Positions 1-64,000 of a stretch of 64,000 bases of DNA are shown here, one piece after another. The DNA comes from Flexithrix dorotheae DSM 6795 (GTDB lineage Bacteria; Bacteroidota; Bacteroidia; Cytophagales; Flammeovirgaceae): contig NZ_KB903430.1 of the NCBI RefSeq assembly GCF_000379765.1, positions 654,945-718,944 of the forward strand, in the 5' to 3' direction. The position numbers were made by a program, and so were the translations under genes. Below the pieces are notes generated by a model, which made no database searches, was not told where the DNA came from, and worked only from the letters and a program-made list of their open reading frames with translations. Numbering within the stretch: the first letter of the stretch is position 1; the number at the start of each line of letters is the position of its first letter.

Positions 1-640
1 TTAAACCAACCTCTACAGCAATATCGATATTAGAACTAGCCTTAAATTTCACTCCTCCTCCAAATGGAATAGCTAAGGCCATTTTTGAATACGCTTTACC
101 TTCAGTCTGTAATGGTTGAAGATTCACCCAGGTACCTCCAAAACTCTCTGGTGTCACAGCTTGAGGATTGCTATATAAAGCAGATAACCCTAAAGTAACA
201 TATGGTGTAGGAATACTAGTCCTTTTATAGTAATAGCTATTATTCTTAAAAAAGTCTATTACAATTCCTCCATTTAACTCAATTAGCCTATTTCTAAAGT
301 GTAAATTCCTTTTATATCTTCCATATCCACCATTTTGAGTATCAGAAAAATCACTTGCAAAATCATCACCTTTAATTGCCCCATAGGACAATCCGAATCT
401 GGCCGAAACCATCGAATTTAATTTCCTGTTAGCTACTATACCAAGTCCTAACCCTGATTTACTAAAGTCAGTACTCATCATACCAGTCTGAGGTACTAAA
501 TCACCAAAATAATTCAGAAGATTAAGTGATGCTCCTACGCTCCAATATTGCTTACTAGAACCATATCTTTGTGCAAAAGTCTCTTGACCCGTAAAAAAAA
601 CCACGGCAAAAAATACCAGAAAAATTTTAATACTTTTCAT
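1..640 (-). CDS. Outer-membrane beta-barrel protein (DUF6089/PorG-like), C-terminus cut by window edge
   Basis: Reading leftward from the ATG at 638-640 there is an open frame of 213 codons that runs off the left edge without a stop. It begins with a clear signal peptide (MKSIKIFLVFFAVVFF, cleavage expected after FAQ near residue 24). The mature part starts with a segment containing GASLNLLNYFGDLVPQTG and alternates aromatic and glycine residues (for example VGASLNLL, ARFGLSYG, IPFGGGVKF), as in small outer-membrane barrels. The NYFGDL-type opening resembles DUF6089 proteins, the family that includes the T9SS component PorG. Assignment to PorG itself is not supported, because DUF6089 paralogues are common in Cytophagales. 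The gene is followed on its 5' side by about 490 bases without genes. Confidence 0.7.
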   Translation of the reverse strand, partial: MKSIKIFLVFFAVVFFTGQETFAQRYGSSKQYWSVGASLNLLNYFGDLVPQTGMMSTDFSKSGLGLGIVANRKLNSMVSARFGLSYGAIKGDDFASDFSDTQNGGYGRYKRNLHFRNRLIELNGGIVIDFFKNNSYYYKRTSIPTPYVTLGLSALYSNPQAVTPESFGGTWVNLQPLQTEGKAYSKMALAIPFGGGVKFKASSNIDIAVEVGL

Positions 641-1131
641 TCTAAAAATAAATTTTGTTACAAATACAGTAAATTTTTTATCATATTCCTGAATGTTAGT
701 TATCATATCCTCTTTTTTTGAATAGTTCCAACAGTTCAAAAAATTTCACCCACCCTTTTGGTCTGGCTTTACTAACTAACTGGAATTGTTAACATTTATT
801 GAATGAAAAATTGTAGACGCAATTTTTTTTGAGTAATTAAAACTTTTTGAAGGGATAATCATTCACCATCATTTGGGAAATTGATCATTCAAAGGTGGTA
901 AGATCAACAAAACTCGATCAGTTTATGCTTAAATTATAATATTTCGCCTAAAAAATTATATTATACTAAGATTAGCATCTATTACACACCAGGAAGGAAA
1001 GGCCATATAGAGGGTTTGTACTTAGAAGTATTTAAATGTAGGTTTTTTATTTGAATAGATAAGCTGAGTATTTAATGTTTGATTCCAGCTAAAATAATTT
1101 TTAACCAATTTCAAGATTAGAAAAGAATTGT
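641..1131. other. Intergenic stretch, no gene recognised
   Basis: About 490 AT-rich bases between the barrel gene and the ABC ATPase gene. No open frame with a plausible start, no tRNA-like fold and no strong hairpin followed by a T-run was found. It must hold the promoter of the leftward barrel gene and the 3' end of the ATPase transcript. Confidence 0.4.
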
Positions 1132-1845
1132 TTACACTGGTCTAATTTCCCTTACATTTTCATTTATCTTATCCGTTTCGATGAGACCATCACGCAACCT
1201 CACAATTCGGTGAGCATACTCTGCAATATCGTCCTCATGAGTTACCATAATAATAGTGTTCCCTTTACTATAGAGCTCCTCAAACAAATCCATAATTTCG
1301 TAAGATGTTTTTGAATCAAGGTTTCCTGTTGGCTCATCGGCTAATATAATACTAGGATTATTCACAAGAGCCCTTGCAATAGCAACCCTTTGCCTCTGCC
1401 CTCCTGAAAGTTCATTTGGTTTATGTCCAGCCCTTTCCCCTAACCCTACATTTACCAAAGCCTGCATAGCCTTCTCTTCTCTTTCTGATTTTTTAAACCC
1501 TGCATATACTAAAGGTAGTGCCACATTTTCCAATGAAGTTGATCTCGGTAACAAATTAAATGTTTGAAATACAAATCCTATTTCTTTATTCCTAATTTCA
1601 GCCAATTCATTTTCAGTCATATTACTCACATCCTTTCCTGCAAGATGATAACTTCCGCCTGTAGGAGTATCCAAGCAACCTACAATATTCATTAATGTAG
1701 ATTTTCCCGAACCTGATGGGCCCATAAAGGCGACATACTCCCCTTGATTTATTGTTATGGATATAGATTTCAAGGCATGAATAGTTTCACTTCCCATTCT
1801 ATACACCTTTGATATTTCCTTTGTTCTTATTACTTCCTGGCTCAT
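1132..1845 (-). CDS. ABC transporter ATP-binding protein, LolD/MacB (MJ0796) type
   Basis: A 237-residue nucleotide-binding subunit with every ABC motif in place: Walker [10 protein letters not shown] (42-50), Q-loop Gln94, signature LSGGQ (146-150), Walker B ILADE (167-171) and switch His203. The wording of the motifs ([38 protein letters not shown]) is that of the LolD/MacB/FtsE group, whose members power extraction of lipoproteins or substrates from the inner membrane by type-VII-fold permeases rather than classical import. No permease lies beside it, so it is an orphan ATPase that presumably pairs with a subunit encoded elsewhere. The ATPase call is secure; the substrate is unknown. Confidence 0.9.
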
Positions 1846-2433
1846 TCAGATTTTTATTATTGATTTATGCAAGATAGCTTAAAAAAGCTAATCCTAAAAT
1901 TTAAAACTCACCTATATTTTACACCAAAATATAATCTTTTTTTCATTTTAAATTTCAATTAAAAATGAAATCGGAAAATTTATATTTAGGGAAGGATAAT
2001 TTAACAGTAAAAGAAAATATATGAAATAAATATTCAAATGAATTTTCCACCTATGAAAAATTATGGGTATGAAAAGACATATTTCCATTTATGTGGGAAT
2101 TTAAAATTGAAATTAATTTAGCTTTTAACATTTATTATAGGGTATAATTATTTGTGAATCAGGTTTTCATTACAAAGAAATCTTATGTAATATTTTTATA
2201 ACATTAGCTGGTTTTTTACAGGCTTGCCTATTTAATTGTTAAATCCACAAAGAATTAGTGGAAAATTATAATTTTATTTACAAGTAATAATATAGAAACT
2301 TATCAATTATTTTTTCTATTTATCTCGCTTTTCCGATAAACCTCGCCATCACCTCAAGATATTTAAAAAATCATAGGTCAACATTAAGGATTTATTCTTG
2401 TATATAAAGTTTCTAAACTAACAAACATGCTAT
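1846..2433. other. Intergenic stretch between divergent genes
   Basis: Roughly 590 very AT-rich bases between the leftward ABC ATPase gene and the rightward secreted-protein gene. Stops are dense in all frames, and no RNA gene, repeat or strong hairpin was recognised. It should contain the promoters of both neighbours, but no convincing TTTG/TAnnTTTG pair could be placed. Confidence 0.4.
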
Positions 2434-3096
2434 ATGAAATTTATATACTTAATTTCTTTTATTTTTATCAGTAGTAACATTCTGGCCCAGGACGAGGATT
2501 ATTTAAACCTTGGAAGTCCCTCGGCTCAATCTCCACTGAGTGTTTTTACAAATCAAATTAGTGAGGAGGAGGAACAAAATTACCTCCTTGAAAAAAAATC
2601 GTATGGAAATCCTGATGATTTATATGAAAATCCAATCTCCTTATCAAAATTGGAATTTAAAAACCTTGAACATATAAATACCAGCAATAGTTGCTCTGAT
2701 TACAAAATGAGTGATAAATCTATAAACTCGGTTTTTGGTTCTCTTTTAGAGGAAGAACCCTATTTATGCTTTTACCAAAATCAACTTTATAAAATAAACT
2801 TCAAATTATTTGCTGAAGAAAAAAATAAAGGTGAACTATTAAAAAACCTTACTAAAAGATACGGAAAACCCAACAAACACAAATATGAAATAGACGACAA
2901 AGACGTAAAGTCGTATAGTTGGGAAGGTTATAAATTAGATATACAATTGGTAACTTTCCAAAATAAGGGAATGACTGAACAACTAATGATTGTGGAAGAC
3001 AAGTTAATTTCAAAAATTGCAGAAGCAGACAAAGAAAGAAAAACTTTGGTTAAAGAAGCAAGACTTTACTCCGACATTGAAAGCCTTTTCAGATAA
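2434..3096 (+). CDS. Secreted protein of unknown function
   Basis: A 220-residue protein not recognised as a known family. It starts with a signal peptide (MKFIYLISFIFISSNILAQ) whose Ala-Gln end is typical for Bacteroidota. The mature part is lysine- and glutamate-rich, has a Cys pair spaced by about 25 residues (CSDYKM... and LCFYQNQ) and a C-terminal charged helix. The middle segment (LLKNLTKRYGKPNKHKYEIDDKDVKSYSWEGYKLDIQLV) reads like proteins that compare a computed ligand-binding or texture-like strand set, but that is not enough to name a function. It is a single-gene unit closed by a strong hairpin terminator shared with manA on the other strand. Confidence 0.7.
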   Translation: MKFIYLISFIFISSNILAQDEDYLNLGSPSAQSPLSVFTNQISEEEEQNYLLEKKSYGNPDDLYENPISLSKLEFKNLEHINTSNSCSDYKMSDKSINSVFGSLLEEEPYLCFYQNQLYKINFKLFAEEKNKGELLKNLTKRYGKPNKHKYEIDDKDVKSYSWEGYKLDIQLVTFQNKGMTEQLMIVEDKLISKIAEADKERKTLVKEARLYSDIESLFR

Positions 3097-3108
3097 AACC
3101 CCAAATTT

Positions 3109-3150
3109 AATACACAAAAAGCCAGGCAAATGCCTGGCTTTTTGTGTATT
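3109..3150. terminator. Bidirectional hairpin terminator
   Basis: A perfect 20-bp inverted repeat (arms 3109-3128 and 3131-3150) with GC core GCCAGGC and T/A tracts on both flanks. It lies between the convergent secreted-protein gene and manA, 12 bases after one stop and 15 bases before the other, so one structure can terminate both transcripts. Confidence 0.85.
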
Positions 3151-3165
3151 AAACCTTCCCCTTTT

Positions 3166-4146
3166 TCAAGGCACATAAGCCTCCAACATCTTATAGTAAG
3201 GCTCTGGGGTAACCTTTACATTTTTAATGTTCGCTGGAACCAAAACAGCATCTCCTTTCATAACCTTTAACCTACCAGTCCCAAAATCTAATTCAAATCC
3301 ACCCTCAAAACAAACATATAAGACGAAAGAATCCAGTTTTCTATAGTCCCGCTCAGTGGTTTCTGTAAAGTGAAAATAATTTGTCTCAAAATATTGACAT
3401 GAAGTGATTTTTACAATCTCATTCTCTTTTTTATCATAATCCGTTTTGTACTGATCATAATGCTTATAATCAATGGCGTCCAAAGCTTCCTCTGTATGTA
3501 ACTCCCTTTTATTTCCTTCGGTATCCGTCCTGTCAAAATCATATATCCTGTAGGTAATATCTGAAGTCTGTTGAATTTCAGCCAACAAACATCCTTTTCC
3601 AATGGTATGCACTCTTCCGGCAGGAATAAAAAAAGCATCTCCTGCAGTTACTTCTTCCTTATTTAAGATTTCGTCAAGAGACTTTTCATTTAAATGCTTC
3701 AGATAAGTTTCCTTATCCACATCCTGATTAAACCCGGAAATTAATTTCGTACCCTCATCAGCCTGAAAAATATACCACATTTCAGTTTTTCCAAAAGAGT
3801 TATGTCTTTCTTTAGCAAGTTTATCATCTGGATGAACCTGAATAGACAAATCTTCATTAGCATCTATAAATTTCACTAATAGCGGGAAATCAGTTCCAAA
3901 CTTTTTGTAAATTTTATTTCCAACTAATTCTCCCTTGAATTCCTCAATCAATTCAGTCAAAGCTTTCCCACTAAGAGCCCCTCCATTTACTTCAGAAACA
4001 TTTCCTTTAACTCCAGAAATTTCCCAGGTTTCACCGCAATTTGGCAAGGGAGAAAAATCCTTACCCAGAACAGTATTAATTTTATTACCACCCCAAATCT
4101 TGTCTTTAAATATCGTCTTAAATTTTAAAGGATATAATTGAGCCAT
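3166..4146 (-). CDS. manA: Mannose-6-phosphate isomerase, class I
   Basis: A 326-residue cupin enzyme that interconverts mannose 6-phosphate and fructose 6-phosphate, feeding GDP-mannose synthesis or mannose catabolism in the cytoplasm. The short type-I form seen in Firmicutes and Bacteroidota is recognised by the N-terminal YPLKFKTIFKDKIWGG, and by the zinc ligands Gln103 and His105 in SIQVHPDD, Glu122 in GKTEMWYI and His180 in PAGRVHTIG. The start at 4146 gives the full conserved N-terminus. It stands alone; its terminator is shared with the convergent gene. Confidence 0.93.
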   Translation of the reverse strand: MAQLYPLKFKTIFKDKIWGGNKINTVLGKDFSPLPNCGETWEISGVKGNVSEVNGGALSGKALTELIEEFKGELVGNKIYKKFGTDFPLLVKFIDANEDLSIQVHPDDKLAKERHNSFGKTEMWYIFQADEGTKLISGFNQDVDKETYLKHLNEKSLDEILNKEEVTAGDAFFIPAGRVHTIGKGCLLAEIQQTSDITYRIYDFDRTDTEGNKRELHTEEALDAIDYKHYDQYKTDYDKKENEIVKITSCQYFETNYFHFTETTERDYRKLDSFVLYVCFEGGFELDFGTGRLKVMKGDAVLVPANIKNVKVTPEPYYKMLEAYVP

Positions 4147-4507
4147 TTCTTTTCAAATTTTGATTTCTTTCAAATCTAGGGAAAAGTCAATAATAATAAA
4201 AAAGTTGAGTTATAATGTGTATGCGGCTAAATCGTTACCTGCAATAATTCTGATTTTACAATTATTAACAGTCTCAACTACACATTGTTTTAACTTTGTT
4301 ATTAGTTTGCGTAATTGAGATAACAATAAATAACTTGCATTTCTACCAACACCAAAACCCATAAAACAAGGCCGAGCCTTCATTTAACTTACAATGCTTA
4401 TGGTTTTATATTCTGATTGTCTGGAATATGGTTTCATATCCTATCCAACAATTGATTTGATGTAAAATCATAAATATTTATTTGTGTACCATCAAGTATT
4501 TAAATTT
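4147..4507. other. Divergent intergenic region
   Basis: About 360 bases between manA (leftward) and the first DUF3857 gene (rightward). No gene, RNA or repeat was recognised. It should hold both promoters. Confidence 0.4.
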
Positions 4508-6514
4508 ATGAGAATCCAGAAAGTTATAGGAATTAGTTTTTTCCTATTATTACTCCAAATGAAATTTGCAGCATTTTCCCAGGAAGAAAAGTTTGGGAAA
4601 ATCGAAAAAAAAGATTTAGAAATGAAATCTTATCCGCTGGATACAGCGGCAAGTGCAGTTGTACTTTTCGATGTTGGTAAAACCTATTTTCAATATACTG
4701 ATAATTCAGGTTTTCAGCTTATTTTCGAAAGACACCGGAGGGTTAAGGTGCTTACTAAAGATGGATATGATTACGGAAATTTTGAAATCTATGTAGCAGA
4801 TCAAGGAGAAAGTGATGAAAAAGTTTCTGGCCTAAAAGGTTATACTTATAAGCTAAAAAATGGAAAGATAGAAAAGGTAAAGTTAGAAAAAGAAGCCATT
4901 CACAAGGAAAAATTTAACGATAATTTGAATATAGTTAAATTCAATATGCCAAACATTGAAGAGGGTGTTGTTTTTGAATTTCAATATAAAATAGTTTCTG
5001 ATTTTATCACCTACTTAAAACCCTGGCAATTTCAGGAAGAAATCCCTGTAGTTTGGAGTGAATATACCACTGAAATACCTGAATACTTTTATTATCAAAA
5101 AAATCAGCAAGGATACCTGCCAGTTGAACATTCTACAGGTGAAAAAACTGGGTCCATAAGTCAGATGTATAGGACTGACAACGGATCACGCGGCACTTCA
5201 AAAATTGATTTTAGAATTGAAACTGAAAGTTGGGTTCTAAAAAATGGACCTGCTTTTAACGGAGAAAGCTATATCACTACACCAGATGATTATGTTTCTA
5301 AAATCACTTACCAATTGGCCACCACAAAATTCCCAAATTCACCAGTGAAAGATGTGTTAGGCTCATGGGATAAAATAAACCAAACCCTTCTGGAACACGA
5401 AAGGTTTGGGTCCCAAGCCAAGAAAAAAAGCTATTTTAATGATATTGCCAAAGAAATAAATGCCCAACACACTGAACCAGAAGCTAAATTAGTTGCAGCA
5501 TATCAATACATAAGCCAAAATATCAAATGGAATGAATCCCATTCCTTCCTTTCAAAAGAAAATGTAAAAAAGGCATTAGAGAAAAAAACTGGAAATGTTG
5601 CAGATATTAACCTTGCCCTAAATTCACTATTAAACAATTTGGGATTTGATGCTAATCCTGTTATTTTAAGTACAAGACAGAATGGGAGAGTTAATGTTTA
5701 CCAGCCCATGCTTGATAATATGAATTATGTAATTGTTCATGTTGCCGTGGGTGAAAAAAATTTCCTGTTGGATGCCACAGATAGATTTTTGCCTATTGGA
5801 CAAATTCCATTTAAATGTATGAACGGACAAGGTCGGTTAATTTCAGAAACTAATTCTAGGTGGATTAATCTGGATACAGGAGGGGACTATACAAAAGCCA
5901 CAAGTGTTAAACTTCAAATAAAAGAAGAAGGAAGCCTGGAAGGGACCATGTCAAATACCTACAAAAACTATTATGCCAAAATTGTAAGGAAATCTGTATT
6001 GAGCAAAGGGGAAAAAGAATATTTTAAGGATAATTGGGAAGATAAAGTAGTAAACTTCACCGTATCAGATCCCAATTTTGAAAATGTAAAAGAACTAGGA
6101 GAACCACTTATTACAAAATTCAATATTTCTATTGAAGAGGCTGAGTTAGGTGGTAAAATCTATTTGGATCCAATCTTTTCAAAGTTTTATGAAGAAAACC
6201 CGTTTAAACAGGAAAAAAGAGAATATCCTGTTGATTTTGGATGTCCTACGCAAAAATTCTATTCTTTAGAATTAGAATTACCAGAAGGTTATGATGCAGA
6301 AGAGTTACCCCAGGCAGTAGCTTTAACATTACCGCAAAAGGCAGGAAGATTTACTTATCAGGTTATTAAAAATGGTAACAAATTACAAATTATTTCTTCC
6401 ATTAAAATTTCAAAGCCAGTATTCCTCCCAGATGAATATGCCTATTTAAAAGAGTTTTTCACACAGGCTATATCAAAACAGTCTGAGCAAATTGTACTTG
6501 TAAAAAAGACATAA
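4508..6514 (+). CDS. Exported DUF3857/transglutaminase-fold protein, catalytic residues lost
   Basis: The ATG at 4508 starts a clean signal peptide (MRIQKVIGISFFLLLLQMKFAAFSQ); a GTG 24 bases upstream would put charged residues before it and was not used. The protein (668 residues) has an N-terminal DUF3857 domain (about 40-300), a transglutaminase-like domain (about 310-440) and a C-terminal strand-rich region. In the transglutaminase fold the usual catalytic Cys is Val364 (GNVAD instead of GDC) and the usual His is Tyr407 (MNYVIVHV instead of NHVIV), while the Asp is kept (LLDATD, Asp422). It therefore looks like a non-catalytic member of the family. It is 17 bases upstream of a paralogue that keeps its Cys and His, in one operon. 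Confidence 0.85.
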   Translation: MRIQKVIGISFFLLLLQMKFAAFSQEEKFGKIEKKDLEMKSYPLDTAASAVVLFDVGKTYFQYTDNSGFQLIFERHRRVKVLTKDGYDYGNFEIYVADQGESDEKVSGLKGYTYKLKNGKIEKVKLEKEAIHKEKFNDNLNIVKFNMPNIEEGVVFEFQYKIVSDFITYLKPWQFQEEIPVVWSEYTTEIPEYFYYQKNQQGYLPVEHSTGEKTGSISQMYRTDNGSRGTSKIDFRIETESWVLKNGPAFNGESYITTPDDYVSKITYQLATTKFPNSPVKDVLGSWDKINQTLLEHERFGSQAKKKSYFNDIAKEINAQHTEPEAKLVAAYQYISQNIKWNESHSFLSKENVKKALEKKTGNVADINLALNSLLNNLGFDANPVILSTRQNGRVNVYQPMLDNMNYVIVHVAVGEKNFLLDATDRFLPIGQIPFKCMNGQGRLISETNSRWINLDTGGDYTKATSVKLQIKEEGSLEGTMSNTYKNYYAKIVRKSVLSKGEKEYFKDNWEDKVVNFTVSDPNFENVKELGEPLITKFNISIEEAELGGKIYLDPIFSKFYEENPFKQEKREYPVDFGCPTQKFYSLELELPEGYDAEELPQAVALTLPQKAGRFTYQVIKNGNKLQIISSIKISKPVFLPDEYAYLKEFFTQAISKQSEQIVLVKKT

Positions 6515-6531
6515 ACCAACAAAATATTAAA

Positions 6532-8442
6532 ATGAAATTTATATCCAATTTAACCCTATTAGGACTTATATTATTTAGTTTCCCTGCAATTAGTGGGGAA
6601 ATTAAATACCCTATAAGCGAAATTCCTGAAGAGTTGCTAAAAGATGCTAATGGAGTTTTAAGATTAGATGAAACTGAATTTACGCTGAAATCAATAAAAG
6701 AAGGCACATTGCGCAGGAAATATGCAATTACCATTCTTAATAAAAAAATGGAAGATTGGGCTTCAATCCAATTGGTTTATTCTGATATTATTGATATTTC
6801 CAAAATTGAAGGGACATTGTATGACGCCTATGGAAATGAGGTCAGATCCTTAAAAAAGAAGGACTTTAAGGATCAGAGTGCAACTGGAGGAGGAACTTTT
6901 GTAGGTGATTATAGGGTAATTTTTGCTGATCTCCTATATAATCAATTTCCTTATACAGTCGAGTTCGAATATGAAAAAGATTACGATGAACTTTATCAAT
7001 ATGAAAGTTGGGACCCGGTTCCGGAAAATTATTTAGCCGTAATGAATTCTTCTTACAAACTGGTTTTTCCTAAGGACATTGAAGTAAGAATAAACGAAAA
7101 ATATTTAAGAAAAGACAGGAAAGAATTTATTCAGGGAGATAATCAGGTTTATTTGTGGGAAGAAGGAAATATCCAATCCGTACTTCCCGAGGATTTATAC
7201 AATGATTATGAATTACCCCAGGTAGAAATTGCTCCCGGTAAATTTTACTACGGAGGATATGAAGGTGATTTTTCATCCTGGAAATCATATGGCATTTGGT
7301 ATAATAACCTGCTAAAAGGACGTGATGAACTTTCCGAAACCACTAGGACCAAAATTCGGGAAATGGTGAAAGATGCTCAATCAGATGAAGAGAAGGTGAA
7401 AATTATCTATGAATACCTGCAATCAAAAACCAGATATGTGAGTATACAGCTTGGCATTGGTGGATTACAACCATTTGAGGCTTCCTTTGTAGATGAAAAG
7501 GGATATGGAGATTGTAAAGCCTTATCAAATTATACTTTGGCAATGCTAAAAGCGGTGGGAATTACTTCCTACTTTACGGTTATTTATGGAGGAAAATATG
7601 CGCCAAAAGTGAAGGAAGACTTCCCTATGGATAAATTTAATCATGTAATTTTATGTGTTCCGCTGGAAAAGGATACTATTTGGCTTGAATGTACCAGTCA
7701 AACGGAGGCATTTGGCTATCAGGGAGGTTTTACGGATGATCGAAAAGCAGTTATCATCAAACCAGATGGAGCTGAACTGGTTCACACTTCGGTAATCAAA
7801 AAAGATGAAAATTTACAAATTAGAAGTGCTGAGGTATTTATCGATGAAAAGGGAAATGCTTCGGCAAGTTTAAAAAATACTTATAAAGCTTTACAGGAAG
7901 GGAAAAGGAAATTTGTTGCTGAACTCCCCAAAGAGGATCAGAAAAAGTGGTTATACGAAAACCTGGATATTTCAAATTATGAAATTCAGCAATTTTCCAT
8001 GAATCGCGTGAAATCCAAAATTCCTGAAACCCACGTTTCCTTGGATATAAATATCCGCAAATGTGCCTCAATAAATGGAAAAAGGTTATTCCTTAAGCCA
8101 AACCTATTAACCAAAATGTCATGGATCCCAGAAAGCCTTGAGGAAAGAAAAACAGAAATTGAGCTCAATAGATTTTATGACTTTATAGACCATGATACTG
8201 TGGTTTACCACCTGCCTGAAAATTTTCATGTAGAATACAATCCTGAAAAAATTCAGTATGAATCTCAATTTGGAAAATATGAAGCTTCAATTACTGTGGA
8301 TAAAAATAAAGTGACATACATCCGGAGAATGGAAATGAACCAGGGAATCTACCCTAAAGAATCCTATGGAGAGCTTAGAAAGTTTCTGAAGGATGTGGTT
8401 AAAGCCGATAAAACGAAAATGGTTTTTGTAAATAAGACATAA
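6532..8442 (+). CDS. Exported DUF3857/transglutaminase-fold protein, probably active
   Basis: A 636-residue protein with signal peptide (MKFISNLTLLGLILFSFPAISG), an N-terminal DUF3857 domain and a transglutaminase-like domain around 280-400. The catalytic Cys is present (Cys328 in GYGDCKALS) and so is the His (His371 in KFNHVILCV). The third acid position reads WLECTSQ, with Glu386 where Asp is usual. Its overall plan matches the preceding gene, from which it is separated by 17 bases, so the two are a co-transcribed paralogous pair. Family members act in the periplasm or at the cell surface on unknown protein or peptide substrates. The stop codon lies inside a perfect palindrome that ends the operon. 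Confidence 0.87.
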   Translation: MKFISNLTLLGLILFSFPAISGEIKYPISEIPEELLKDANGVLRLDETEFTLKSIKEGTLRRKYAITILNKKMEDWASIQLVYSDIIDISKIEGTLYDAYGNEVRSLKKKDFKDQSATGGGTFVGDYRVIFADLLYNQFPYTVEFEYEKDYDELYQYESWDPVPENYLAVMNSSYKLVFPKDIEVRINEKYLRKDRKEFIQGDNQVYLWEEGNIQSVLPEDLYNDYELPQVEIAPGKFYYGGYEGDFSSWKSYGIWYNNLLKGRDELSETTRTKIREMVKDAQSDEEKVKIIYEYLQSKTRYVSIQLGIGGLQPFEASFVDEKGYGDCKALSNYTLAMLKAVGITSYFTVIYGGKYAPKVKEDFPMDKFNHVILCVPLEKDTIWLECTSQTEAFGYQGGFTDDRKAVIIKPDGAELVHTSVIKKDENLQIRSAEVFIDEKGNASASLKNTYKALQEGKRKFVAELPKEDQKKWLYENLDISNYEIQQFSMNRVKSKIPETHVSLDINIRKCASINGKRLFLKPNLLTKMSWIPESLEERKTEIELNRFYDFIDHDTVVYHLPENFHVEYNPEKIQYESQFGKYEASITVDKNKVTYIRRMEMNQGIYPKESYGELRKFLKDVVKADKTKMVFVNKT

Positions 8443-8478
8443 AAAAAGGAGTTTTTAAAAACTCCTTTTTTTATGTCT
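8435..8478. terminator. Bidirectional terminator: perfect 44-bp palindrome spanning a stop codon
   Basis: Arms 8435-8456 and 8457-8478 are exact reverse complements with no spacer. The structure combines a GGAG/CTCC core with seven-base A and T tracts, so it can act as terminator on either strand. Its left arm contains the TAA stop of the transglutaminase-fold gene, and its last base overlaps the TAA of the convergent dusB. Confidence 0.85.
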
Positions 8479-9470
8479 TAGGAAATTAACATTTCTCCTT
8501 TCAATTCAATAATACTTTCTAAAATTTCCACTACTTCTTCATAAGTCCCTGCTTCTACCAGGTTTTTTCTGTAAGGTTTAAAATTTGAAATACCTTTAAA
8601 ATAGGCAGTATAATGTCTCCTCATTTCAAAAATACCTTGTCTGGGGCCTTTCCATTCTAAAGAAAAATCTAAATGTTTTTTACAAACTTTTATCCTTTCC
8701 TCCAATGAGGGAGGGTCAAGGTGTTCCCCTGTTTTTAGAAAATGCTTTATTTCATTAAAAATCCACGGATAGCCAATAGCTGCTCTACCTATCATCATTC
8801 CATCAGTGCCAAAAGTATTTTTATAATCCTGAGCTTTTTCCGGAGAATCAATATCTCCATTCCCAAAAATTGGAATATGTATATCCGGGTGCTCTTTTAC
8901 CTCTTTTATAAATGACCAGTTCGCTTCCCCTTTATACATTTGTTTTCTGGTACGCCCATGAATTGTAAGCGCCTGAATACCAACATCCTGAAGCCTTTTA
9001 GCTACTTCTACAATTTTTATGGTATCGTCATCCCATCCCAAACGGGTTTTTACGGTTACGGGCAATTTGCAGGTTTTTACAATTTCCTCAGTCATTTTCT
9101 GCATTTTAGGCAAATCCAGAAGAATACCTGCTCCAGCGCCCTTGCAAGCTACTTTTTTCACCGGGCAACCATAATTTATATCTACCAATTCCGGGTTTGC
9201 GGCCTCTGCAATTGCAGCAGCTTCCCGCATTGATTCTATTTTTTCTCCAAAAATTTGGATTCCTATTGGCCGCTCATAATCATAAATATCCAGCTTTTTC
9301 ACACTCTTTACTGCATCTCTTATCAAGCCTTCAGCCGAAATAAATTCTGTATACATTAAATCCGCACCATTCTCTTTACAAACTGCTCGAAATGGGGGAT
9401 CACTCACATCTTCCATTGGAGCCAATAATAATGGAAAATCCGATAATTCTAAGTTTCCTATCTTTACCAC
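8478..9470 (-). CDS. dusB: tRNA-dihydrouridine synthase, DusB type
   Basis: A 330-residue FMN enzyme that reduces uridines of the tRNA D-loop. The TIM-barrel start (LAPMEDVSDPPFRAVCKENGADLMYTEF) and the catalytic loop NYGCPVKKVACKGAGAGILL with the active Cys are diagnostic, as are HGRTRKQMYKG and FGNGDIDSPEKA. The C-terminal helical domain is complete (RRHYTAYFKGI). Within the family the PVKKV-GAG wording fits the DusB clade that is general in Bacteroidota. Single gene, with its terminator shared with the convergent operon. Confidence 0.92.
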   Translation of the reverse strand: MVKIGNLELSDFPLLLAPMEDVSDPPFRAVCKENGADLMYTEFISAEGLIRDAVKSVKKLDIYDYERPIGIQIFGEKIESMREAAAIAEAANPELVDINYGCPVKKVACKGAGAGILLDLPKMQKMTEEIVKTCKLPVTVKTRLGWDDDTIKIVEVAKRLQDVGIQALTIHGRTRKQMYKGEANWSFIKEVKEHPDIHIPIFGNGDIDSPEKAQDYKNTFGTDGMMIGRAAIGYPWIFNEIKHFLKTGEHLDPPSLEERIKVCKKHLDFSLEWKGPRQGIFEMRRHYTAYFKGISNFKPYRKNLVEAGTYEEVVEILESIIELKGEMLIS

Positions 9471-9723
9471 AATTCAAATATTATGATTTCACTTTAACCT
9501 TTTTAGAATATTTTCTTAGTTTTCAACTTCATTTAAAATGGCATTTTTTATCTCCCTTTTTTTCATCCTTCCATTAGAAGAAGATTTTTCAGGGTAATTT
9601 GGTTTGCCGATTATGTATGAAAACTATATTGTTTTATTTTTACCCAATCTTTGGAATACAATAAATCTATCAGGTTACTTTCTCCTTATCTTAGGCAGAA
9701 TAAAAATGCAAAAATAATTTAAA

Positions 9724-10674
9724 ATGATTTATACGGACAATCAATCAAACCTTTTAATTAAAAAAAACACATTTGTCTCCTTATTAGTGCTTTTTGGGGT
9801 AATGTTTGCCGGATTCTGTCTTGCTCAGTTTTTTAGCCTGGTGGTAGCTTTTATTTTAGTAGGATTTGACCTTAGCGCAGCCTATCAGGTAATTTCTCCA
9901 CCGTTTGAGGGAGACAATCAAAGAAATATCCTTTTGGTAGTTCAGGGGGTAAATAGTTTTATATTGTTTATTGTCAGCCCTTTATTTTACCTGAAATATT
10001 ACGAAAACAGTCAGGCAAGCCGTGCATTTGACTTTGGGGAAATACCACTCATAAAAAGTTTTCCACTGACTTTGCTTTTGGTATTTCTCTATTTTCCATT
10101 TAGTGCCTATGCAGTAGGACTTAATGAAAATTTCCAATTTCCGGAAGGATTTGCGGCCTTTGAAGAATTTGCAAGGGCCCTTGAGGAACAATTACAACAA
10201 GTAACTAAATTTCTAATCAACTTTGATTCGCCCTGGGGGTTGATTTTGGGTTTAATTGTAGTGGCTGTACTTCCCGGAATAGGAGAAGAATTATTTTTTA
10301 GAGGAGTTTTGCAGAATAAGTTAAATGGGCTTTTTGGGAATGTCCATGTAGCCATTTGGGTAACTGCATTTCTTTTTAGTGCCTTTCATTTCCAGTTTTA
10401 TGGCTTATTGCCCCGGATGCTCCTCGGAGCCTTATTCGGATATTTATATATTTGGAGTGGTACACTTACCGTCCCTATGTTTGCGCACTTTTTAAATAAT
10501 GGTGTTACTTTATTAATGGTTTATTTGTATAATCAGGGATTAATTGAAACTAATATTGAATCTTCCGGGGATATTAGCATAGGTTTGGCATTAGTCTCCT
10601 TAGTTTTGGTTAGTATTGTTTTATTATTTTTCAGAAAACTAACTAATTCACAAACACCTGTAATGCATGAATAA
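9724..10674 (+). CDS. CPBP-family intramembrane metalloprotease (Abi/CAAX type)
   Basis: A 316-residue membrane protein with about eight hydrophobic helices. The CPBP motifs are complete: motif 1 GEELFFRG with Glu188, Glu189 and Arg193, motif 2 FSAFHF with His222, and motif 3 MFAHFLNN with His255 and Asn258. Related eukaryotic enzymes cleave prenylated CAAX proteins; bacterial ones handle diverse membrane peptides, in most cases unknown. It is the first gene of a tightly packed chain: the next gene begins 8 bases before its stop and cdsA follows that one, so a link to membrane or envelope maintenance is likely but unproven. Confidence 0.88.
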   Translation: MIYTDNQSNLLIKKNTFVSLLVLFGVMFAGFCLAQFFSLVVAFILVGFDLSAAYQVISPPFEGDNQRNILLVVQGVNSFILFIVSPLFYLKYYENSQASRAFDFGEIPLIKSFPLTLLLVFLYFPFSAYAVGLNENFQFPEGFAAFEEFARALEEQLQQVTKFLINFDSPWGLILGLIVVAVLPGIGEELFFRGVLQNKLNGLFGNVHVAIWVTAFLFSAFHFQFYGLLPRMLLGALFGYLYIWSGTLTVPMFAHFLNNGVTLLMVYLYNQGLIETNIESSGDISIGLALVSLVLVSIVLLFFRKLTNSQTPVMHE

Positions 10675-10879
10675 TTGGAAAAAAGTTTATAGCACCAATG
10701 AAACACATAAGGCGGAAATCGTAAAATTGACGATTGAAAACCACAACATTCCTGCAGTAATTCTTAATAAAAGAGATTCATCTATCTATAATTTTTTTGG
10801 GGAAAGGGAAATTTATGTGGCAAATGAAAATGAAAATGAGGCTTTAAAAATTATTGAGAATGAGATCAGCTTTACGTAG
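10667..10879 (+). CDS. DUF2007-family small cytoplasmic protein
   Basis: A 70-residue soluble protein of the DUF2007 type (putative signal-transducing protein), recognised by the opening WKKVYSTNETHKAEIVKLTIENHNIPAVILNKRDSS layout: one strand, one helix, then a second strand as in ACT-like folds. The ATG overlaps the protease gene by 8 bases and its last 20 bases overlap cdsA, which implies translational coupling of all three. Biochemical function is unknown for the family. Confidence 0.8.
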   Translation: MNNWKKVYSTNETHKAEIVKLTIENHNIPAVILNKRDSSIYNFFGEREIYVANENENEALKIIENEISFT

Positions 10880-11690
10880 GCAATCAGAATTAAAACAAAG
10901 AATTATAGCAGCCCTTGCAGGAGTTTTTGTAATCCTGAGTGCTATCATTTGGAGTGAGTGGGGATATTTTGCCATATTTTTTCTTATTTGCATGTTTTCC
11001 ATGTTGGAATTCTACAAACTTCTAGGTCTGGATGGCAACCTTCCATTAAAATCATACGGTACCTTCAATGGACTGTTTATGTTCACCCTAACCTTTTTGG
11101 TTACAAAGGGAATAATTCCCCACGAATATTATTTACTCCTTTTCCTTGGAATGTCAGTGGCTTATGTCATTATTCTTTATAAAAAGAAAAGTGAAAAGCC
11201 TTTTTCCAGCATAGCCTTTACCTTTTTGGGGATAATTTATGTTGGAGCCCCATTTTCATTACTCAATTTGTCCATTGTAATTGATGGGGTTTATCATTAT
11301 GAGATTATCATGGGACTATTATTCATTCTTTGGTCCAGCGACACAGGTGCCTATTTTGCCGGAAAGAATTTTGGGAAAACGCCCTTATTTCCAAGAGTTT
11401 CCCCTAAAAAAACCTGGGAAGGAAGTGTAGGAGGAGCTTTGCTGGCACTTTCTATGGCATTGGTTTTTGCCTATTATTTCGATGTTTTGGAAATTTGGCA
11501 ATGGCTTTCAATTGCCTTTATTATTGTAGTTGCAGGAACTTATGGTGATTTAATTGAGTCTTTATTTAAAAGAAGTATCCAAATAAAAGACTCCGGAGAT
11601 AGTATTCCCGGCCATGGTGGATTTCTCGACCGATTTGACGGTTTATTAATTGCCTCCCCTTTTATTGTTGTTTTTATCAACTTCTTTTAA
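10860..11690 (+). CDS. cdsA: Phosphatidate cytidylyltransferase
   Basis: A 276-residue polytopic enzyme making CDP-diacylglycerol from CTP and phosphatidate, the branch point to phosphatidylethanolamine and other phospholipids. The C-terminal signature is present: SPKKTWEGSVGG, then GDLIESLFKRSIQIKDSG and IPGHGGFLDRFDGLL, with about eight membrane helices. I chose the ATG at 10860 rather than the in-frame TTG six bases earlier. The start lies inside the DUF2007 gene, 20 bases before its stop. Confidence 0.93.
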   Translation: MRSALRRQSELKQRIIAALAGVFVILSAIIWSEWGYFAIFFLICMFSMLEFYKLLGLDGNLPLKSYGTFNGLFMFTLTFLVTKGIIPHEYYLLLFLGMSVAYVIILYKKKSEKPFSSIAFTFLGIIYVGAPFSLLNLSIVIDGVYHYEIIMGLLFILWSSDTGAYFAGKNFGKTPLFPRVSPKKTWEGSVGGALLALSMALVFAYYFDVLEIWQWLSIAFIIVVAGTYGDLIESLFKRSIQIKDSGDSIPGHGGFLDRFDGLLIASPFIVVFINFF

Positions 11691-11712
11691 ACCATTTTGA
11701 AAATATAAAATA

Positions 11713-12198
11713 ATGGCAGAAGAACTTTTAATTCCTGAAAACACCTCTAAAGCAGAGACTTATCAAGCATTAATTCCTCAAATTAAAGCCTTAATTGAAG
11801 CTGAAAAGGATTTAATAGCCAACCTGGCAAATATTTCTGCAGCACTCAAAACAGGATTTAACTTTTTTTGGGTAGGTTTTTATATATTAAAAAATGAACA
11901 ACTGGTTTTAGGCCCTTTCCAGGGACCTATTGCCTGCACCAGAATTAATCTGAATAAAGGAGTTTGTGGAGCAGCTTTTCAGCAAAAAAAGACCATTCTT
12001 GTGCCAAATGTGGATGAATTTCCTGGTCATATTGCTTGTAGTTCGGATTCAAAATCTGAAATTGTTGTTCCTGTTATAAAAAATGATAAAGTGGAAATGG
12101 TGTTGGATATTGACAGTGACCAGCTAAATGATTTTGATGAAACCGACCAAAAATCTCTTGAGGTGTTAATGGCACTTTTAAGTAATTCCATCGAATGA
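11713..12198 (+). CDS. Free methionine-(R)-sulfoxide reductase, GAF domain
   Basis: A single-GAF-domain enzyme of 161 residues. The opening FFWVGFYIL and LGPFQGPIACTRI-GVCG-HIACSS string is that of fRMsr, which reduces free methionine-R-sulfoxide. All three functional cysteines are present (Cys75, Cys85, Cys109) with the 10 and 24 spacing of the E. coli enzyme, so full activity is expected. It follows cdsA by 22 bases and is probably in the same transcript. An older label for this family is simply GAF domain protein. Confidence 0.9.
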   Translation: MAEELLIPENTSKAETYQALIPQIKALIEAEKDLIANLANISAALKTGFNFFWVGFYILKNEQLVLGPFQGPIACTRINLNKGVCGAAFQQKKTILVPNVDEFPGHIACSSDSKSEIVVPVIKNDKVEMVLDIDSDQLNDFDETDQKSLEVLMALLSNSIE

Positions 12199-12266
12199 AA
12201 ATCTCATGGAGAGAAAGAATCATATAGAAATTTCCCTCCATTCTTTCAAGTTCAAAAAAACAAATT

Positions 12267-12863
12267 ATGAAAATTCCCTCCGCCAGATTTTTGGTGAGTA
12301 ATTCTGATTATAAAAAATGCCCTAAACCGGATTTACCTGAATATGCTTTCATTGGTAGGTCAAATGTGGGAAAATCCTCTTTAATAAATGCCTTGTTTGA
12401 CAATAAAACGTTGGCCAAAACCTCTTCTAAACCAGGGAAAACCCAACTAATAAATCATTTCTTAATAAATGAAGAATGGTACTTGGTAGATTTGCCTGGG
12501 TACGGATATGCCAAAGTAAGTAAATCTGTAAAGGCAGAATTTCAGAAAATTATTTACCAATACCTGGAACACCGAGAAAACCTGCAATGTGTTTTTGTGC
12601 TCGTGGATATCCGAATTCCTCCGCAGAAAATAGATTTGGAATTTATGGAATGGCTTGGGAAGACACAAATCCCATTTTCCATAATATTCACAAAGGCAGA
12701 CAAGCTAAAAAAAGGCGAAAAGGAAACCTCTATTGCCAGATTTAAAGAGGAATTTTTGAAAAGCTGGGAGTTTTTCCCTGATTATTTTGTAACTTCTTCC
12801 AACACCAAAACTGGTATGGAGGACATATTCCAGTTTATTACGGAAATAAATCAGGGCTTTTAA
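12267..12863 (+). CDS. engB: Ribosome-biogenesis GTPase EngB (YsxC/YihA)
   Basis: A 198-residue GTPase needed for late assembly of the large ribosomal subunit. G1 GRSNVGKSS (30-38), G2 Thr in SSKPGKTQLINHF, G3 DLPGYGYAKVSK (from 75) and G4 FTKADKLKKGE are all intact, and length is normal for the family. It lies 68 bases after the fRMsr gene and could be read through from it. Confidence 0.94.
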   Translation: MKIPSARFLVSNSDYKKCPKPDLPEYAFIGRSNVGKSSLINALFDNKTLAKTSSKPGKTQLINHFLINEEWYLVDLPGYGYAKVSKSVKAEFQKIIYQYLEHRENLQCVFVLVDIRIPPQKIDLEFMEWLGKTQIPFSIIFTKADKLKKGEKETSIARFKEEFLKSWEFFPDYFVTSSNTKTGMEDIFQFITEINQGF

Positions 12864-13111
12864 AACCTTAAAAACCGAAAGAACGCTTCATTTTTCCAAG
12901 GTTCATTTGCACAATAAAGAGTTTAACCAGATTAATGCTCTAAAAGGGCCTTATTTTAAAGATAAATATTTTTTATTTTAATATTACTTATTTTGTTTTG
13001 CTCCTTCAAATATCCAATTGAAGGTTATATAGCCTCAATTTTTCATATTTGATTTTTGATTACAGACACATCAAAAATCCATTACGTATTTAATTTTATA
13101 ATAATAATTTA

Positions 13112-13645
13112 ATGACACTAAAAGACATTGCCGCAATAGCTGGAAAACCTGGTTTGTATAAGATTCTTAAACCCACCAGAAATGGAATGATCGTAGAAGC
13201 GATGGTTGGAAAACCCAATAAATTTGTGGTAGGAACCAACCACAGAGTTTCGGTCTTAAAAGAAATATCCATCTACACCACTGGCGAAGAAGAATCAGTA
13301 CCCTTATTCGATGTTTTCTCAACAATTAAAGAAAAACATGGCGATCAGGTAGAAGTTGATACTAAATCGTCTGAAAGTTTATTTGGTTTTATGGAAGAAA
13401 TCCTTCCAGACTATGATACAGAGAGGGTTTATAACTCGGATATTAAAAAACTGATTAGCTGGTTTAATTTACTTTCCAAAGAAGCTCCGGACGTTTTTGA
13501 AAAGGAGGAGGAAGAAAAAGCGGTGGAAGAATCTGAAACCAAAACGAAAGAAACATCAGAGAAGGAGACCAAAGTAGAAGAACCTTCAAAGGAAAAAGCT
13601 CCTAAAAAAGCGGCCAAAAAGCCAGCTGCAAAAAAGTCTGAGTAA
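13112..13645 (+). CDS. DUF5606 protein with Lys/Ala/Glu-rich tail
   Basis: A 177-residue cytoplasmic protein. Residues 1-125 match the DUF5606 family of Bacteroidota (MTLKDIAAIAGKPGLYKIL start, then GMIVEAMVG, and VLKEISIYT), which consists of a small beta domain followed by a helical part. The last 45 residues are a low-complexity tail of Glu, Lys and Ala ending in KKAAKKPAAKK, like histone-H1-type tails, which might bind nucleic acid. No biochemical function is known to me for DUF5606. A hairpin terminator follows 19 bases after the stop. Confidence 0.82.
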   Translation: MTLKDIAAIAGKPGLYKILKPTRNGMIVEAMVGKPNKFVVGTNHRVSVLKEISIYTTGEEESVPLFDVFSTIKEKHGDQVEVDTKSSESLFGFMEEILPDYDTERVYNSDIKKLISWFNLLSKEAPDVFEKEEEEKAVEESETKTKETSEKETKVEEPSKEKAPKKAAKKPAAKKSE

Positions 13646-13663
13646 ATTATAAAAAATAAGGGT

Positions 13664-13693
13664 GGGTAAATGAATTTTACTTTACCCTTTTTT
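13664..13693 (+). terminator. Hairpin terminator after the DUF5606 gene
   Basis: GGGTAAA (13664-13670) pairs with TTTACCC (13681-13687), directly followed by six Ts. Confidence 0.6.
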
Positions 13694-13756
13694 GTCTTCC
13701 TTTAAGAAGAGGTAATACAAATTGGAAAAATATCCAATTTTACTAAAAAGCTTCTT

Positions 13757-14146
13757 TTAGTCCTGAAAAGACCACTTTCTACTGTGTAATCTACTGACAG
13801 CCAACTCTCTGTTGTTATAAAGAGTTTTGTAAGTCTCCAGGTCTTTGTCCAGGTTTTGGTCCTTATCCAGGTACTTATAAATCATCTCTACAAAATCGGA
13901 AACTTCTTCTTTTACAGAGTAATATGTCCATTGGTCCACTTTCCTTGAATCTACTAAACCGGCATTTTTAAGGTAAATTAGATGGCGGGAGGTTTTGGTT
14001 TGGGTAAAATCTAAAACTAATTCAATATCTGAAATACACATTTCCTTATTTCTGAATAAGAGATGTACAATTCTAATCCGGGATTCATCACTAAAGGCTT
14101 TTAAAAATTGACATCCTAATTGCAGATTGAAATGTTTTAGTTTCAT
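13757..14146 (-). CDS. ArsR-family winged-helix transcriptional regulator
   Basis: A 129-residue protein with the ArsR-type winged helix at about 10-85: FLKAFSDESRIRIVHLLF, then MCISDIELVLDFTQTKTSRHLIYLKNAGLV as the recognition helix and WTYYSV as the wing. One Cys sits where the ArsR metal-binding CVC motif would be (EMCISDIE), so metal sensing by the classic site is unlikely. It is a single gene without an adjacent transport or efflux target, so its regulon is unclear. Confidence 0.85.
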   Translation of the reverse strand: MKLKHFNLQLGCQFLKAFSDESRIRIVHLLFRNKEMCISDIELVLDFTQTKTSRHLIYLKNAGLVDSRKVDQWTYYSVKEEVSDFVEMIYKYLDKDQNLDKDLETYKTLYNNRELAVSRLHSRKWSFQD

Positions 14147-14361
14147 ATTTTATTTATAGATGCATTTTAACGAATATTATCACTTGCGCACAACCGCTTT
14201 CACAAATAAATGGTATTTTTTTTAAAAATCCAATTAAGTATTAAGTCAAATTAAAATTATTATTAAGAATTTTTCTAAATCGGGAAATCAATTGAATTTC
14301 AGTGGTCTTCTATGTTATATAATTCTTAAAATGAAGTAAAAATAATCCAGAAAGAGGGAAA

Positions 14362-15354
14362 TTAACCCTGAAGCGCCTCCCACAATTTATCTTTCAAAAC
14401 ATCAAGGCCTTTTTGAGCAACAGCGGAAATAAACACTACGGGAATACCTGAAGGCAATTCTTTTCTGATCAATCCTTCTAATTCGTCATCTATTAAATCA
14501 GATTTAGTAATGGCCAATACCCTTTCTTTATCCAATAGTTCAGGATTAAAGGTTTTAAGTTCCTTCAGTAAAATTTCGTACTCTTTTTTAATATCCTCTG
14601 CTTCTGCCGGAATCATAAAAAGTAAAACTGAATTTCTTTCAATATGTCTTAAAAATCTTGTGCCTAACCCCTTTCCTTCCGCAGCTCCTTCAATTATCCC
14701 CGGAATATCCGCAATCACAAATGACCGATGATCTCTGTAGGAAACAACTCCCAGGTTTGGCACAAGGGTAGTAAAAGCATAATCAGCAATCTTTGGCTTA
14801 GCTGCAGAAACCACTGAAAGCAAAGTTGATTTACCGGCATTTGGAAAACCTACCAGTCCTACATCAGCAAGGACCTTAAGTTCCATTATTATAGTTTTTT
14901 CAATCCCTTCCTCTCCTGGCTGAGCATAATGTGGTGCCTGATTAGTGGCAGATTTAAAATGGTCATTCCCGAGACCTCCCCTACCCCCTTTCACCAATAT
15001 AGCCTCCTGACCATCATCAAGAATTTCTAAAATTTTTTCTCCTGTTTCGGCATCTCTGGCAACTGTCCCCAAAGGAACTTCTATGATTTCGTCAGCTCCC
15101 TGTGCACCGGTTCGGCATCCACCTTCGCCATGAGCTCCGTGTTCGGCAAAAATATGTTTTCGATATCTTAGGTGAAGAAGGGTCCACAAGTTCTTATTTC
15201 CTTTTAAAATAATATGACCTCCTCTTCCTCCATTTCCACCGTCTGGCCCTCCTTTTTCTATAAATTTTTCCCTTCTGAAATGAGCGGAACCAGGTCCGCC
15301 ATTTCCCGATCTAAAATAAATTTTTACGTAATCAATAAAATTTGAAGATGCCAT
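14362..15354 (-). CDS. obg: GTPase ObgE/CgtA
   Basis: A 330-residue protein: glycine-rich Obg fold at 1-158 (with [14 protein letters not shown] and [15 protein letters not shown]), then the GTPase domain with G1 GFPNAGKST (about 167-175), DIPGIIEGA and TKSD. It acts in large-subunit assembly and stress control of growth. It has no OCT C-terminal domain, as is usual for Bacteroidota. The start ATG at 15352-15354 gives the conserved N-terminus ([16 protein letters not shown]). Confidence 0.94.
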
Positions 15355-15789
15355 TGTATAATTTTTGATTTAGACCTTTAAAGTCCATCTTATGTCAATA
15401 TGAAATAAAGGGCAAAGTTCTGTAAAAAATATTTAGCATTGAGGATTTTTAAACTTGTTTTAAAGGCCTGTTAAATTGAGCATTACTTTTTGGTGGATTA
15501 AACGCCAGAATAAGCTACTTTTGACACACTGGTGATCAAATCTTTAATTATCACCGGAAATTCGTTTTTTTCTTATTTTTTGATGTAATTTTTTTTAAGC
15601 TTATTAGTTTAATTAGAAAGACTTTTTAGACTTAATTTTTTTCAACTTTATCACTTTTTAATATAATTTATCCCATAACTACTTAAAACAATTTTCACTG
15701 AATTTTCTAATAGTCCTATTTTTAAGCCTGTATTTATGGTATTCCTATTAAATACACAGAAAGGTTCAGTGAATCCAAATTAAAATTTT
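15355..15789. other. Divergent intergenic region with possible long leader
   Basis: 435 bases between obg and the nucleotide-sugar dehydrogenase gene. No gene was found. It contains a candidate promoter (15489-15523) and a small inverted repeat (GGTGAT at 15531-15536 with ATCACC at 15550-15555) in what would be the transcript leader. Confidence 0.4.
15489..15523 (+). promoter_or_regulatory. Candidate Bacteroidota sigma-A promoter for the nucleotide-sugar dehydrogenase
   Basis: TTTG (15489-15492) and TACTTTTG (15516-15523) match the -33 and -7 boxes of the Bacteroidota consensus TTTG/TAnnTTTG. The spacer is 23 bases, slightly longer than usual. A start near 15530 would give a leader of about 260 bases. 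Confidence 0.35.
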
Positions 15790-17052
15790 ATGAAGAAGAT
15801 CGCAGTAATTGGATTAGGATATGTGGGTTTGCCACTAGCAGTCGAATTTGGAAAAAAAAGACCAGTAATTGGCTTTGACATTAATGAACCAAGGATCAAA
15901 GAGCTTTCTGAAGGCTTTGACAGGACAAGAGAGGTTGAATCTGAAGAATTAAAAGCCACAAAACATCTAACTTTCTCCTCTAAATTAGAAGATTTGCAGG
16001 ATGCTGATATTTATATAGTAACTGTACCTACCCCTATTGATGAATTTAAAAAACCTGATTTAACCCCATTAATTAGTGCGAGCAAAACCGTAGGAAGATG
16101 TTTATCAAAAGGGAATATTGTCATTTATGAATCTACTGTTTATCCGGGATGTACTGAAGACGATTGTGTTCCGATTTTGGAAAAGCACAGCAATTTAAAA
16201 TATAACCAGGATTTCTTTTGTGGATATTCTCCCGAGAGAATAAATCCGGGAGACAAAGTTCACAGGTTGCCAAATATCAAAAAGGTGACCAGTGGAAGTA
16301 CTCCTGAAATTGCTGAAGAAGTAGATCAATTGTATAAAAGTATTATTACTGCCGGGACACATAAAGCATCTAATTTAAAAGTTGCTGAAGCGGCCAAAGT
16401 AATTGAAAACTCTCAAAGGGATATTAACATTGCATTTGTTAATGAACTCGCCCTAATATTCGAAAGATTAGGTATTGATACCATTGAAGTACTAGAGGCA
16501 GCAGGCTCGAAATGGAATTTCTTGCCTTTCAGACCAGGCCTTGTGGGTGGACACTGCATTGGTGTTGATCCATATTACCTTACTCATAAAGCCGAAGCAG
16601 TAGGTTACAGGCCAGAAGTTATTCTCTCAGGAAGGAGAATTAATGATAACATGGGAATGTATGTGGCTAATCGGGTAATCAAACTTATGACCCAGAAAGG
16701 AATGGTAATTAAAGGTGCCAATACACTAATTATGGGAATTACCTTTAAGGAAAACTGCCCTGATATTAGGAATTCAAGGGTAATTGATATCATTGAGGAA
16801 CTTAGAGAATTTGGAGTGAACATCGATATATTTGATCCACATGCCGATCCTGAAGAAGTAAAAGAGGAGTATGGAGTGGAATTGATTACCAATTTTGATC
16901 AAATTGCGGCAAAACCTTATGAGGCGGTTATTCTATCAGTAGCACATGACGAATTCAAAGCCATTGACATCAAGAAATTGAAAAAGGAAAATACAGTTTT
17001 TTATGATGTGAAAGCTGTAGTTGAAAAAGATTTGATTGATAGCCGATTGTAA
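15790..17052 (+). CDS. UDP-glycose 6-dehydrogenase (TviB/WbpO/VipA type)
   Basis: A 420-residue NAD-dependent dehydrogenase converting a UDP-hexose (by subfamily most likely UDP-N-acetylglucosamine or galactosamine) into the uronic acid for capsule or O-antigen. N-terminal Rossmann motif [13 protein letters not shown], middle motif [14 protein letters not shown], and the catalytic Cys256 in [12 protein letters not shown] are all present, and the C-terminal domain has [16 protein letters not shown]. These wordings fit the TviB group rather than UDP-glucose dehydrogenase. It is separated from any glycosyltransferase cluster in this window and ends at a hairpin terminator. Confidence 0.88.
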
Positions 17053-17090
17053 AAAGTTTTTTGAATTTAGTTCAATAATTTAAACCACTT

Positions 17091-17122
17091 AAAATCCTTG
17101 TTCTTAAGAACAGGGATTTTTT
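17091..17122 (+). terminator. Hairpin terminator after the dehydrogenase gene
   Basis: Fifteen-base arms (17091-17105 and 17106-17120) with one G-U pair, centred on TTCTTAAGAA, followed by Ts. Confidence 0.8.
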
Positions 17123-17155
17123 ATTTCAAAAAATTTGTGCTGGACATAAAATGGA

Positions 17156-17182
17156 AAAAGCCGTTTCAAAGAAACGGCTTTT
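17156..17182 (-). terminator. Leftward terminator of the pyrD transcript
   Basis: AAAAGCCGTTTC (17156-17167) pairs with GAAACGGCTTTT (17171-17182) around an AAA loop. On the minus strand the stem is followed by a run of Ts, on the plus strand it is not, so it faces pyrD. It lies about 250 bases past the pyrD stop, which suggests that something else is transcribed in between (see the pseudogene at 17260-17424). Confidence 0.7.
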
Positions 17183-17259
17183 AACAACCACAATTATTAA
17201 AACTACAACAATCAAATATTTTTATAAAGCTTAAAAGCTTTTTGAAATTCTAATCTTAT

Positions 17260-17424
17260 TTATTTTAAATTAACCAATTGGTGTGCCACAAGACCTAAAC
17301 AACTGATTATCAATACCTTTTTATCTTTCTTCAGTACACCTAAAATAGTATTACCTGTCCGGTTTTGTAAGCATCATGTCCGAATCCGAACAAAAAAACC
17401 AAACAGTTTCTTGATTTTACTCAT
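17260..17424 (-). pseudogene. Possible decayed small membrane-protein gene coupled to pyrD
   Basis: An ATG (17422-17424) sits one base after the pyrD stop. It reads MSKIKKLFGFFVRIRT and hits a TGA at codon 17 (17374-17376), then stays open in the same frame for 37 more codons ending at a TAA (17260-17262). That second half, beginning GNTILGVLKKDKKVLIIS and ending in a hydrophobic stretch plus HQLVNLK, looks like a real small protein with one membrane helix. Between the halves another frame reads FGFGHDAYKTG, as if two compensating single-base shifts had occurred near the T7 run at 17391-17397. The gap between pyrD and its terminator fits a former second gene. Could instead be chance. Confidence 0.35.
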
Positions 17425-17425
17425 T

Positions 17426-18460
17426 TTATTTCAAAAAGTTGCCTATTTTACTATTTATTTTTTTAATCAGATCCGGACCTTCATAAATAAACCCGGTATA
17501 AACCTGCACCAAACACGCCCCAGCCTTAATTTTTTCTACAGCATCTTCTACAGAATGAATCCCGCCTACACCAATTATTTTTAATTGTTTCCCAGATTTG
17601 TCATAAAGATATTTGATTACTTCAGTAGATCTTGATGTAACAGGTTTGCCGCTCAGTCCGCCATTTCCGATTTTTTCAATCTCCTTTTCACTGGTTTTTA
17701 ATCCTTCCCGGCTTATAGTGGTGTTGGTCGCTATGATGCCATCTATTTTTGTTTCTGTTACAATTTCGATAATATCGTCCAGTTGGCTGTTTGTTAAATC
17801 AGGCGCAATTTTTAATAAAATGGGTTTTGGATTGGTTTTTTTAAGATTTTCGGATTTTAGGGCAAAAAGCAATTTTTTCAAGGGCTCCTTTTCCTGTAAA
17901 TCTCTTAATCCAGGTGTATTTGGTGAACTGACATTAACCGTAAAATAATCCACATATTCGAAGAGCTTTTCAAAAGCGATCAAATAATCATTGATAGCCT
18001 CCTCATTGGGAGTCACCTTATTTTTCCCAATATTCCCACCCACAATTACATTGCTCTTCTTATTTTTTAGCCGTTCTACCACAGAATCAAGGCCATCATT
18101 ATTGAACCCCATCCTATTAATAATGCCTTTATCCGCTTTTACTCTGAATAATCTAGGCCTGGGATTGCCATCCTGAGGTTTGGGTGTCACTGTTCCGATT
18201 TCAATAAACCCAAACCCAAAAACTGAAAGTTCATCAATCAATAAAGCATTTTTATCGAACCCAGCCGCTAAACCCACTGGCCCGGGAAATTTTAAACCAA
18301 AGACTTCCCTTTCAAGTTGCTTACTTTCCGGAACATATACTTTTTTAAGTATTCCTTTGACAAAGGGAAAATTTACCCCAATTTTGATCAATTTAAACAT
18401 GAGATGATGAATAAACTCAGGGTCAAACAGGAATAGAAAGGGGCGAATAACTTTATACAT
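17426..18460 (-). CDS. pyrD: Dihydroorotate dehydrogenase, class 2 (quinone-dependent)
   Basis: A 344-residue FMN enzyme oxidising dihydroorotate to orotate in pyrimidine synthesis and passing electrons to menaquinone. The N-terminal helix of class 2 enzymes is present ([22 protein letters not shown]), then [38 protein letters not shown], the catalytic-Ser loop [15 protein letters not shown], and phosphate-binding [15 protein letters not shown]. The start at 18460 is the only one that keeps the membrane helix. A small broken frame begins one base after its stop. Confidence 0.95.
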
Positions 18461-18570
18461 TTCCGCGGATTAATTTTTTGTTTTGGGAAATTATTTTGGA
18501 GGGAATCAAGATATGGCTGTTCTCCAAAATTGTGCAATTATACGGCTTTTGAGAATTAAGAAGAATGTAA

Positions 18571-19800
18571 ATGGAAAATAATTTAATTTTAAACAGAAAT
18601 ATAAAACTAACAGATTATAATTATGAACTTCCTGATAATCGGATAGCCAAATATCCATTAAAGAAAAGGGACGAATCCAGGTTGCTACTATATAAAAATG
18701 AGGAAATTGAGCATCGTAAATTTAAAGATCTGCCAGATTTTATTTCCGATGAATACCAATTGGTTTTTAATAATACCAAAGTACTACCTGCCAGAATATA
18801 TTTTCAGAAGGAATCAGGCGCAACCATTGAAGTTTTTCTTTTACATCCGGTATTACCCACCACTTTAGTCCAGGAAGCTATGCTTGTTCAAAAGGAAAGC
18901 ACATGGGAATGCACAGTAGGTAATTTAAAAAGATGGAAAGATAACCAGATTTTAAAAAGATCTTTAAAAGTCGGGGAAAAGGAAATAACACTTCAGGCCA
19001 AATTAATTGACAGAAGTAAAAGACATGTTCAATTTTCCTGGGAAGGAGTAGGAATACCCTTTGTGGATGTAATAATTGCTGCTGGAGAAGTTCCCCTTCC
19101 CCCTTATTTAAACAGAAAACCTATTCAGGAAGATAAGGAAACCTACCAAACAATCTATTCAAAGGAGGAAGGGGCAGTGGCAGCACCCACAGCAGGGTTG
19201 CATTTTACCCCCGAAGTTTTAGAGGGTATTAATAAAAAAGGCATTTTAACTGATGAAGTAACTTTGCATGTAGGTGCAGGGACATTTCAACCCATAAAAA
19301 CTGAAAATGTGCTTGAGCATACCATGCACAATGAGCAGGTAGTAATATCGAAAAAAAGCCTTCAATTGCTTTTGGAAAACAAAAAAGTAATACCTGTAGG
19401 AACCACCTCCATGAGAACCCTCGAAAGTCTTTACTGGTATGGAGTGAAATTATTAGAAACAACCGAAAATAATGATTTTTTTATAGAGAAGCTTTTTCCC
19501 TATCAAGATAGAAATACGCTTCTTCCGGATAAAATACAAGCATTTAAGGCTATCCTAAAACTGATGGAGGAGCGCAACCTTGAACAAATCACAGGTGAAA
19601 CTGAAATTTTTATCTTTCCCGGTTATCAGTTTAAAGTATGTGAAGCACTTATCACTAATTTTCATCAACCATCAAGTACATTAATACTACTAGTGGCTGC
19701 CTTTGTGGGTGATAATTGGAAAAAAATTTACAATTCTGCTCTGGAAAATGATTACCGCTTCCTGAGTTATGGTGATTCCTCACTATTATTTAGGCCATAA
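18571..19800 (+). CDS. queA: S-adenosylmethionine:tRNA ribosyltransferase-isomerase
   Basis: A 409-residue enzyme that builds epoxyqueuosine on tRNA from the ribosyl part of S-adenosylmethionine. Markers: YELPDNRIAKYPLKKRDESRLL, LVFNNTKVLPARIYF, APTAGLHFTPEVL, TLHVGAGTFQPI and the C-terminal ITNFHQPSSTLILLVAAFVG. It is about 50-60 residues longer than E. coli QueA, the extra material lying in the middle (about 95-150), a version usual in Bacteroidota. It stands alone and divergent from pyrD, 110 bases apart. Confidence 0.93.
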   Translation: MENNLILNRNIKLTDYNYELPDNRIAKYPLKKRDESRLLLYKNEEIEHRKFKDLPDFISDEYQLVFNNTKVLPARIYFQKESGATIEVFLLHPVLPTTLVQEAMLVQKESTWECTVGNLKRWKDNQILKRSLKVGEKEITLQAKLIDRSKRHVQFSWEGVGIPFVDVIIAAGEVPLPPYLNRKPIQEDKETYQTIYSKEEGAVAAPTAGLHFTPEVLEGINKKGILTDEVTLHVGAGTFQPIKTENVLEHTMHNEQVVISKKSLQLLLENKKVIPVGTTSMRTLESLYWYGVKLLETTENNDFFIEKLFPYQDRNTLLPDKIQAFKAILKLMEERNLEQITGETEIFIFPGYQFKVCEALITNFHQPSSTLILLVAAFVGDNWKKIYNSALENDYRFLSYGDSSLLFRP

Positions 19801-20129
19801 ATCCCTGTTTTTTTTACTTTTTTGAATAATTCTTACATGGAGAAATATCTCCTTATTCCATGGAAGATTCAGGCCATCTTGTTAACAAGACTTAAAGAAA
19901 ACCGATTAAATATTCAGAATATTTAACCACAAAAACATAAAAACAAAGAATAATAATTACATAAATACTAAAATAATGACTCAATATATCTGAAATTAAA
20001 TTTCATTAATCTCAATAAGGAAGAATTAAGTGAGTGTAAGGTTTGCTTAGGTTAGGTTACTTTTGAAACTGGATATGATTAAAAACGTACAAGAACTTAA
20101 CTAGCATAAATAAATCATAACTGAATTTT
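19801..20129. other. Intergenic stretch with three small palindromes
   Basis: Between queA and the L,D-transpeptidase gene. It holds CATGGA...TCCATG (19838-19864) enclosing GGAGA/TCTCC, the 12-bp palindrome CTTGTTAACAAG (19878-19889), and a 10-bp inverted repeat around one base (19906-19926). None has a following T-run, so they are not obvious terminators. Their role is unknown. Confidence 0.4.
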
Positions 20130-21797
20130 ATGAAACCTCAATCAGCAATAAACACAACTTCTTTCTTAATAGTTATTTTACTGATAATAACTACCACAGA
20201 AATTTTTGCCCAAACTTATTTTGCAAATGAATTAAAGCAAAAAGTTAGTACTCATTTGCAATTACAGTTAGCAGTCTCAGAAGATAAATTTAAACTGGAA
20301 CACCTGAATCAAAGGGAACTTGAAGTTCAGCACAATACCATTTCATTTTACCAAAATAGAAATTTCATACCTGTCTGGTTTAATCAGGATGGTAAATTAA
20401 AAAACACTGGTTACGAATTATTGGAGGAAATAAATGCCACCAAAAATCCGGCACTTTTCTTTGAAGGTGAATTAGGAAAAACTCTTGGAGCTTATAATAA
20501 TATAAAGCCTGAAAATTATTTTGTACAGGCAAATCAAATTGCACAAACAGAAATCGCCTTCACCAGAGTATTTTTCCAGCTTTCTCAAATAAATCTTTAC
20601 GGATATGTAACCCCTACTGATGTTCCATCGGTAGCATGGCATTTACCATCCCGGGTCAGAAACTTTGTTTCGGCCTTGAATTTTGCGGTTGATCATGATA
20701 ATGTACATGCAGGTTTACGTTCCATTCTACCCCAAAATCCTGAATATGACGCTTTAATCCAATTTAAAAATAAATATGAATTAATTGCTCAAAAAGGAGG
20801 CTGGCCTACTCTTCCAGAGGAAATAACTAAATTGGAGCTGGGAGATACCAGTTCAAACATTCTTATCTTAAGAATGAGACTGATCATCACTGACGATCTG
20901 GACAGACAATTTGAAGATGGCATTGAATATGATGAAAATGTGGCCCTGGCCATTAGTCATTATCAAAAAAGAAATGGGTTATTGGTAGATGGAAGAATTG
21001 GAAAAAACACATGGGAAAATCTAAACGTACCGGTAGAAGACAGAATAAGACAACTAATAGTTAATATTGAAAGATACAAATGGTTGCCAGAAAATAAAGG
21101 GGAGAAATTTATTTGGGTAAATATTCCAGATTACACTCTTCAATATATGGAGCACGGACAGTTGGTAAGAGAGCATATTGTAGTAACAGGAGCTAAAAAA
21201 CACCAAACGCCATGTTTTAACAGCTATATCACCAATGTAGTATTAAACCCATACTGGAACGTTCCTTACTCCATTACCAAGGACGAAATTGCACCTAAAC
21301 TAAGTGAAGATGCAGAATATCTGCTAAATAAAAATTACGAAGTTTTAAATGGCTGGGGGCCAAATAATGTAGTTGAACCAGGTGAAGACCTGAATCTTAA
21401 AAATGGGAACTATAGGGTGCGACAAAAGCCAGGACCGGGAAATGCACTTGGCAGAGTAAAATTTAATTTACCGAACAAATGGAGTATCTATTTACATGAC
21501 ACTCCTTCTAAAAGTTATTTCCAGAGAACACACAGAGCCTATAGCCATGGCTGTGTAAGAGTTAAAGATCCAAGAGATTTAGCTGCAGCAGTTTTAAATT
21601 CTTCCGGATCATGGGACAGAAATGAGATTGATGAGGTAATCAATTCAGGAAAAACTAAGGAAATCGGGATAAAAGACCACATTAATGTTTACATAGTGTA
21701 TATGACTGCATTTATTGATGGAGATGGGCATTTACAACTCAGAGAGGATGTTTATGGAAGGGACAGGGAAATTGATCACGCACTTTCTCAAATATAA
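20130..21797 (+). CDS. Murein L,D-transpeptidase, YcbB/LdtD type
   Basis: A 555-residue exported enzyme: signal peptide to about residue 28 (ending EIFAQ), an N-terminal YcbB scaffold domain, a peptidoglycan-binding helix bundle (about 240-300, with LILRMRLII, ISHYQKRNGLLVDGRIGKNTWENLN) and a YkuD catalytic domain with His473 and Cys475 in SHGCVRVKD. It forms 3-3 crosslinks or attaches partners to peptidoglycan stems in the periplasm. Single gene ended by a strong hairpin. The catalytic call is secure, the exact physiological role is inferred. Confidence 0.92.
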   Translation: MKPQSAINTTSFLIVILLIITTTEIFAQTYFANELKQKVSTHLQLQLAVSEDKFKLEHLNQRELEVQHNTISFYQNRNFIPVWFNQDGKLKNTGYELLEEINATKNPALFFEGELGKTLGAYNNIKPENYFVQANQIAQTEIAFTRVFFQLSQINLYGYVTPTDVPSVAWHLPSRVRNFVSALNFAVDHDNVHAGLRSILPQNPEYDALIQFKNKYELIAQKGGWPTLPEEITKLELGDTSSNILILRMRLIITDDLDRQFEDGIEYDENVALAISHYQKRNGLLVDGRIGKNTWENLNVPVEDRIRQLIVNIERYKWLPENKGEKFIWVNIPDYTLQYMEHGQLVREHIVVTGAKKHQTPCFNSYITNVVLNPYWNVPYSITKDEIAPKLSEDAEYLLNKNYEVLNGWGPNNVVEPGEDLNLKNGNYRVRQKPGPGNALGRVKFNLPNKWSIYLHDTPSKSYFQRTHRAYSHGCVRVKDPRDLAAAVLNSSGSWDRNEIDEVINSGKTKEIGIKDHINVYIVYMTAFIDGDGHLQLREDVYGRDREIDHALSQI

Positions 21798-21865
21798 TTC
21801 CTGAAAAATCAGTACACCTCCTCATTTTTTAAAATAATAATAGAAGATAAATTTACTATCGACCG

Positions 21866-21894
21866 ACCACCTCAAAATTGAGGTGGTTTTTTAT
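21866..21894 (+). terminator. Hairpin terminator after the L,D-transpeptidase gene
   Basis: ACCACCTCAA (21866-21875) pairs with TTGAGGTGGT (21878-21887), followed by TTTTTATT. Confidence 0.85.
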
Positions 21895-22419
21895 TACATT
21901 AGGATTTGCAACCTTGAAAAACCAAATTTATTGCCTTACAATAATGGAGTCCTGAAAATTAAATGTAAGTTTTTCTTAAAAAACTATTTTTTTCAATACT
22001 ACAAACCACTTAAAATCAACAAGTTACACAAATCAACCAGTCCACAAACAGCAAAATATCAAAATAATTTAATTTAAAACTTGAATAATTATATTTTTCT
22101 ATATATACTTGTACTATACGATTGAGATTCGTATTTCTCTTTCAATGTAAGACAGAGAAATTTTTTTAGCTTTTTGCATTTTATACCTACAAAAATTTTC
22201 AAGGGCTAACCAACCAAGAGTGTAATATTTTTACATGTTGGTCTGTGTGTTGACTGAAATATTTACACCTCCAAATATTTGTAATAACTAACTATGCACC
22301 ATTGTGCAGCACGGAAGATAACTATAATTATTTTTCGGCAATAAGAATTTATTGCCTGAATAGAAGAAGATAATACTATAATAACATTATTTATTAACTA
22401 AATTTAAACTGAAACAATT
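21895..22419 (+). other. Hairpin-rich leader upstream of two small exported-protein genes
   Basis: 525 bases without a convincing gene. From about 22116 it holds a row of inverted repeats: ATACGA/TCGTAT (22116-22134), ATTTCTCT/AGAGAAAT with a T-run (22133-22167), a nested pair ACCAAC...GTTGGT enclosing TGTAA/TTACA (22209-22242), a direct repeat of AAATATTT (in 22259-22280), and TGCAC/GTGCA (22295-22308). They could be a small RNA plus terminator, a regulated leader, or unrelated terminators. Confidence 0.4.
22133..22167 (+). terminator. Terminator-like hairpin in the small-protein leader
   Basis: ATTTCTCT (22133-22140) pairs with AGAGAAAT (22154-22161), followed by six more Ts. No gene lies between it and the transpeptidase terminator, so it may end a small RNA or act as an attenuator. 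Confidence 0.45.
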
Positions 22420-22557
22420 ATGAAAAAGTTAGCATTACTTATCTCTGCCCTTGGATTATTATTCATGTTTTCTTGCGAAGATCCTAATGAGGATATTGCT
22501 CCTAAGAAAGAACAAACTAATAGCGGACATGATTTTGATTTAGAGTCTGACTTCTAA
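22420..22557 (+). CDS. Small lipoprotein of unknown function (45 aa)
   Basis: The ATG at 22420 opens a 45-residue frame: hydrophobic signal MKKLALLISALGLLFMFSC with a lipobox-like end (FMFSC), then a short acidic mature part of about 26 residues ending HDFDLESDF. The start codon is followed by typical signal-peptide codons (AAA AAG TTA). It is 50 bases upstream of another small exported protein whose last residues QDFDTDSGW resemble its own, so the two look like an operon of related products. No family was recognised. The size rules out most enzymes. Confidence 0.65.
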   Translation: MKKLALLISALGLLFMFSCEDPNEDIAPKKEQTNSGHDFDLESDF

Positions 22558-22607
22558 TTTAAGTGACTCCTAAATTAATAATCCCACTTTCCAAAAAGAT
22601 TCCAATT

Positions 22608-22850
22608 ATGAAATTTTTCGCTCTAATAGCCACAGGTTCAATGTTTTTCCTTATGTCATTTCAAAACGGCAATGGAGAAACAACTCCCGAAGAGGAGCAG
22701 AAAAATAAATCTGCCAAAGAAGAAAAAGTTGAAGTTCTTGATGTGGACAAAGCTTTAAAAGATTTAGAGAAAAAAGAATTTAGAGCTGTAAAACAAAAGC
22801 CTTTGGATAAGAAAAAGGCACAGGACTTTGATACTGACTCAGGTTGGTAA
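22608..22850 (+). CDS. Small exported charged protein of unknown function (80 aa)
   Basis: Starting at the ATG at 22608 the product has a signal sequence (MKFFALIATGSMFFLMSFQ) and a mature part of about 60 residues that is almost entirely Lys/Glu/Asp, probably helical, with the end AQDFDTDSGW. An in-frame GTG at 22563 would add 15 residues before the signal and was not chosen. The C-terminal DFDxxS motif is shared with the lipoprotein just upstream. A strong hairpin terminator follows 17 bases after the stop, closing the two-gene unit. Confidence 0.65.
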   Translation: MKFFALIATGSMFFLMSFQNGNGETTPEEEQKNKSAKEEKVEVLDVDKALKDLEKKEFRAVKQKPLDKKKAQDFDTDSGW

Positions 22851-22867
22851 TAAATAACCTACTTAGA

Positions 22868-22908
22868 AAAACCATCAGGATACTTTAGTTATCCTGATGG
22901 TTTTCTAC
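22868..22908. terminator. Bidirectional hairpin terminator
   Basis: Fifteen-base perfect arms (22868-22882 and 22890-22904) with an A tract on the left and Ts on the right, between the small-protein unit and the convergent DUF1501 gene. Confidence 0.85.
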
Positions 22909-22924
22909 TTAATTGCATTCTCGC

Positions 22925-24361
22925 TTAAACCAATATCTCTTTCACCACTTCGCCTGCTACATCCGTTAGCCTATATCTCCTTCCCTGATGTTTGAAGGTT
23001 AGCTTTTCGTGGTTAACTCCCATTAAATGCAGAAGGGTCGCCTGAAAATCATGCACATGAACAGGGTCCTTTATAACATTGTAACCAAACTCATCGGTTT
23101 CACCGAAAGTAAATCCTGGCTTCACCCCTCCTCCGGCCATCCACATGGTAAAACATCTTGGATGATGATCCCTTCCGTAATTGTCCTTTGTCAGTTTGCC
23201 CTGAGAATAATTAGTTCTTCCGAACTCTCCACCCCAAACAACCAGTGTATCCTCCAATAAACCTCTTTGCTTAAGGTCTTTTACCAGAGCAGCAGATGCC
23301 TGATCAGTGGCCTTACATTGGTTTTTGATGCCTCTCGGCAATGAATTATGCTGGTCCCAGCCCTGATGATATAATTGAACAAACTTTACATCTCTTTCTA
23401 TTAATCTTCTTGCTAATAAACAATTAGCGGCATAAGTCCCTGGATTTTTTGAGTCTTCCCCGTAAAGGTCAAATACCCAGTCAGGTTCATCTGACAAATC
23501 GGTTACCTCTGGCACAGATGTCTGCATTCTGAAAGCCATTTCGTATTGGGAGATCCTATTATTTATTTCAGGATCCCCAAACATTTCGTATTGGGCATTA
23601 TTCAAATCTTTTAAATGTGAGAGCATTTCTCTCCGGTCTCCGTTGCCATAACCATCCGGATTATTAAGGAAAAGTACTGGATCTTTACCCGACCGAAATT
23701 GAACTCCCTGATGCTTTGAAGGAAGGAATCCATTTCCCCAAAGCCTGGCATAAAGTGGTTGGCCACCTGCATTTTTAGAAACAAGGACGATAAAGGAAGG
23801 TAAGTTTTCATTATCGGATCCAAGCCCATAATTTAACCATGAACCTATACTTGGCCTACCGGGTTGTTGAGAACCTGTTTGAAAAAACGTGATAGCAGGA
23901 TCGTGGTTAATAGCCTCAGTATGTAAGGATTTAATAAAGCAAAGGTCATCTACTATTTCGCTGGTGTAGGGAAGCAATTCACTTACCCATGCCCCCGATT
24001 GCCCGTATCTGGCAAATTTATAATGCGATCCCGCCAGGGGAAAAGAGGATTGGCCGGCACTCATTCCAGTTAACCGTTGTCCCATTCTCACCGAGTCAGG
24101 CAATTCCTGACCATGTCGGGATTCAAGGGTAGGTTTATAATCAAAAGTTTCCAATTGAGATGGTCCCCCACTCTGAAAAAGGTAAATTACTCTTTTTACT
24201 TTTGGCGGGAAATTAGGAAAACTCACCGGGGCGGATTTGCCGATCAGGGCGGTTGGATTGAGTAAAGAACCAAGAGCAAGTGAGCCCAATCCCAGAGAAG
24301 ACTTCTGAAGAAAAGTTCTTCGGTTGATTACATCAGCAATATACTTATTTTCTCTTTTCAT
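22925..24361 (-). CDS. DUF1501 protein with Tat-type signal
   Basis: A 478-residue exported protein when started at the ATG at 24359-24361, which lies 7 bases after the upstream gene's stop. The N-terminus carries a twin-arginine-like signal ([20 protein letters not shown]). DUF1501 belongs to the alkaline phosphatase/sulfatase superfamily; characteristic parts are [50 protein letters not shown] and [21 protein letters not shown]. These proteins are nearly always encoded next to a DUF1549/DUF1553 cytochrome-like partner, as here. Substrate is unknown. It is the second gene of that pair and ends at the shared terminator. Confidence 0.88.
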
Positions 24362-24368
24362 ATTTTTG

Positions 24369-27300
24369 TTATCTTCTGGTAATAAATGCATCCGAATTAA
24401 TAATGGCACTATTGACTATAGCCAAAGCAGCCAGTTCAATTTTTTCCTGCTGTCCAATTGATGAAGCTACATTCATTTCACCAGCAGTAAGCCATCCAGC
24501 CATTTTCCCGGAATCTTTATTAAACTTTTCTACTTGTTTTTCATACAAACTCAACAGAGCATTTAATTCTTTCCCATTAGGTTTTCTGGCAGTCAACAAT
24601 CTAAATCCTCTGCCTATTTTTTCATCTATCTCCCCTTCCATATTCATTTGTTTGGTTGCTAAAGCTTTTGAAGCTTCCACAAACTGGGGATCATTTAACA
24701 ACACGAGAGCTTGTAAAGGAGTACTTGTTTTCTCCCGATTAACCACACAATAACTTCTGCTTGGAGCATCGAAGGTATTCATAGATGGAGGGGGAACAGT
24801 TCTTTTCCAAAAAGTATACAAACTTCTTCTGTATAAATCATCGCCTTTATCCTGTTTGTAAGCCGATCCATTCACTTTCCACAAGCCTTCCGGCTGGTAC
24901 GGTTTTACACTTGGCCCTCCCTGTTTTTCATTCATCAGCCCACTGGCAAACAAGACATTATCTCTTAGCATTTCTGCTGACAACCTGAACGCAGGCCCCC
25001 TTGCCAATAGCACATTGTCAGGATCGATTTCCCGTAACTCCGGTGTTGAAAATGATGATTGCCTGTAAGTCGCGGACATTACAATTAATTTCTGAATTGC
25101 TTTAATATCCCAGCCTGATTCAATAAACTGATTGGCCAACCAGTCTAAAAGCTCGGGATGGCTTGGCAACTCTCCCTGGTTTCCAAAATCTGCAGTGGTA
25201 CTGACTAAACCTCTACCAAAATAATTTTTCCAAAACCTGTTTACAAAAACCCTTGCTGTAAGTGGATTATCCTTGTGCATCAACCATTTAGCTAATCCCA
25301 ACCTGTTTTTTGGCAGTGACTCTGGAAATGGCAGAATATTTTCCGGTGTTCCGGGAATAACCTCCTCCGATTTTGCGTCATAAACCCCTCTTTCCAGAAT
25401 AAAAGTTTTTCTGGGGTTTTCCAACTCATCCATTACCATCGCTTCTGGGATATCTTCGAGCAATTTATTTTTTTTCGCTCTCAGCTCATTTAATGATTTG
25501 AGGTTTTTACGATAAGCAATAGAAAAATTATTCAAATAAAAATCATAAATATCATCTGGCTGTTGAGACCTATTCTCCTGATGAGCTAAAATCGATATTT
25601 CAGGAAGTGTTAATTCCGAATCAAAAACTTTTATTTCATCTACAATAGCGCCCTTGATTCCAGTACCTCTCCATCGGGCTCCAATTTGCAATCCGGGTTC
25701 CTCCTTCAGGCTAGGAAAAAGGATATCTTTATAAAGCTTATCCTTTTCCACCTCAAATACCAATTCTTCTCCATCCACAAACAATTTAAAACCGTCTGCC
25801 TTACTGGACCCATCATAGGTTACTGTCAATTGAATCCATTTATCCTTGGGAACTTCATCTTTAGAAAGTTTGATAATATTGTTGTAGGGCCATGTATGAG
25901 CCATTAATAACTCAAATTTATTATCCCTGATAGCCAGATGATAACCCCGGAAATTATAAATAATAGCGCCATTTCCTTTATGAAATATTACCCCCTCCTT
26001 CAAGGAATTGGGAATATTGATCCACAAGCCTACTGTGAAAGGCTGCGACCGATTAAAAACCCCAACTTTCCTCAAATTCATTTCTTCATCCCCATTTAAC
26101 CTTACTCCTTTTCCAAACTTCCCCTCTACAAACACTGGTTCAACAAGAGTTGCCGAATCTTTATTAGAAATCCGGCTAACAAAATTTCCCCTCTTGAGCT
26201 CATCGAGAGGAAAATGTGCAATAGGTTTTTTATTTAATTGTGTGGTTTTTTGAATTTCTTTACTTTGAAACCCTTCCTTTTCCTGGGCTTTAATTTTACT
26301 AAGTTCCTTTTCGGTTTTAGTGATTTCTCCATCCAGAAAAGCAATTATACTATCTTGTTTTTCATCGGTTAGCAAAATAGTAGGCACTGGCATGGCATCA
26401 TCCCAGGAAATCTGACCGGCTTCATCTACATTATTAAAATATCCGAAAAGCTGGAAATATTCTTTTTGTGAAATAGGATCATATTTATGATCATGGCATC
26501 GGGCACATTCTACGGTAAGCCCTAAAAATGCCGTTCCCAGAGTGTTGGTCCTGTCTGCTACATATTCTACCCTAAATTCTTCATTCACAATCCCTCCCTC
26601 CATATTTTGGGCATGATTTCTATTAAAACCGGTAGCCAAAATTTGCTCTCTGGTAGGGTTTGGAAGCAGGTCACCTGCCAATTGCCATTCCACAAATTGA
26701 TCGAATGGCATGTTTTCATTAAATGATTTAATCACCCAGTCTCTCCAGGGCCACATTGGTCTGTACCGGTCTACTGAGTACCCGTGTGTATCGGCAAATC
26801 TGGACAAATCCATCCAGTCTACTGCCATCTTCTCTCCATAATGAGGGGAGGCTAATAATTTATCCACCATTTGCTCATATGCATCCGGGGAATTATTATT
26901 GAGAAATTCTTCAATATCTTCCAGCGATGGTGGCAACCCGGTAAGGTCAAGAGAAACTCTCCTGATAAGGATTTCCTTTTCGGCTTCAGATTGTTGGGTA
27001 AGGCCTTCCTTTTCTAATCGGCTTAGCACAAAATTGTCAATAGAATTATAGACAGTACCTTGGTTTATTTCCGGAATGGGGTGTTTTTCAGGTTTAATAA
27101 ATGCCCAATGAGGTTTATATTTAGCACCCTGTTCAATCCATTTTATCAAAATTGCCTTTTCCTCATCTGAAAGAGTAAGGTTAGATTCTAAAGGCGGCAT
27201 AACCAATTCCTGATCATCAGTTGCAATTCGATGGAATACCTGACTTTTGGATAGTTTTCCCGGCACAATGGGAAAATGACCAGGATTTTCAGATAATTCG

Positions 27301-27575
27301 GCAAATGCCACATCACCCGAGGTAAGCTGAAGCCCACCTTTTACTCCTGCCTTATCAGGCCCATGGCAGGCAAAGCATTTATCAGAAAGAATTGGTTTGA
27401 CATGGATATTGAAATCAATGGTTTCTGGTAATTCAGATTTGGCTTTTGCTACTTCCGGTGGCAATTCCACCCCACAAGAAGAAAAGAAAAGGGTTGCACA
27501 AATCAAAAAGCAAAAAAATGCATAGGAGTACTGATGATGACAATATTTTTTCAGTAGATAATCATTCATTTTCAT
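24369..27575 (-). CDS. PSCyt1/DUF1549/LamG/DUF1553 surface lipoprotein
   Basis: A very large (about 1068 residues) lipoprotein started at 27575; an ATG six bases later is equally possible. Order: signal peptide with lipobox FSSC (Cys34), planctomycete-type cytochrome c domain with CFACH heme motif (Cys67-His71), DUF1549 (about 165-370, with LDLTGLPPS and [18 protein letters not shown]), a LamG/concanavalin-like domain (about 450-640), and DUF1553 (about 740-1010, with [18 protein letters not shown]). Members are typical of Planctomycetes and polysaccharide-degrading Bacteroidota and probably act at the outer surface in sugar oxidation. It is paired with DUF1501 and faces an AraC-type regulator, but no glycoside hydrolase adjoins it. 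Confidence 0.88.
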
Positions 27576-27787
27576 ATAAACGAAAGAAGATTTAATAGCC
27601 AATAATTGAAACAAGTCCTAATATTAAAACAAAGATCAGATCTAATAGATTTGGGTTGATAAATGTTAGTTGAAATTTAGATTATAAGTAATTACAAGAA
27701 TAAGGTAAATAAACTAACTCTTCAATACATAAAAAAGGGCTATTTTTGCACAAATCCGATTTTTTACATCAAAAACCTCAATTATTA

Positions 27788-28660
27788 ATGCACAAATCCC
27801 ATAACAGTTTAAATATCCAGCTATTACATACAGATTTTTCCGAGCTGAATGATAGTTGGAATTATGATAATGTATTTAGTCCTTTTTCAAGGATTTATCT
27901 GATTACCAAAGGGGAAGGCTGGGTTTGGCATAGTAATAAAAAATACTGCCTAAAACCAAATCATTTATATTTAATCCCAAAATTCACCTTAAGCAGATAC
28001 CGTTGTGACCAATATTTATCTCAATTCTATATTCATTTCTTAAGTGAACCAGATGATAAACCAGAAGTTTTCGAAGCATTTTCTTTTCAATATGAAGTAG
28101 AAGCCAGCCCATTGGATTATGAGTTATTTGACAGACTATTAAAGTTAAATCCTGAAAAAAATTTAAAAGCAACTAATCCAAAGGATTATGATAACAGGTC
28201 CAATCTTTTAAGCTTCAATCAGCCTTATGAAACTCAAAACCCACAAGGTTTTCTTGAAAGTAAGGGTATTTTGCTCCAGTTATTCTCCAGATTTATCGTA
28301 AACTCTTCCCCTGAAAAAGAAAAAGATATAAAACTTAATCATAAAATAGGCTCAACGGTATCCCATATTCACAAGAATTTAAAGGAAAAATTAACGGTGG
28401 AAGAATTGGCAGAAAGGGTATTTCTCAGCCCTGATTATTTTTCAAAATGCTTTATGGAAGTTATGGGTATCAGGCCTATTGATTATATCAATAATAAACG
28501 CCTTGAAAGGGCTCAACTTCTTCTCACCACTACGGGCAAGTCTATGCAGGAAATTGCCGAAGAAATTGGCATTCCCAATTTATCCTACTTTTCCCGATTG
28601 TTTAAACGAAAGTTCGGTATTCCTCCAGCAAGGTTCCGGACACAAAAATGGGCGATTTGA
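27788..28660 (+). CDS. AraC-family transcriptional regulator
   Basis: A 290-residue regulator. I chose the ATG at 27788; a TTG 42 bases earlier is in frame but has no support. The N-terminal part is a cupin-like sensing domain (ARISLITKGEGWVWHSNKKYCLKPNHLYLIP pattern) and the C-terminal 95 residues are the double helix-turn-helix (LTVEELAERVFLSPDYFSKCF, then IAEEIGIPNLSYFSRLFKRKFGIPPARFR). It is divergent from the DUF1549/DUF1501 pair and probably activates it in response to a small sugar-like ligand. A TATTTTTG box (27741-27748) lies 40 bases before the start. Its stop abuts the porT stop without spacer. Confidence 0.88.
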   Translation: MHKSHNSLNIQLLHTDFSELNDSWNYDNVFSPFSRIYLITKGEGWVWHSNKKYCLKPNHLYLIPKFTLSRYRCDQYLSQFYIHFLSEPDDKPEVFEAFSFQYEVEASPLDYELFDRLLKLNPEKNLKATNPKDYDNRSNLLSFNQPYETQNPQGFLESKGILLQLFSRFIVNSSPEKEKDIKLNHKIGSTVSHIHKNLKEKLTVEELAERVFLSPDYFSKCFMEVMGIRPIDYINNKRLERAQLLLTTTGKSMQEIAEEIGIPNLSYFSRLFKRKFGIPPARFRTQKWAI

Positions 28661-29425
28661 TTAACCTTCAAAGTTAAAATACAGTCCAATTTTATGGGTA
28701 GTGATTCTATCCAGATTGTTGGTGTAGATATTGTCATTTGGTTTGAGCATATTCACCAAACCATGGGAAAATCGAAGCTCTGGGGCAAAATTAAACAAAG
28801 CCATATAGCCATCAATTCCAATTCCGTAAGAAACTTCAAAATTGAACTGGTTTAGTCCAAGGTTTCGGGGATCTTCTCCACCCTTCTTTCCGCCCACGCC
28901 TACACCTGCTGTAAATCCACCCACTAAATAAACCCTGAAATTTTTCCGCCTTACCGATTTATATTTGAGCAAAACAGGGATCTCAATAAAGGTAGTCGTA
29001 TTTTCAATTTTCTGGGTTTCTTTTTCCAATATTGGCCCTTCATCTCCTTCTCCCTGATAAAAATAATAATCCACTGTATGGGCATAAAAAGCCACATTAG
29101 GTAAAATTCTTAAATCCCAAAGTTCATCTGCCAACGATTTATTATATATAAAACCTAATGAAAAACTGGTATGTCTTTGGGGAGAGATAACAAAGGTGCT
29201 ATCCAAATCGTCAGCAAAATGCTGGGAATGTTTGATATTCATATTGGAAGAAAACAATCCAATTTGAAAACCATAATGATTATTTCTATTGTCGTAATTA
29301 AGCCTTCTAATATTTTGCGTATACTGCGCAAAACTATTAAATCCCAACCCGAGGAACAGAAGCGTAATTACTCCTATTTTTTTCCAAGGTAAATCGAGCT
29401 TATTCCAAATGTTAGCGGTGTGCAT
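28661..29425 (-). CDS. porT: T9SS outer-membrane protein PorT
   Basis: A 254-residue predicted outer-membrane barrel with signal peptide (ending NSFAQ). The typical PorT stretches are NIRRLNYDNRNNHYGFQIGLFSSNMN, TSFSLGFIYNKSLADELWDLRILPN, ENTTTFIEIPVLLKYKSVRRKNFR, and ELRFSHGLVNM. PorT is required for the type IX secretion system and in Cytophagales and Flavobacteriia lies directly after menG, as here. Starting at the only ATG gives a 52-base overlap with menG. The last gene before the stop shares no terminator; the stop codon lies next to that of the AraC gene. Confidence 0.9.
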   Translation of the reverse strand: MHTANIWNKLDLPWKKIGVITLLFLGLGFNSFAQYTQNIRRLNYDNRNNHYGFQIGLFSSNMNIKHSQHFADDLDSTFVISPQRHTSFSLGFIYNKSLADELWDLRILPNVAFYAHTVDYYFYQGEGDEGPILEKETQKIENTTTFIEIPVLLKYKSVRRKNFRVYLVGGFTAGVGVGGKKGGEDPRNLGLNQFNFEVSYGIGIDGYMALFNFAPELRFSHGLVNMLKPNDNIYTNNLDRITTHKIGLYFNFEG

Positions 29426-30096
29426 TTTACTGATTTAAAACCCAGATTTTCCATTATTCCCACAAATTTTTTCCCATAAGGAAATTCATTTACAGATTCG
29501 GGGAGATAAGTATATGCTGAGTTGTCTTTCGAAATAATTTTACCAACTAGTGGCAAAATGTTTTTAAAATAAAAATTGTAAAATTGCTTCAGTGGAAATG
29601 TGGTTGGTTTTGAAAACTCTAAAACAACTAAAGTGCCATTATTCCTGAGCACTCTTTTAATATCAGTTAAACCTTTTTCAAGGTTTTCAAAATTTCTAAC
29701 GCCAAAAGCTACAATTACAGCATCAAAAGAATTCTCTTCAAAGTCAAGTCCTTCAGAGTCTCCTAAATGTAAGGAAATTTTATTTTCATAACCCAGTTTT
29801 TTCATTTTCTTTCTTCCGATTTCAAGCATACCGGCAGAAATATCCACCCCAATCACCTGGTCGGGATTTAGGGCAAGCGCTTCAATTGCAAAATCTCCTG
29901 TGCCCGTAGCCACATCAAGAATTTTTCTGGGTTTTTCCTTTTGAAGCAGTTTAATAGCTTTTTTCCTCCATAAAATATCAATTCCCAAACTTAAAAAATG
30001 ATTAAGGAAATCGTATTTACCTGAAATGCTATCAAACATTTTGGCAACTTGCTGCTTTTTTGATCCTGCTTCTCCTTTATATGGTACTACTGTCAT
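29374..30096 (-). CDS. menG: Demethylmenaquinone methyltransferase MenG/UbiE
   Basis: A 240-residue SAM-dependent methyltransferase for the last step of menaquinone synthesis. Motif I is LDVATGTGDFAIEAL, followed by VIGVDISAGMLEIGRKKM, FDAVIVAFGVRNFENLEKGL and LRNNGTLVVLEFSKPT, all classical for UbiE/MenG. A menaquinone-only respiratory chain is usual in Bacteroidota, so MenG is preferred over UbiE. The 3' end overlaps porT by 52 bases, suggesting co-transcription and possibly coupled translation. Confidence 0.93.
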   Translation of the reverse strand: MTVVPYKGEAGSKKQQVAKMFDSISGKYDFLNHFLSLGIDILWRKKAIKLLQKEKPRKILDVATGTGDFAIEALALNPDQVIGVDISAGMLEIGRKKMKKLGYENKISLHLGDSEGLDFEENSFDAVIVAFGVRNFENLEKGLTDIKRVLRNNGTLVVLEFSKPTTFPLKQFYNFYFKNILPLVGKIISKDNSAYTYLPESVNEFPYGKKFVGIMENLGFKSVKCTPLTFGISSIYLGKK

Positions 30097-30339
30097 TTTG
30101 CAATTGTTTTTTATCCTTCTTAAATAAGTTGGGCCTGGCCCAAAATGTTTTCAAAAAGATAACTTTCCATTTAACATCCGGGAAAATCAAGTAGTTTCAA
30201 TCACTATTTATTAAAACAAAAATAATTAATGAAAAACACACCTCAGCTATCCCAAAATAATCCGTGCAAAAATGATAAAATATATCCAGAAATTATAATC
30301 TATGTTTCGATGCCTGTTTTTTTAGTTCTTGTAACCTCA

Positions 30340-33156
30340 TTATTCCATTTCGGTTACAATGAATTCACAACGTCTATTCAGACTTCTTCCCTTAAGAGAA
30401 GTATTTTCTGAAACTGGTTTGGATGATCCATAAGCCTTAATAGATATCCTTTCCGGAGAAATTTGTTTTTTATAAAGCCATTGGGCAATGGTCCTTGCCC
30501 TGTTGTCAGATAATTTAATATTGTAATCTTTTGAACCGCTGTCATCGCTATGTCCTGCAACTTCAATTTTCATTTTAGGATATTTTTTTAGAACACTTAC
30601 CAGTTTATCAATATGGTTCAAATCGGTATCCTTCAGGTTATGGGCATTTACAGGAAAGTAAATGGATTTCCCAATCAGATCGCCCACTTGTGGAATTGGG
30701 TTTCCATCTTTATCCATACTTTTTTGATAATGATTTTCCTCAACCTTAAACTCCACCCTAGAATTTTTTGATTTCTCCCCTTTGGCAGGTTGAGTATCAC
30801 CGTAACCTTTTATAGCCAGTTTATTCCGTTCAATTCCTTCGAAGACAATTTTTTGCGCCACTTTCCTTGCCATTTTCTCTGAAAGTTTTTGTTTGAATTC
30901 TTCGCTTCCTTTATTGTCGGTATGTCCTCCTATTTCCAGTTTTAAATTGGGGCAATTGTCCATCAGCCTTACAATTTCAGCAATGGCCTCATCAGCTTCG
31001 TCATTCAGGTTGGGGGAAAGTGAAGAATAAACTATTTTATTGGCCAGCTTAACCAATTCCCCTACATTATAATCGCTACAGGGTTTCTCTTCTGTTTTGG
31101 TAAGAAACTCATCATAAATAATCTGGTAATTGAATTGCTTTGGTTTTGGCACATCCTTCCTGACAATATATTCAATTCTATTATTCTTTTTTCTTCCCAA
31201 AAAAGTATTATTTGAAGCAAGTGGAAATTTACCACCCAGCCCGTAGCCTTTGCCCAGAAGTTTTTCGTCAGGAGTACCATAACTTTTGAGTTCGGCAATA
31301 ATGGCCTCAGCCTGTGCCTGAGATTTCACCAAACTCAATACTGTATCTCCCGAATTATCGCTATGCACCGCAATTTCTATAAAGTAGCCAGGATTTCTTT
31401 CTATCAAATCCTTTACAGCCTGGAGTTCCACCCCTGATTTTATATCTATTTCGGCATCTCCCACAATGAAAATATTATTTAACTTTTCAATCTGAGTATC
31501 ATCTATTGGCTTTAGATTGAAGTTCTTTTTCACTTCCAGGTACTCAAACTGATCGGGCACATGAATATTGATGGATTTAAAAAGATAACCCTCTCTTAAA
31601 ACCCTGATGCCATAATTCTTTTCAGGATCAAGATATAAGGTATATTTCCCGTTTTCTCCATTAGATTCCACCGTCTTAATTAACTCCTGCTTTTCGTTAT
31701 CATAAACTTCAATAGCCGCCTTCAGCGATTCATTGGTATCATCATCATAGACCCTACCTTTAAGGGCAATAAGTTTATATTCTTTCTCAGGCACCATCAC
31801 TACATATATGTCATGATCTCCGTATCCACCTTCCTTTCCGGAAGAAAAATACCCTCTTGTTCTGTCAGGTGACCAGACCATGAAAATATCATCATCTGCA
31901 GTGTTCACCGGGTAGCCCATGTTTACCGGAGCGGACCAGGTATTAGATGCTTTGTCAAATTCAGTATAAAAAATATCAAATCCCCCCATGCTGTTATGCC
32001 CCTCAGAACTAAAATAAAGTGTATTTCCGTCAGGACTGACAAAAGGGCTATCCTCATCAAACGGTGTATTTATCACCGGTCCTAAATTTTCCGGCTTCGC
32101 CCAGGAATTGTCAGGAAGTCTTCTCACAATATAAATATCCTTGCCACCCATGCTTGTTTCCGTTTCACGATTACTCGACAAAAACATTACATTTCCTTCT
32201 GCATTAATAGAGGTATGGGTTTCCATTTCTCTGGAGTTTACCCCTTCCTGCATTTTCTCAGGAACCATCCATTCATCATTTTCCTTTTTCGACATATAGA
32301 TATCCCCTGAAGTATCCCCAAACATATTCCCTCCATTTCTGTAAATAAATAGTTTATCCCCCTCAGGAGAAAGACTTATGGAAGCATCATGGTCTTCTGT
32401 ATTTATACTTGTCATATTCACAGGTGCCATCCATACCCCTTCTCCATTTCTCACAGACATGTAAATATCTTCATATGGTTTTTGGTCAAATGGGTCTATT
32501 TCCCCACCTTTAGAATCAGGTCTTCTTGAAGTAAAAATGATGGTGTTTTCATCGGCTGAAATTACCGGGGCCAACTCTGGATATTCGGTATTAATTTCCG
32601 GACCCAGATTAAATGTTTCAATATTTGTTTTTTCCTCTACATACTGTTTCCCAATTTCACATTGATTGATGAAGTAATCGGAATCTTTTCTATAAGAGGC
32701 CTCATATCTTTTCTCATAAAACTGACGGTGAAGCTCAAAGAAATGAATTGCAGAATCGAACTGATGAGACAGCTGGAAACACCGGGCATAGTAAAAATAG
32801 AATTTATCGGATGGCAAAGTCTCGTATTCTTTTTCACTTTTAGCCCACACAAATTTCAGCTTTTCCAGGGCCGCCTCCTTTCTCCCAAGCTCGTATAAAG
32901 AAATACCGAGCAGGTAATTACACTTTAAATCTTTCGGTTCTAAAGAATCATACTCAAGTAAAATAGGAATGGCATGGTTATATTCCTCCACTCTGCAAAA
33001 TTCCTCAGCATCGGCCAGTAATCTTTTTAGATTAGTTTTTTTATGTTTTTCCTTGGTTGGCTTAGTCTGTCCGTAGACATTAATTTGAAAACTGACGAAA
33101 GCAATAAAAAAGAAGGAAAAAATAGTTGAAAAAGCAATTTTAATCAGGGTTCCCAT
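30340..33156 (-). CDS. PorE-like protein: TPR + PD40 + three OmpA-type domains
   Basis: A 938-residue exported protein with signal peptide to about residue 29. Domains in order: TPR repeats (about 40-150, with LLEYDSLEPKDLKCNYLLGISLYELGR), a WD40-like PD40 beta-propeller (about 190-440, with repeated DENTIIFTSRRPDSKGG and DGNTLYFSSEGHNSMGGFDIF), a carboxypeptidase-regulatory-like domain (about 460-540) and then three OmpA-C-like peptidoglycan-binding domains (about 555-660, 690-800 and 825-935). The plan TPR-PD40-CRD-OmpA is that of T9SS PorE, but PorE has one OmpA domain. It follows menG/porT in gene order (reading leftward from it), separated by about 240 bases. T9SS membership is inference. 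Confidence 0.85.
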   Translation of the reverse strand: MGTLIKIAFSTIFSFFFIAFVSFQINVYGQTKPTKEKHKKTNLKRLLADAEEFCRVEEYNHAIPILLEYDSLEPKDLKCNYLLGISLYELGRKEAALEKLKFVWAKSEKEYETLPSDKFYFYYARCFQLSHQFDSAIHFFELHRQFYEKRYEASYRKDSDYFINQCEIGKQYVEEKTNIETFNLGPEINTEYPELAPVISADENTIIFTSRRPDSKGGEIDPFDQKPYEDIYMSVRNGEGVWMAPVNMTSINTEDHDASISLSPEGDKLFIYRNGGNMFGDTSGDIYMSKKENDEWMVPEKMQEGVNSREMETHTSINAEGNVMFLSSNRETETSMGGKDIYIVRRLPDNSWAKPENLGPVINTPFDEDSPFVSPDGNTLYFSSEGHNSMGGFDIFYTEFDKASNTWSAPVNMGYPVNTADDDIFMVWSPDRTRGYFSSGKEGGYGDHDIYVVMVPEKEYKLIALKGRVYDDDTNESLKAAIEVYDNEKQELIKTVESNGENGKYTLYLDPEKNYGIRVLREGYLFKSINIHVPDQFEYLEVKKNFNLKPIDDTQIEKLNNIFIVGDAEIDIKSGVELQAVKDLIERNPGYFIEIAVHSDNSGDTVLSLVKSQAQAEAIIAELKSYGTPDEKLLGKGYGLGGKFPLASNNTFLGRKKNNRIEYIVRKDVPKPKQFNYQIIYDEFLTKTEEKPCSDYNVGELVKLANKIVYSSLSPNLNDEADEAIAEIVRLMDNCPNLKLEIGGHTDNKGSEEFKQKLSEKMARKVAQKIVFEGIERNKLAIKGYGDTQPAKGEKSKNSRVEFKVEENHYQKSMDKDGNPIPQVGDLIGKSIYFPVNAHNLKDTDLNHIDKLVSVLKKYPKMKIEVAGHSDDSGSKDYNIKLSDNRARTIAQWLYKKQISPERISIKAYGSSKPVSENTSLKGRSLNRRCEFIVTEME

Positions 33157-33465
33157 CTACGGAAAAAATTTAATGAAACAATTACTAAGGACTAACGGCA
33201 TTTCCCCTATTCTCTTATAATTAAAATCCTCTTAAAGTGCTTCAAAATCTCTTCAGATTACTTTTTTATCTTGCTTAAAATTTTAATTTTCCAAAAAATA
33301 CCGGAACTTGTACCTGTATTTTAATTCGACTAAGTTTAACAAAATCCAATTTCCTGAAGCCTTTTTTAGATGAGCAATTCTAGCAAAACACAACTCAATT
33401 GGAATTGAAATTAGAATGATTATTCAACTCAGGCTTTTTGAAAATTTAAGGATTAATCAAGTTTT
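33157..33465. other. Divergent intergenic region
   Basis: 309 bases between the leftward PorE-like gene and the rightward response regulator. No gene, RNA or repeat recognised; it should hold both promoters. Confidence 0.35.
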
Positions 33466-34146
33466 ATGAAGATTTTAATAGTAGAGGATAATAAGGATCT
33501 TTCCGAAAATATATTCAATTATCTTTCTAAAGAAGGGAACTCTTGCACTCAGGTTTTTTCTCAAAGTGAGGCCATAGATGCTATTGTTTCATTTCCCTAC
33601 GAAATTGTGATTTTAGATATAATGTTGCCAGACGGAAACGGTCTTGATGTGCTGCAATCATTAAAGGCTGAACAGAAAGACTCTGGCGTGTTAATTATTT
33701 CTGCTAAAAATTCGCTGGATGATAAACTTAAAGGCCTGGATTATGGTGCTGATGATTATATTACCAAGCCATTTCATTTGCCTGAACTCAATGCCAGACT
33801 AAAAGCGATTTACCGCAGAAGGCATTTCGATGGAAGTAATGAAATCATTTTTAATGAAATCAAAATAAATACCGATACTTTTGAAGTATTCGTGAACGAT
33901 ACCAACCTGATTCTTACCCGAAAGGAATATGAATTGCTAATTTATTTCCTCGCCAATAAAAACAGGGTTTTGACCAAACAATCCATTGCCGAGCACCTTT
34001 GGGGTGACCATGTCGATTTATACGATTCCTTTGATTTTGTATACCAACACATTAAGAACCTCCGGAAGAAAATTACTCAACTGGATGGTAGGGATTACAT
34101 TAATACAATTTATGGAATGGGATATAAATTTAATACGAACATTTAG
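33466..34146 (+). CDS. OmpR/PhoB-type response regulator
   Basis: A 226-residue regulator: receiver domain with phosphoacceptor Asp51 (VILDIMLPDGNGL), the Lys near 102 in ITKPFHLPELN, and a winged-helix Trans_reg_C domain from about 125 (LTRKEYELLIYFLANKNRVLTKQSIAEHLWG, then INTIYGMGYKFNT). It lies 46 bases upstream of a histidine kinase with which it forms a two-component pair. No target operon is evident; the sigma/TonB cassette downstream of the kinase has its own regulators and is closed off by a terminator. Confidence 0.93.
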   Translation: MKILIVEDNKDLSENIFNYLSKEGNSCTQVFSQSEAIDAIVSFPYEIVILDIMLPDGNGLDVLQSLKAEQKDSGVLIISAKNSLDDKLKGLDYGADDYITKPFHLPELNARLKAIYRRRHFDGSNEIIFNEIKINTDTFEVFVNDTNLILTRKEYELLIYFLANKNRVLTKQSIAEHLWGDHVDLYDSFDFVYQHIKNLRKKITQLDGRDYINTIYGMGYKFNTNI

Positions 34147-34192
34147 ATATTACGCGAAATGAATTTCCGACCAGTTAGCGCTTATTAGCCCT

Positions 34193-35491
34193 ATGAATTT
34201 ATTACTTAAGACCACATTATATTATCTGATTATAGCTTTAGCTGTTTTTGGAATTGGGATTTGGATTACTTTCAGTGTCATTAAAAAGGATGTTGACCTG
34301 GAGACTGACCGTTATTTATGGGAAAAACACAAGGATATTACCCAAGCCATTTCGAGAGGAGTTGCTGTTACAGATATCAATAACGAAAAAATTAATATCT
34401 CCCTTCTGGAGGGTAATAATCTTCAGGCAGTAAAACCCTATTTTTCAGACACTATCGTTCAACACCGTATTTTAAAAAGAGAAGAGCCCCACAGAAAACT
34501 TAATGCCATTGAAAAAATAAATGATCAGTTTTATCAAATTACCCTTTATGATGTAATTCTTGAAACTGATGATATTTATGAAAGTAGTGTTTATTCCCTT
34601 TCCATGATTTTTCTGCTGCTTGCTCTTGTTTTGGTGATGTCCAGTTTTTTAATTTCTCAAAAGCTACTAAAGCCATTCGAAATGACCCTGGATATTATTA
34701 AAAAATTCAAATTGCAAAACAAGGAGCCCCTTAATCTTCCTGAAACCAATATTAAGGAATTCAATGACCTGAATAATTTCATCACTGAGATGACCAGAAA
34801 GATTAGCCAGGACTATATCAACCTGAAGGAATTTTCCGAGAATGCTTCACATGAAATGCAAACCCCCTTAGCGATTGCCAAAGGGAAAATGGAACTACTG
34901 CTGGAATCGCCTAATCTAAATGATGAGCAACTGCAGCTAATTGGCTCTACCCATCAGGCCATTTCCAAGCTTTCAAAACTGGGCCAGTCCCTGTCAATTC
35001 TAACCAAAATTGAAAACAAAGAGTATTCAAATCTGCAGAAAATCAACCTGACCAGGATAATTGAAAATATGATTTTCAATTTTAAAGAATTGATAGAATT
35101 GAAGGGAATTCGGTTGGAAAATGAGCTGGAAGAAAATGTGTTTATTAATATGGACCCTTACCTGCTCGACATGCTACTCACCAATCTTCTTCAAAATGCG
35201 ATAAGGCATAATTTTGAAAATGGGAAGATCAAAATTGACCTCACTTCTTCAAAATTGGAAATATCCAACACAGGAAAGCCCCTAAAAGTTGATCCCGAAA
35301 AACTTTTCGAGCGATTTAGAAAAGATAATCAGTCGCAGGAATCTATTGGTTTAGGCTTATCTATAGTGAGCAAAATATGTGATGTAAACCAGATAAAGGT
35401 TATTTATAGCTATTCTGAAGAAATGCATTCAGTTATCCTGAAGCTGAAAAAAATAAAATGGACCTCAACTTCAGAATTCCTTCAGAATTAA
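34193..35491 (+). CDS. Sensor histidine kinase
   Basis: A 432-residue membrane kinase with two helices (about 5-25 and 130-155) flanking a small periplasmic domain, a short HAMP-like region, HisKA with phosphoacceptor His220 in ENASHEMQTPLA, and a HATPase domain (LLDMLLTNLLQNAIRHN, then LEISNTGKPL and ESIGLGLSIVSKI). The G-boxes are shortened but present. It is the partner of the preceding response regulator. A hairpin terminator follows about 140 bases later. Confidence 0.93.
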   Translation: MNLLLKTTLYYLIIALAVFGIGIWITFSVIKKDVDLETDRYLWEKHKDITQAISRGVAVTDINNEKINISLLEGNNLQAVKPYFSDTIVQHRILKREEPHRKLNAIEKINDQFYQITLYDVILETDDIYESSVYSLSMIFLLLALVLVMSSFLISQKLLKPFEMTLDIIKKFKLQNKEPLNLPETNIKEFNDLNNFITEMTRKISQDYINLKEFSENASHEMQTPLAIAKGKMELLLESPNLNDEQLQLIGSTHQAISKLSKLGQSLSILTKIENKEYSNLQKINLTRIIENMIFNFKELIELKGIRLENELEENVFINMDPYLLDMLLTNLLQNAIRHNFENGKIKIDLTSSKLEISNTGKPLKVDPEKLFERFRKDNQSQESIGLGLSIVSKICDVNQIKVIYSYSEEMHSVILKLKKIKWTSTSEFLQN

Positions 35492-35898
35492 CTCAAATTT
35501 ACCTCAAAGTCTACTTTTAAACTTGTATTATACATGAGCAAAAAAAATTTTGGTTCATATATAGTTTCTCTAATTAGTTCCTATTCATTCAAGAATTTGG
35601 AACTTTAGGTAGTAATGAGTAATGGGAAAGCCAACGGAAAATTACCGTTGGTTTTTTTTGTGCCATTCATTTAATATTTAACCCACCATCAGTTTTCCCA
35701 AAAAAGATAGGAATAAAAGATAATTGTTCCTTTTCTCAGCGACCAACGCCATACAAAGTGTATAATTTCCTTCAAAATTAATAGTACTGGCACTTAAATT
35801 TTCCGAAAACTTTCCTTTTCCAAAATTGTCCAATAGCTTTAGAAACTGTTTGGGAATTATAAGTAATTAAGTTACTTAAACAGGAGAATACTTAGCGC
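35492..35898. other. Intergenic region between the two-component system and sigma-factor gene
   Basis: 407 bases; it contains the terminator at 35629-35660, then about 240 bases without recognised features ending in an AGGAG at 35881-35885, 13 bases before the sigma-factor start. Confidence 0.35.
35629..35660 (+). terminator. Hairpin terminator after the two-component system
   Basis: CCAACGG (35631-35637) pairs with CCGTTGG (35645-35651), followed by eight Ts. Confidence 0.8.
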
Positions 35899-36474
35899 AT
35901 GGAAAACCTGAATTTATGGAAAGAATTCAAAGAAGGCAACCAAACTGCCTTTGCTGAAATCTTCAATCAAAACATAAGGATTTTATATAAATACGGGAGC
36001 AAATTCACTCCAAATGGGGAAATTGTGGAAGACTGTATCCAGGATTTGTTCCTTGACTTATGGCGGAATCGCAAAACCATTGGCGAAACAGATTCCATTA
36101 AAAACTACCTTTTAGGAGCTTTGAGGAGAAGAATCATCCGAAAAACTCAAAAAAGCAAACAGCTCAATACTGAAATGGAACTTGAGAATTACGATTTTCA
36201 GCTGGAGATAAATACAGAGGACCACCTGATAAAAGAAGAACTGCAACAAGAAGGCAAAGATAAATTAAAAGGGGCTATGGCAAATCTCTCTAAAAGACAG
36301 AAAGAAGCCATTTATATGAAATATTTCCATGAAATGAATTACGATGAAATTTCCAAAGCACTAAATATCAACTACCAGTCAGCAAGGAATTTGATCTATG
36401 GTGGATTAAAGGCCCTGAAGGAAAATATTAAGTATTTAAAAATTATTATGATTTTTTTCTTTATTAAATTCTAA
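35899..36474 (+). CDS. ECF-type RNA polymerase sigma factor (FecI-like)
   Basis: A 191-residue sigma-70 family protein: region 2 (FAEIFNQNIRILYKYGSKFTP, then VEDCIQDLFLDLWRNRKTIG) and region 4 (LKGAMANLSKRQKEAIYMKYFHEMNYDEISKALNINYQSARNLIYGGLKALK). Its C-terminus has a hydrophobic tail (YLKIIMIFFFIKF) that is unusual for a soluble sigma factor. It heads the cassette sigma factor, FecR anti-sigma factor, TonB-dependent receptor, lipoprotein, a common Bacteroidota arrangement in which outer-membrane ligand binding activates transcription of the receptor operon. Confidence 0.93.
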   Translation: MENLNLWKEFKEGNQTAFAEIFNQNIRILYKYGSKFTPNGEIVEDCIQDLFLDLWRNRKTIGETDSIKNYLLGALRRRIIRKTQKSKQLNTEMELENYDFQLEINTEDHLIKEELQQEGKDKLKGAMANLSKRQKEAIYMKYFHEMNYDEISKALNINYQSARNLIYGGLKALKENIKYLKIIMIFFFIKF

Positions 36475-36593
36475 ATACTATCCACTGTAAATCAACAACT
36501 TATAAATAAATCACATTTTTTTTGAAAAAAAATAAAAAAATTTTGAGTACAAAATAAGAACAGTTTACTTATCTGTTCAAAGCTGCTAAAGTT

Positions 36594-37601
36594 ATGGCTG
36601 AAGAAATTAATAAATATAGAGATTATGGGTTGGAAGACTTTGCTCAGGATGAGTTCTTCTGCAAATGGGTGAAAAATCCATCAGTAGAAACCCGATCTTT
36701 TTGGGAAATATTTATCCAAAATAATGAGGATAAGAAAGCATTAATTTCTGAAGCCAGAAAACTAGTTTTACTAACGACTACTAAAGAAAAAGAAATTTCC
36801 GATGTGCAGATAAATAAAATCTGGAAGGGAATTGAAGCCGGAATTGGGAGAGAAACAAAAGTGGTGGAAATGGATAGCAGAAGTTTTATCAGTAGAAATT
36901 GGTATAAATTTGCTGCTGCAGCTGTAATACTTATTGGGATTTTCTTTGTAATAAATCAAAATGAAGAAGCCCCGGTTCCTTTGCTTGTTATAGCAGAGAC
37001 AGGCCAACAACTTAATTGGGACTTACCAGATGGCTCAAAGGTAAAATTAAATGCCGGCTCAGAAATTAGTTTTACCGAAGAAACCTGGAATAAAAACAGA
37101 ATGGTGAAACTAAAAGGAGAAGGTTTTTTTGAGGTAGAAAAAGGGGCAAGGTTTTCCGTAATTACTGACTTAGGAACCGTGGAAGTTTTAGGAACAAGTT
37201 TTAATGTTTTTGCAAGGGAAGGAAAAATGGAAGTTGATTGTTTTACTGGTAAAGTGAAAGTCAGTACTCCCGATCAGGCAAGTTCAAAACTACTGACTCC
37301 GGGATTGGGTGTGAAGATAGCAAAACAACAAATATCGGAAACTTATAAATTTGAACAGGAGGAAAAAGCGACCTGGAGAGTAGGTGAATTTAATTATGAC
37401 GACAGGCCACTACAGGAAGTTTTTGCCGAATTGGAAAGACAATATAACCTGAAAGTGGATATTAAAACTGAAATAAAAGATAAGAAATACACAGGAGTTT
37501 TTACTAATGATGATTTAGAAGTAGCCCTGGAAATGATTTGTTTTCCAATGGAATTAAATTACAAGGTAGAAGGCAAACAGGTAGAAATCACGAAAGAGTA
37601 A
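36594..37601 (+). CDS. FecR-type anti-sigma factor
   Basis: A 335-residue single-pass membrane protein. The cytoplasmic part has sigma-binding character, followed by one helix (RNWYKFAAAAVILIGIFFVIN, about 100-120) and the periplasmic FecR domain (LVIAETGQQLNWDLPDGSKVKLNAGSEISF, then EGFFEVEKGARFSVITDLGTVEVLGTSFNVFAREGK) and a C-terminal DUF4974-like region (FNYDDRPLQEVFAELERQYNLKVD). It transmits the signal from the STN domain of the receptor to the sigma factor. Spaced 119 bases after the sigma gene; the receptor starts 35 bases after its stop. Confidence 0.93.
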   Translation: MAEEINKYRDYGLEDFAQDEFFCKWVKNPSVETRSFWEIFIQNNEDKKALISEARKLVLLTTTKEKEISDVQINKIWKGIEAGIGRETKVVEMDSRSFISRNWYKFAAAAVILIGIFFVINQNEEAPVPLLVIAETGQQLNWDLPDGSKVKLNAGSEISFTEETWNKNRMVKLKGEGFFEVEKGARFSVITDLGTVEVLGTSFNVFAREGKMEVDCFTGKVKVSTPDQASSKLLTPGLGVKIAKQQISETYKFEQEEKATWRVGEFNYDDRPLQEVFAELERQYNLKVDIKTEIKDKKYTGVFTNDDLEVALEMICFPMELNYKVEGKQVEITKE

Positions 37602-37636
37602 GTTCGAGTTCATTTGAATTTTCTTTTTACTTGCAG

Positions 37637-40354
37637 ATGAAGATGATAAGCATGCGAATTAAAACTTCAATATTAGAAAAACTGATGCTTTATGTAATCA
37701 TCATGCTAACATCGTATAACACTTTTGGAAAAGAACCCATTATCGTAAATGAAAAATTTGAAAATATCAGTCTTCTGGAGGTAATTGAAGTACTTAAAAG
37801 GGAATATCACCTGAAAATTGCCTTCGAAAAAAAATTAGTTAAAACCATTAATATTAATCAGGAAATCAATCAGCTTCCCCTGAAGGAAGCCTGGGAGAAG
37901 ATTTTAAAAGATACCGGCCTGACCTTTAAAATTATAGGAGAAGATCGGGTGGTCATCAGAAAAAAAAACGAAATGAAGCATTTAAATCACCATACTGAAA
38001 ACCCTACCTATACCCTCACAGGTGTAGTAAAGGACAGTGAGACGGGGGAAACCCTGCCTTTCACTTCAGTGAGCCTGAAGGGTACTTCCACTGGGGTGAT
38101 TGCCAATCAGGATGGTTATTTTACGCTGGCTGATTTGCCAAAAATGGCTGATTCCATAGAAATTAAGCACCTTGGTTATGAGCCCATTTCAGTGGACATA
38201 GAATCATTAGATGGTGAAGATTTAATTGTGATAGAGGTGAAGCCCAATCTTGCGGTTTTGGAGGAAGTTGAGGTAAATGAACAAAATAAAGCCATGCTGG
38301 ATGTGGCGGAAAACCCGGGACAATTTACACTGAACCCTACTCAAATCAGCAATTTACCTCAAATTGGTGAAAATGACCTGATGAGGGGCATACAAATGCT
38401 TCCAGGAATTAGCAGTACCGGTGAAAAAGCGTCCAGCATGAATATAAGAGGCGGTTCGCCAAATCAAAACCTGGTATTATTCGATGGTTTTACCATTTAT
38501 CACCTCGACCATTTTTACGGATTATTCAGTTCTTTCAATACTGATGCCGTAAAGGACATTCAGGTTTACAGAGGAGGATTTGATGCCAAATATGGCGGAA
38601 GAGTTTCCGGATTGGTAGATATCACTGGAAAAGCGGGAAATAGCAATAAGCCTGCAGCCAGCATAGGTTTGAATATGCTAAGTGCCAATCTGGCTGTAGA
38701 AACGCCTGTTGGGGATAAAGCTACTTTTTTTCTTTCTGGAAGAAGAGCTTATACCGATATAGTACAGACTGATTTATACAATAAACTATTCAACTATGCG
38801 AGACAAAATAACCCTCAGTTGAATGCAAATACCAGACAAAACGAAAACCGAATAGAATCTCCAAAATATTATTATTACGATATCAATACCAAAGTTTCCT
38901 TTAAGCCAACTTCCAAAGATTTAATCTCCTTGAGTTTTTACAATGGACAGGATGATTACGCCTCCACCACAAACTTTTCAGTAGAAAATCGGCTGGGAAG
39001 TTATCAGGAACAAACTTTGGAAAAATATCTGGTGGGAAACACAGGTTTAGGACTGAGATGGAACAGGGTTTATAATCAAAAATTATTTGGAACGCTCAAC
39101 CTGGCTTTGTCTAAATACTTTAGGGATTATTCCCTGGAAAGGTATTCCGAAACCAATATTCTGAGGCAAAGAGAAGAAAGATATTGGGCTATCCAAAGGG
39201 AAAATCAAATAGACGAAATTTCCGGGAGGTTCAACTTTGAATATACCGTAAATGATAAAAATTATCTTGAATTTGGCTTATTCACCACTTTTAATAAAAT
39301 AGATTATTCCGATAAAGCTACTGATAATTTAAATCTGGTAAATTTCTATGCAGAGGGTTCACAGATAGGTGGATTTATTCAAAACACCTTTTCCCCTTCT
39401 GATAAGGTTTCATTCACTTTAGGCTTGAGGGAAACTTATTATACACTAACAAATGAATTTTATCCTGAGCCCAGGTTTTCACTAAGTTATCAGCCTGATG
39501 AGAACTGGAGGTTTAAGGGAGCCATTGGCAGATATTACCAATATATAAACCAAATTGAGCATAGTGCTACTTCCATTATCAATCAGGATTATTGGGTTCT
39601 GGCCAATGATAAAAACATTCAGGTACTTTCATCCGATCACTTTATTGTGGGCGGCAGCTATGAAAAAGAAAATTTCCTGATTGATGTGGAATTTTATTAC
39701 AAAAACCTGGATGGATTAATCACAACAGTATTAGATAATGTAACAAGAGGAAATGACCTTAAACCAAGCTGGAGAGTAAAGGATGTCTTATTCAATGGCG
39801 AAGGATATGTAAATGGAGTTGATGTCTTGATTTACAAAAAAGGGAAGATTTATAGCCCATCAGTTGGTTATACTTTATCGCAAGTAAAACACCAATATAA
39901 TAATTTAAATGGCGGACAATATTTCTTTGCCAATAATGATCAGCGTCATCAATTTAAATTTTACAATCAATTCAAACTGGGGAAATGGGATTTATCTGCA
40001 AACTGGGTATTTCATACAGGCCAGCCTTATTCCATCCCATCGGATACGGTGACTCAGGCAAATGGAAATGTGAAATTTACCTACGATTCCAGAAACAATG
40101 GCAGACTCCCCGGTTATCATAGATTGGATTTATCGGCCAGCTATAATTTTAAATTGGGGAAGAGCCTGGGGAAAATTGGAGTATCTGTTTTCAATGCCTA
40201 CGACCAGGATAATATTGGAAGTCGTGAGTATGTTCTGGATCGTTATGGGGTATTTCAGGAAGGACAACAAAATGTAAATATTCAAAATGTAACTACTTAT
40301 GATGAATTACTTTTAGGAAGAACGACAAGTTTATTTTTAAATTTTCAATTTTAA
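37637..40354 (+). CDS. TonB-dependent outer-membrane receptor with STN domain
   Basis: Started at the ATG at 37637 (an alternative lies at 37652), giving about 905 residues. Signal peptide near the N-terminus, then the STN domain (ENISLLEVIEVLKREYHLKIAFEK), a carboxypeptidase-like domain (LTGVVKDSETGETLPFTSVSLKGT), plug (GENDLMRGIQMLPGI, then DAVKDIQVYRGGFDAKYGGRVSGLVDI) and the 22-strand barrel ending in TTSLFLNFQF. STN plus FecI/FecR points to ligand-induced autoregulation. A SusD-like partner is absent and a lipoprotein follows instead, so glycan import via SusCD is unlikely; the ligand is unknown. Confidence 0.92.
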   Translation: MKMISMRIKTSILEKLMLYVIIMLTSYNTFGKEPIIVNEKFENISLLEVIEVLKREYHLKIAFEKKLVKTININQEINQLPLKEAWEKILKDTGLTFKIIGEDRVVIRKKNEMKHLNHHTENPTYTLTGVVKDSETGETLPFTSVSLKGTSTGVIANQDGYFTLADLPKMADSIEIKHLGYEPISVDIESLDGEDLIVIEVKPNLAVLEEVEVNEQNKAMLDVAENPGQFTLNPTQISNLPQIGENDLMRGIQMLPGISSTGEKASSMNIRGGSPNQNLVLFDGFTIYHLDHFYGLFSSFNTDAVKDIQVYRGGFDAKYGGRVSGLVDITGKAGNSNKPAASIGLNMLSANLAVETPVGDKATFFLSGRRAYTDIVQTDLYNKLFNYARQNNPQLNANTRQNENRIESPKYYYYDINTKVSFKPTSKDLISLSFYNGQDDYASTTNFSVENRLGSYQEQTLEKYLVGNTGLGLRWNRVYNQKLFGTLNLALSKYFRDYSLERYSETNILRQREERYWAIQRENQIDEISGRFNFEYTVNDKNYLEFGLFTTFNKIDYSDKATDNLNLVNFYAEGSQIGGFIQNTFSPSDKVSFTLGLRETYYTLTNEFYPEPRFSLSYQPDENWRFKGAIGRYYQYINQIEHSATSIINQDYWVLANDKNIQVLSSDHFIVGGSYEKENFLIDVEFYYKNLDGLITTVLDNVTRGNDLKPSWRVKDVLFNGEGYVNGVDVLIYKKGKIYSPSVGYTLSQVKHQYNNLNGGQYFFANNDQRHQFKFYNQFKLGKWDLSANWVFHTGQPYSIPSDTVTQANGNVKFTYDSRNNGRLPGYHRLDLSASYNFKLGKSLGKIGVSVFNAYDQDNIGSREYVLDRYGVFQEGQQNVNIQNVTTYDELLLGRTTSLFLNFQF

Positions 40355-40531
40355 AATATAATATTCAACAAGGTATGTATTAAAGAACAAATCCTCATAG
40401 CACTCTAAAAATCAATTAGTTAATAAAATAATTTCAAATATTATTCTTATCCGGTTCCAAAATTTAAGGAAAGGGTAAGCCTGGAAATCTATTTCCAATT
40501 CACAAAAATTTAATCCAAAAATCAAATCAAA

Positions 40532-41401
40532 ATGAAAAACTCGAAAATCATGAAAAACCAGTTAGTGAATATTAAATCAATTTTTGCGGTAATCATTTTT
40601 AGCATTGCATTAATTGGTTGTCAGAATGAGGGAGATAATTTATCATCGGATGAAGTATTGGATGCTACAGCCTTCTCCGAAAATGCTTTCAATGATCTTG
40701 AATACGATATTGAGGATGCCACAGCCGATATAGAATTCAGTAACGGAAGAAGAGGAATTGGATTTAAGGATTGCGCCACCAGAACCATTGATGAGCCTGA
40801 AGAAGGAGGTTATCCCAAAACCATTACTATTGACTTTGGAGATAGTTGCACAAACCCGGCAGGACATTCAAAATCAGGGAAAATTATCATCACCTTAACA
40901 GGAGCAAGAGATGAAGTCGGCTCTCAAAGAATTGTGGAATTTGAAGACTTTTATGTGAATGACAACAAGGTAGAAGGCAAAAGAACCATTACCTTCCTGG
41001 GGGACTACACTTATTCAATTGTAATGGAAGGGGGCAAAATCACTACCCCAGAGGGAGAAATAATCACCAGGGAAGCCAATAAAGAAAGAAAAATGATTGA
41101 AGGAATGGATACCGAAATCAGAAGTGATGATGTTTTCCAAATAACCGGAACAGCCAGTGGTTCTGCTGAAGGCACCAGCTATTCTAAAGAAATCACCACT
41201 CCATTAATTACTTCTTTGAACTGTCCATGGATAAAATCAGGTGTGATCGAAACCACAATTGGAGAATCCACCGCAACCCTTGATTTCGGTGACGGCACTT
41301 GTGATAACCTTGCAGTAAGAACTGTAGATGGAGAATCTGAAGAAATTGAAATGGATTTTAGAATCAGAAGAAGGGTGTGGAAAAGATTAAAAAATAGATA
41401 A
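40532..41401 (+). CDS. Cell-surface lipoprotein of unknown function
   Basis: A 289-residue lipoprotein (signal ending IALIGC, lipobox Cys about residue 30). It lacks recognised domains. Two cysteine-bracketed modules look internally repeated: one around KDCATRTIDEPEEGG with TITIDFGDSC, and the other near SLNCPWIKSGVIETTI with TATLDFGDGTC; both end in FGD and Cys. Such FGD-Cys strands suggest two disulfide-stabilised beta modules. The start at 40532 is followed by a second ATG six codons later. Its place as the last gene of the sigma/FecR/TonB cassette suggests a role in binding the same ligand. Confidence 0.75.
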   Translation: MKNSKIMKNQLVNIKSIFAVIIFSIALIGCQNEGDNLSSDEVLDATAFSENAFNDLEYDIEDATADIEFSNGRRGIGFKDCATRTIDEPEEGGYPKTITIDFGDSCTNPAGHSKSGKIIITLTGARDEVGSQRIVEFEDFYVNDNKVEGKRTITFLGDYTYSIVMEGGKITTPEGEIITREANKERKMIEGMDTEIRSDDVFQITGTASGSAEGTSYSKEITTPLITSLNCPWIKSGVIETTIGESTATLDFGDGTCDNLAVRTVDGESEEIEMDFRIRRRVWKRLKNR

Positions 41402-41573
41402 AATTGATAAAACACAGTTGAAGTTTTGAAGTGGGAATCCTTTCTGTATTTTACGGAAAGGATTTTTTTTTATTCTTGTCACGAACACACCTCCCCACAT
41501 GTACAAAACTTAATAGCAGGTCTTGGACACACGCGCAATGTCGTACTTTTCAATATAATTTATCTAAGAAGTT

Positions 41574-42047
41574 TTATTTACACCAAAGTCTTTCATTTGC
41601 TGCAATTTCTAAAATCGGTAAGCTTATGACATTATTTGCATCTTTAAGGCAGTTTCCATGATCCATTTGATGAGTGTCCTTTTCACATTGCATTTTACCT
41701 GTTTTAAAATATAAACGGATTTTATTTTTATTAGTAAATTTTAATTTTTCCTGATCTGTATAATCAAAAAATCTTTTTTTATAATCGAATGCATAGAATA
41801 CATCAACATTAACTTTTCTAAAAGACTGATCAATTAATACAACTTGCATGGGGTCAAAATAAATTGTGTCTTTCACTTGATTAAATTCATAATCCACCAT
41901 TAAGTTATTATGATATCTGTTAATCTTAATCGCTAAATCAAATTTCTCTGTTTTATATAAAAATTTATCAGAACCATCTATGGTGTAAAAATAGGGTTTA
42001 CACCCAAAACAAAATAAAAGTAGAATTAATAGTTCTTTGTTATACAT
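41574..42047 (-). CDS. Small lipoprotein of unknown function
   Basis: Started at the ATG at 42045-42047 rather than an upstream TTG-containing extension; 157 residues. Signal sequence MYNKELLILLLFCFGC with lipobox Cys16, then a mainly beta part rich in aromatic and charged residues (IDGSDKFLYKTEKFDLAIKI) and a C-terminal Cys-His-His patch (KMQCEKDTHQMDHGNC). No homologous family was recognised. The gene is lower in GC than its neighbours, orphan, and flanked by repeats, as expected for a recently acquired or variable segment. Confidence 0.55.
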   Translation of the reverse strand: MYNKELLILLLFCFGCKPYFYTIDGSDKFLYKTEKFDLAIKINRYHNNLMVDYEFNQVKDTIYFDPMQVVLIDQSFRKVNVDVFYAFDYKKRFFDYTDQEKLKFTNKNKIRLYFKTGKMQCEKDTHQMDHGNCLKDANNVISLPILEIAANERLWCK

Positions 42048-42058
42048 TTTGATCAGTA

Positions 42059-42094
42059 ACAAGTCTCTGCTGGTTCACGCATTCGCCAACTTGT
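42059..42094. repeat. Repeat copy 1: hairpin containing CTGGTTCACGCAT
   Basis: The 14-base unit GCTGGTTCACGCAT (42069-42082) lies inside a hairpin whose outer arms are ACAAGT (42059-42064) and ACTTGT (42089-42094). The same unit recurs 287 bases to the right. It sits just upstream of the lipoprotein gene on the minus strand. Confidence 0.7.
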
Positions 42095-42114
42095 GGAAAG
42101 TTATTAATTTTTAG

Positions 42115-42300
42115 TTACGAATTACCTTGATTACTCTCCCTATACAATGAAAAAAAAAGGACTATTCCACAACAAAATAAAATTATATAGCTAACCCAAT
42201 CATAAATATTTAGAATTAAATAAAAATTTAATATTCTAAATATGGAATAAATAATAAAGCTAACTCCTAAAAATTTATAAAATAACTTTCTATTTTTCAT
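42115..42300 (-). CDS. Small two-helix membrane protein, function unknown
   Basis: A 61-residue protein with start ATG at 42298-42300. Two hydrophobic helices (about 10-30 and 33-52) with basic N-terminus (MKNRKLFYKFLG) and a short polar tail. It is enclosed by two copies of a 14-base repeat (42069 and 42356). Small membrane proteins of this type cannot be assigned a role from sequence; a chance frame is possible given the AT-richness, though codon quality and the position between repeats favour a real gene. Confidence 0.45.
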   Translation of the reverse strand: MKNRKLFYKFLGVSFIIYSIFRILNFYLILNIYDWVSYIILFCCGIVLFFSLYRESNQGNS

Positions 42301-42355
42301 TTTGCTTAGCTAGGGTTCATTCAAAATATTTTGGATCTAAATTATTTCTCCCTCC

Positions 42356-42386
42356 GCTGGTTCACGCATGACCCGTGGACTCCAAT
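42356..42386. repeat. Repeat copy 2: GCTGGTTCACGCAT
   Basis: The same 14 bases (42356-42369) as copy 1, followed by ACCCGTGG (42371-42378), which pairs imperfectly with the CCGCTGGT arm. Both copies share GGT...ACC or GG...CC arms around TTCACGCAT, so they can form short hairpins. Confidence 0.7.
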
Positions 42387-42415
42387 AATAATTATCCAGA
42401 ATTAAGAAACAAAAA

Positions 42416-42467
42416 ACCCCACTCGTTCGGAAACGAGGAGGACCGAGAAAAGCGTTTGTAACGCTTT
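42416..42467. other. Two adjacent perfect hairpins of unknown role
   Basis: CTCGTT/AACGAG (42422-42427 and 42432-42437, loop CGGA) and AAAGCGTT/AACGCTTT (42449-42456 and 42460-42467, loop TGT). They lie about 30 bases to the right of repeat copy 2. No T-run follows either, so a terminator role is not obvious, but a leftward T-run-free intrinsic structure or a REP-like element is possible. Confidence 0.5.
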
Positions 42468-42568
42468 GAATTGCAATTATTTAAATCAAATACTGGCACA
42501 CACATGCCCTGTATGCCTCTCAACCAACCTCTTTCAAAATCCATAAATCCAGGCTATCCTAATCCCAA

Positions 42569-43768
42569 CTATTTCATCACCACTCGAAAATTAAATGCAG
42601 CTCTCACCAAAAGTGCCAATACAATCGGGATGATGGCGAAATGCAATGCCTGTGGAAGGAAATTCCATCCAGCCAATACGATGATATTCAATACAATGGT
42701 GAAAACCAGATAGCCTTTTACCCAGCTACTAGGCTGTTTTTTCAACAGGGCAAATGCGAGAAATACATGGGTAGGCAGTCCCCAAAGGATATTGAAATTA
42801 TTGACGGTGGCTTTATGATCAGTTAAAAACCAAAGGAATACGATGAGCATGCCCACCAACCCGATACTAAAAAACAGGATAAAATCAACTGCCTTAAATC
42901 GTTTGTTTTTTACAATTCCCAAAACCGTAAAAAGTGTTACCAGTACAAAAACCGTCCAAAAAATCAGACTAGGGGTAATGGTGGGTGTATATGGAGGCCA
43001 GGGTTTGTGTACATTCACAATATTGGTTTCCGCTACCAGTGGTAATACTTTTCCCTCACTTTTTATAGTCGCTTCGTCAAAACCTTTTTTTACAAATTGT
43101 GGCAGGAACATATATTGCCATCGAGAAGCAATCTTATCGCAGGGCAGACCAAGTGCCAGGTCAATGCCCAAATCTCCCCATGGATGCGTTTCCAAATCTG
43201 GCTGAATCAATTGCCTGAACGACAATTGCTCATCTGGAGGAGAAGTATTAAAATCCACATCATCACCCAGAGCAGTTTTTACCACTGCTGGGAGTTTGGT
43301 GGCACAATTGTCATAAAAAAAATCATACAGGTAATACCTGTTTTCAGGCTTATAATTTTCTTCCAAAAAATTAAAAATTACCTGTCTTTGAGCGGAATCC
43401 AAATTTAAAACCTGCTCGGTCAGGTCCCTGTTATAGTATTTATAGCGATACTCAAATCTTTCATATTCTGCCTTTGCCAATCTGTACCGGAGTTGTCCTC
43501 TGGCGAATTTGAGGTAGAAGAAAGGCTCGTCAAAGTCAAACACACCATAATCATACACCCAGTCAATTCTATTAAGTGGATCATTTACCCTGATGCCACT
43601 GTGTCCGAACTGTGTAAAAAGTTCGTCTTGCGGACCTCCCTGGCCAATGGTAAAAACACTTATTTTAGCTCTTGGACTAAGCTTTACCTGGGCATTTACC
43701 AGGGAAATGGAGCATAGGAAAATAACCAGAAAAAGATGGAATCGGACAATTGATGGGTTTAACTTCAT
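42569..43768 (-). CDS. lnb: DUF4105 protein, Lnb-type lipoprotein N-acyltransferase
   Basis: Started at the ATG at 43766-43768 (399 residues), which places the signal sequence at the N-terminus (ending SLVNAQ). The periplasmic DUF4105/Lnb_N domain (about 25-270) shows FTIGQGGPQDELFTQFGHSGIRV, WVYDYGVFDFDEPFFYLKFARGQLRYRL and FFYDNCATKLP, with a conserved His and Cys expected in catalysis. Four to five membrane helices follow. DUF4105 proteins were shown in Bacteroides to catalyse N-acylation of lipoproteins where Lnt is absent. Naming by family only; activity here is inference. Confidence 0.8.
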   Translation of the reverse strand: MKLNPSIVRFHLFLVIFLCSISLVNAQVKLSPRAKISVFTIGQGGPQDELFTQFGHSGIRVNDPLNRIDWVYDYGVFDFDEPFFYLKFARGQLRYRLAKAEYERFEYRYKYYNRDLTEQVLNLDSAQRQVIFNFLEENYKPENRYYLYDFFYDNCATKLPAVVKTALGDDVDFNTSPPDEQLSFRQLIQPDLETHPWGDLGIDLALGLPCDKIASRWQYMFLPQFVKKGFDEATIKSEGKVLPLVAETNIVNVHKPWPPYTPTITPSLIFWTVFVLVTLFTVLGIVKNKRFKAVDFILFFSIGLVGMLIVFLWFLTDHKATVNNFNILWGLPTHVFLAFALLKKQPSSWVKGYLVFTIVLNIIVLAGWNFLPQALHFAIIPIVLALLVRAAFNFRVVMK

Positions 43769-44022
43769 TACTTTTAACAAATAAAGCCGGTATAGTTTGG
43801 ATTGTCCGCAAATTAAAGCATTCACAGTATTTCAACAAAAACTTTGGACAGTTAAGGATAAATAATTCTCTTTCCTATCTAATTCATGATTTAAAATCCT
43901 TTCGCCAAAATTTTCAGAAGAAGCCCGCAAAAATCTCCAGGCTTAAACCAAATAAAATTTCTGAGTGTCCTAAATTTACCACCCAAAACAATTACGAATT
44001 TTTACAACCAGGTAATTTCCCC

Positions 44023-46212
44023 ATGCAAAAACAGACCTTATTTTTCATTCTCCTATTAAGCTATTCCTTCCATGGATTTACACAGGAAACCAGTTTTGTT
44101 TTTTATGATTCTATTGAGGTAAGTATTGGAGGAGAATCCTTAAAAAATGCATGGGCTGGCGGATTAAATGCATCACAATTTAGCAAGGTTGACTTAAACG
44201 GGGATGGCAGTGAAGATTTGGTCGTTTTTGATCGTACCACCCAAAAACTGAGTACTTTTTTAAGCCAAAATAATGAATTCAGTTATGCCCCGGAATATGA
44301 AGACCTCTTTCCAAAATTTCAGTTTTGGATGCTTCTGGTGGATTATAATTGCGATGGGAAAAAGGATTTGTTTTTTGGGACAAACAGCGGCATTACAGCT
44401 TATACCAATATTGCAGAAGAAGGAGAAAATGTAGCTTGGGAATTGGCCAAAGACCCTATAAAAAGCACCGGTTTTTCAGGTGGAAGCTTAACCCTGAAAG
44501 TGGATATTACCGATATTCCCGCTATTGTAGATATAGATAATGACGGTGACCTGGATATCCTGAATTTTATTCCTACAGTTGGAGGAAGAGTGGAATATCA
44601 CAAAAACCTTAGTATGGAAAACTTTGGTAATTGCGACAACCTGGAGTTTCAGAAAATTACCAATCGCTGGGGAGATTTTGAAGAATGTGGCACATGTGAC
44701 TCCTATATTTTTGGAAATGAAACCAGTTGCAGAGTGGCCAAAACAAATCATGCAGGTTCAGCTCTTTTAGCTTTGGATATGGATGATGATGGCGATAAGG
44801 ACTTAATTCTTGGGGAGGTAAGCTGTAATCATTTGGTTTATTTTGAAAACAAAGGGGATGAAAATGAGGCGGTATTTGATTCAGCAATTTTAGACATTCC
44901 CATTACCAAACCTGTCAATTTTCATGTATTTCCAGCTTCTTTTTATGAAGACGTAGATTTTGATGGAAAAAATGATCTTTTAGTAAGCCCTAACCTTTTT
45001 TCGAATGATGCCGGGTTTATGACCAATTTTTCCCAATCCAATTGGTATTATAAAAATATTGGGACCAATGCCATTCCTGAATTCAATTTTGAAAAGAAAG
45101 ATTTCCTGCAAAATGAAATGATTGATCTGGGTGAAGGGGCCTCTCCCGCAATGGCTGATGCTGATGGTGACGGAGATTTGGATTTATTTGTAGCTAATAA
45201 AGGAGATCAGCAATCGGATAGCAGTTTTTATGCTACCATTAAATTATTCGAGAATACTGGCTCAGATTTACAACCAGCCTTTGAATTGAATAATGTTGAT
45301 TATCTGGGTTTATCTCAACTCAATTTTATTGAAATAAAACCGCAATTTGCAGACCTGAATAATGATGGCAAAACCGATTTTGTTTTCACTGCCTTGGTTA
45401 AAAATACCAGCGATCTGGCTATTCGGTACATGCTCAATGAAGCAGCTAACCCGGCTGATCCACCTATTTTTCAATTGGAAAATATTCAGCTCATTGATGT
45501 AGATATTGAAAGGCTGGATGAAGCCCATTTTGCTGACCTTGATAACGATAATGACATGGATTTACTTTTAGGTAAAAATAGAGGAGGAGAATTAATTCAA
45601 TATGAAAACACGGGTGATTTAAACTTCACAAAAGTACGTTCAGCTGCAGGAGGAATCGGTTTTGACAATACAAAAAGAGAACTCAGCCTTGATGTGGCCG
45701 ATATGGATGGAGATGATTTGCCCGATCTGATCACCGGAGACCGTTCCGGAGAATTTAAAGTTTATACGAACTTTATTGAGGACCTGGATGGCACTTTTAC
45801 CGCAATTGAGAACCTGTTTTTTAACAACACTTTAGGAAAAAATATACAGCATCATTTTGGATCAGGAATTTTCCCTATCGCCTACGAGAAAAATCTGATT
45901 ATCGGATCTGAAGCAGGAGGATTAACTTTCCTCAAAAATAAAAGTATCGTCAGTGGAATTGACGACCCTAAAGTTGCATTTAAGGTACAGGTATTTCCCA
46001 ACCCCGCCAAAAATAGTTTTAAAATTTCCTCAGCGGAAACCCTGAGTTTTCAGATTTTTGATTTGCTAGGCAGAACCATTTCTAAACCTCAGGTTATTTC
46101 TCCCGACAGTGAAGTAAATATACAAACTGAATACTGGGTGGCGGGTTTGTACCTGATTAAATTTCAGAAAGGGAATTATAGTTTTTCAGAAAAGATTATC
46201 ATAAAAAAGTAA
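44023..46212 (+). CDS. FG-GAP/VCBS-repeat protein with T9SS C-terminal sorting domain
   Basis: Started at the ATG at 44023 (729 residues), where a signal peptide begins (MQKQTLFFILLLSYSFHGF); the open frame extends upstream to 43750 with no signal-like start. The body is a series of about nine Asp-rich repeats of the FG-GAP/VCBS type, each with DxDxDGxxD-like calcium motifs such as DLNGDGSED, DIDNDGDLD and DADGDGDLD. The last 75 residues are a type A sorting domain (VFPNPAKNSFKISSAETLSF, then LYLIKFQKGNYSFSEKIIIK), so it is secreted by T9SS and kept on the surface. Function unknown, possibly adhesion or ligand binding. Confidence 0.87.
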   Translation: MQKQTLFFILLLSYSFHGFTQETSFVFYDSIEVSIGGESLKNAWAGGLNASQFSKVDLNGDGSEDLVVFDRTTQKLSTFLSQNNEFSYAPEYEDLFPKFQFWMLLVDYNCDGKKDLFFGTNSGITAYTNIAEEGENVAWELAKDPIKSTGFSGGSLTLKVDITDIPAIVDIDNDGDLDILNFIPTVGGRVEYHKNLSMENFGNCDNLEFQKITNRWGDFEECGTCDSYIFGNETSCRVAKTNHAGSALLALDMDDDGDKDLILGEVSCNHLVYFENKGDENEAVFDSAILDIPITKPVNFHVFPASFYEDVDFDGKNDLLVSPNLFSNDAGFMTNFSQSNWYYKNIGTNAIPEFNFEKKDFLQNEMIDLGEGASPAMADADGDGDLDLFVANKGDQQSDSSFYATIKLFENTGSDLQPAFELNNVDYLGLSQLNFIEIKPQFADLNNDGKTDFVFTALVKNTSDLAIRYMLNEAANPADPPIFQLENIQLIDVDIERLDEAHFADLDNDNDMDLLLGKNRGGELIQYENTGDLNFTKVRSAAGGIGFDNTKRELSLDVADMDGDDLPDLITGDRSGEFKVYTNFIEDLDGTFTAIENLFFNNTLGKNIQHHFGSGIFPIAYEKNLIIGSEAGGLTFLKNKSIVSGIDDPKVAFKVQVFPNPAKNSFKISSAETLSFQIFDLLGRTISKPQVISPDSEVNIQTEYWVAGLYLIKFQKGNYSFSEKIIIKK

Positions 46213-46241
46213 AGCCATTGACTTTTTTTAAATCCCATCCT

Positions 46242-46637
46242 ATGCATTCAATTATTTTTATCTCTATCTTACCAGTCAATGATTTTGCTTTTAGCAATAC
46301 CTTATTAAAATCTATTCGGGAAAATTTCCCTAAATTATCCGTATTTGACTTTGATAATCATTCAGATAGTCTGGTTGTAAATTATGCCATCGAATTCATT
46401 GAAAAGGCAGAATCACCCATAATTGTCATTGATTGCATGGCTGATGAGCAGGCAAACTTTCGTGCTTTTTTTAATGCCTTAGTCAAAAAGAAAAAGGAGG
46501 TGGAAATTTTGGTGAAAGGCAGCAATTCCCTCCTGGATAAATTCATCAAACCTTTCCCTAAAAAAACACTTGGATTTAAAGCAAATGAAGATGTGATCAA
46601 ACACCTGACTAAAATTTCAACGGATCAAAATATTTAA
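46242..46637 (+). CDS. Conserved-looking protein of unknown function
   Basis: A 131-residue soluble protein started at the ATG at 46242; a TTG 24 bases earlier is unlikely. Alternating strand/helix pattern (IIFISILPVND, SPIIVIDCMAD, VEILVKGSN) resembles a small Rossmann-like or flavodoxin-like fold. It begins 29 bases after the FG-GAP gene and its 3' end overlaps the convergent Lon-N-type gene by 29 bases. No family recognised. Confidence 0.6.
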   Translation: MHSIIFISILPVNDFAFSNTLLKSIRENFPKLSVFDFDNHSDSLVVNYAIEFIEKAESPIIVIDCMADEQANFRAFFNALVKKKKEVEILVKGSNSLLDKFIKPFPKKTLGFKANEDVIKHLTKISTDQNI

Positions 46638-47256
46638 AATGTCCGTTAAGTTTTACTTTCTCCTTCGATTTTTCAGCGGCTCTGATGGCCGGAATGGTCC
46701 GAATAAGATGATCTATAATTAAGTCCATTCTCTGGGTTTCTTTTTCCAGGCTCAAAAGTCTGAATTCCTGTTTGAGGGTTAACCCCACATGATGGCCTAT
46801 TTTAAATGAAAGAAATTCCATTTCCGGTTGTAAATCGTTTTTATCTATTTGCAACAGCCTGAAAAGTTTTTGCACTGTTTCAATTAAAAGGACTCTGTCT
46901 GAATGGTTTGAATTATCCGAGATTTCTAAAAACTCCACCTCTCCCCCTGCATAAAGTTTGCTGCCCATTTCTGGTTCGAAATTCAACATTCGAAATTTTT
47001 GTTCCGCTTTAGTGATGATATCCATCCTTCCATCAGGATACTTATTTACGATTTTCACCAACCTCACAGTAGTGCCTGTATTTTGCACTTTGCCATCCAG
47101 ATAGGCTGGAATTCCAAACGAAATACCTGTTTCAATACAATCCTTTATAAGTGCCTTGTATCGGGGTTCAAATATGTGCAAATTAAGATCTTCACCAGGG
47201 AAGACTACTACATTTAAAGGAAATATTGGTATTTTACTTGACTTCTCTCCGTGCAT
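46609..47256 (-). CDS. Lon-protease N-terminal (substrate-binding) domain protein
   Basis: A 215-residue stand-alone LON N-domain: IPIFPLNVVVFPGEDLNLHIFEPRYKALIKDCIETG at the start, then a beta barrel and a helical C-terminal part (MEFLSFKIGHHVGLTLKQEFRLLSLEKETQRMDLIIDHL). No ATPase or protease domain is present. Stand-alone LON proteins are often found in bacteria and archaea; their role is undefined, with protein quality control or adaptor function the usual guess. Its stop lies inside the convergent gene's coding region. Confidence 0.88.
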   Translation of the reverse strand: MHGEKSSKIPIFPLNVVVFPGEDLNLHIFEPRYKALIKDCIETGISFGIPAYLDGKVQNTGTTVRLVKIVNKYPDGRMDIITKAEQKFRMLNFEPEMGSKLYAGGEVEFLEISDNSNHSDRVLLIETVQKLFRLLQIDKNDLQPEMEFLSFKIGHHVGLTLKQEFRLLSLEKETQRMDLIIDHLIRTIPAIRAAEKSKEKVKLNGHFKYFDPLKF

Positions 47257-47487
47257 CTCTATTTTGATTTTATAGTAGGTATTATCTAAACAGGAATACC
47301 ATGATTTAGTTTAAATTTAAATAACTGACTGGGTTTAATTCCGGATTACCCCCAGAGGTTTATCGATTTCAGGAAAAAGAATTTCCCATTGGCTAACTTT
47401 GAAGGTAAAGAAAACCTGATTTCTATACACTTTTTGATAATTGTATAGCAAGGAAGAAAAATAATTGAAACTATAAAACATCTGATA

Positions 47488-48822
47488 ATGAGAACTTTAT
47501 GGAATAGGGTATTCTACCTATTTGCTTTAACCGTATTTTTTAATACCCCGGCATTTTCACAAGATAAATATACTCCTACTGAAGAAAACCTAAAAAACCG
47601 AGAATGGTTTCAGGATGCAAAATTTGGCATGTTTGTGCACTGGGGAGTTTATAGTGTGATGGGTGGTGGCGGAGACAAAGGAATTGCCGAATGGATTATG
47701 AACCAAAAGCAAATTCCCATCAAGGAATATGAAAAATTGCCTGCGTTTTTCAATCCAACATCCTTCGATGCCAAAGAATGGGTGAGTATGGTGAAAGCTG
47801 CTGGCATCAAATACATTACGATTACCAGTAAACATCACGATGGTTTTGCCATGTATGACTCAAAAGTTTCTGACTACAATATTGTAGACAAAACTCCATA
47901 TGGCAAAGATGTACTTAAAATGCTAAAGGATGAATGTGACAGACAAGGCATTAAATTATTTTTCTATTACTCCCAGTTAGACTGGCATCATACCGATTAT
48001 TTCCCAAGGGGAGTAACCGGAGGAGGTTATACCGGAAGACCAGAAGAGGGAGATTGGGATAAATATCTACAATATCAAAACGATCAGCTAACAGAATTAC
48101 TTACCAATTACGGTGATGTAGCAGGCATCTGGTTCGATGGCTGGTGGGACAGGAAAAAGGCCAACTGGAAACTTGAGGAAACATATGAACTCATCCACAA
48201 ACTTCAGCCAGGGGCACTTATTGGCAATAATCATCATCAGCCTCCATTTGAGGGGGAAGATTTCCAAATGTTTGAAAAAGATTTGCCAGGACACAATACC
48301 ACTGGTTTTTCAGGGGAATCGGAAATTGGAAATCTTCCACTGGAAACCTGTGAAACAATAAATGGCTCATGGGGATTTAACCTGAAAGACAGAAATGACA
48401 AATCAGTCAAACAACTGATTCAGTATTTGGTGAAGGCAGCTGGTTATAACAGTAATTTTTTGCTTAATGTGGGCCCCATGCCCAATGGAGAAATTCAACC
48501 AGAACACTCCCGATTATTAAAAGAAATGGGCAAATGGCTGGAAAAAAATGGGGAAACCATTTACGGAACCAGAGGAGGTCCGGTGCATGCTAGAGACTGG
48601 GGTGTGAGTACTCAGAAAGATGGTAAAGTTTACATCCATATTCTTAACTGGAATGATGAATCTCTTTTAATTCAGGGACTCAGTAAAAAAGTAAAATCAG
48701 CAAAGCTTTTTAGTGACAAAAGCGCTTTAAAATTTAAGGATACTGATTTCGGTTTGGCTGTAGAAGTTCCTTTTGAAAAAAGAGACGAAATAGATACGAT
48801 TATTGAACTGGAATTCAAATAA
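47488..48822 (+). CDS. Alpha-L-fucosidase, GH29, exported
   Basis: A 444-residue exported glycoside hydrolase: signal peptide (ending PAFSQ), GH29 barrel with WFQDAKFGMFVHWGVYSV, ITSKHHDGFAMYDS, and catalytic nucleophile Asp217 in GIWFDGWWDR; the C-terminal part is a small beta domain. It releases terminal fucose from glycans, for example algal fucoidan, or mucin-type and host oligosaccharides. Orphan here, without a SusCD pair. Residue choice for the acid/base is less certain. Confidence 0.93.
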   Translation: MRTLWNRVFYLFALTVFFNTPAFSQDKYTPTEENLKNREWFQDAKFGMFVHWGVYSVMGGGGDKGIAEWIMNQKQIPIKEYEKLPAFFNPTSFDAKEWVSMVKAAGIKYITITSKHHDGFAMYDSKVSDYNIVDKTPYGKDVLKMLKDECDRQGIKLFFYYSQLDWHHTDYFPRGVTGGGYTGRPEEGDWDKYLQYQNDQLTELLTNYGDVAGIWFDGWWDRKKANWKLEETYELIHKLQPGALIGNNHHQPPFEGEDFQMFEKDLPGHNTTGFSGESEIGNLPLETCETINGSWGFNLKDRNDKSVKQLIQYLVKAAGYNSNFLLNVGPMPNGEIQPEHSRLLKEMGKWLEKNGETIYGTRGGPVHARDWGVSTQKDGKVYIHILNWNDESLLIQGLSKKVKSAKLFSDKSALKFKDTDFGLAVEVPFEKRDEIDTIIELEFK

Positions 48823-48829
48823 TATAAAA

Positions 48830-48862
48830 AAGGCGGCTCAATAATGGGCCGCCTTCCTTTTT
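48830..48862. terminator. Bidirectional hairpin terminator
   Basis: AAGGCGGC (48830-48837) pairs with GCCGCCTT (48848-48855); T-rich flanks on both sides. It serves the fucosidase gene and the convergent hotdog-fold gene. Confidence 0.8.
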
Positions 48863-48874
48863 TGAAACATTCTG

Positions 48875-49405
48875 CTATTTACTCCTTTGCTTGAATGACC
48901 AGGTAAACCAAAAATTGGAAACCACCGTCCCGTCAGCCATTTTCCCCACTGTTTTTAACTTTACTGTCACCGCTTCTCCGGTAGTTTCACATTCCTTTAC
49001 CGCTTTAAAAACTTTTGCGCCTTCTTCACATGTAAAGTAAGTTCTGCCTGTAGCTTTTTTTACAAATTCCGCTTCCAGCCCCACAATGATTGTGGCAATA
49101 GATGGCTTTTTCCCCTGTATGGCTAACAAGGCTAAAGATGCTGTGGAAAGCTCTGCAGCCATACTTTGAGCCGCAAAATAAATGGATTTAAAAGGGTTTT
49201 GAGTTAACCATTTAAAAGGCATAGAGGCCTGAGCTTTGTGAGGATTGAGCTCCAATAATTTCATCCCTGCAAAAAAACCAAGGGGAACTTTAGTTAAAAG
49301 GAAGAGCTTAAACTTAAAGGATTTTAATACACTATTTTGATAAGCCAGCTGTTTGGGGTTCAGTTCAAACACTTCATTTTCTATGGATGTGGTTTGATTT
49401 TCCAT
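48875..49405 (-). CDS. DUF4442 hotdog-fold protein (YiiD_C/thioesterase-like)
   Basis: A 176-residue protein with hotdog-fold pattern: FAGMKLLELNPHKAQASMPFKWLTQNPFKSIYFAAQSMAAELSTASLAL, then IVGLEAEFVKKATGRTYFTCEEGAKV. This is the DUF4442 branch, related to acyl-CoA thioesterases but without confirmed activity in most members. The conserved Asn/Ala-rich helix that faces the active site is present. Single gene. Confidence 0.8.
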   Translation of the reverse strand: MENQTTSIENEVFELNPKQLAYQNSVLKSFKFKLFLLTKVPLGFFAGMKLLELNPHKAQASMPFKWLTQNPFKSIYFAAQSMAAELSTASLALLAIQGKKPSIATIIVGLEAEFVKKATGRTYFTCEEGAKVFKAVKECETTGEAVTVKLKTVGKMADGTVVSNFWFTWSFKQRSK

Positions 49406-49593
49406 TTTCTATCATTTTTATTGGTTAAAGTCAATTGGGGTGGATTGAAAATCAGGCCAATCCGGTATTCAATATTTAAAAACTACTTGTTCTTAAACAA
49501 GAATTTCTCAGAAAATAATCCTTAATTTGTACTTTAAATACCAAATAAACAGCATCTACTGCTAAAAGACCAGAAAAATTAAGGAGAACTACA

Positions 49594-50508
49594 ATGAGTG
49601 AACCTGAAAGTAAACATGAGCCTACAAAATACGAACTGGAGGTAATTGAACAAATAAAAGTTAAACAAAAACCCGCAAAAAAAAAGTTTGGCACCATGCT
49701 AAGTGCCATGAAATCCCCTTTAAAAAAAGCAGGTAACTTGTTTTCCAAAATACCTGGGATGGATGCCATTATCCAGAAAACCAACCAGAAATTTCTCGAT
49801 TTTTTTCAGGATTTATCCAAATGGTCGGTTGATTCAGAGCGGATTTTAAGCGAATATACCAAAGCCGGCTATAGCCAGATCCAATCTACAAAAGACATAT
49901 CCAAACTCCATCTGGAAGACGTAGAACAGGTCATCGGAGATTTATGCAAAAAATATAAAACACTGGCCGGAGAGGAAGAGGAAAGCAGTACGGCACTGTC
50001 ATTACCCAGTATGCCATCAGATATCATTGCGTTGGTGAATCTTAACCACAAAGCTATCAGCGAATATGCCACCTATTATGGTTTTGATATAAATAAAGAA
50101 GAGGAAAAACTCTTTGCCCTAAATATATTAGAATATGCGTCCTGCTCCAATGAAGGGGCAAAACAGGAAGTCATGAACCGGTTAATTGTAAAAGCAAAAA
50201 AAATGGTGGGACTGGACCAAAATCAATCTCTGGATAAACCTACTTTTCTCGATATGTTTTCAACCCTTACTTCCTCCATTACCATACAATTACTGAAAGC
50301 CAAAATAGGAGATGTTATTCCCATAAACGGGGCGGTAATTGGAAGTGGATTTAATGCCTATTTTACAAGTGAAGTTTGTGATACTGCCGAATTTATTTAT
50401 AAACAAAGGTTCCTGGCAGAAAAATACGGACCACAAATTATTGATCTGACACTTGATGAAGAGGAAATTGAAAATCTTAATGAGGAAGAAAAAAAGCACA
50501 AAGATTAA
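49594..50508 (+). CDS. EcsC-family protein
   Basis: A 304-residue mostly helical protein; the EcsC domain spans about residues 20-270 and has the helix-rich signature found next to Ecs transporters (for example VGLDQNQSLDKPTFLDMFSTLTSSIT and DVIPINGAVIGSGFNAYFTSEVCDTAEFIYK). EcsC proteins are peripheral membrane or hydrolase-like proteins of undefined activity. Unusually for Bacteroidota it has a strong AAGGAG ribosome-binding site eight bases before its ATG. The acyl-CoA-binding protein gene follows 41 bases downstream, suggesting a shared lipid-related task. Confidence 0.8.
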   Translation: MSEPESKHEPTKYELEVIEQIKVKQKPAKKKFGTMLSAMKSPLKKAGNLFSKIPGMDAIIQKTNQKFLDFFQDLSKWSVDSERILSEYTKAGYSQIQSTKDISKLHLEDVEQVIGDLCKKYKTLAGEEEESSTALSLPSMPSDIIALVNLNHKAISEYATYYGFDINKEEEKLFALNILEYASCSNEGAKQEVMNRLIVKAKKMVGLDQNQSLDKPTFLDMFSTLTSSITIQLLKAKIGDVIPINGAVIGSGFNAYFTSEVCDTAEFIYKQRFLAEKYGPQIIDLTLDEEEIENLNEEEKKHKD

Positions 50509-50549
50509 CATAAATTAAACTAATTTTACAACCAGTAAACCCATAAAAA

Positions 50550-50807
50550 ATGGAATTAGAAAAAGAATTTGAAGAAGCTCAAAAGCTTGTAAAAGAATTG
50601 AGCGAAAGACCGACAAACGAGGAACTTCTAAAATTATATGGACTTTTTAAACAAGCTACTGAAGGAGATGTTCAGACTGAGCGTCCGGGAGGGTTTGATT
50701 TTAAAGCTCAATTTAAACATGATGCATGGGCAAGCCTTGCAGGAAAATCAAAGGAAGATGCCATGACAGAGTATATTGAACTGGTTTATCAACTGAAGAA
50801 AATCTAA
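50550..50807 (+). CDS. Acyl-CoA-binding protein
   Basis: An 85-residue four-helix protein of the ACBP family, with FEEAQKLVKELSERPTNEELLKLYGLFKQATEGD, the tyrosine-lysine region KAQFKHDAWASLAGKSKEDAMTEYIELV, and the conserved lysine for CoA binding. It carries long-chain acyl-CoA in the cytoplasm. ACBP is uncommon outside eukaryotes but recurs in Bacteroidota. It is the second gene after EcsC and is followed by a strong terminator. Confidence 0.92.
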   Translation: MELEKEFEEAQKLVKELSERPTNEELLKLYGLFKQATEGDVQTERPGGFDFKAQFKHDAWASLAGKSKEDAMTEYIELVYQLKKI

Positions 50808-50842
50808 ACCTTAATTCAGTTGAGCCGGAAAAAAATAAGGTG

Positions 50843-50878
50843 AAAAGCTTAGAGGATAAATTTTCTAAGCTTTTTTTT
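50843..50878 (+). terminator. Hairpin terminator after the ACBP gene
   Basis: AAAAGCTTAGA (50843-50853) pairs with TCTAAGCTTTT (50864-50874), followed by Ts. Confidence 0.85.
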
Positions 50879-50931
50879 CTGGGGAATAAACCTAATTTAA
50901 ATCAGTCAGTTAAGATTGGCATTAAGGGCAA

Positions 50932-50957
50932 AAAAAAACCTTTACCAATGGTAAAGG
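50932..50957 (-). terminator. Leftward-facing hairpin with long T-run
   Basis: CCTTTACC (50939-50946) pairs with GGTAAAGG (50950-50957). On the minus strand the stem is followed by eight or more Ts, so it would terminate a leftward transcript. The nearest leftward gene (phzF-like) ends 185 bases to the right and has its own hairpin in between. Confidence 0.6.
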
Positions 50958-51041
50958 CTTTAATTAACTTATTGCTTACTTTGATTGTACTTTTCATAGG
51001 TTCTATAACTAATATTGAAAATGGTAACCCTTTTAAATAAA

Positions 51042-51071
51042 AAAAGGGAAACGAAAGTCGATTCCCCTTTT
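51042..51071 (-). terminator. Hairpin downstream of the PhzF-family gene
   Basis: AAAAGGGAA-type arm (51042-51050) pairs imperfectly with TTCCCCTTTT (51062-51071). It lies about 70 bases past the stop of the leftward PhzF gene; a second, stronger leftward terminator lies farther left (50932-50957). Confidence 0.5.
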
Positions 51072-51141
51072 AGTCAAACTAGATTTTAACATTTATAAGA
51101 CGTTGCACATAGCAATTTCATTGGTTGAAAGTTGTCGTTTT

Positions 51142-51972
51142 CTATATATTGAGATAGCCTCCCAATACAATTACAGCCTCTCCCCTAATTTTGATTCTAT
51201 TATTTTCTGTAATTGATAATCCCAACTCCCCTGTCCTTTCAGAGCATTGCAAGGCATTCAATGTCTTTTTATTTAATACTTCTGCATAATAAGGTCCTAA
51301 AACCGTATGGGCAGAGCCAGTAACCGGATCTTCATCTATGCCCACCCAGGGCCCAAATACCCGCGAAGAAAAATCAAAAGGAGCGTTACCGGTAGAAGTT
51401 ACAATAACGGCTTCTAAGTCGATACCGGCTGAGATATTGAGTAGCTGGCCATAATCAGGCTGAATCTGTTTCACTGTTTCAACATCTTCCACCCGCAGTA
51501 AAAGGAAATTTGTATTTACTCCAAACTTCGAGTCCACCACTTTTTTCAGACCCAATACCTTGAGCAATTCTTCAGAAGGAGTACAATCCACCAGCTCATC
51601 CAGTGGGAAATCCATTTCAATTTTACCTTCTTGCTCTGCAATGGTTAAAATTCCCCTTTGTGTTTTAAACCTTATCTCTCCGGAGGTCACTTTTTTCAGG
51701 TGGAAAAGTAACTTTGAAGTCGCCAAAGTAGCATGACCACATAAAGGGATTTCAACCGTAGGAGTGAAAAATCTCAGGTTATAAAAATCTTCCGGATAAT
51801 CGGGATCGTTCAGGATTGGATAAAAAAATGCAGTTTCAGAAAGGTTCATTTCAGCTGCAATGGACTGCATTAGAGACTCTTCCAAGGGTTCTTCCAACAC
51901 GCACACACCAGCAGGATTTCCTTTAAATGGCTGGTTGGTAAAAGCATCTATCTGGTAGGTTTTTATTTTCAT
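51142..51972 (-). CDS. PhzF-family isomerase/epimerase
   Basis: A 276-residue two-lobed protein of the diaminopimelate-epimerase-like fold. Family marks: IDAFTNQPFKGNPAGVCVLEEPL at the start with the catalytic Glu in MNLSETAFFY, the second-lobe FTPTVEIPLCGHATLATSKLL, and GIDEDPVTGSAHTVLGPYYAEVL. PhzF acts in phenazine synthesis, but most members are uncharacterised isomerases; no phenazine genes are present. It precedes the PLP gene on the same strand by about 135 bases. Confidence 0.9.
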   Translation of the reverse strand: MKIKTYQIDAFTNQPFKGNPAGVCVLEEPLEESLMQSIAAEMNLSETAFFYPILNDPDYPEDFYNLRFFTPTVEIPLCGHATLATSKLLFHLKKVTSGEIRFKTQRGILTIAEQEGKIEMDFPLDELVDCTPSEELLKVLGLKKVVDSKFGVNTNFLLLRVEDVETVKQIQPDYGQLLNISAGIDLEAVIVTSTGNAPFDFSSRVFGPWVGIDEDPVTGSAHTVLGPYYAEVLNKKTLNALQCSERTGELGLSITENNRIKIRGEAVIVLGGYLNI

Positions 51973-52106
51973 GTCACAGAGTTTTTGATTAGAAAAAAAC
52001 TGGCAATAGTGTGCCAGGGGTAATTTTTACCCAATTTAAAATTTGCAAAATTTCTGTTATTATTCTTTTGTAGAAGTTGCCTGTAATTTAGGCCGTAAAT
52101 TGAATG

Positions 52107-53258
52107 TTAAGTTTTATTCAGCGCAAAATCTAATTCCATTTGTAAATCCTGGACATTTTCAATACCCACACTAAGCCTCAATAAGCCATCTGAAATTCCG
52201 GCCTTTTCCCGATCAGCCTTCGACATTTTTATATGGGAAGTCAGGGCTGGAGAACAAATAATGGTTTCTACCCCTCCAAGGCTAAGTGCCGGCTTGATCA
52301 AATTCAACGCATCCAGGAAATGATTGACCTGGTCTATTCCATCAGCTTTCAATTCAAAGGAAAGCATTCCGCCAAAGCCTTTCATTTGTTCACGGGCTAT
52401 TTCATATCCAGGATGATTTTTTAAACCAGGATAATAAACCCTTCCAACTTTATGATGTTTTTCCAGAAATTCAGCAATTTGAAGGGCATTTTCATTCTGT
52501 CGGTTCACCCGAACATCCAAAGTTTTCAAGCTTCTTTCTATGAGATAAACATCAAGTGCATTTAAACTTCCTCCCTGATTAATAGCAGATTTAAGAATTT
52601 TATTATTTAATTCTTTTGATGTGACTACAGCACCAAAGGCCAAATCACTGTGTCCGCCCAGGTATTTTGTTCCACTGTGAAGGGAAATATCAATTCCCAA
52701 AGCAATAGGAGTCTGGTTGATAGGAGTAGCAAAAGTGTTATCAATAATAGAGATCAGCTGATGCTTTTTGCTTACCTCAGCAATACTCTTTATATCCAAA
52801 ATATCCAGTAATGGATTGGTGGGAGACTCTATATATACAATCTTTGTATTTGACTTAATTGCCTTTTCAAAAGCCTCAGGTGCCTTTTCTTCAACAAATG
52901 AATATTCAATCCCAAATTTTTCAAATTCAGTTTTTATAAAACTAAAAGTTCCCCCATAGATTTTCTGGTAAAAAATGGCATGATCCCCTGTTTTTAAAAA
53001 AGAAAAAAGGATAGAAGAAATGGCAGCCATTCCTGAGCTAAAAAGCAAACCAGTCTCTCCTTTTTCCAGCGCTGTCAGTTTTTCCACTACTACCTTTTGA
53101 TTGATAGTATTGTAATACCTTGGGTACACGTTTTCCTCAAATCCTCTGTATTGAAAGGCTGAGGAAGGGTCAATAGGTGTATTCACCCCTTGTATAAATA
53201 ATTCATAATCCTGCTGAGTATGAATACAGTTTGTTTCTTTTGAAAAGGTCTTTTCCAT
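52107..53258 (-). CDS. Cys/Met-metabolism PLP-dependent enzyme (trans-sulfuration family)
   Basis: A 383-residue PLP enzyme with the catalytic Lys198 in LHSGTKYLGGHSDLAFG, the typical ETGLLFSSGMAAISSILFSFL, VYIESPTNPLLDILDI and the C-terminal SLGGVETIICSPAL. The family includes cystathionine gamma-synthase, cystathionine beta- and gamma-lyases and methionine gamma-lyase; the sequence alone does not separate them, so no gene symbol is given. It lies 11 bases after an EamA exporter gene on the same strand and opposite a MocR regulator, hinting at an amino-acid task. Confidence 0.87.
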   Translation of the reverse strand: MEKTFSKETNCIHTQQDYELFIQGVNTPIDPSSAFQYRGFEENVYPRYYNTINQKVVVEKLTALEKGETGLLFSSGMAAISSILFSFLKTGDHAIFYQKIYGGTFSFIKTEFEKFGIEYSFVEEKAPEAFEKAIKSNTKIVYIESPTNPLLDILDIKSIAEVSKKHQLISIIDNTFATPINQTPIALGIDISLHSGTKYLGGHSDLAFGAVVTSKELNNKILKSAINQGGSLNALDVYLIERSLKTLDVRVNRQNENALQIAEFLEKHHKVGRVYYPGLKNHPGYEIAREQMKGFGGMLSFELKADGIDQVNHFLDALNLIKPALSLGGVETIICSPALTSHIKMSKADREKAGISDGLLRLSVGIENVQDLQMELDFALNKT

Positions 53259-53269
53259 GGAAGTTTAAG

Positions 53270-54226
53270 TTATCGATTCACAAATCTAAATTTCCGAAAA
53301 AATGCCCTAAGCTTTACTTTTCCCTGTGCTTTTTTTCCAACAGTAATCATAAATACTGCAGAAATGAGTAATGCAGCGGCAAAAAGAGATTGGGTAGAAA
53401 AAACTTCTCCTCTAAAGCTCCAGCCTAAAAACAAGGCAATTACCGGGTTTACATAAGCAAATGTAGCCACTTTGCTAGGCGATTCCACCCTCATTAACCA
53501 ACTGAAGGCGGAAAAAGCTATTATGGAACCAAATATAATCAAGTAGAAAAATGCCAAACCTGACTCAAAACTTATGGCTGTTACTTCAAAATGCTTAAGG
53601 TCCTCGAATGTAAGGCTAAATACAAATAATAATGCTCCACCCGCCAACATTTGCATTGCAGTATTTTGAATAGGATGGCTGGATAAATCGGCTTCGGATG
53701 AATATACCGAACCGATTGACCAGGAAATCGCAGCAAAAATTATAACGGTTAGTCCTACAGGGTGGAGATGCTGTGCATTGGCAATTTCCACGGGACCAAT
53801 TAATAAAAACATCCCAATGATTCCTACAAAAACTCCGAACAAACTTATTAAGGATGGTTTTTGCTTTTTATAAATCCACATGATTAATACAATCATCAAG
53901 GGCTCGGAGGTAATGATAAGTGCAGCCATCCCTGAATCCACAAATTTCTCCGCCCAGGCCACTCCCCCATTTGCCCCCAATAACAAAAAACCACCTGTAA
54001 TAGTAGCGCTTTTCCAATTATTGAATGTTGGTTTTGGAACTCCCTTAAAATAGGCCCAGGCATACAGAATTCCTCCGGCTATCAGAAACCTTATTCCCGC
54101 CATTAAGAAGGGGGGCATGGTTTCAATAGCATATTTCATAGCAAGGTAAGTAGAACCCCAGATGATGTAAATGGCTCCAAAAGCCAAAACCAATTGCCAG
54201 ATAGCTGGTGTGTTTTTTTGTTGCAT
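53270..54226 (-). CDS. EamA/RhaT-family drug/metabolite exporter
   Basis: A 318-residue inner-membrane protein with ten predicted helices in two EamA repeats (first half WQLVLAFGAIYIIWGSTYLAMKYA, second half around LTVIIFAAISWSIGSVYSSEA). Members often export amino acids or their analogues. It is the first gene of the leftward pair with the PLP enzyme and divergent from the MocR regulator across about 140 bases, so it is a likely regulatory target. Confidence 0.88.
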   Translation of the reverse strand: MQQKNTPAIWQLVLAFGAIYIIWGSTYLAMKYAIETMPPFLMAGIRFLIAGGILYAWAYFKGVPKPTFNNWKSATITGGFLLLGANGGVAWAEKFVDSGMAALIITSEPLMIVLIMWIYKKQKPSLISLFGVFVGIIGMFLLIGPVEIANAQHLHPVGLTVIIFAAISWSIGSVYSSEADLSSHPIQNTAMQMLAGGALLFVFSLTFEDLKHFEVTAISFESGLAFFYLIIFGSIIAFSAFSWLMRVESPSKVATFAYVNPVIALFLGWSFRGEVFSTQSLFAAALLISAVFMITVGKKAQGKVKLRAFFRKFRFVNR

Positions 54227-54365
54227 TTTATAGCCTGATTAACGTATATGTAAAAAGATTGAAAGAAAGAGTAAAACAACAATCAGATTTTAACTTCTAA
54301 TTTTCTATTATTTTTTTTCGTTTTTTTCCAATCAATAAATTATTTCACAAAAATGATGGTTATTA

Positions 54366-55853
54366 TTGAAGCATAACAGATTCAGTTTTTTTAATTTTAA
54401 CCATATCAGTTTGAATCTATCCCTACAAAATTCGAAAGGCTTTTTATATGAAGAAATCGCCTTAAAGATTGAACAGCAAATAGAAACAGGCATCCTGGCA
54501 CCAGGAGAAAAGCTAACTTCAGTGAGGAAACTCAGCCAACAGTTGGACGTGAGTATGTCCACTGCATTCCAGGCCTACTTCTCACTGGAAAACAAAGGAC
54601 TCATTGAAGCAAGGCCAAGATCAGGCTTTTACGTCAGGTGCCAGATTCAACACCGACCTGTTCCGCCTAAAAAATCAATCACCTCAAAAGTGCCCACTGA
54701 AGTAAATATTGATGACCTGGTGAGTCGATTAGTTGGTGTTTCAGAAAATAAAGTAGAAGTTCCTTTTGGTACAGCCAGGCCTGATAGCAGGTTATTGCCT
54801 ACGCATAAACTCAATAAAACCTTACTTTCTGTAGCGAGGAACAGTGAAAAAGAAATAATTGAATATGATTTTACCAGTGGAAATTCCTTCCTCAGAGAAC
54901 AACTTTCCTTTCTTTCCTTCAATTGGGGCAAAAACCTAATGCCAGAGGAAATTGTGACAACTACGGGCTGTATGGAAGCATTAAATTTGTCATTGCGTGC
55001 AGTTACAAAACCAGGAGATACCATTGCAATCGAATCCCCTACTTTCTATGGCGTTTTGCAATGTATTGAAAGTTTAGGGTTAAAAGTAGTGGAAATTTCA
55101 ACTGACCCCGATACCGGAATTTGCCTGGATGAGCTTGAAACAGCTATCACAAAACAGGATATTAAAGCCTGTCTGGTCATTTCCAATTTTAATAATCCAT
55201 TGGGTAGTTGTATTCCTGATATTAAGAAGAAAGAACTGGTTCAATTGCTCTTCAAGCACAATATTCCTTTAATAGAAGATGATGTTTACGGTGACCTTTA
55301 TTTTGGTTCCAAAAGACCTATTACAGCAAAAGCTTTTGATGAGCACGGCATGGTTCTGCTTTGCTCCTCCTTTTCCAAAACCTTAGCTCCAGGTTACAGA
55401 GTAGGCTGGGTTGCTCCTGGAAAATTCCTGAATCAGATCAAAAGATTGAAATTTATGACCAGTATTGCCTCCCCTTCCTTGCAACAAATGGCCATTGCCG
55501 AGTTTATCAAAAAAGGAGAATATACCAAACACCTTAAAGTTTTAAGAAGTACCTTTTCCAGGCAGGTACTTCTGGCTACACAAATCATTATAAAATACTT
55601 TCCTGAAGGCACAAAAGTAACCCATCCCAAGGGAGGGTGCTTTCTGTGGATTGAACTTCCGGGAAATATCAATACCTTAAAACTATATTATAAGGCGATG
55701 GAATTTAATATTGAGTTTCTGCCCGGAATACTATTTTCAACTCAAAAGAAATTTAGAAATTTCATGAGAATTAGCTGCAGCCTGGTTTGGGAAAATAAGG
55801 CAGAAGAAGCGCTGAAGACTATTGGGCAAATTTTATTAAAAGAACTAAAATAA
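54366..55853 (+). CDS. MocR-type GntR/aminotransferase-fold regulator
   Basis: A 495-residue fusion: N-terminal GntR winged helix (about 25-90, with LYEEIALKIEQQIETGILAPGEKLTSVRKLSQQLDVSMSTAFQAY) and a class-I aminotransferase-like domain with the PLP Lys338 in SSFSKTLAPGYRVGW. MocR proteins bind PLP plus an amino acid and control adjacent transport or catabolic genes. No ATG precedes the conserved N-terminus in frame; TTG codons at 54366 and 54411 are the candidates, so a TTG start is likely. It faces the EamA exporter and PLP enzyme genes. Confidence 0.9.
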   Translation: MKHNRFSFFNFNHISLNLSLQNSKGFLYEEIALKIEQQIETGILAPGEKLTSVRKLSQQLDVSMSTAFQAYFSLENKGLIEARPRSGFYVRCQIQHRPVPPKKSITSKVPTEVNIDDLVSRLVGVSENKVEVPFGTARPDSRLLPTHKLNKTLLSVARNSEKEIIEYDFTSGNSFLREQLSFLSFNWGKNLMPEEIVTTTGCMEALNLSLRAVTKPGDTIAIESPTFYGVLQCIESLGLKVVEISTDPDTGICLDELETAITKQDIKACLVISNFNNPLGSCIPDIKKKELVQLLFKHNIPLIEDDVYGDLYFGSKRPITAKAFDEHGMVLLCSSFSKTLAPGYRVGWVAPGKFLNQIKRLKFMTSIASPSLQQMAIAEFIKKGEYTKHLKVLRSTFSRQVLLATQIIIKYFPEGTKVTHPKGGCFLWIELPGNINTLKLYYKAMEFNIEFLPGILFSTQKKFRNFMRISCSLVWENKAEEALKTIGQILLKELK

Positions 55854-55871
55854 AAGAAACTGTAAACAAAA

Positions 55872-55906
55872 AAAGCGACCTGAAATGAATTTATTCAGGT
55901 CGCTTT
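55872..55906 (-). terminator. Hairpin terminator, strongest leftward
   Basis: AAAGCGACCTGAA (55872-55884) pairs with TTCAGGTCGCTTT (55894-55906); the minus strand continues with T7. It serves the leftward TPR gene and may also end the MocR transcript. Confidence 0.85.
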
Positions 55907-55930
55907 CCGAAAAGGAGAAAAATTTCACCC

Positions 55931-56656
55931 TTATTTTTGGGCGATTCTCGCTAAATATTTTTTAGCCTTTGTAGCCTCCTGAGAATCTTTGTAATCGTCA
56001 ATAATTTCCTGGTAGGCTTCTTTTGCAGCTGCTAAATCATCCGCAGATTCATGTGCGATGGCCAATTTCATCAAATATATTGGCGTAAATTCCTTATTAG
56101 GATCTGTTTCGCTCGCTTTTTTATAATTGGTGATAGCATTTGCATAATCGCCCTTTTCCATATAGGCATCACCTAAAAGACAATAATCTCTGGCCTCAAT
56201 TAACACACCCGACTCATCGAATTGCTGTAAATAATTGATTGCATTATCATATTCACCTAATTTCAAATAACTCACACCCGCATAAAAATTTGCCAGGTTT
56301 CCGGCTTTTGTACTGCTGTAGTCTTCTGCTATAGCTACAAAACCATCGGTAAAGTTACCATCACCATCCAATGCCTTATTTAGGGAGTCTTTTTGAAGAT
56401 AGAAAATAGCAGGGAATAATTGCTCCTGAGCAGTAACTTCCTGATTTGAATTATACCATTGATAGTAGAAAAATCCTCCTAATAATAGGATGATTGCAGC
56501 AAAAATACCCGTAAGTAAATTCTTATGAGAGGTTGCAAATTCCTGAGATTTGCTTAATGATTCCTGAATTGCTTCAGGATTTTCCATATAATCAGTTACG
56601 GTTGGCGCATGTTGTTCTGCACTCTTTTTACTCGCTACTTTACTTTTCTTTGCCAT
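55931..56656 (-). CDS. YfgM-like TPR membrane protein
   Basis: A 241-residue protein: lysine-rich N-terminus, one helix (HKNLLTGIFAAIILLLGGFFYYQWY, about 42-67), then TPR repeats (GNLANFYAGVSYLKLGEYDNAINYLQQFD, DYCLLGDAYMEKGDYANAITNYKKASETDPNKE, MKLAIAHESADDLAAAKEAYQEIIDDYKDSQEA). YfgM-type proteins contribute to envelope-protein folding with the Sec translocon; here the exact role is inferred. Single gene ended by a shared terminator. Confidence 0.85.
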   Translation of the reverse strand: MAKKSKVASKKSAEQHAPTVTDYMENPEAIQESLSKSQEFATSHKNLLTGIFAAIILLLGGFFYYQWYNSNQEVTAQEQLFPAIFYLQKDSLNKALDGDGNFTDGFVAIAEDYSSTKAGNLANFYAGVSYLKLGEYDNAINYLQQFDESGVLIEARDYCLLGDAYMEKGDYANAITNYKKASETDPNKEFTPIYLMKLAIAHESADDLAAAKEAYQEIIDDYKDSQEATKAKKYLARIAQK

Positions 56657-56736
56657 TGCTAAATTTAATTAAGGGTGCAAAAATATATATTTTCTCTTTA
56701 ATTAGGAATTTTGGTCAAAAATTATGACAATAAAAA

Positions 56737-56768
56737 AACAGACTAATATCTAAAATAGTAGTCTGTTT
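56737..56768 (-). terminator. Terminator of the pdhA transcript
   Basis: AAACAGACTA (56737-56746) pairs with TAGTCTGTTT (56759-56768); on the minus strand T-runs follow. About 90 bases past the pdhA stop. Confidence 0.7.
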
Positions 56769-56858
56769 TTAATAAAATTCAGCTAAAAACCTTTATAATC
56801 AATTTACCAGGGTTAATTAAAGCAGTTATTTTAAATAAATGAAATCTGACTGCTGTCA

Positions 56859-57878
56859 TTAATCAATTGTAAATGGATAATCATCCTCAGCATAAATATC
56901 TTTATAAATTTCACTAGGATCAGGGAAAGGAGATTCTTCCGCAAATTTTACTGAATCTAGAACACGTTGCTTAATATCCTTATCAATTTTCTTCAATTCC
57001 TCCTCAGTAGCAAAACCCTGCTCAATTAAAGCAACTTTTACCTGCTCAATCGGATCTTGTTTTTTATAGTCAGCGACTTCCTCCTTAGTTCTGTATTTTG
57101 CCGGATCGGACATTGAGTGACCTTTATACCGGTAAGTTCTAAGTTCTAATAAAGTTGGTCCTTCACCTGCTCTGGCTCTTTTTGCAGCTTTTTCTATTGC
57201 AAGATGTACATCGTCAACCCGCATTGCGTCAACTGGCTCTGAAGGCATATCATAGGCAGCTCCCAGTTGGTATAGATCAGTTACGTTAGATGTTCTTTTC
57301 ACAGAAGTACCCATAGCATAGCCATTGTTTTCAATAGCGAAAATCACAGGTAATTTCCATGACATTGCCATGTTAAATGCTTCGTGAAATGCTCCTTGTC
57401 TCACTGCACCATCTCCCATATAGCAAATACAAAGTTTTCCTGTTTTGTTGTATTTTTCGGCAAAAGCAAGACCTGCTCCAAGTGGAATTTGTCCACCTAC
57501 AATCCCATGTCCTCCTACAAAACCTCTTTCCTTATCAAACATGTGCATAGATCCTCCCTTTCCTTTCGAACATCCGGTTACCTTTGCAAATAACTCGGCC
57601 ATAATTGCATTAGGATCAGAACCTAGTGCTAAAGGATGACCATGATCTCTATAAGCAGTAATATATTTGTCACCCTCCTCTAAAGCTGAAACAGCACCCA
57701 CAGCACATGCTTCCTGACCAATATACAAGTGGCAAAAACCTTTTATCTTTTGCTGCCCATATAATTGACCGGCTTTTTCTTCAAACCTTCTGATCAGTAA
57801 CATTTTCTCATACCAAAACATGTATGTTTCCTTTGAGAACTCTACTCCTTTTGATTTTGCTTTTTCTTCCGTTAACAT
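56859..57878 (-). CDS. pdhA: Pyruvate dehydrogenase E1 component, alpha subunit
   Basis: A 339-residue E1-alpha subunit. The TPP-binding region is YMGDGAVRQGAFHEAFNMAMSWKLPVIFAIENNGYAMGTS, and the phosphorylation-loop-like segment is YRYKGHSMSDPAKYRTKEE. It oxidatively decarboxylates pyruvate with a separate beta subunit and E2/E3. No E1-beta or E2 gene lies in the window, so the complex is encoded at a distance; Cytophagales commonly have unlinked pdhA. Branched-chain ketoacid specificity cannot be fully excluded. Confidence 0.9.
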   Translation of the reverse strand: MLTEEKAKSKGVEFSKETYMFWYEKMLLIRRFEEKAGQLYGQQKIKGFCHLYIGQEACAVGAVSALEEGDKYITAYRDHGHPLALGSDPNAIMAELFAKVTGCSKGKGGSMHMFDKERGFVGGHGIVGGQIPLGAGLAFAEKYNKTGKLCICYMGDGAVRQGAFHEAFNMAMSWKLPVIFAIENNGYAMGTSVKRTSNVTDLYQLGAAYDMPSEPVDAMRVDDVHLAIEKAAKRARAGEGPTLLELRTYRYKGHSMSDPAKYRTKEEVADYKKQDPIEQVKVALIEQGFATEEELKKIDKDIKQRVLDSVKFAEESPFPDPSEIYKDIYAEDDYPFTID

Positions 57879-58163
57879 TATTTATCTAAGTTTCGCCTTT
57901 TAACTTTTTACCTTGCAGCCAACCAATATGAAATGGCCAATCCGGCTGCTGAACAAAAATTTAGCTAAAGTTATAAAATCAACATTTAACTCATTTGAAG
58001 TTTCTGCAAAAATGTTAAAAGAATTTTAATTTTGATAAGAAAATCCCAAAAAAGGATTTGCAAGGGTAGTTTCTTTTTAATATTGTAAAAATTAGTCCCA
58101 GATATTAATATAATTCTACTAGGAGGACCCAGGAATAATTTTACAAAATACCTTGAATTTAAT

Positions 58164-58853
58164 ATGGATATTCCAAAATATGCGATAATTGTGGCAGGAG
58201 GAAAAGGCAACAGGATGAACACCCAAATTCCCAAACAATTCATCCCTCTTCTAGGCAAACCTGTTTTAATGCATACCATTGAAAGATTTTACTTTGCAGC
58301 CTCAGAAACCAAAATCATACTGGTTTTACCGCAACATCATGTAGAATTTTGGAACAACCTGGTTGAAAAACACAATTTCAAAGTACCTCATCAAATCGCC
58401 ATTGGAGGGGCTTCCCGTTTCCAATCGGTGAAAAGTGGGTTAAATAAAATAGAGGAACAGGAAGGCCTTGTGGCAATCCATGACGGGGTAAGGCCATTTA
58501 TTAGTAAAGAAATTATTGATTTGGCTTATCAAACGGCAAATAAAAAGGGAAATGCCATTGTGGCTGTTCAGCTAAAAGATTCTATAAGGGAAGTATCCGA
58601 AACCGGAAATGATGCAAGAGACAGAAACCGGTACAGGCTTATTCAAACCCCGCAGACTTTTAAAATTGGCTTGATAAAAACTGCTTATAACACTCCTGAA
58701 ACCAGTTTCTTTACAGATGATGCAAGTGTGGCTGAGGCAAGCGGAAATGAAATAAATTTGGTGGAGGGATCCTATTACAATATCAAAATTACCACACCAG
58801 AGGATTTACAAATAGCCGGAATTTTTGCCAAAAAAAAATGGAACAACGAATAG
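58164..58853 (+). CDS. ispD: 2-C-methyl-D-erythritol 4-phosphate cytidylyltransferase
   Basis: A 229-residue enzyme of the MEP isoprenoid pathway, coupling MEP to CTP. Motifs are intact: AIIVAGGKGNRMNTQIPKQFIPLLGKPVLMHTIERF, IGGASRFQSVKSGL, VAIHDGVRPFIS, and RLIQTPQTFK with TDDASVAE. The rightward gene stands alone and starts 285 bases from divergent pdhA. Confidence 0.93.
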   Translation: MDIPKYAIIVAGGKGNRMNTQIPKQFIPLLGKPVLMHTIERFYFAASETKIILVLPQHHVEFWNNLVEKHNFKVPHQIAIGGASRFQSVKSGLNKIEEQEGLVAIHDGVRPFISKEIIDLAYQTANKKGNAIVAVQLKDSIREVSETGNDARDRNRYRLIQTPQTFKIGLIKTAYNTPETSFFTDDASVAEASGNEINLVEGSYYNIKITTPEDLQIAGIFAKKKWNNE

Positions 58854-58940
58854 GTTCCATTTAATTTAATACGTTTTCAAAATTTCCTTTTTAAAGTTAA
58901 AGATCCTGAGTTAAAGGATTAAAAGAAAGATTTACAAAGG

Positions 58941-59162
58941 TTAATACTCATCCTCATTAAAAAAGAAGTCTTCTTTTGTAGGATAGTCAGGCCAGATTTC
59001 CTCGATACTTTCATAGGGTTGACCGTCATCTTCTAATTCCTGAAGATTCTCAACCACCTCCATAGGGGCACCAGTTCTTATTGAATAATCAATTAATTCA
59101 TCTTTGGTCGCTGGCCATGGCGCATCTTCAAGGTATGATGCTAATTCTAATGTCCAATACAT
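58941..59162 (-). CDS. DUF2795-family small protein
   Basis: A 73-residue acidic protein of the DUF2795 family, recognised by WTLELASYLEDAPWPATKDELIDYSIRTGAPMEVVENLQELEDDG. The Bacteroidota version ends in a region rich in Asp, Glu and Phe (PTKEDFFFNEDEY). Family function is unknown. Its transcript may begin near 59360 with a leader of about 200 bases if the promoter below is correct. Confidence 0.85.
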   Translation of the reverse strand: MYWTLELASYLEDAPWPATKDELIDYSIRTGAPMEVVENLQELEDDGQPYESIEEIWPDYPTKEDFFFNEDEY

Positions 59163-59367
59163 AGTCTATAGTCTTTTTATCATTTAATTTAAAATATTTC
59201 AACCAAAACAATTATAAAAAACTTTATATAAAAATTATTCCAAAAAAACAATTTTTTTGTGCAAAGTTTTTTTTTGATACCATGAACGACATCCCTTTCT
59301 AATTGTTTTACTCAAAACCTTTTTAGGCATTAAAGGGTTCGAATTTTTGGCCTTTTGGTATTTTGCG

Positions 59368-59399
59368 CAAAAGTAACTTTATAAAATTAAAAAAAGCAA
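59368..59399 (-). promoter_or_regulatory. Candidate promoter for the DUF2795 gene
   Basis: On the minus strand TACTTTTG (59368-59375) matches the -7 box TAnnTTTG, and TTG (59397-59399) lies 21 bases upstream as the -33 element. The latter overlaps the terminator hairpin of the SPOR-protein gene. The start would be about 200 bases before the DUF2795 ATG. Confidence 0.4.
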
Positions 59400-59420
59400 T
59401 ACTTTTAAGGTATTGCTTTT
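59391..59420 (-). terminator. Hairpin terminator after the SPOR-protein gene
   Basis: AAAAGCAATAC (59392-59402) pairs with GTATTGCTTTT (59410-59420). On the minus strand T7 follows. It lies 28 bases past the stop of the SPOR gene. Confidence 0.8.
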
Positions 59421-59447
59421 ATTTTTATTTCAAAAGTATTATAAGGC

Positions 59448-60068
59448 TTATCTTCCCGATGCTCCTTCTGCTCCTCCTTCAAGTACTTCTTTAATATCTT
59501 TTCTTTGATTGTCTTCATAAGCTACAATCCACGCATCTTTTACCCCCATCTCTCTCAGGTACTTCTTAAAAGTATCCGCTTCCCAATAATCTCTAAAAAA
59601 TCCAATAGTATATTTTTTAACACCATCTTCATCCTCAGTCCAGAAGTTTCCTTTTTCCTGAAATTGCGATAAATCTTTATTTCTAAAAGCACCAATCTGA
59701 ACTTTATACACAACACCTTTTGTGTAATCATCTCCACCTTCAGTTACATTTTTACCACAATCCGCCTGGATAGCCTTAAGCTTATTATGCAAATCGGAAA
59801 TTTCCTGATCCTTAGAGGCTGTTAAAGATTGTTGATCTTTCAATTGGCTTTCCATTTTAGTAATATTCTTTTTTAAAGCTCCATTTTCAGCCTGTAATGA
59901 ATTTACATCTTCATACATAGCTTTAAACTTTAATGGATCCATACTCTTCATTTTCTGTTTCCATTTTTTAGCTTCCTTTTTTTCTGCCTTAGTCAGTTTT
60001 TGAGCTGAAACATTTGTGGTAAAAATAATTCCTACACAAAAAGTTAAGATGGTTAATAAGATTCTCAT
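59448..60068 (-). CDS. Exported coiled-coil protein with SPOR domain
   Basis: Started at the ATG at 60066-60068 (206 residues; a TTG six bases before is less likely). Signal peptide (MRILLTILTFCVGIIFTTNVSAQ), a long helix/coiled-coil part (about 25-105, LKFKAMYEDVNSLQAENGALKKNITKMESQLKDQ) and a SPOR-like domain (about 120-185, VVYKVQIGAFRNKDLSQF, then YTIGFFRDYWEADTFKKYLREMGVKDAWIV). SPOR domains bind glycan strands lacking stem peptides at division sites. Proteins of this plan are often annotated as Ezrin/radixin/moesin family in Cytophagales. Confidence 0.82.
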   Translation of the reverse strand: MRILLTILTFCVGIIFTTNVSAQKLTKAEKKEAKKWKQKMKSMDPLKFKAMYEDVNSLQAENGALKKNITKMESQLKDQQSLTASKDQEISDLHNKLKAIQADCGKNVTEGGDDYTKGVVYKVQIGAFRNKDLSQFQEKGNFWTEDEDGVKKYTIGFFRDYWEADTFKKYLREMGVKDAWIVAYEDNQRKDIKEVLEGGAEGASGR

Positions 60069-60464
60069 GATCAATAATTCTAATTAATATTAATTTTTTT
60101 GCTAATAATTTTCAAATTGGGAAAAATCCAAGTATAGGAAATTCACTTTTTAAACAAGGTAAGTAAAGAAAATATTTTAACAAAACTGACTTTTTTACCT
60201 TTTTTATGAAACCTATTCGACATAGCTCCCATTTCGGAATACGAATTATTTGATTTTAAAGCCGAAGAAATAATTTAAGTAAAAAGGGAGGAAAAATTTT
60301 ACGCTAAAATGTTTAGGTAAATAGTTCAAAAAATATCAACTCTCCCCGAAAAAGTTGATTTGGTAAATAAAAATAATAATTTTCTAATAAACAAAAGTAT
60401 GAAGCTTATAAAACATAAACAATAGTCGGGGCAAAAGGCGCCCCAACTATCGCCTTGTATATTG
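60069..60464. other. Intergenic region between fumC and the SPOR gene
   Basis: About 400 bases. It contains the fumC terminator hairpin (60422-60450), a second inverted repeat ATCAACT/AGTTGAT (60335-60359, with T-run on the minus strand), and otherwise no recognised gene. Confidence 0.4.
60422..60450 (-). terminator. Hairpin downstream of fumC
   Basis: ATAGTCGGGGC (60422-60432) pairs with GCCCCAACTAT (60440-60450) including one G-U pair. It lies 15 bases past the fumC stop; the following T-run is weak, so termination may need the second hairpin at 60335-60359. Confidence 0.5.
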
Positions 60465-61856
60465 TTATAAATTTCCAATCATTTTTGATGGAATAACCCA
60501 TTCATCAAATTGCTCATTGGTTAACAGTTTTAATTCTAAAGCAGCTTCTCTTAAAGTAGTTCCATCGGCATGCGCTTTTTTGGCAATTTTTGCTGCGTTG
60601 TCATAGCCAATATGCGTATTTAAGGCAGTTACAAGCATCAGGGAATTTTCCAAATGTTCCTTTATCGCTTTGTGATTGGGCTCAATTCCTACAGCACAGT
60701 TTTCATCAAAGGACTGACAAGCATCTCCAATAAGTCTCGCTGCTGTTAGTACATTAAAGGCCATCATTGGTTTGAAAACATTCAACTCAAAGTGTCCGGT
60801 AGATCCACCTACACTCACAGCTGTATCCAGTCCAATCACCTGAGCACACACCATAGTTAATGCTTCGCACTGCGTAGGGTTCACTTTTCCAGGCATAATG
60901 GAAGACCCTGGCTCGTTGGAAGGAATTATTATTTCTCCAATTCCCGATCTTGGTCCTGAAGACAACATCCTGATATCATTGCCAATTTTCATCAGGCTAA
61001 CAGCTACTTGTTTTAGTGCACCTGACGCGCCAACCATGCCATCATGAGCTGCAAGGGCCTCAAATTTATTGGGAGCTGTTACAAAAGGCAATCCGGTTAA
61101 TTCAGAAATTTTCTTGGCAACTAATTCTGCATAGCCTTGAGGGGCATTCAATCCAGTTCCTACAGCGGTTCCTCCCAGTGCCAATTCAGACAAATGTCCC
61201 AGGGAATGCTTTAATGCAGCAATTCCGTGATCCAATTGGGAAACATACCCACTAAACTCCATACCCAAAGTAAGAGGTGTAGCATCCATAAAGTGTGTCC
61301 GGCCAATTTTAACCACATCTTTAAATGCCTTTGCTTTTTTATCCAGGGTATCTCTTAATTGCTGAACTTTAGGAATAGTTTGCTCCAAGATATATTGATA
61401 TGAAGCAATGTGCATGGCCGTTGGGAAGGTATCATTAGAAGATTGTGACTTATTTACGTCATCATTGGGGTGAATTTTCTTAGCTTTATCTTCCAGGCTT
61501 CCACCCAGTAACACATGTGCTCTGTTGGCAATTACCTCATTGGAATTCATATTGGATTGGGTTCCGGAACCGGTTTGCCAAACAACAAGAGGGAATTGAT
61601 CATCCAGTTTACCTTCCAGAATTTCCGCACAAACCTTCGAAATAATTTCTGCCTTATCGGTATCCAAAACGCCTAAATCGGCATTGGTTAAAGCTGCCGC
61701 TTTTTTTAATATGGCAAATGCCCTTATGATTTCCATAGGCATGGTATGCCCGCCAATTTTAAAGTTTTGTATTGATCTTTGCGTTTGGGCTCCCCAATAT
61801 TTTTCGGCAGGAACCTGAACTTCTCCCATCGTATCTTTTTCTATTCTGTATCCCAT
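60465..61856 (-). CDS. fumC: Fumarate hydratase, class II
   Basis: A 463-residue TCA-cycle enzyme that hydrates fumarate to malate without an iron-sulfur cluster. Recognition sites: [34 protein letters not shown], and the class signature [16 protein letters not shown]. Length and start ([32 protein letters not shown]) are typical. Single gene. Confidence 0.95.
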
Positions 61857-62112
61857 CTTGAAAAAAGTTTTGAATTTTAATTTTATATTAAGTCAATTTA
61901 CTTCACCGGATTTTATTCCCCAAAATTCAGTTTAAATTTGAGCTATCTTCCTTCATAAATCATTGCAAAGCTAACTATTAAGTTGAAATATATATTGATT
62001 TTTATCAGGCTTTCCACCTGAAACTGGTATTTGGTCTTCTCAAGTCATTTGAATCTGCTCCTATACTCTTTTTTTTAAATCAGATAGCTAAATTTGGGAA
62101 AAAAATCCACCA

Positions 62113-62565
62113 ATGATCGTAGTAATTCAGAAAGTAACTCAGGCCGCTGTTAATATAGAAAACAAGTTAAATGGGAAGATTAATGAAGGTTTAATGATAT
62201 TATTAGGTATAACCCATGATGATAATGAAAGTGATATTGAATGGCTTAGTGGAAAAATTGTAAACCTTAGGATTTTTAATGATGAGGACGGCAAAATGAA
62301 CCGTTCAATCTTAGATGTAGGTGGAGATATTTTATTGGTAAGTCAGTTTACCCTGCATGCCAGTACAAAAAAGGGCAACAGACCTGGTTATAATGATGCC
62401 GCCAAACCTGACATTGCTATCCCACTTTATGAAAAAATGATAGTTGCATTGGAAGATAAACTTGGTAAAAAAATAGAAACCGGGGAGTTTGGGGCCATGA
62501 TGGAAGTAAGCCTTGTGAATGACGGTCCCGTTACTATTATTATAGATTCTAAAAATAAAAAATAG
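62113..62565 (+). CDS. dtd: D-aminoacyl-tRNA deacylase
   Basis: A 150-residue chiral-proofreading enzyme that removes D-amino acids from tRNA. Conserved parts: MIVVIQKVTQAAVNIENKLNGKINEGLMILLGI, LLVSQFTLHASTKKGNRPGYNDAAKP and the C-terminal NDGPVTIIIDS, which forms the cross-subunit active site with the Gly-Pro motif. A TAAATTTG box (62089-62096) lies about 17 bases before the ATG and may be the -7 element, though no matching -33 element was seen. Confidence 0.94.
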   Translation: MIVVIQKVTQAAVNIENKLNGKINEGLMILLGITHDDNESDIEWLSGKIVNLRIFNDEDGKMNRSILDVGGDILLVSQFTLHASTKKGNRPGYNDAAKPDIAIPLYEKMIVALEDKLGKKIETGEFGAMMEVSLVNDGPVTIIIDSKNKK

Positions 62566-62576
62566 AACCGAAAAAT

Positions 62577-62606
62577 GGGAACTTTCCAGGCATACCGGAA
62601 GTTCCC
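62577..62606. terminator. Hairpin after dtd
   Basis: GGGAACTT (62577-62584) pairs with AAGTTCCC (62599-62606). T-run weak; a terminator role is likely but not secure. Confidence 0.5.
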
Positions 62607-62710
62607 TTGCTAATTCCACTATCTCATTTTACTTCATTTCTGTTTTTTTTATTTATCCATCTTTCATTAAGGCTTTTTTCCATAAAATTTAATTGCACCA
62701 ACCCTAATTT

Positions 62711-63760
62711 ATGAAAGAAGATTACCAAAAAGGCCGGGGAGCTCAGAAAAACACAGCCAACCGTTTTTCAAAAACCTTTTATGAATTTGAACCAACTGAC
62801 CATGAAGATGAAAGGATAAATGCACCATCTACCAGGATTTATAAAGAATCCCCTAAAAAAATTATTAGCTCCAATAAAAGCCCTGATATTCCTTTTAATT
62901 ATTCTATAAATCCTTATCAGGGATGTGAACACGGCTGCATTTACTGTTATGCCAGGCCCACTCACGAATATTGGGGTTTTAGTGCCGGTTGGGATTTTGA
63001 AAGCAAAATTGTGGTGAAGGAAAACGCAGCCAGGTTATTGGAAAATCAGTTTTTAAGCAAAAACTGGAAACCCACTCCTATTATGCTTTCAGGAAATACA
63101 GATTGTTACCAGCCGCTGGAAAAGAAGCTGGAAATAACTAGGTCTTTACTTAAAGTTTTTATGAAATATGGAAATCCTGTGGGTATAATTACCAAAAACA
63201 GCCTGATTTTAAGAGATCTGGACATTTTGAAAGATTTGGCCAAAGAAGGTCTGGTTCATGTTGTCATAAGCATTACCACTCTGGATGAAAATTTAAGGCG
63301 CCTGATGGAGCCAAGAACAGCCTCTGGAAAAAAGAAACTGGAAACCATTCAACAACTTACATCCGCAGGTATTCCTGTTGGAGTAATGACTGCTCCAATT
63401 ATCCCCGCATTGAATAGCCCGGAAATTCCAGAAATTTTAAAGCAATCTTCAGCGCAGGGTGCTTTGATGGCAGGCTTTACCCTTGTCAGGTTGAATGGCG
63501 CTTTAGAAACGCTGTTTAAGGACTGGCTTGAAAAGAATTTCCCGGACAAAGCTGATAAAGTCTGGAATCAAATTATGGATATTCATGGAGGGAATCCTGG
63601 CGATTCAAGATTTGGGACCAGAATGCGAGGAGAAGGTAAAATTGCAGAAAGTATTACCCAGTTATTTAAGATTTCCAGAGCAAGGTATTTCAAAAACAAA
63701 AAACTTCCTCCATTCAATTTAGATAGGTTTCGCAAAGGTGGAAATCTTACCTTGTTTTAG
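62711..63760 (+). CDS. PA0069-family radical SAM protein
   Basis: A 349-residue radical SAM protein with the iron-sulfur triad CxxxCxxC at Cys72, Cys76 and Cys79 (CEHGCIYCYARPTHEYWG), followed by SKIVVKENAARLL and LSGNTDCYQPLEKKLEITRSLLKVF, typical of the PA0069 group related to spore photoproduct lyase. The last 60 residues (GDSRFGTRMRGEGKIAESI) also match the family. Substrate unknown. Single gene. Confidence 0.9.
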   Translation: MKEDYQKGRGAQKNTANRFSKTFYEFEPTDHEDERINAPSTRIYKESPKKIISSNKSPDIPFNYSINPYQGCEHGCIYCYARPTHEYWGFSAGWDFESKIVVKENAARLLENQFLSKNWKPTPIMLSGNTDCYQPLEKKLEITRSLLKVFMKYGNPVGIITKNSLILRDLDILKDLAKEGLVHVVISITTLDENLRRLMEPRTASGKKKLETIQQLTSAGIPVGVMTAPIIPALNSPEIPEILKQSSAQGALMAGFTLVRLNGALETLFKDWLEKNFPDKADKVWNQIMDIHGGNPGDSRFGTRMRGEGKIAESITQLFKISRARYFKNKKLPPFNLDRFRKGGNLTLF

Positions 63761-63934
63761 ATACTAAATCACCTATACCAAAAATGCAGATACTTTTCTG
63801 CCATTTTAGTTAGTTTACCATAAATGGTATTATCTTCATTTTTTTTTATATTTTAATCATTTAAAACCTATGCCTTACTAATAAGTTCAATTTGCTTACC
63901 ACAATAATTCCACTACTTGGTTCTATTTTTATCT
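63761..63934. other. Intergenic region with a short palindrome
   Basis: About 170 bases upstream of the partial right-edge frame. TACCAT/ATGGTA (63816-63829) is a small operator-like inverted repeat. No gene recognised. Confidence 0.3.
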
Positions 63935-64000
63935 ATGGAGGAACTAGAAAAAGGTTTAAAACTATTACACTCAAGTGAAGATTCGTTGGTTTTTCATGGG
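63935..64000 (+). CDS. Possible N-terminus of a gene cut by the right edge
   Basis: From the ATG at 63935, 22 codons run open to the end of the window, reading MEELEKGLKLLHSSEDSLVFHG. The peptide is too short to name a family. It could be a real start of a protein, but its length alone does not exclude chance. Confidence 0.35.
   Translation, partial: MEELEKGLKLLHSSEDSLVFHG

Follow-up and report, generated by a model that had tools for sequence, protein, structure and literature searches.

A tandem pair of tiny, probably exported proteins with a common C-terminal tail in Flexithrix dorotheae and its relatives

The Two Genes and Their Products

Can two very small neighbouring proteins, which resemble each other in little besides their last residues, be parts of one and the same system in the bacterial envelope? 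This question is raised by a locus of Flexithrix dorotheae DSM 6795, which we studied within a window of 64,000 nucleotides (the whole stretch of DNA that was analysed; contig NZ_KB903430.1, positions 654,945 to 718,944, with coordinates below given as those of the window). The first open reading frame, P1, lies on the + strand at 22420..22557 and encodes a lipoprotein of 45 aa with the tail HDFDLESDF. The second, P2, follows on the same strand at 22608..22850, and its product of 80 aa has an N-terminal hydrophobic segment and the tail QDFDTDSGW. When both ORFs were re-read in the window, the coordinates, lengths and end sequences given for them in the original prediction proved to be correct.

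The lipobox of P1 ends in FSC and leaves a mature part of 27 aa with a net charge of -7; P1 is a lipoprotein, probably placed on the outer membrane. The middle of P2 is acidic and lysine-rich. P2 is best read as a protein that would be either exported or held in the inner membrane through its N-terminal hydrophobic segment; a by-eye reading of the sequence for a signal-peptidase I site gave no clear answer. Structure prediction placed a short helix at residues 45-54 of P2, with low confidence (mean pLDDT 57).

Distribution of the Pair and Its Gene Neighbourhood

A profile search of 390 genomes of the order, in which up to 14 or 17 candidates per genome were scored, gave strong matches in four of them, all belonging to two genera of one family: the window genome, one congener (G001), and two genomes of another genus (G008 and G011, hereafter the second genus). 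The E-values of these four loci in that search hold by construction, since the same loci were used to build the profiles. A protein search of 58 genomes found P1 in G001, G008 and G011. For P2 it gave a match in G001 (E 2.3e-36, identity 75%) and a weak one in G008 (E 0.003). At all four loci the genes are adjacent and in the same order, P1 has a lipobox followed, right after the cysteine, by the conserved stretch CEDP[NS]EDI, and P2 starts with a hydrophobic N-terminus. Moreover, the expectation that the DFDxxS-type ending would be conserved in genes that stay side by side was borne out at each of these loci; related genomes were also looked at for an absence of tailed homologues, and homologues with the tail are present in them.

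Conservation is shallow, comprising four loci in two genera. The weaker matches in the order (best E 2.4e-4 for P2 and 7.5e-6 for P1) span mostly the N-terminal part and lie mostly inside longer frames, and a script that read both strands of 52 of these weaker loci found none with a small ORF that begins with a hydrophobic stretch and has D[FY]D among its last 14 residues. In a sample of the phylum beyond the window genome, P2 was matched in 2 of 326 genomes and P1 in 3 of 316; neither strand of these five loci holds, in the vicinity of the match, a frame of at least 40 codons with the tail, and two of the five (L187 and L190) are short lipoprotein frames without it. In addition, the matches listed in a scan of genome contigs were the loci of G008 and G011 and no others.

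The weak phylum-level match at L190 has a P1-like start, ACDPNEELYDELD, and lacks the tail. On the - strand of that locus, at about 1477-1626 of the reverse strand, the P1-like start ACDPNEELYDELDKKE is followed by a longer overlapping frame. L190 may be a larger lipoprotein whose frame is broken, which would suggest that the post-cysteine stretch of P1 is a start common to larger lipoproteins. As a separate observation, contigs PBYL01000344.1 (L121) and CAKZMZ010000399.1 (L122) come from bins titled Thalassovita and Thalassobius metagenome, which we take to be alphaproteobacterial names; the contigs match genomes placed in the window's family, and the titles probably represent mislabelled records.

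In the window's genus the pair is flanked by what we take to be L,D-transpeptidase-like and DUF1501-like genes, and in the second genus (g8) it lies directly downstream of a presumed fumarase-like gene; the different flanks in the two genera indicate that the pair moved as a unit. The window genome also has a class II fumarase-like gene, located about 38 kb from the pair (60468-61856, - strand), whose relative in the second genus is the one adjoining the pair there. No pair-linked partner gene is common to both genera. Among the 18 genomes of the family, the fumarase-like gene was matched 11 times in 10 genomes and the transpeptidase-like gene 19 times in 14, and within 1.5 kb of flank beside these genes, the four known loci were the only ones to show a tailed small exported ORF. 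In the window, two large genes on the - strand (22925-27614) converge on the pair, both of them kept in the contig of the congener; they look like the cytochrome-type genes of Planctomycetes with DUF1501 and DUF1553/DUF1549. An AraC-like regulator is found beside them, at 27746-28660.

Likeness of the Two Tails and Selection on Them

We then focused our attention on the tails themselves. In congener G001 they read HDFDLESDF (P1) and QDFDTDSGW (P2), in G008 GDFDARSGL and PDFDAHAGLD, and in G011 PDYDAKSGL and SDFDAHAELD. Hence both tails contain D-[FY]-D-x-x-[SA]-[GED]-[LFW] in all four genomes, with one extra D in two of them. The likeness between the P1 and P2 tails exceeds chance: the score of 23 obtained for the window was equalled by none of 460 background C-termini (ORFs of at least 100 aa from the window and related loci, with some chance ORFs among them), a comparison which upholds the claim of a shared tail in the original prediction. 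The score of 33 for G008 was likewise equalled by 0/460, and that of 21 for G011 by 1/460, so that the likeness within a genome is uneven. The two tails of G008 are closer to each other than to their counterparts in the window (21 and 24). When the family profiles of P1 and P2 were aligned with each other, the alignment was confined to the last 17 columns (hhalign probability 90.9).

Comparison of the window with G001 points to purifying selection on both genes. Leaving aside one inserted codon, P1 differs by 6 synonymous changes and no non-synonymous ones, with 3 and 0, respectively, in its last 9 codons; the last 10 codons of P2 show 5 synonymous and 0 non-synonymous changes. The synonymous sites that differ amount to 3 of 4.0 in the P1 tail and 5 of 5.7 in the P2 tail. 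For the whole of P2 a dN/dS of 0.15 was obtained, distributed as about 0.4 for each of residues 1-23 and 24-38, 0.04 for residues 39-60 and 0.18 for residues 61-70. Constraint in P2 is thus concentrated in two parts, the tail being one of them. Among its homologues, P2 also keeps the patch [DE]-[VI]-D-[KT]-x-L ... K-x-[ED]-F. Conservation of P2 residues 39-60 and of the stretch after the P1 cysteine argues against the tail being the sole constrained part of these proteins. Overall, constraint falls on the post-anchor region of P1, on the P2 patch and on both tails, while the linkers vary, which is the arrangement to be expected when one short linear motif is carried by proteins anchored in different ways.

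To place these ends within whole genomes, a stop-ended codon pattern, D[FY]Dxx[SA][GED]x, was used, covering TCN serines only, one residue after [GED], and ATG starts. In the 9.54 Mb window genome it had two matches, P1 and P2, and the reversed-pattern control also had two, so about two matches are expected by chance. Across the 18 genomes of the family it gave 21 matches, six of which are members of the pair. Eleven others, all from genus g3, read through a tryptophan codon of a protein or long frame, because the last codon of the pattern also permitted TGG, and the other four are three frames of 21-25 codons and the end of one large protein. A narrower pattern, with a single residue after G alone, gave 18 matches in the 390 genomes of the order (reversed control, 17); four are pair members, and in the remaining 14 frames no exported protein could be recognised. 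With counts this near to chance, from patterns that miss some variants (e.g., P2 of G008 and G011), the informative part is adjacency together with conservation.

The original prediction had regarded the ending as a possible recognition tag for processing or secretion. A tag in general use finds no backing here, as the codon patterns used revealed no other recognisable small exported carrier in the 18 genomes of the family or the 390 of the order. A general sorting tag is therefore unlikely, and the tail would, within the limits of the patterns, be specific to this pair. We also considered whether the tail might be a calcium-binding DxDxDG motif and rejected this, given that the third acidic residue is missing in the second genus.

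Comparison with Known Families and Systems

Neither protein had a match in Pfam or PADLOC, and those in NCBIfam and PHROGs (best E 0.025) were at chance level. Among solved structures, the best match for P2 was also at chance level (E 0.066) and P1 had none. The statement that the pair corresponds to no described family thus agrees with the lack of any above-chance match in Pfam, NCBIfam, PHROGs and PADLOC. Moreover, a described pair of this kind was not found in a literature search that included spanins, a result about that search rather than a claim of absence from print.

Similarities to several known systems deserve comment. Like the LES surface lipoproteins of Bacteroidota, P1 has acidic residues directly after the lipidated cysteine, but its C-E-D-P-[NS]-E-D-I does not contain K-(D/E)2 or Q-A-(D/E)2, the minimal LES motif described for Capnocytophaga (PMC5080379). 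Other species use other acidic consensus strings, and P1 may still be displayed on the surface. Entericidin A/B, two tiny envelope lipoproteins in tandem, resemble the pair in being tiny tandem envelope proteins; P2 differs from them in not being a lipoprotein, with relatedness judged here by family libraries only. Finally, large proteins or long frames of genus g3 contain tail-like strings such as YYRLTQFDFDGKSE (loci L125, L126, L128, L129, L133, L134, L136, L137, L139, L140 and L142), which in our view look like part of a type IX secretion domain. In those proteins the string is internal, whereas P1 and P2 have the tail alone. A type IX secretion signal in P1 or P2 was accordingly sought and discarded, with no such match in Pfam or NCBIfam up to E 1.

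Possible Role of the Pair and Alternative Explanations

The explanation that we favour, and to which we would give even chances, is that the two genes form an operon, restricted to this lineage, for tiny envelope proteins that both dock by their tails on the same partner. P1 would act as a lipid-anchored carrier, and P2 as a differently anchored carrier, of a single docking peptide; each would combine a poorly conserved linker with a conserved short linear motif at the C-terminus, D-[FY]-D-x-x-[SA]-[GED]-hydrophobic. We infer that one envelope protein most likely binds both tails. This reading is weakened by the shallow conservation, by the lack of a linked partner gene common to both genera, by the uneven likeness of the tails within genomes, by constraint outside the tails and by the poor alignment of the leaders between the genera; the low-confidence model of P2 adds nothing to it. 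Retention of the pair and of its tails in a second genus suggests that the tails are a working part. If the common partner exists, the tail would represent a new envelope docking motif, although the narrow spread, with two genera found, limits its generality. Tiny exported proteins are easily overlooked or dismissed; here, the order of the genes, the two ends of nine residues and a leader RNA all let selection be read directly, and the pair offers a short peptide to be used as bait as well as a clear genetic test.

A rather doubtful explanation, yet one to be weighed seriously, is that a single small exported gene was duplicated in tandem to give P1 and P2, so that the tail would be a remnant of common ancestry in proteins with related but separate jobs. 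It would account for the same order and the same tail in both proteins, and the hydrophobic segments do end alike (LLFMFSC vs FFLMSFQ in the window, LLFTFSC vs IFLFSFT in G008). However, those segments look alike by composition, the profile comparison aligns the tails only, and paralogues free of constraint would not be expected to retain the tail alone. Duplication is also compatible with docking of both tails on a common partner, and may explain how the pair originated.

It is quite unlikely that the two proteins form an envelope-spanning pair, like the two-component phage spanins (Rz/Rz1) or a housekeeping analogue of them, in which an outer-membrane lipoprotein and an inner-membrane protein with a helix in the periplasm meet through their C-terminal parts. 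The architecture is similar: spanins combine in tandem a tiny outer-membrane lipoprotein and a membrane-anchored partner, and at the locus a lipoprotein with 27 aa in its mature form is encoded in tandem with a protein whose N-terminus is hydrophobic, both with conserved C-termini and with membrane placement here being predicted. As in spanins, the C-terminal parts would matter. The best spanin match in PHROGs, a single and very weak one between P2 and an Rz-like spanin (E 0.084), is nevertheless at chance level. Furthermore, the tails of P1 and P2 are alike and not complementary, and with both of them acidic, they are not likely to bind each other directly unless a metal or a third protein takes part. 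Concerning P2, no long coiled coil is predicted, and the only predicted helix after the N-terminal segment is short and of low confidence; an inspection by eye of the neighbouring ORFs turned up no recognisable phage, prophage or lysis genes. Moreover, according to PMC6139136, i-spanins do not seem to interact through their very C-terminal end.

Very unlikely, in our opinion, is that P1 and P2 are precursors of secreted signals or of modified peptides, the conserved C-terminal peptide being cut and released or modified by an enzyme. A conserved end, a variable middle and an export signal would fit such precursors, and a lipidated modified peptide whose biosynthesis co-opts the lipoprotein pathway, with an enzyme from Chryseobacterium, has been reported (PMC12636315). 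On the other hand, inspection by eye of both kinds of neighbourhood recognised no modifying enzyme, protease or dedicated exporter, nor was a conserved cleavage site seen by eye before the tail. Lastly, chance ORFs or a chance likeness of two short ends are hardly credible, for even though the proteins are short, with many charged residues, and the motif is expected once or twice per genome (the narrower pattern having 18 matches against 17 for its reversed control in 390 genomes), the ORFs, tails and adjacency are kept in four genomes, P1 has 0 non-synonymous changes, and the homologues already contradict this explanation.

Leader RNA and Operon Ends

Upstream of P1, a block of 63 bp (22061..22123, + strand) is identical in G001, as determined by alignment and a count of the longest identical blocks. 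It contains a promoter-like sequence, with TTG at 22081-22083 and TATACTTG at 22104-22111, an arrangement that we take to resemble the housekeeping promoter consensus of Bacteroidota. Scanning for promoter-like sites by hexamer spacing gave 6, versus a mean of 5.2 in shuffles; since the scan performed no better than shuffles, the consensus match alone means little. A 5' leader of about 300 nt would extend from the putative start site to P1 (22118..22419, + strand). It is 79% identical in G001, compared with 62% in the spacer further upstream and 54-55% between the genes and after P2.

In the two-species consensus, the leader contains three hairpins on the + strand. Hairpin 1 (22133..22161) is followed by a T run and has, between the species, one pair changed on both sides, four changed on one side and none broken; in the minimum-energy folds of both single sequences, a competing hairpin overlaps it. 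Hairpin 2 (22211..22245) has one pair changed on both sides and none broken, and hairpin 3 (22337..22356) one pair changed on both sides, three changed to G-U on one side and none broken. The consensus fold was equalled by 1/200 column shuffles in the window's genus and by 0/200 in the second genus, while the single-sequence folds of the leader are less striking (z -2.55 and -1.31). In the second genus, a long-range stem with two compensated pairs is found upstream of P1, and the leaders of the two genera give no convincing alignment to each other. Altogether, these comparisons, with two sequences per alignment, are suggestive, though not proof, of a conserved leader structure. Rfam gave nothing at gathering score in the window; two matches below that score in the region were rejected as eukaryotic chance matches.

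At its other end, the pair is followed by a terminator-like hairpin (22864..22907, + strand; -22.5 kcal/mol, z -6.7). A stable hairpin lies 3' of P2 at all four loci, with a different sequence in each, energies of -16.7 to -22.5 kcal/mol and z values of -6.7, -6.1, -5.6 and -2.9; those of the second genus have no clear T run. A leader and a terminator bounding the pair, as initially proposed, are therefore supported by the conservation and consensus fold of the former and by the hairpin after P2. A consensus scan detected no + strand terminator between P1 and P2, and as it also missed the hairpin at 22864, this negative is weak evidence. Transcription of the operon would proceed from the conserved promoter through the structured leader and end at the hairpin after P2.

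Combining the leader with the docking of both tails leads to a more elaborate proposal, which we consider unlikely. The pair would constitute an undescribed envelope module in which one D-[FY]-D-x-x-[SA]-G-hydrophobic C-terminus is shown at the same time from a lipid anchor and from a second protein anchored in another way. It would bridge or titrate one partner, located in the periplasm or at the surface, in a dose set by the structured leader. The leader might be an attenuator or a ligand-sensing RNA, a possibility raised by the T run of hairpin 1 and by the competing hairpin that overlaps it. As a further observation on the leaders of the second genus, at L062 one strand, CAGGTATCCCTCAG, has two possible pairing partners downstream (the stretches involved lie at 7355-7368, 7462-7474 and 7499-7508), and judged by the letters only, these alternative pairings look like mutually exclusive structures.
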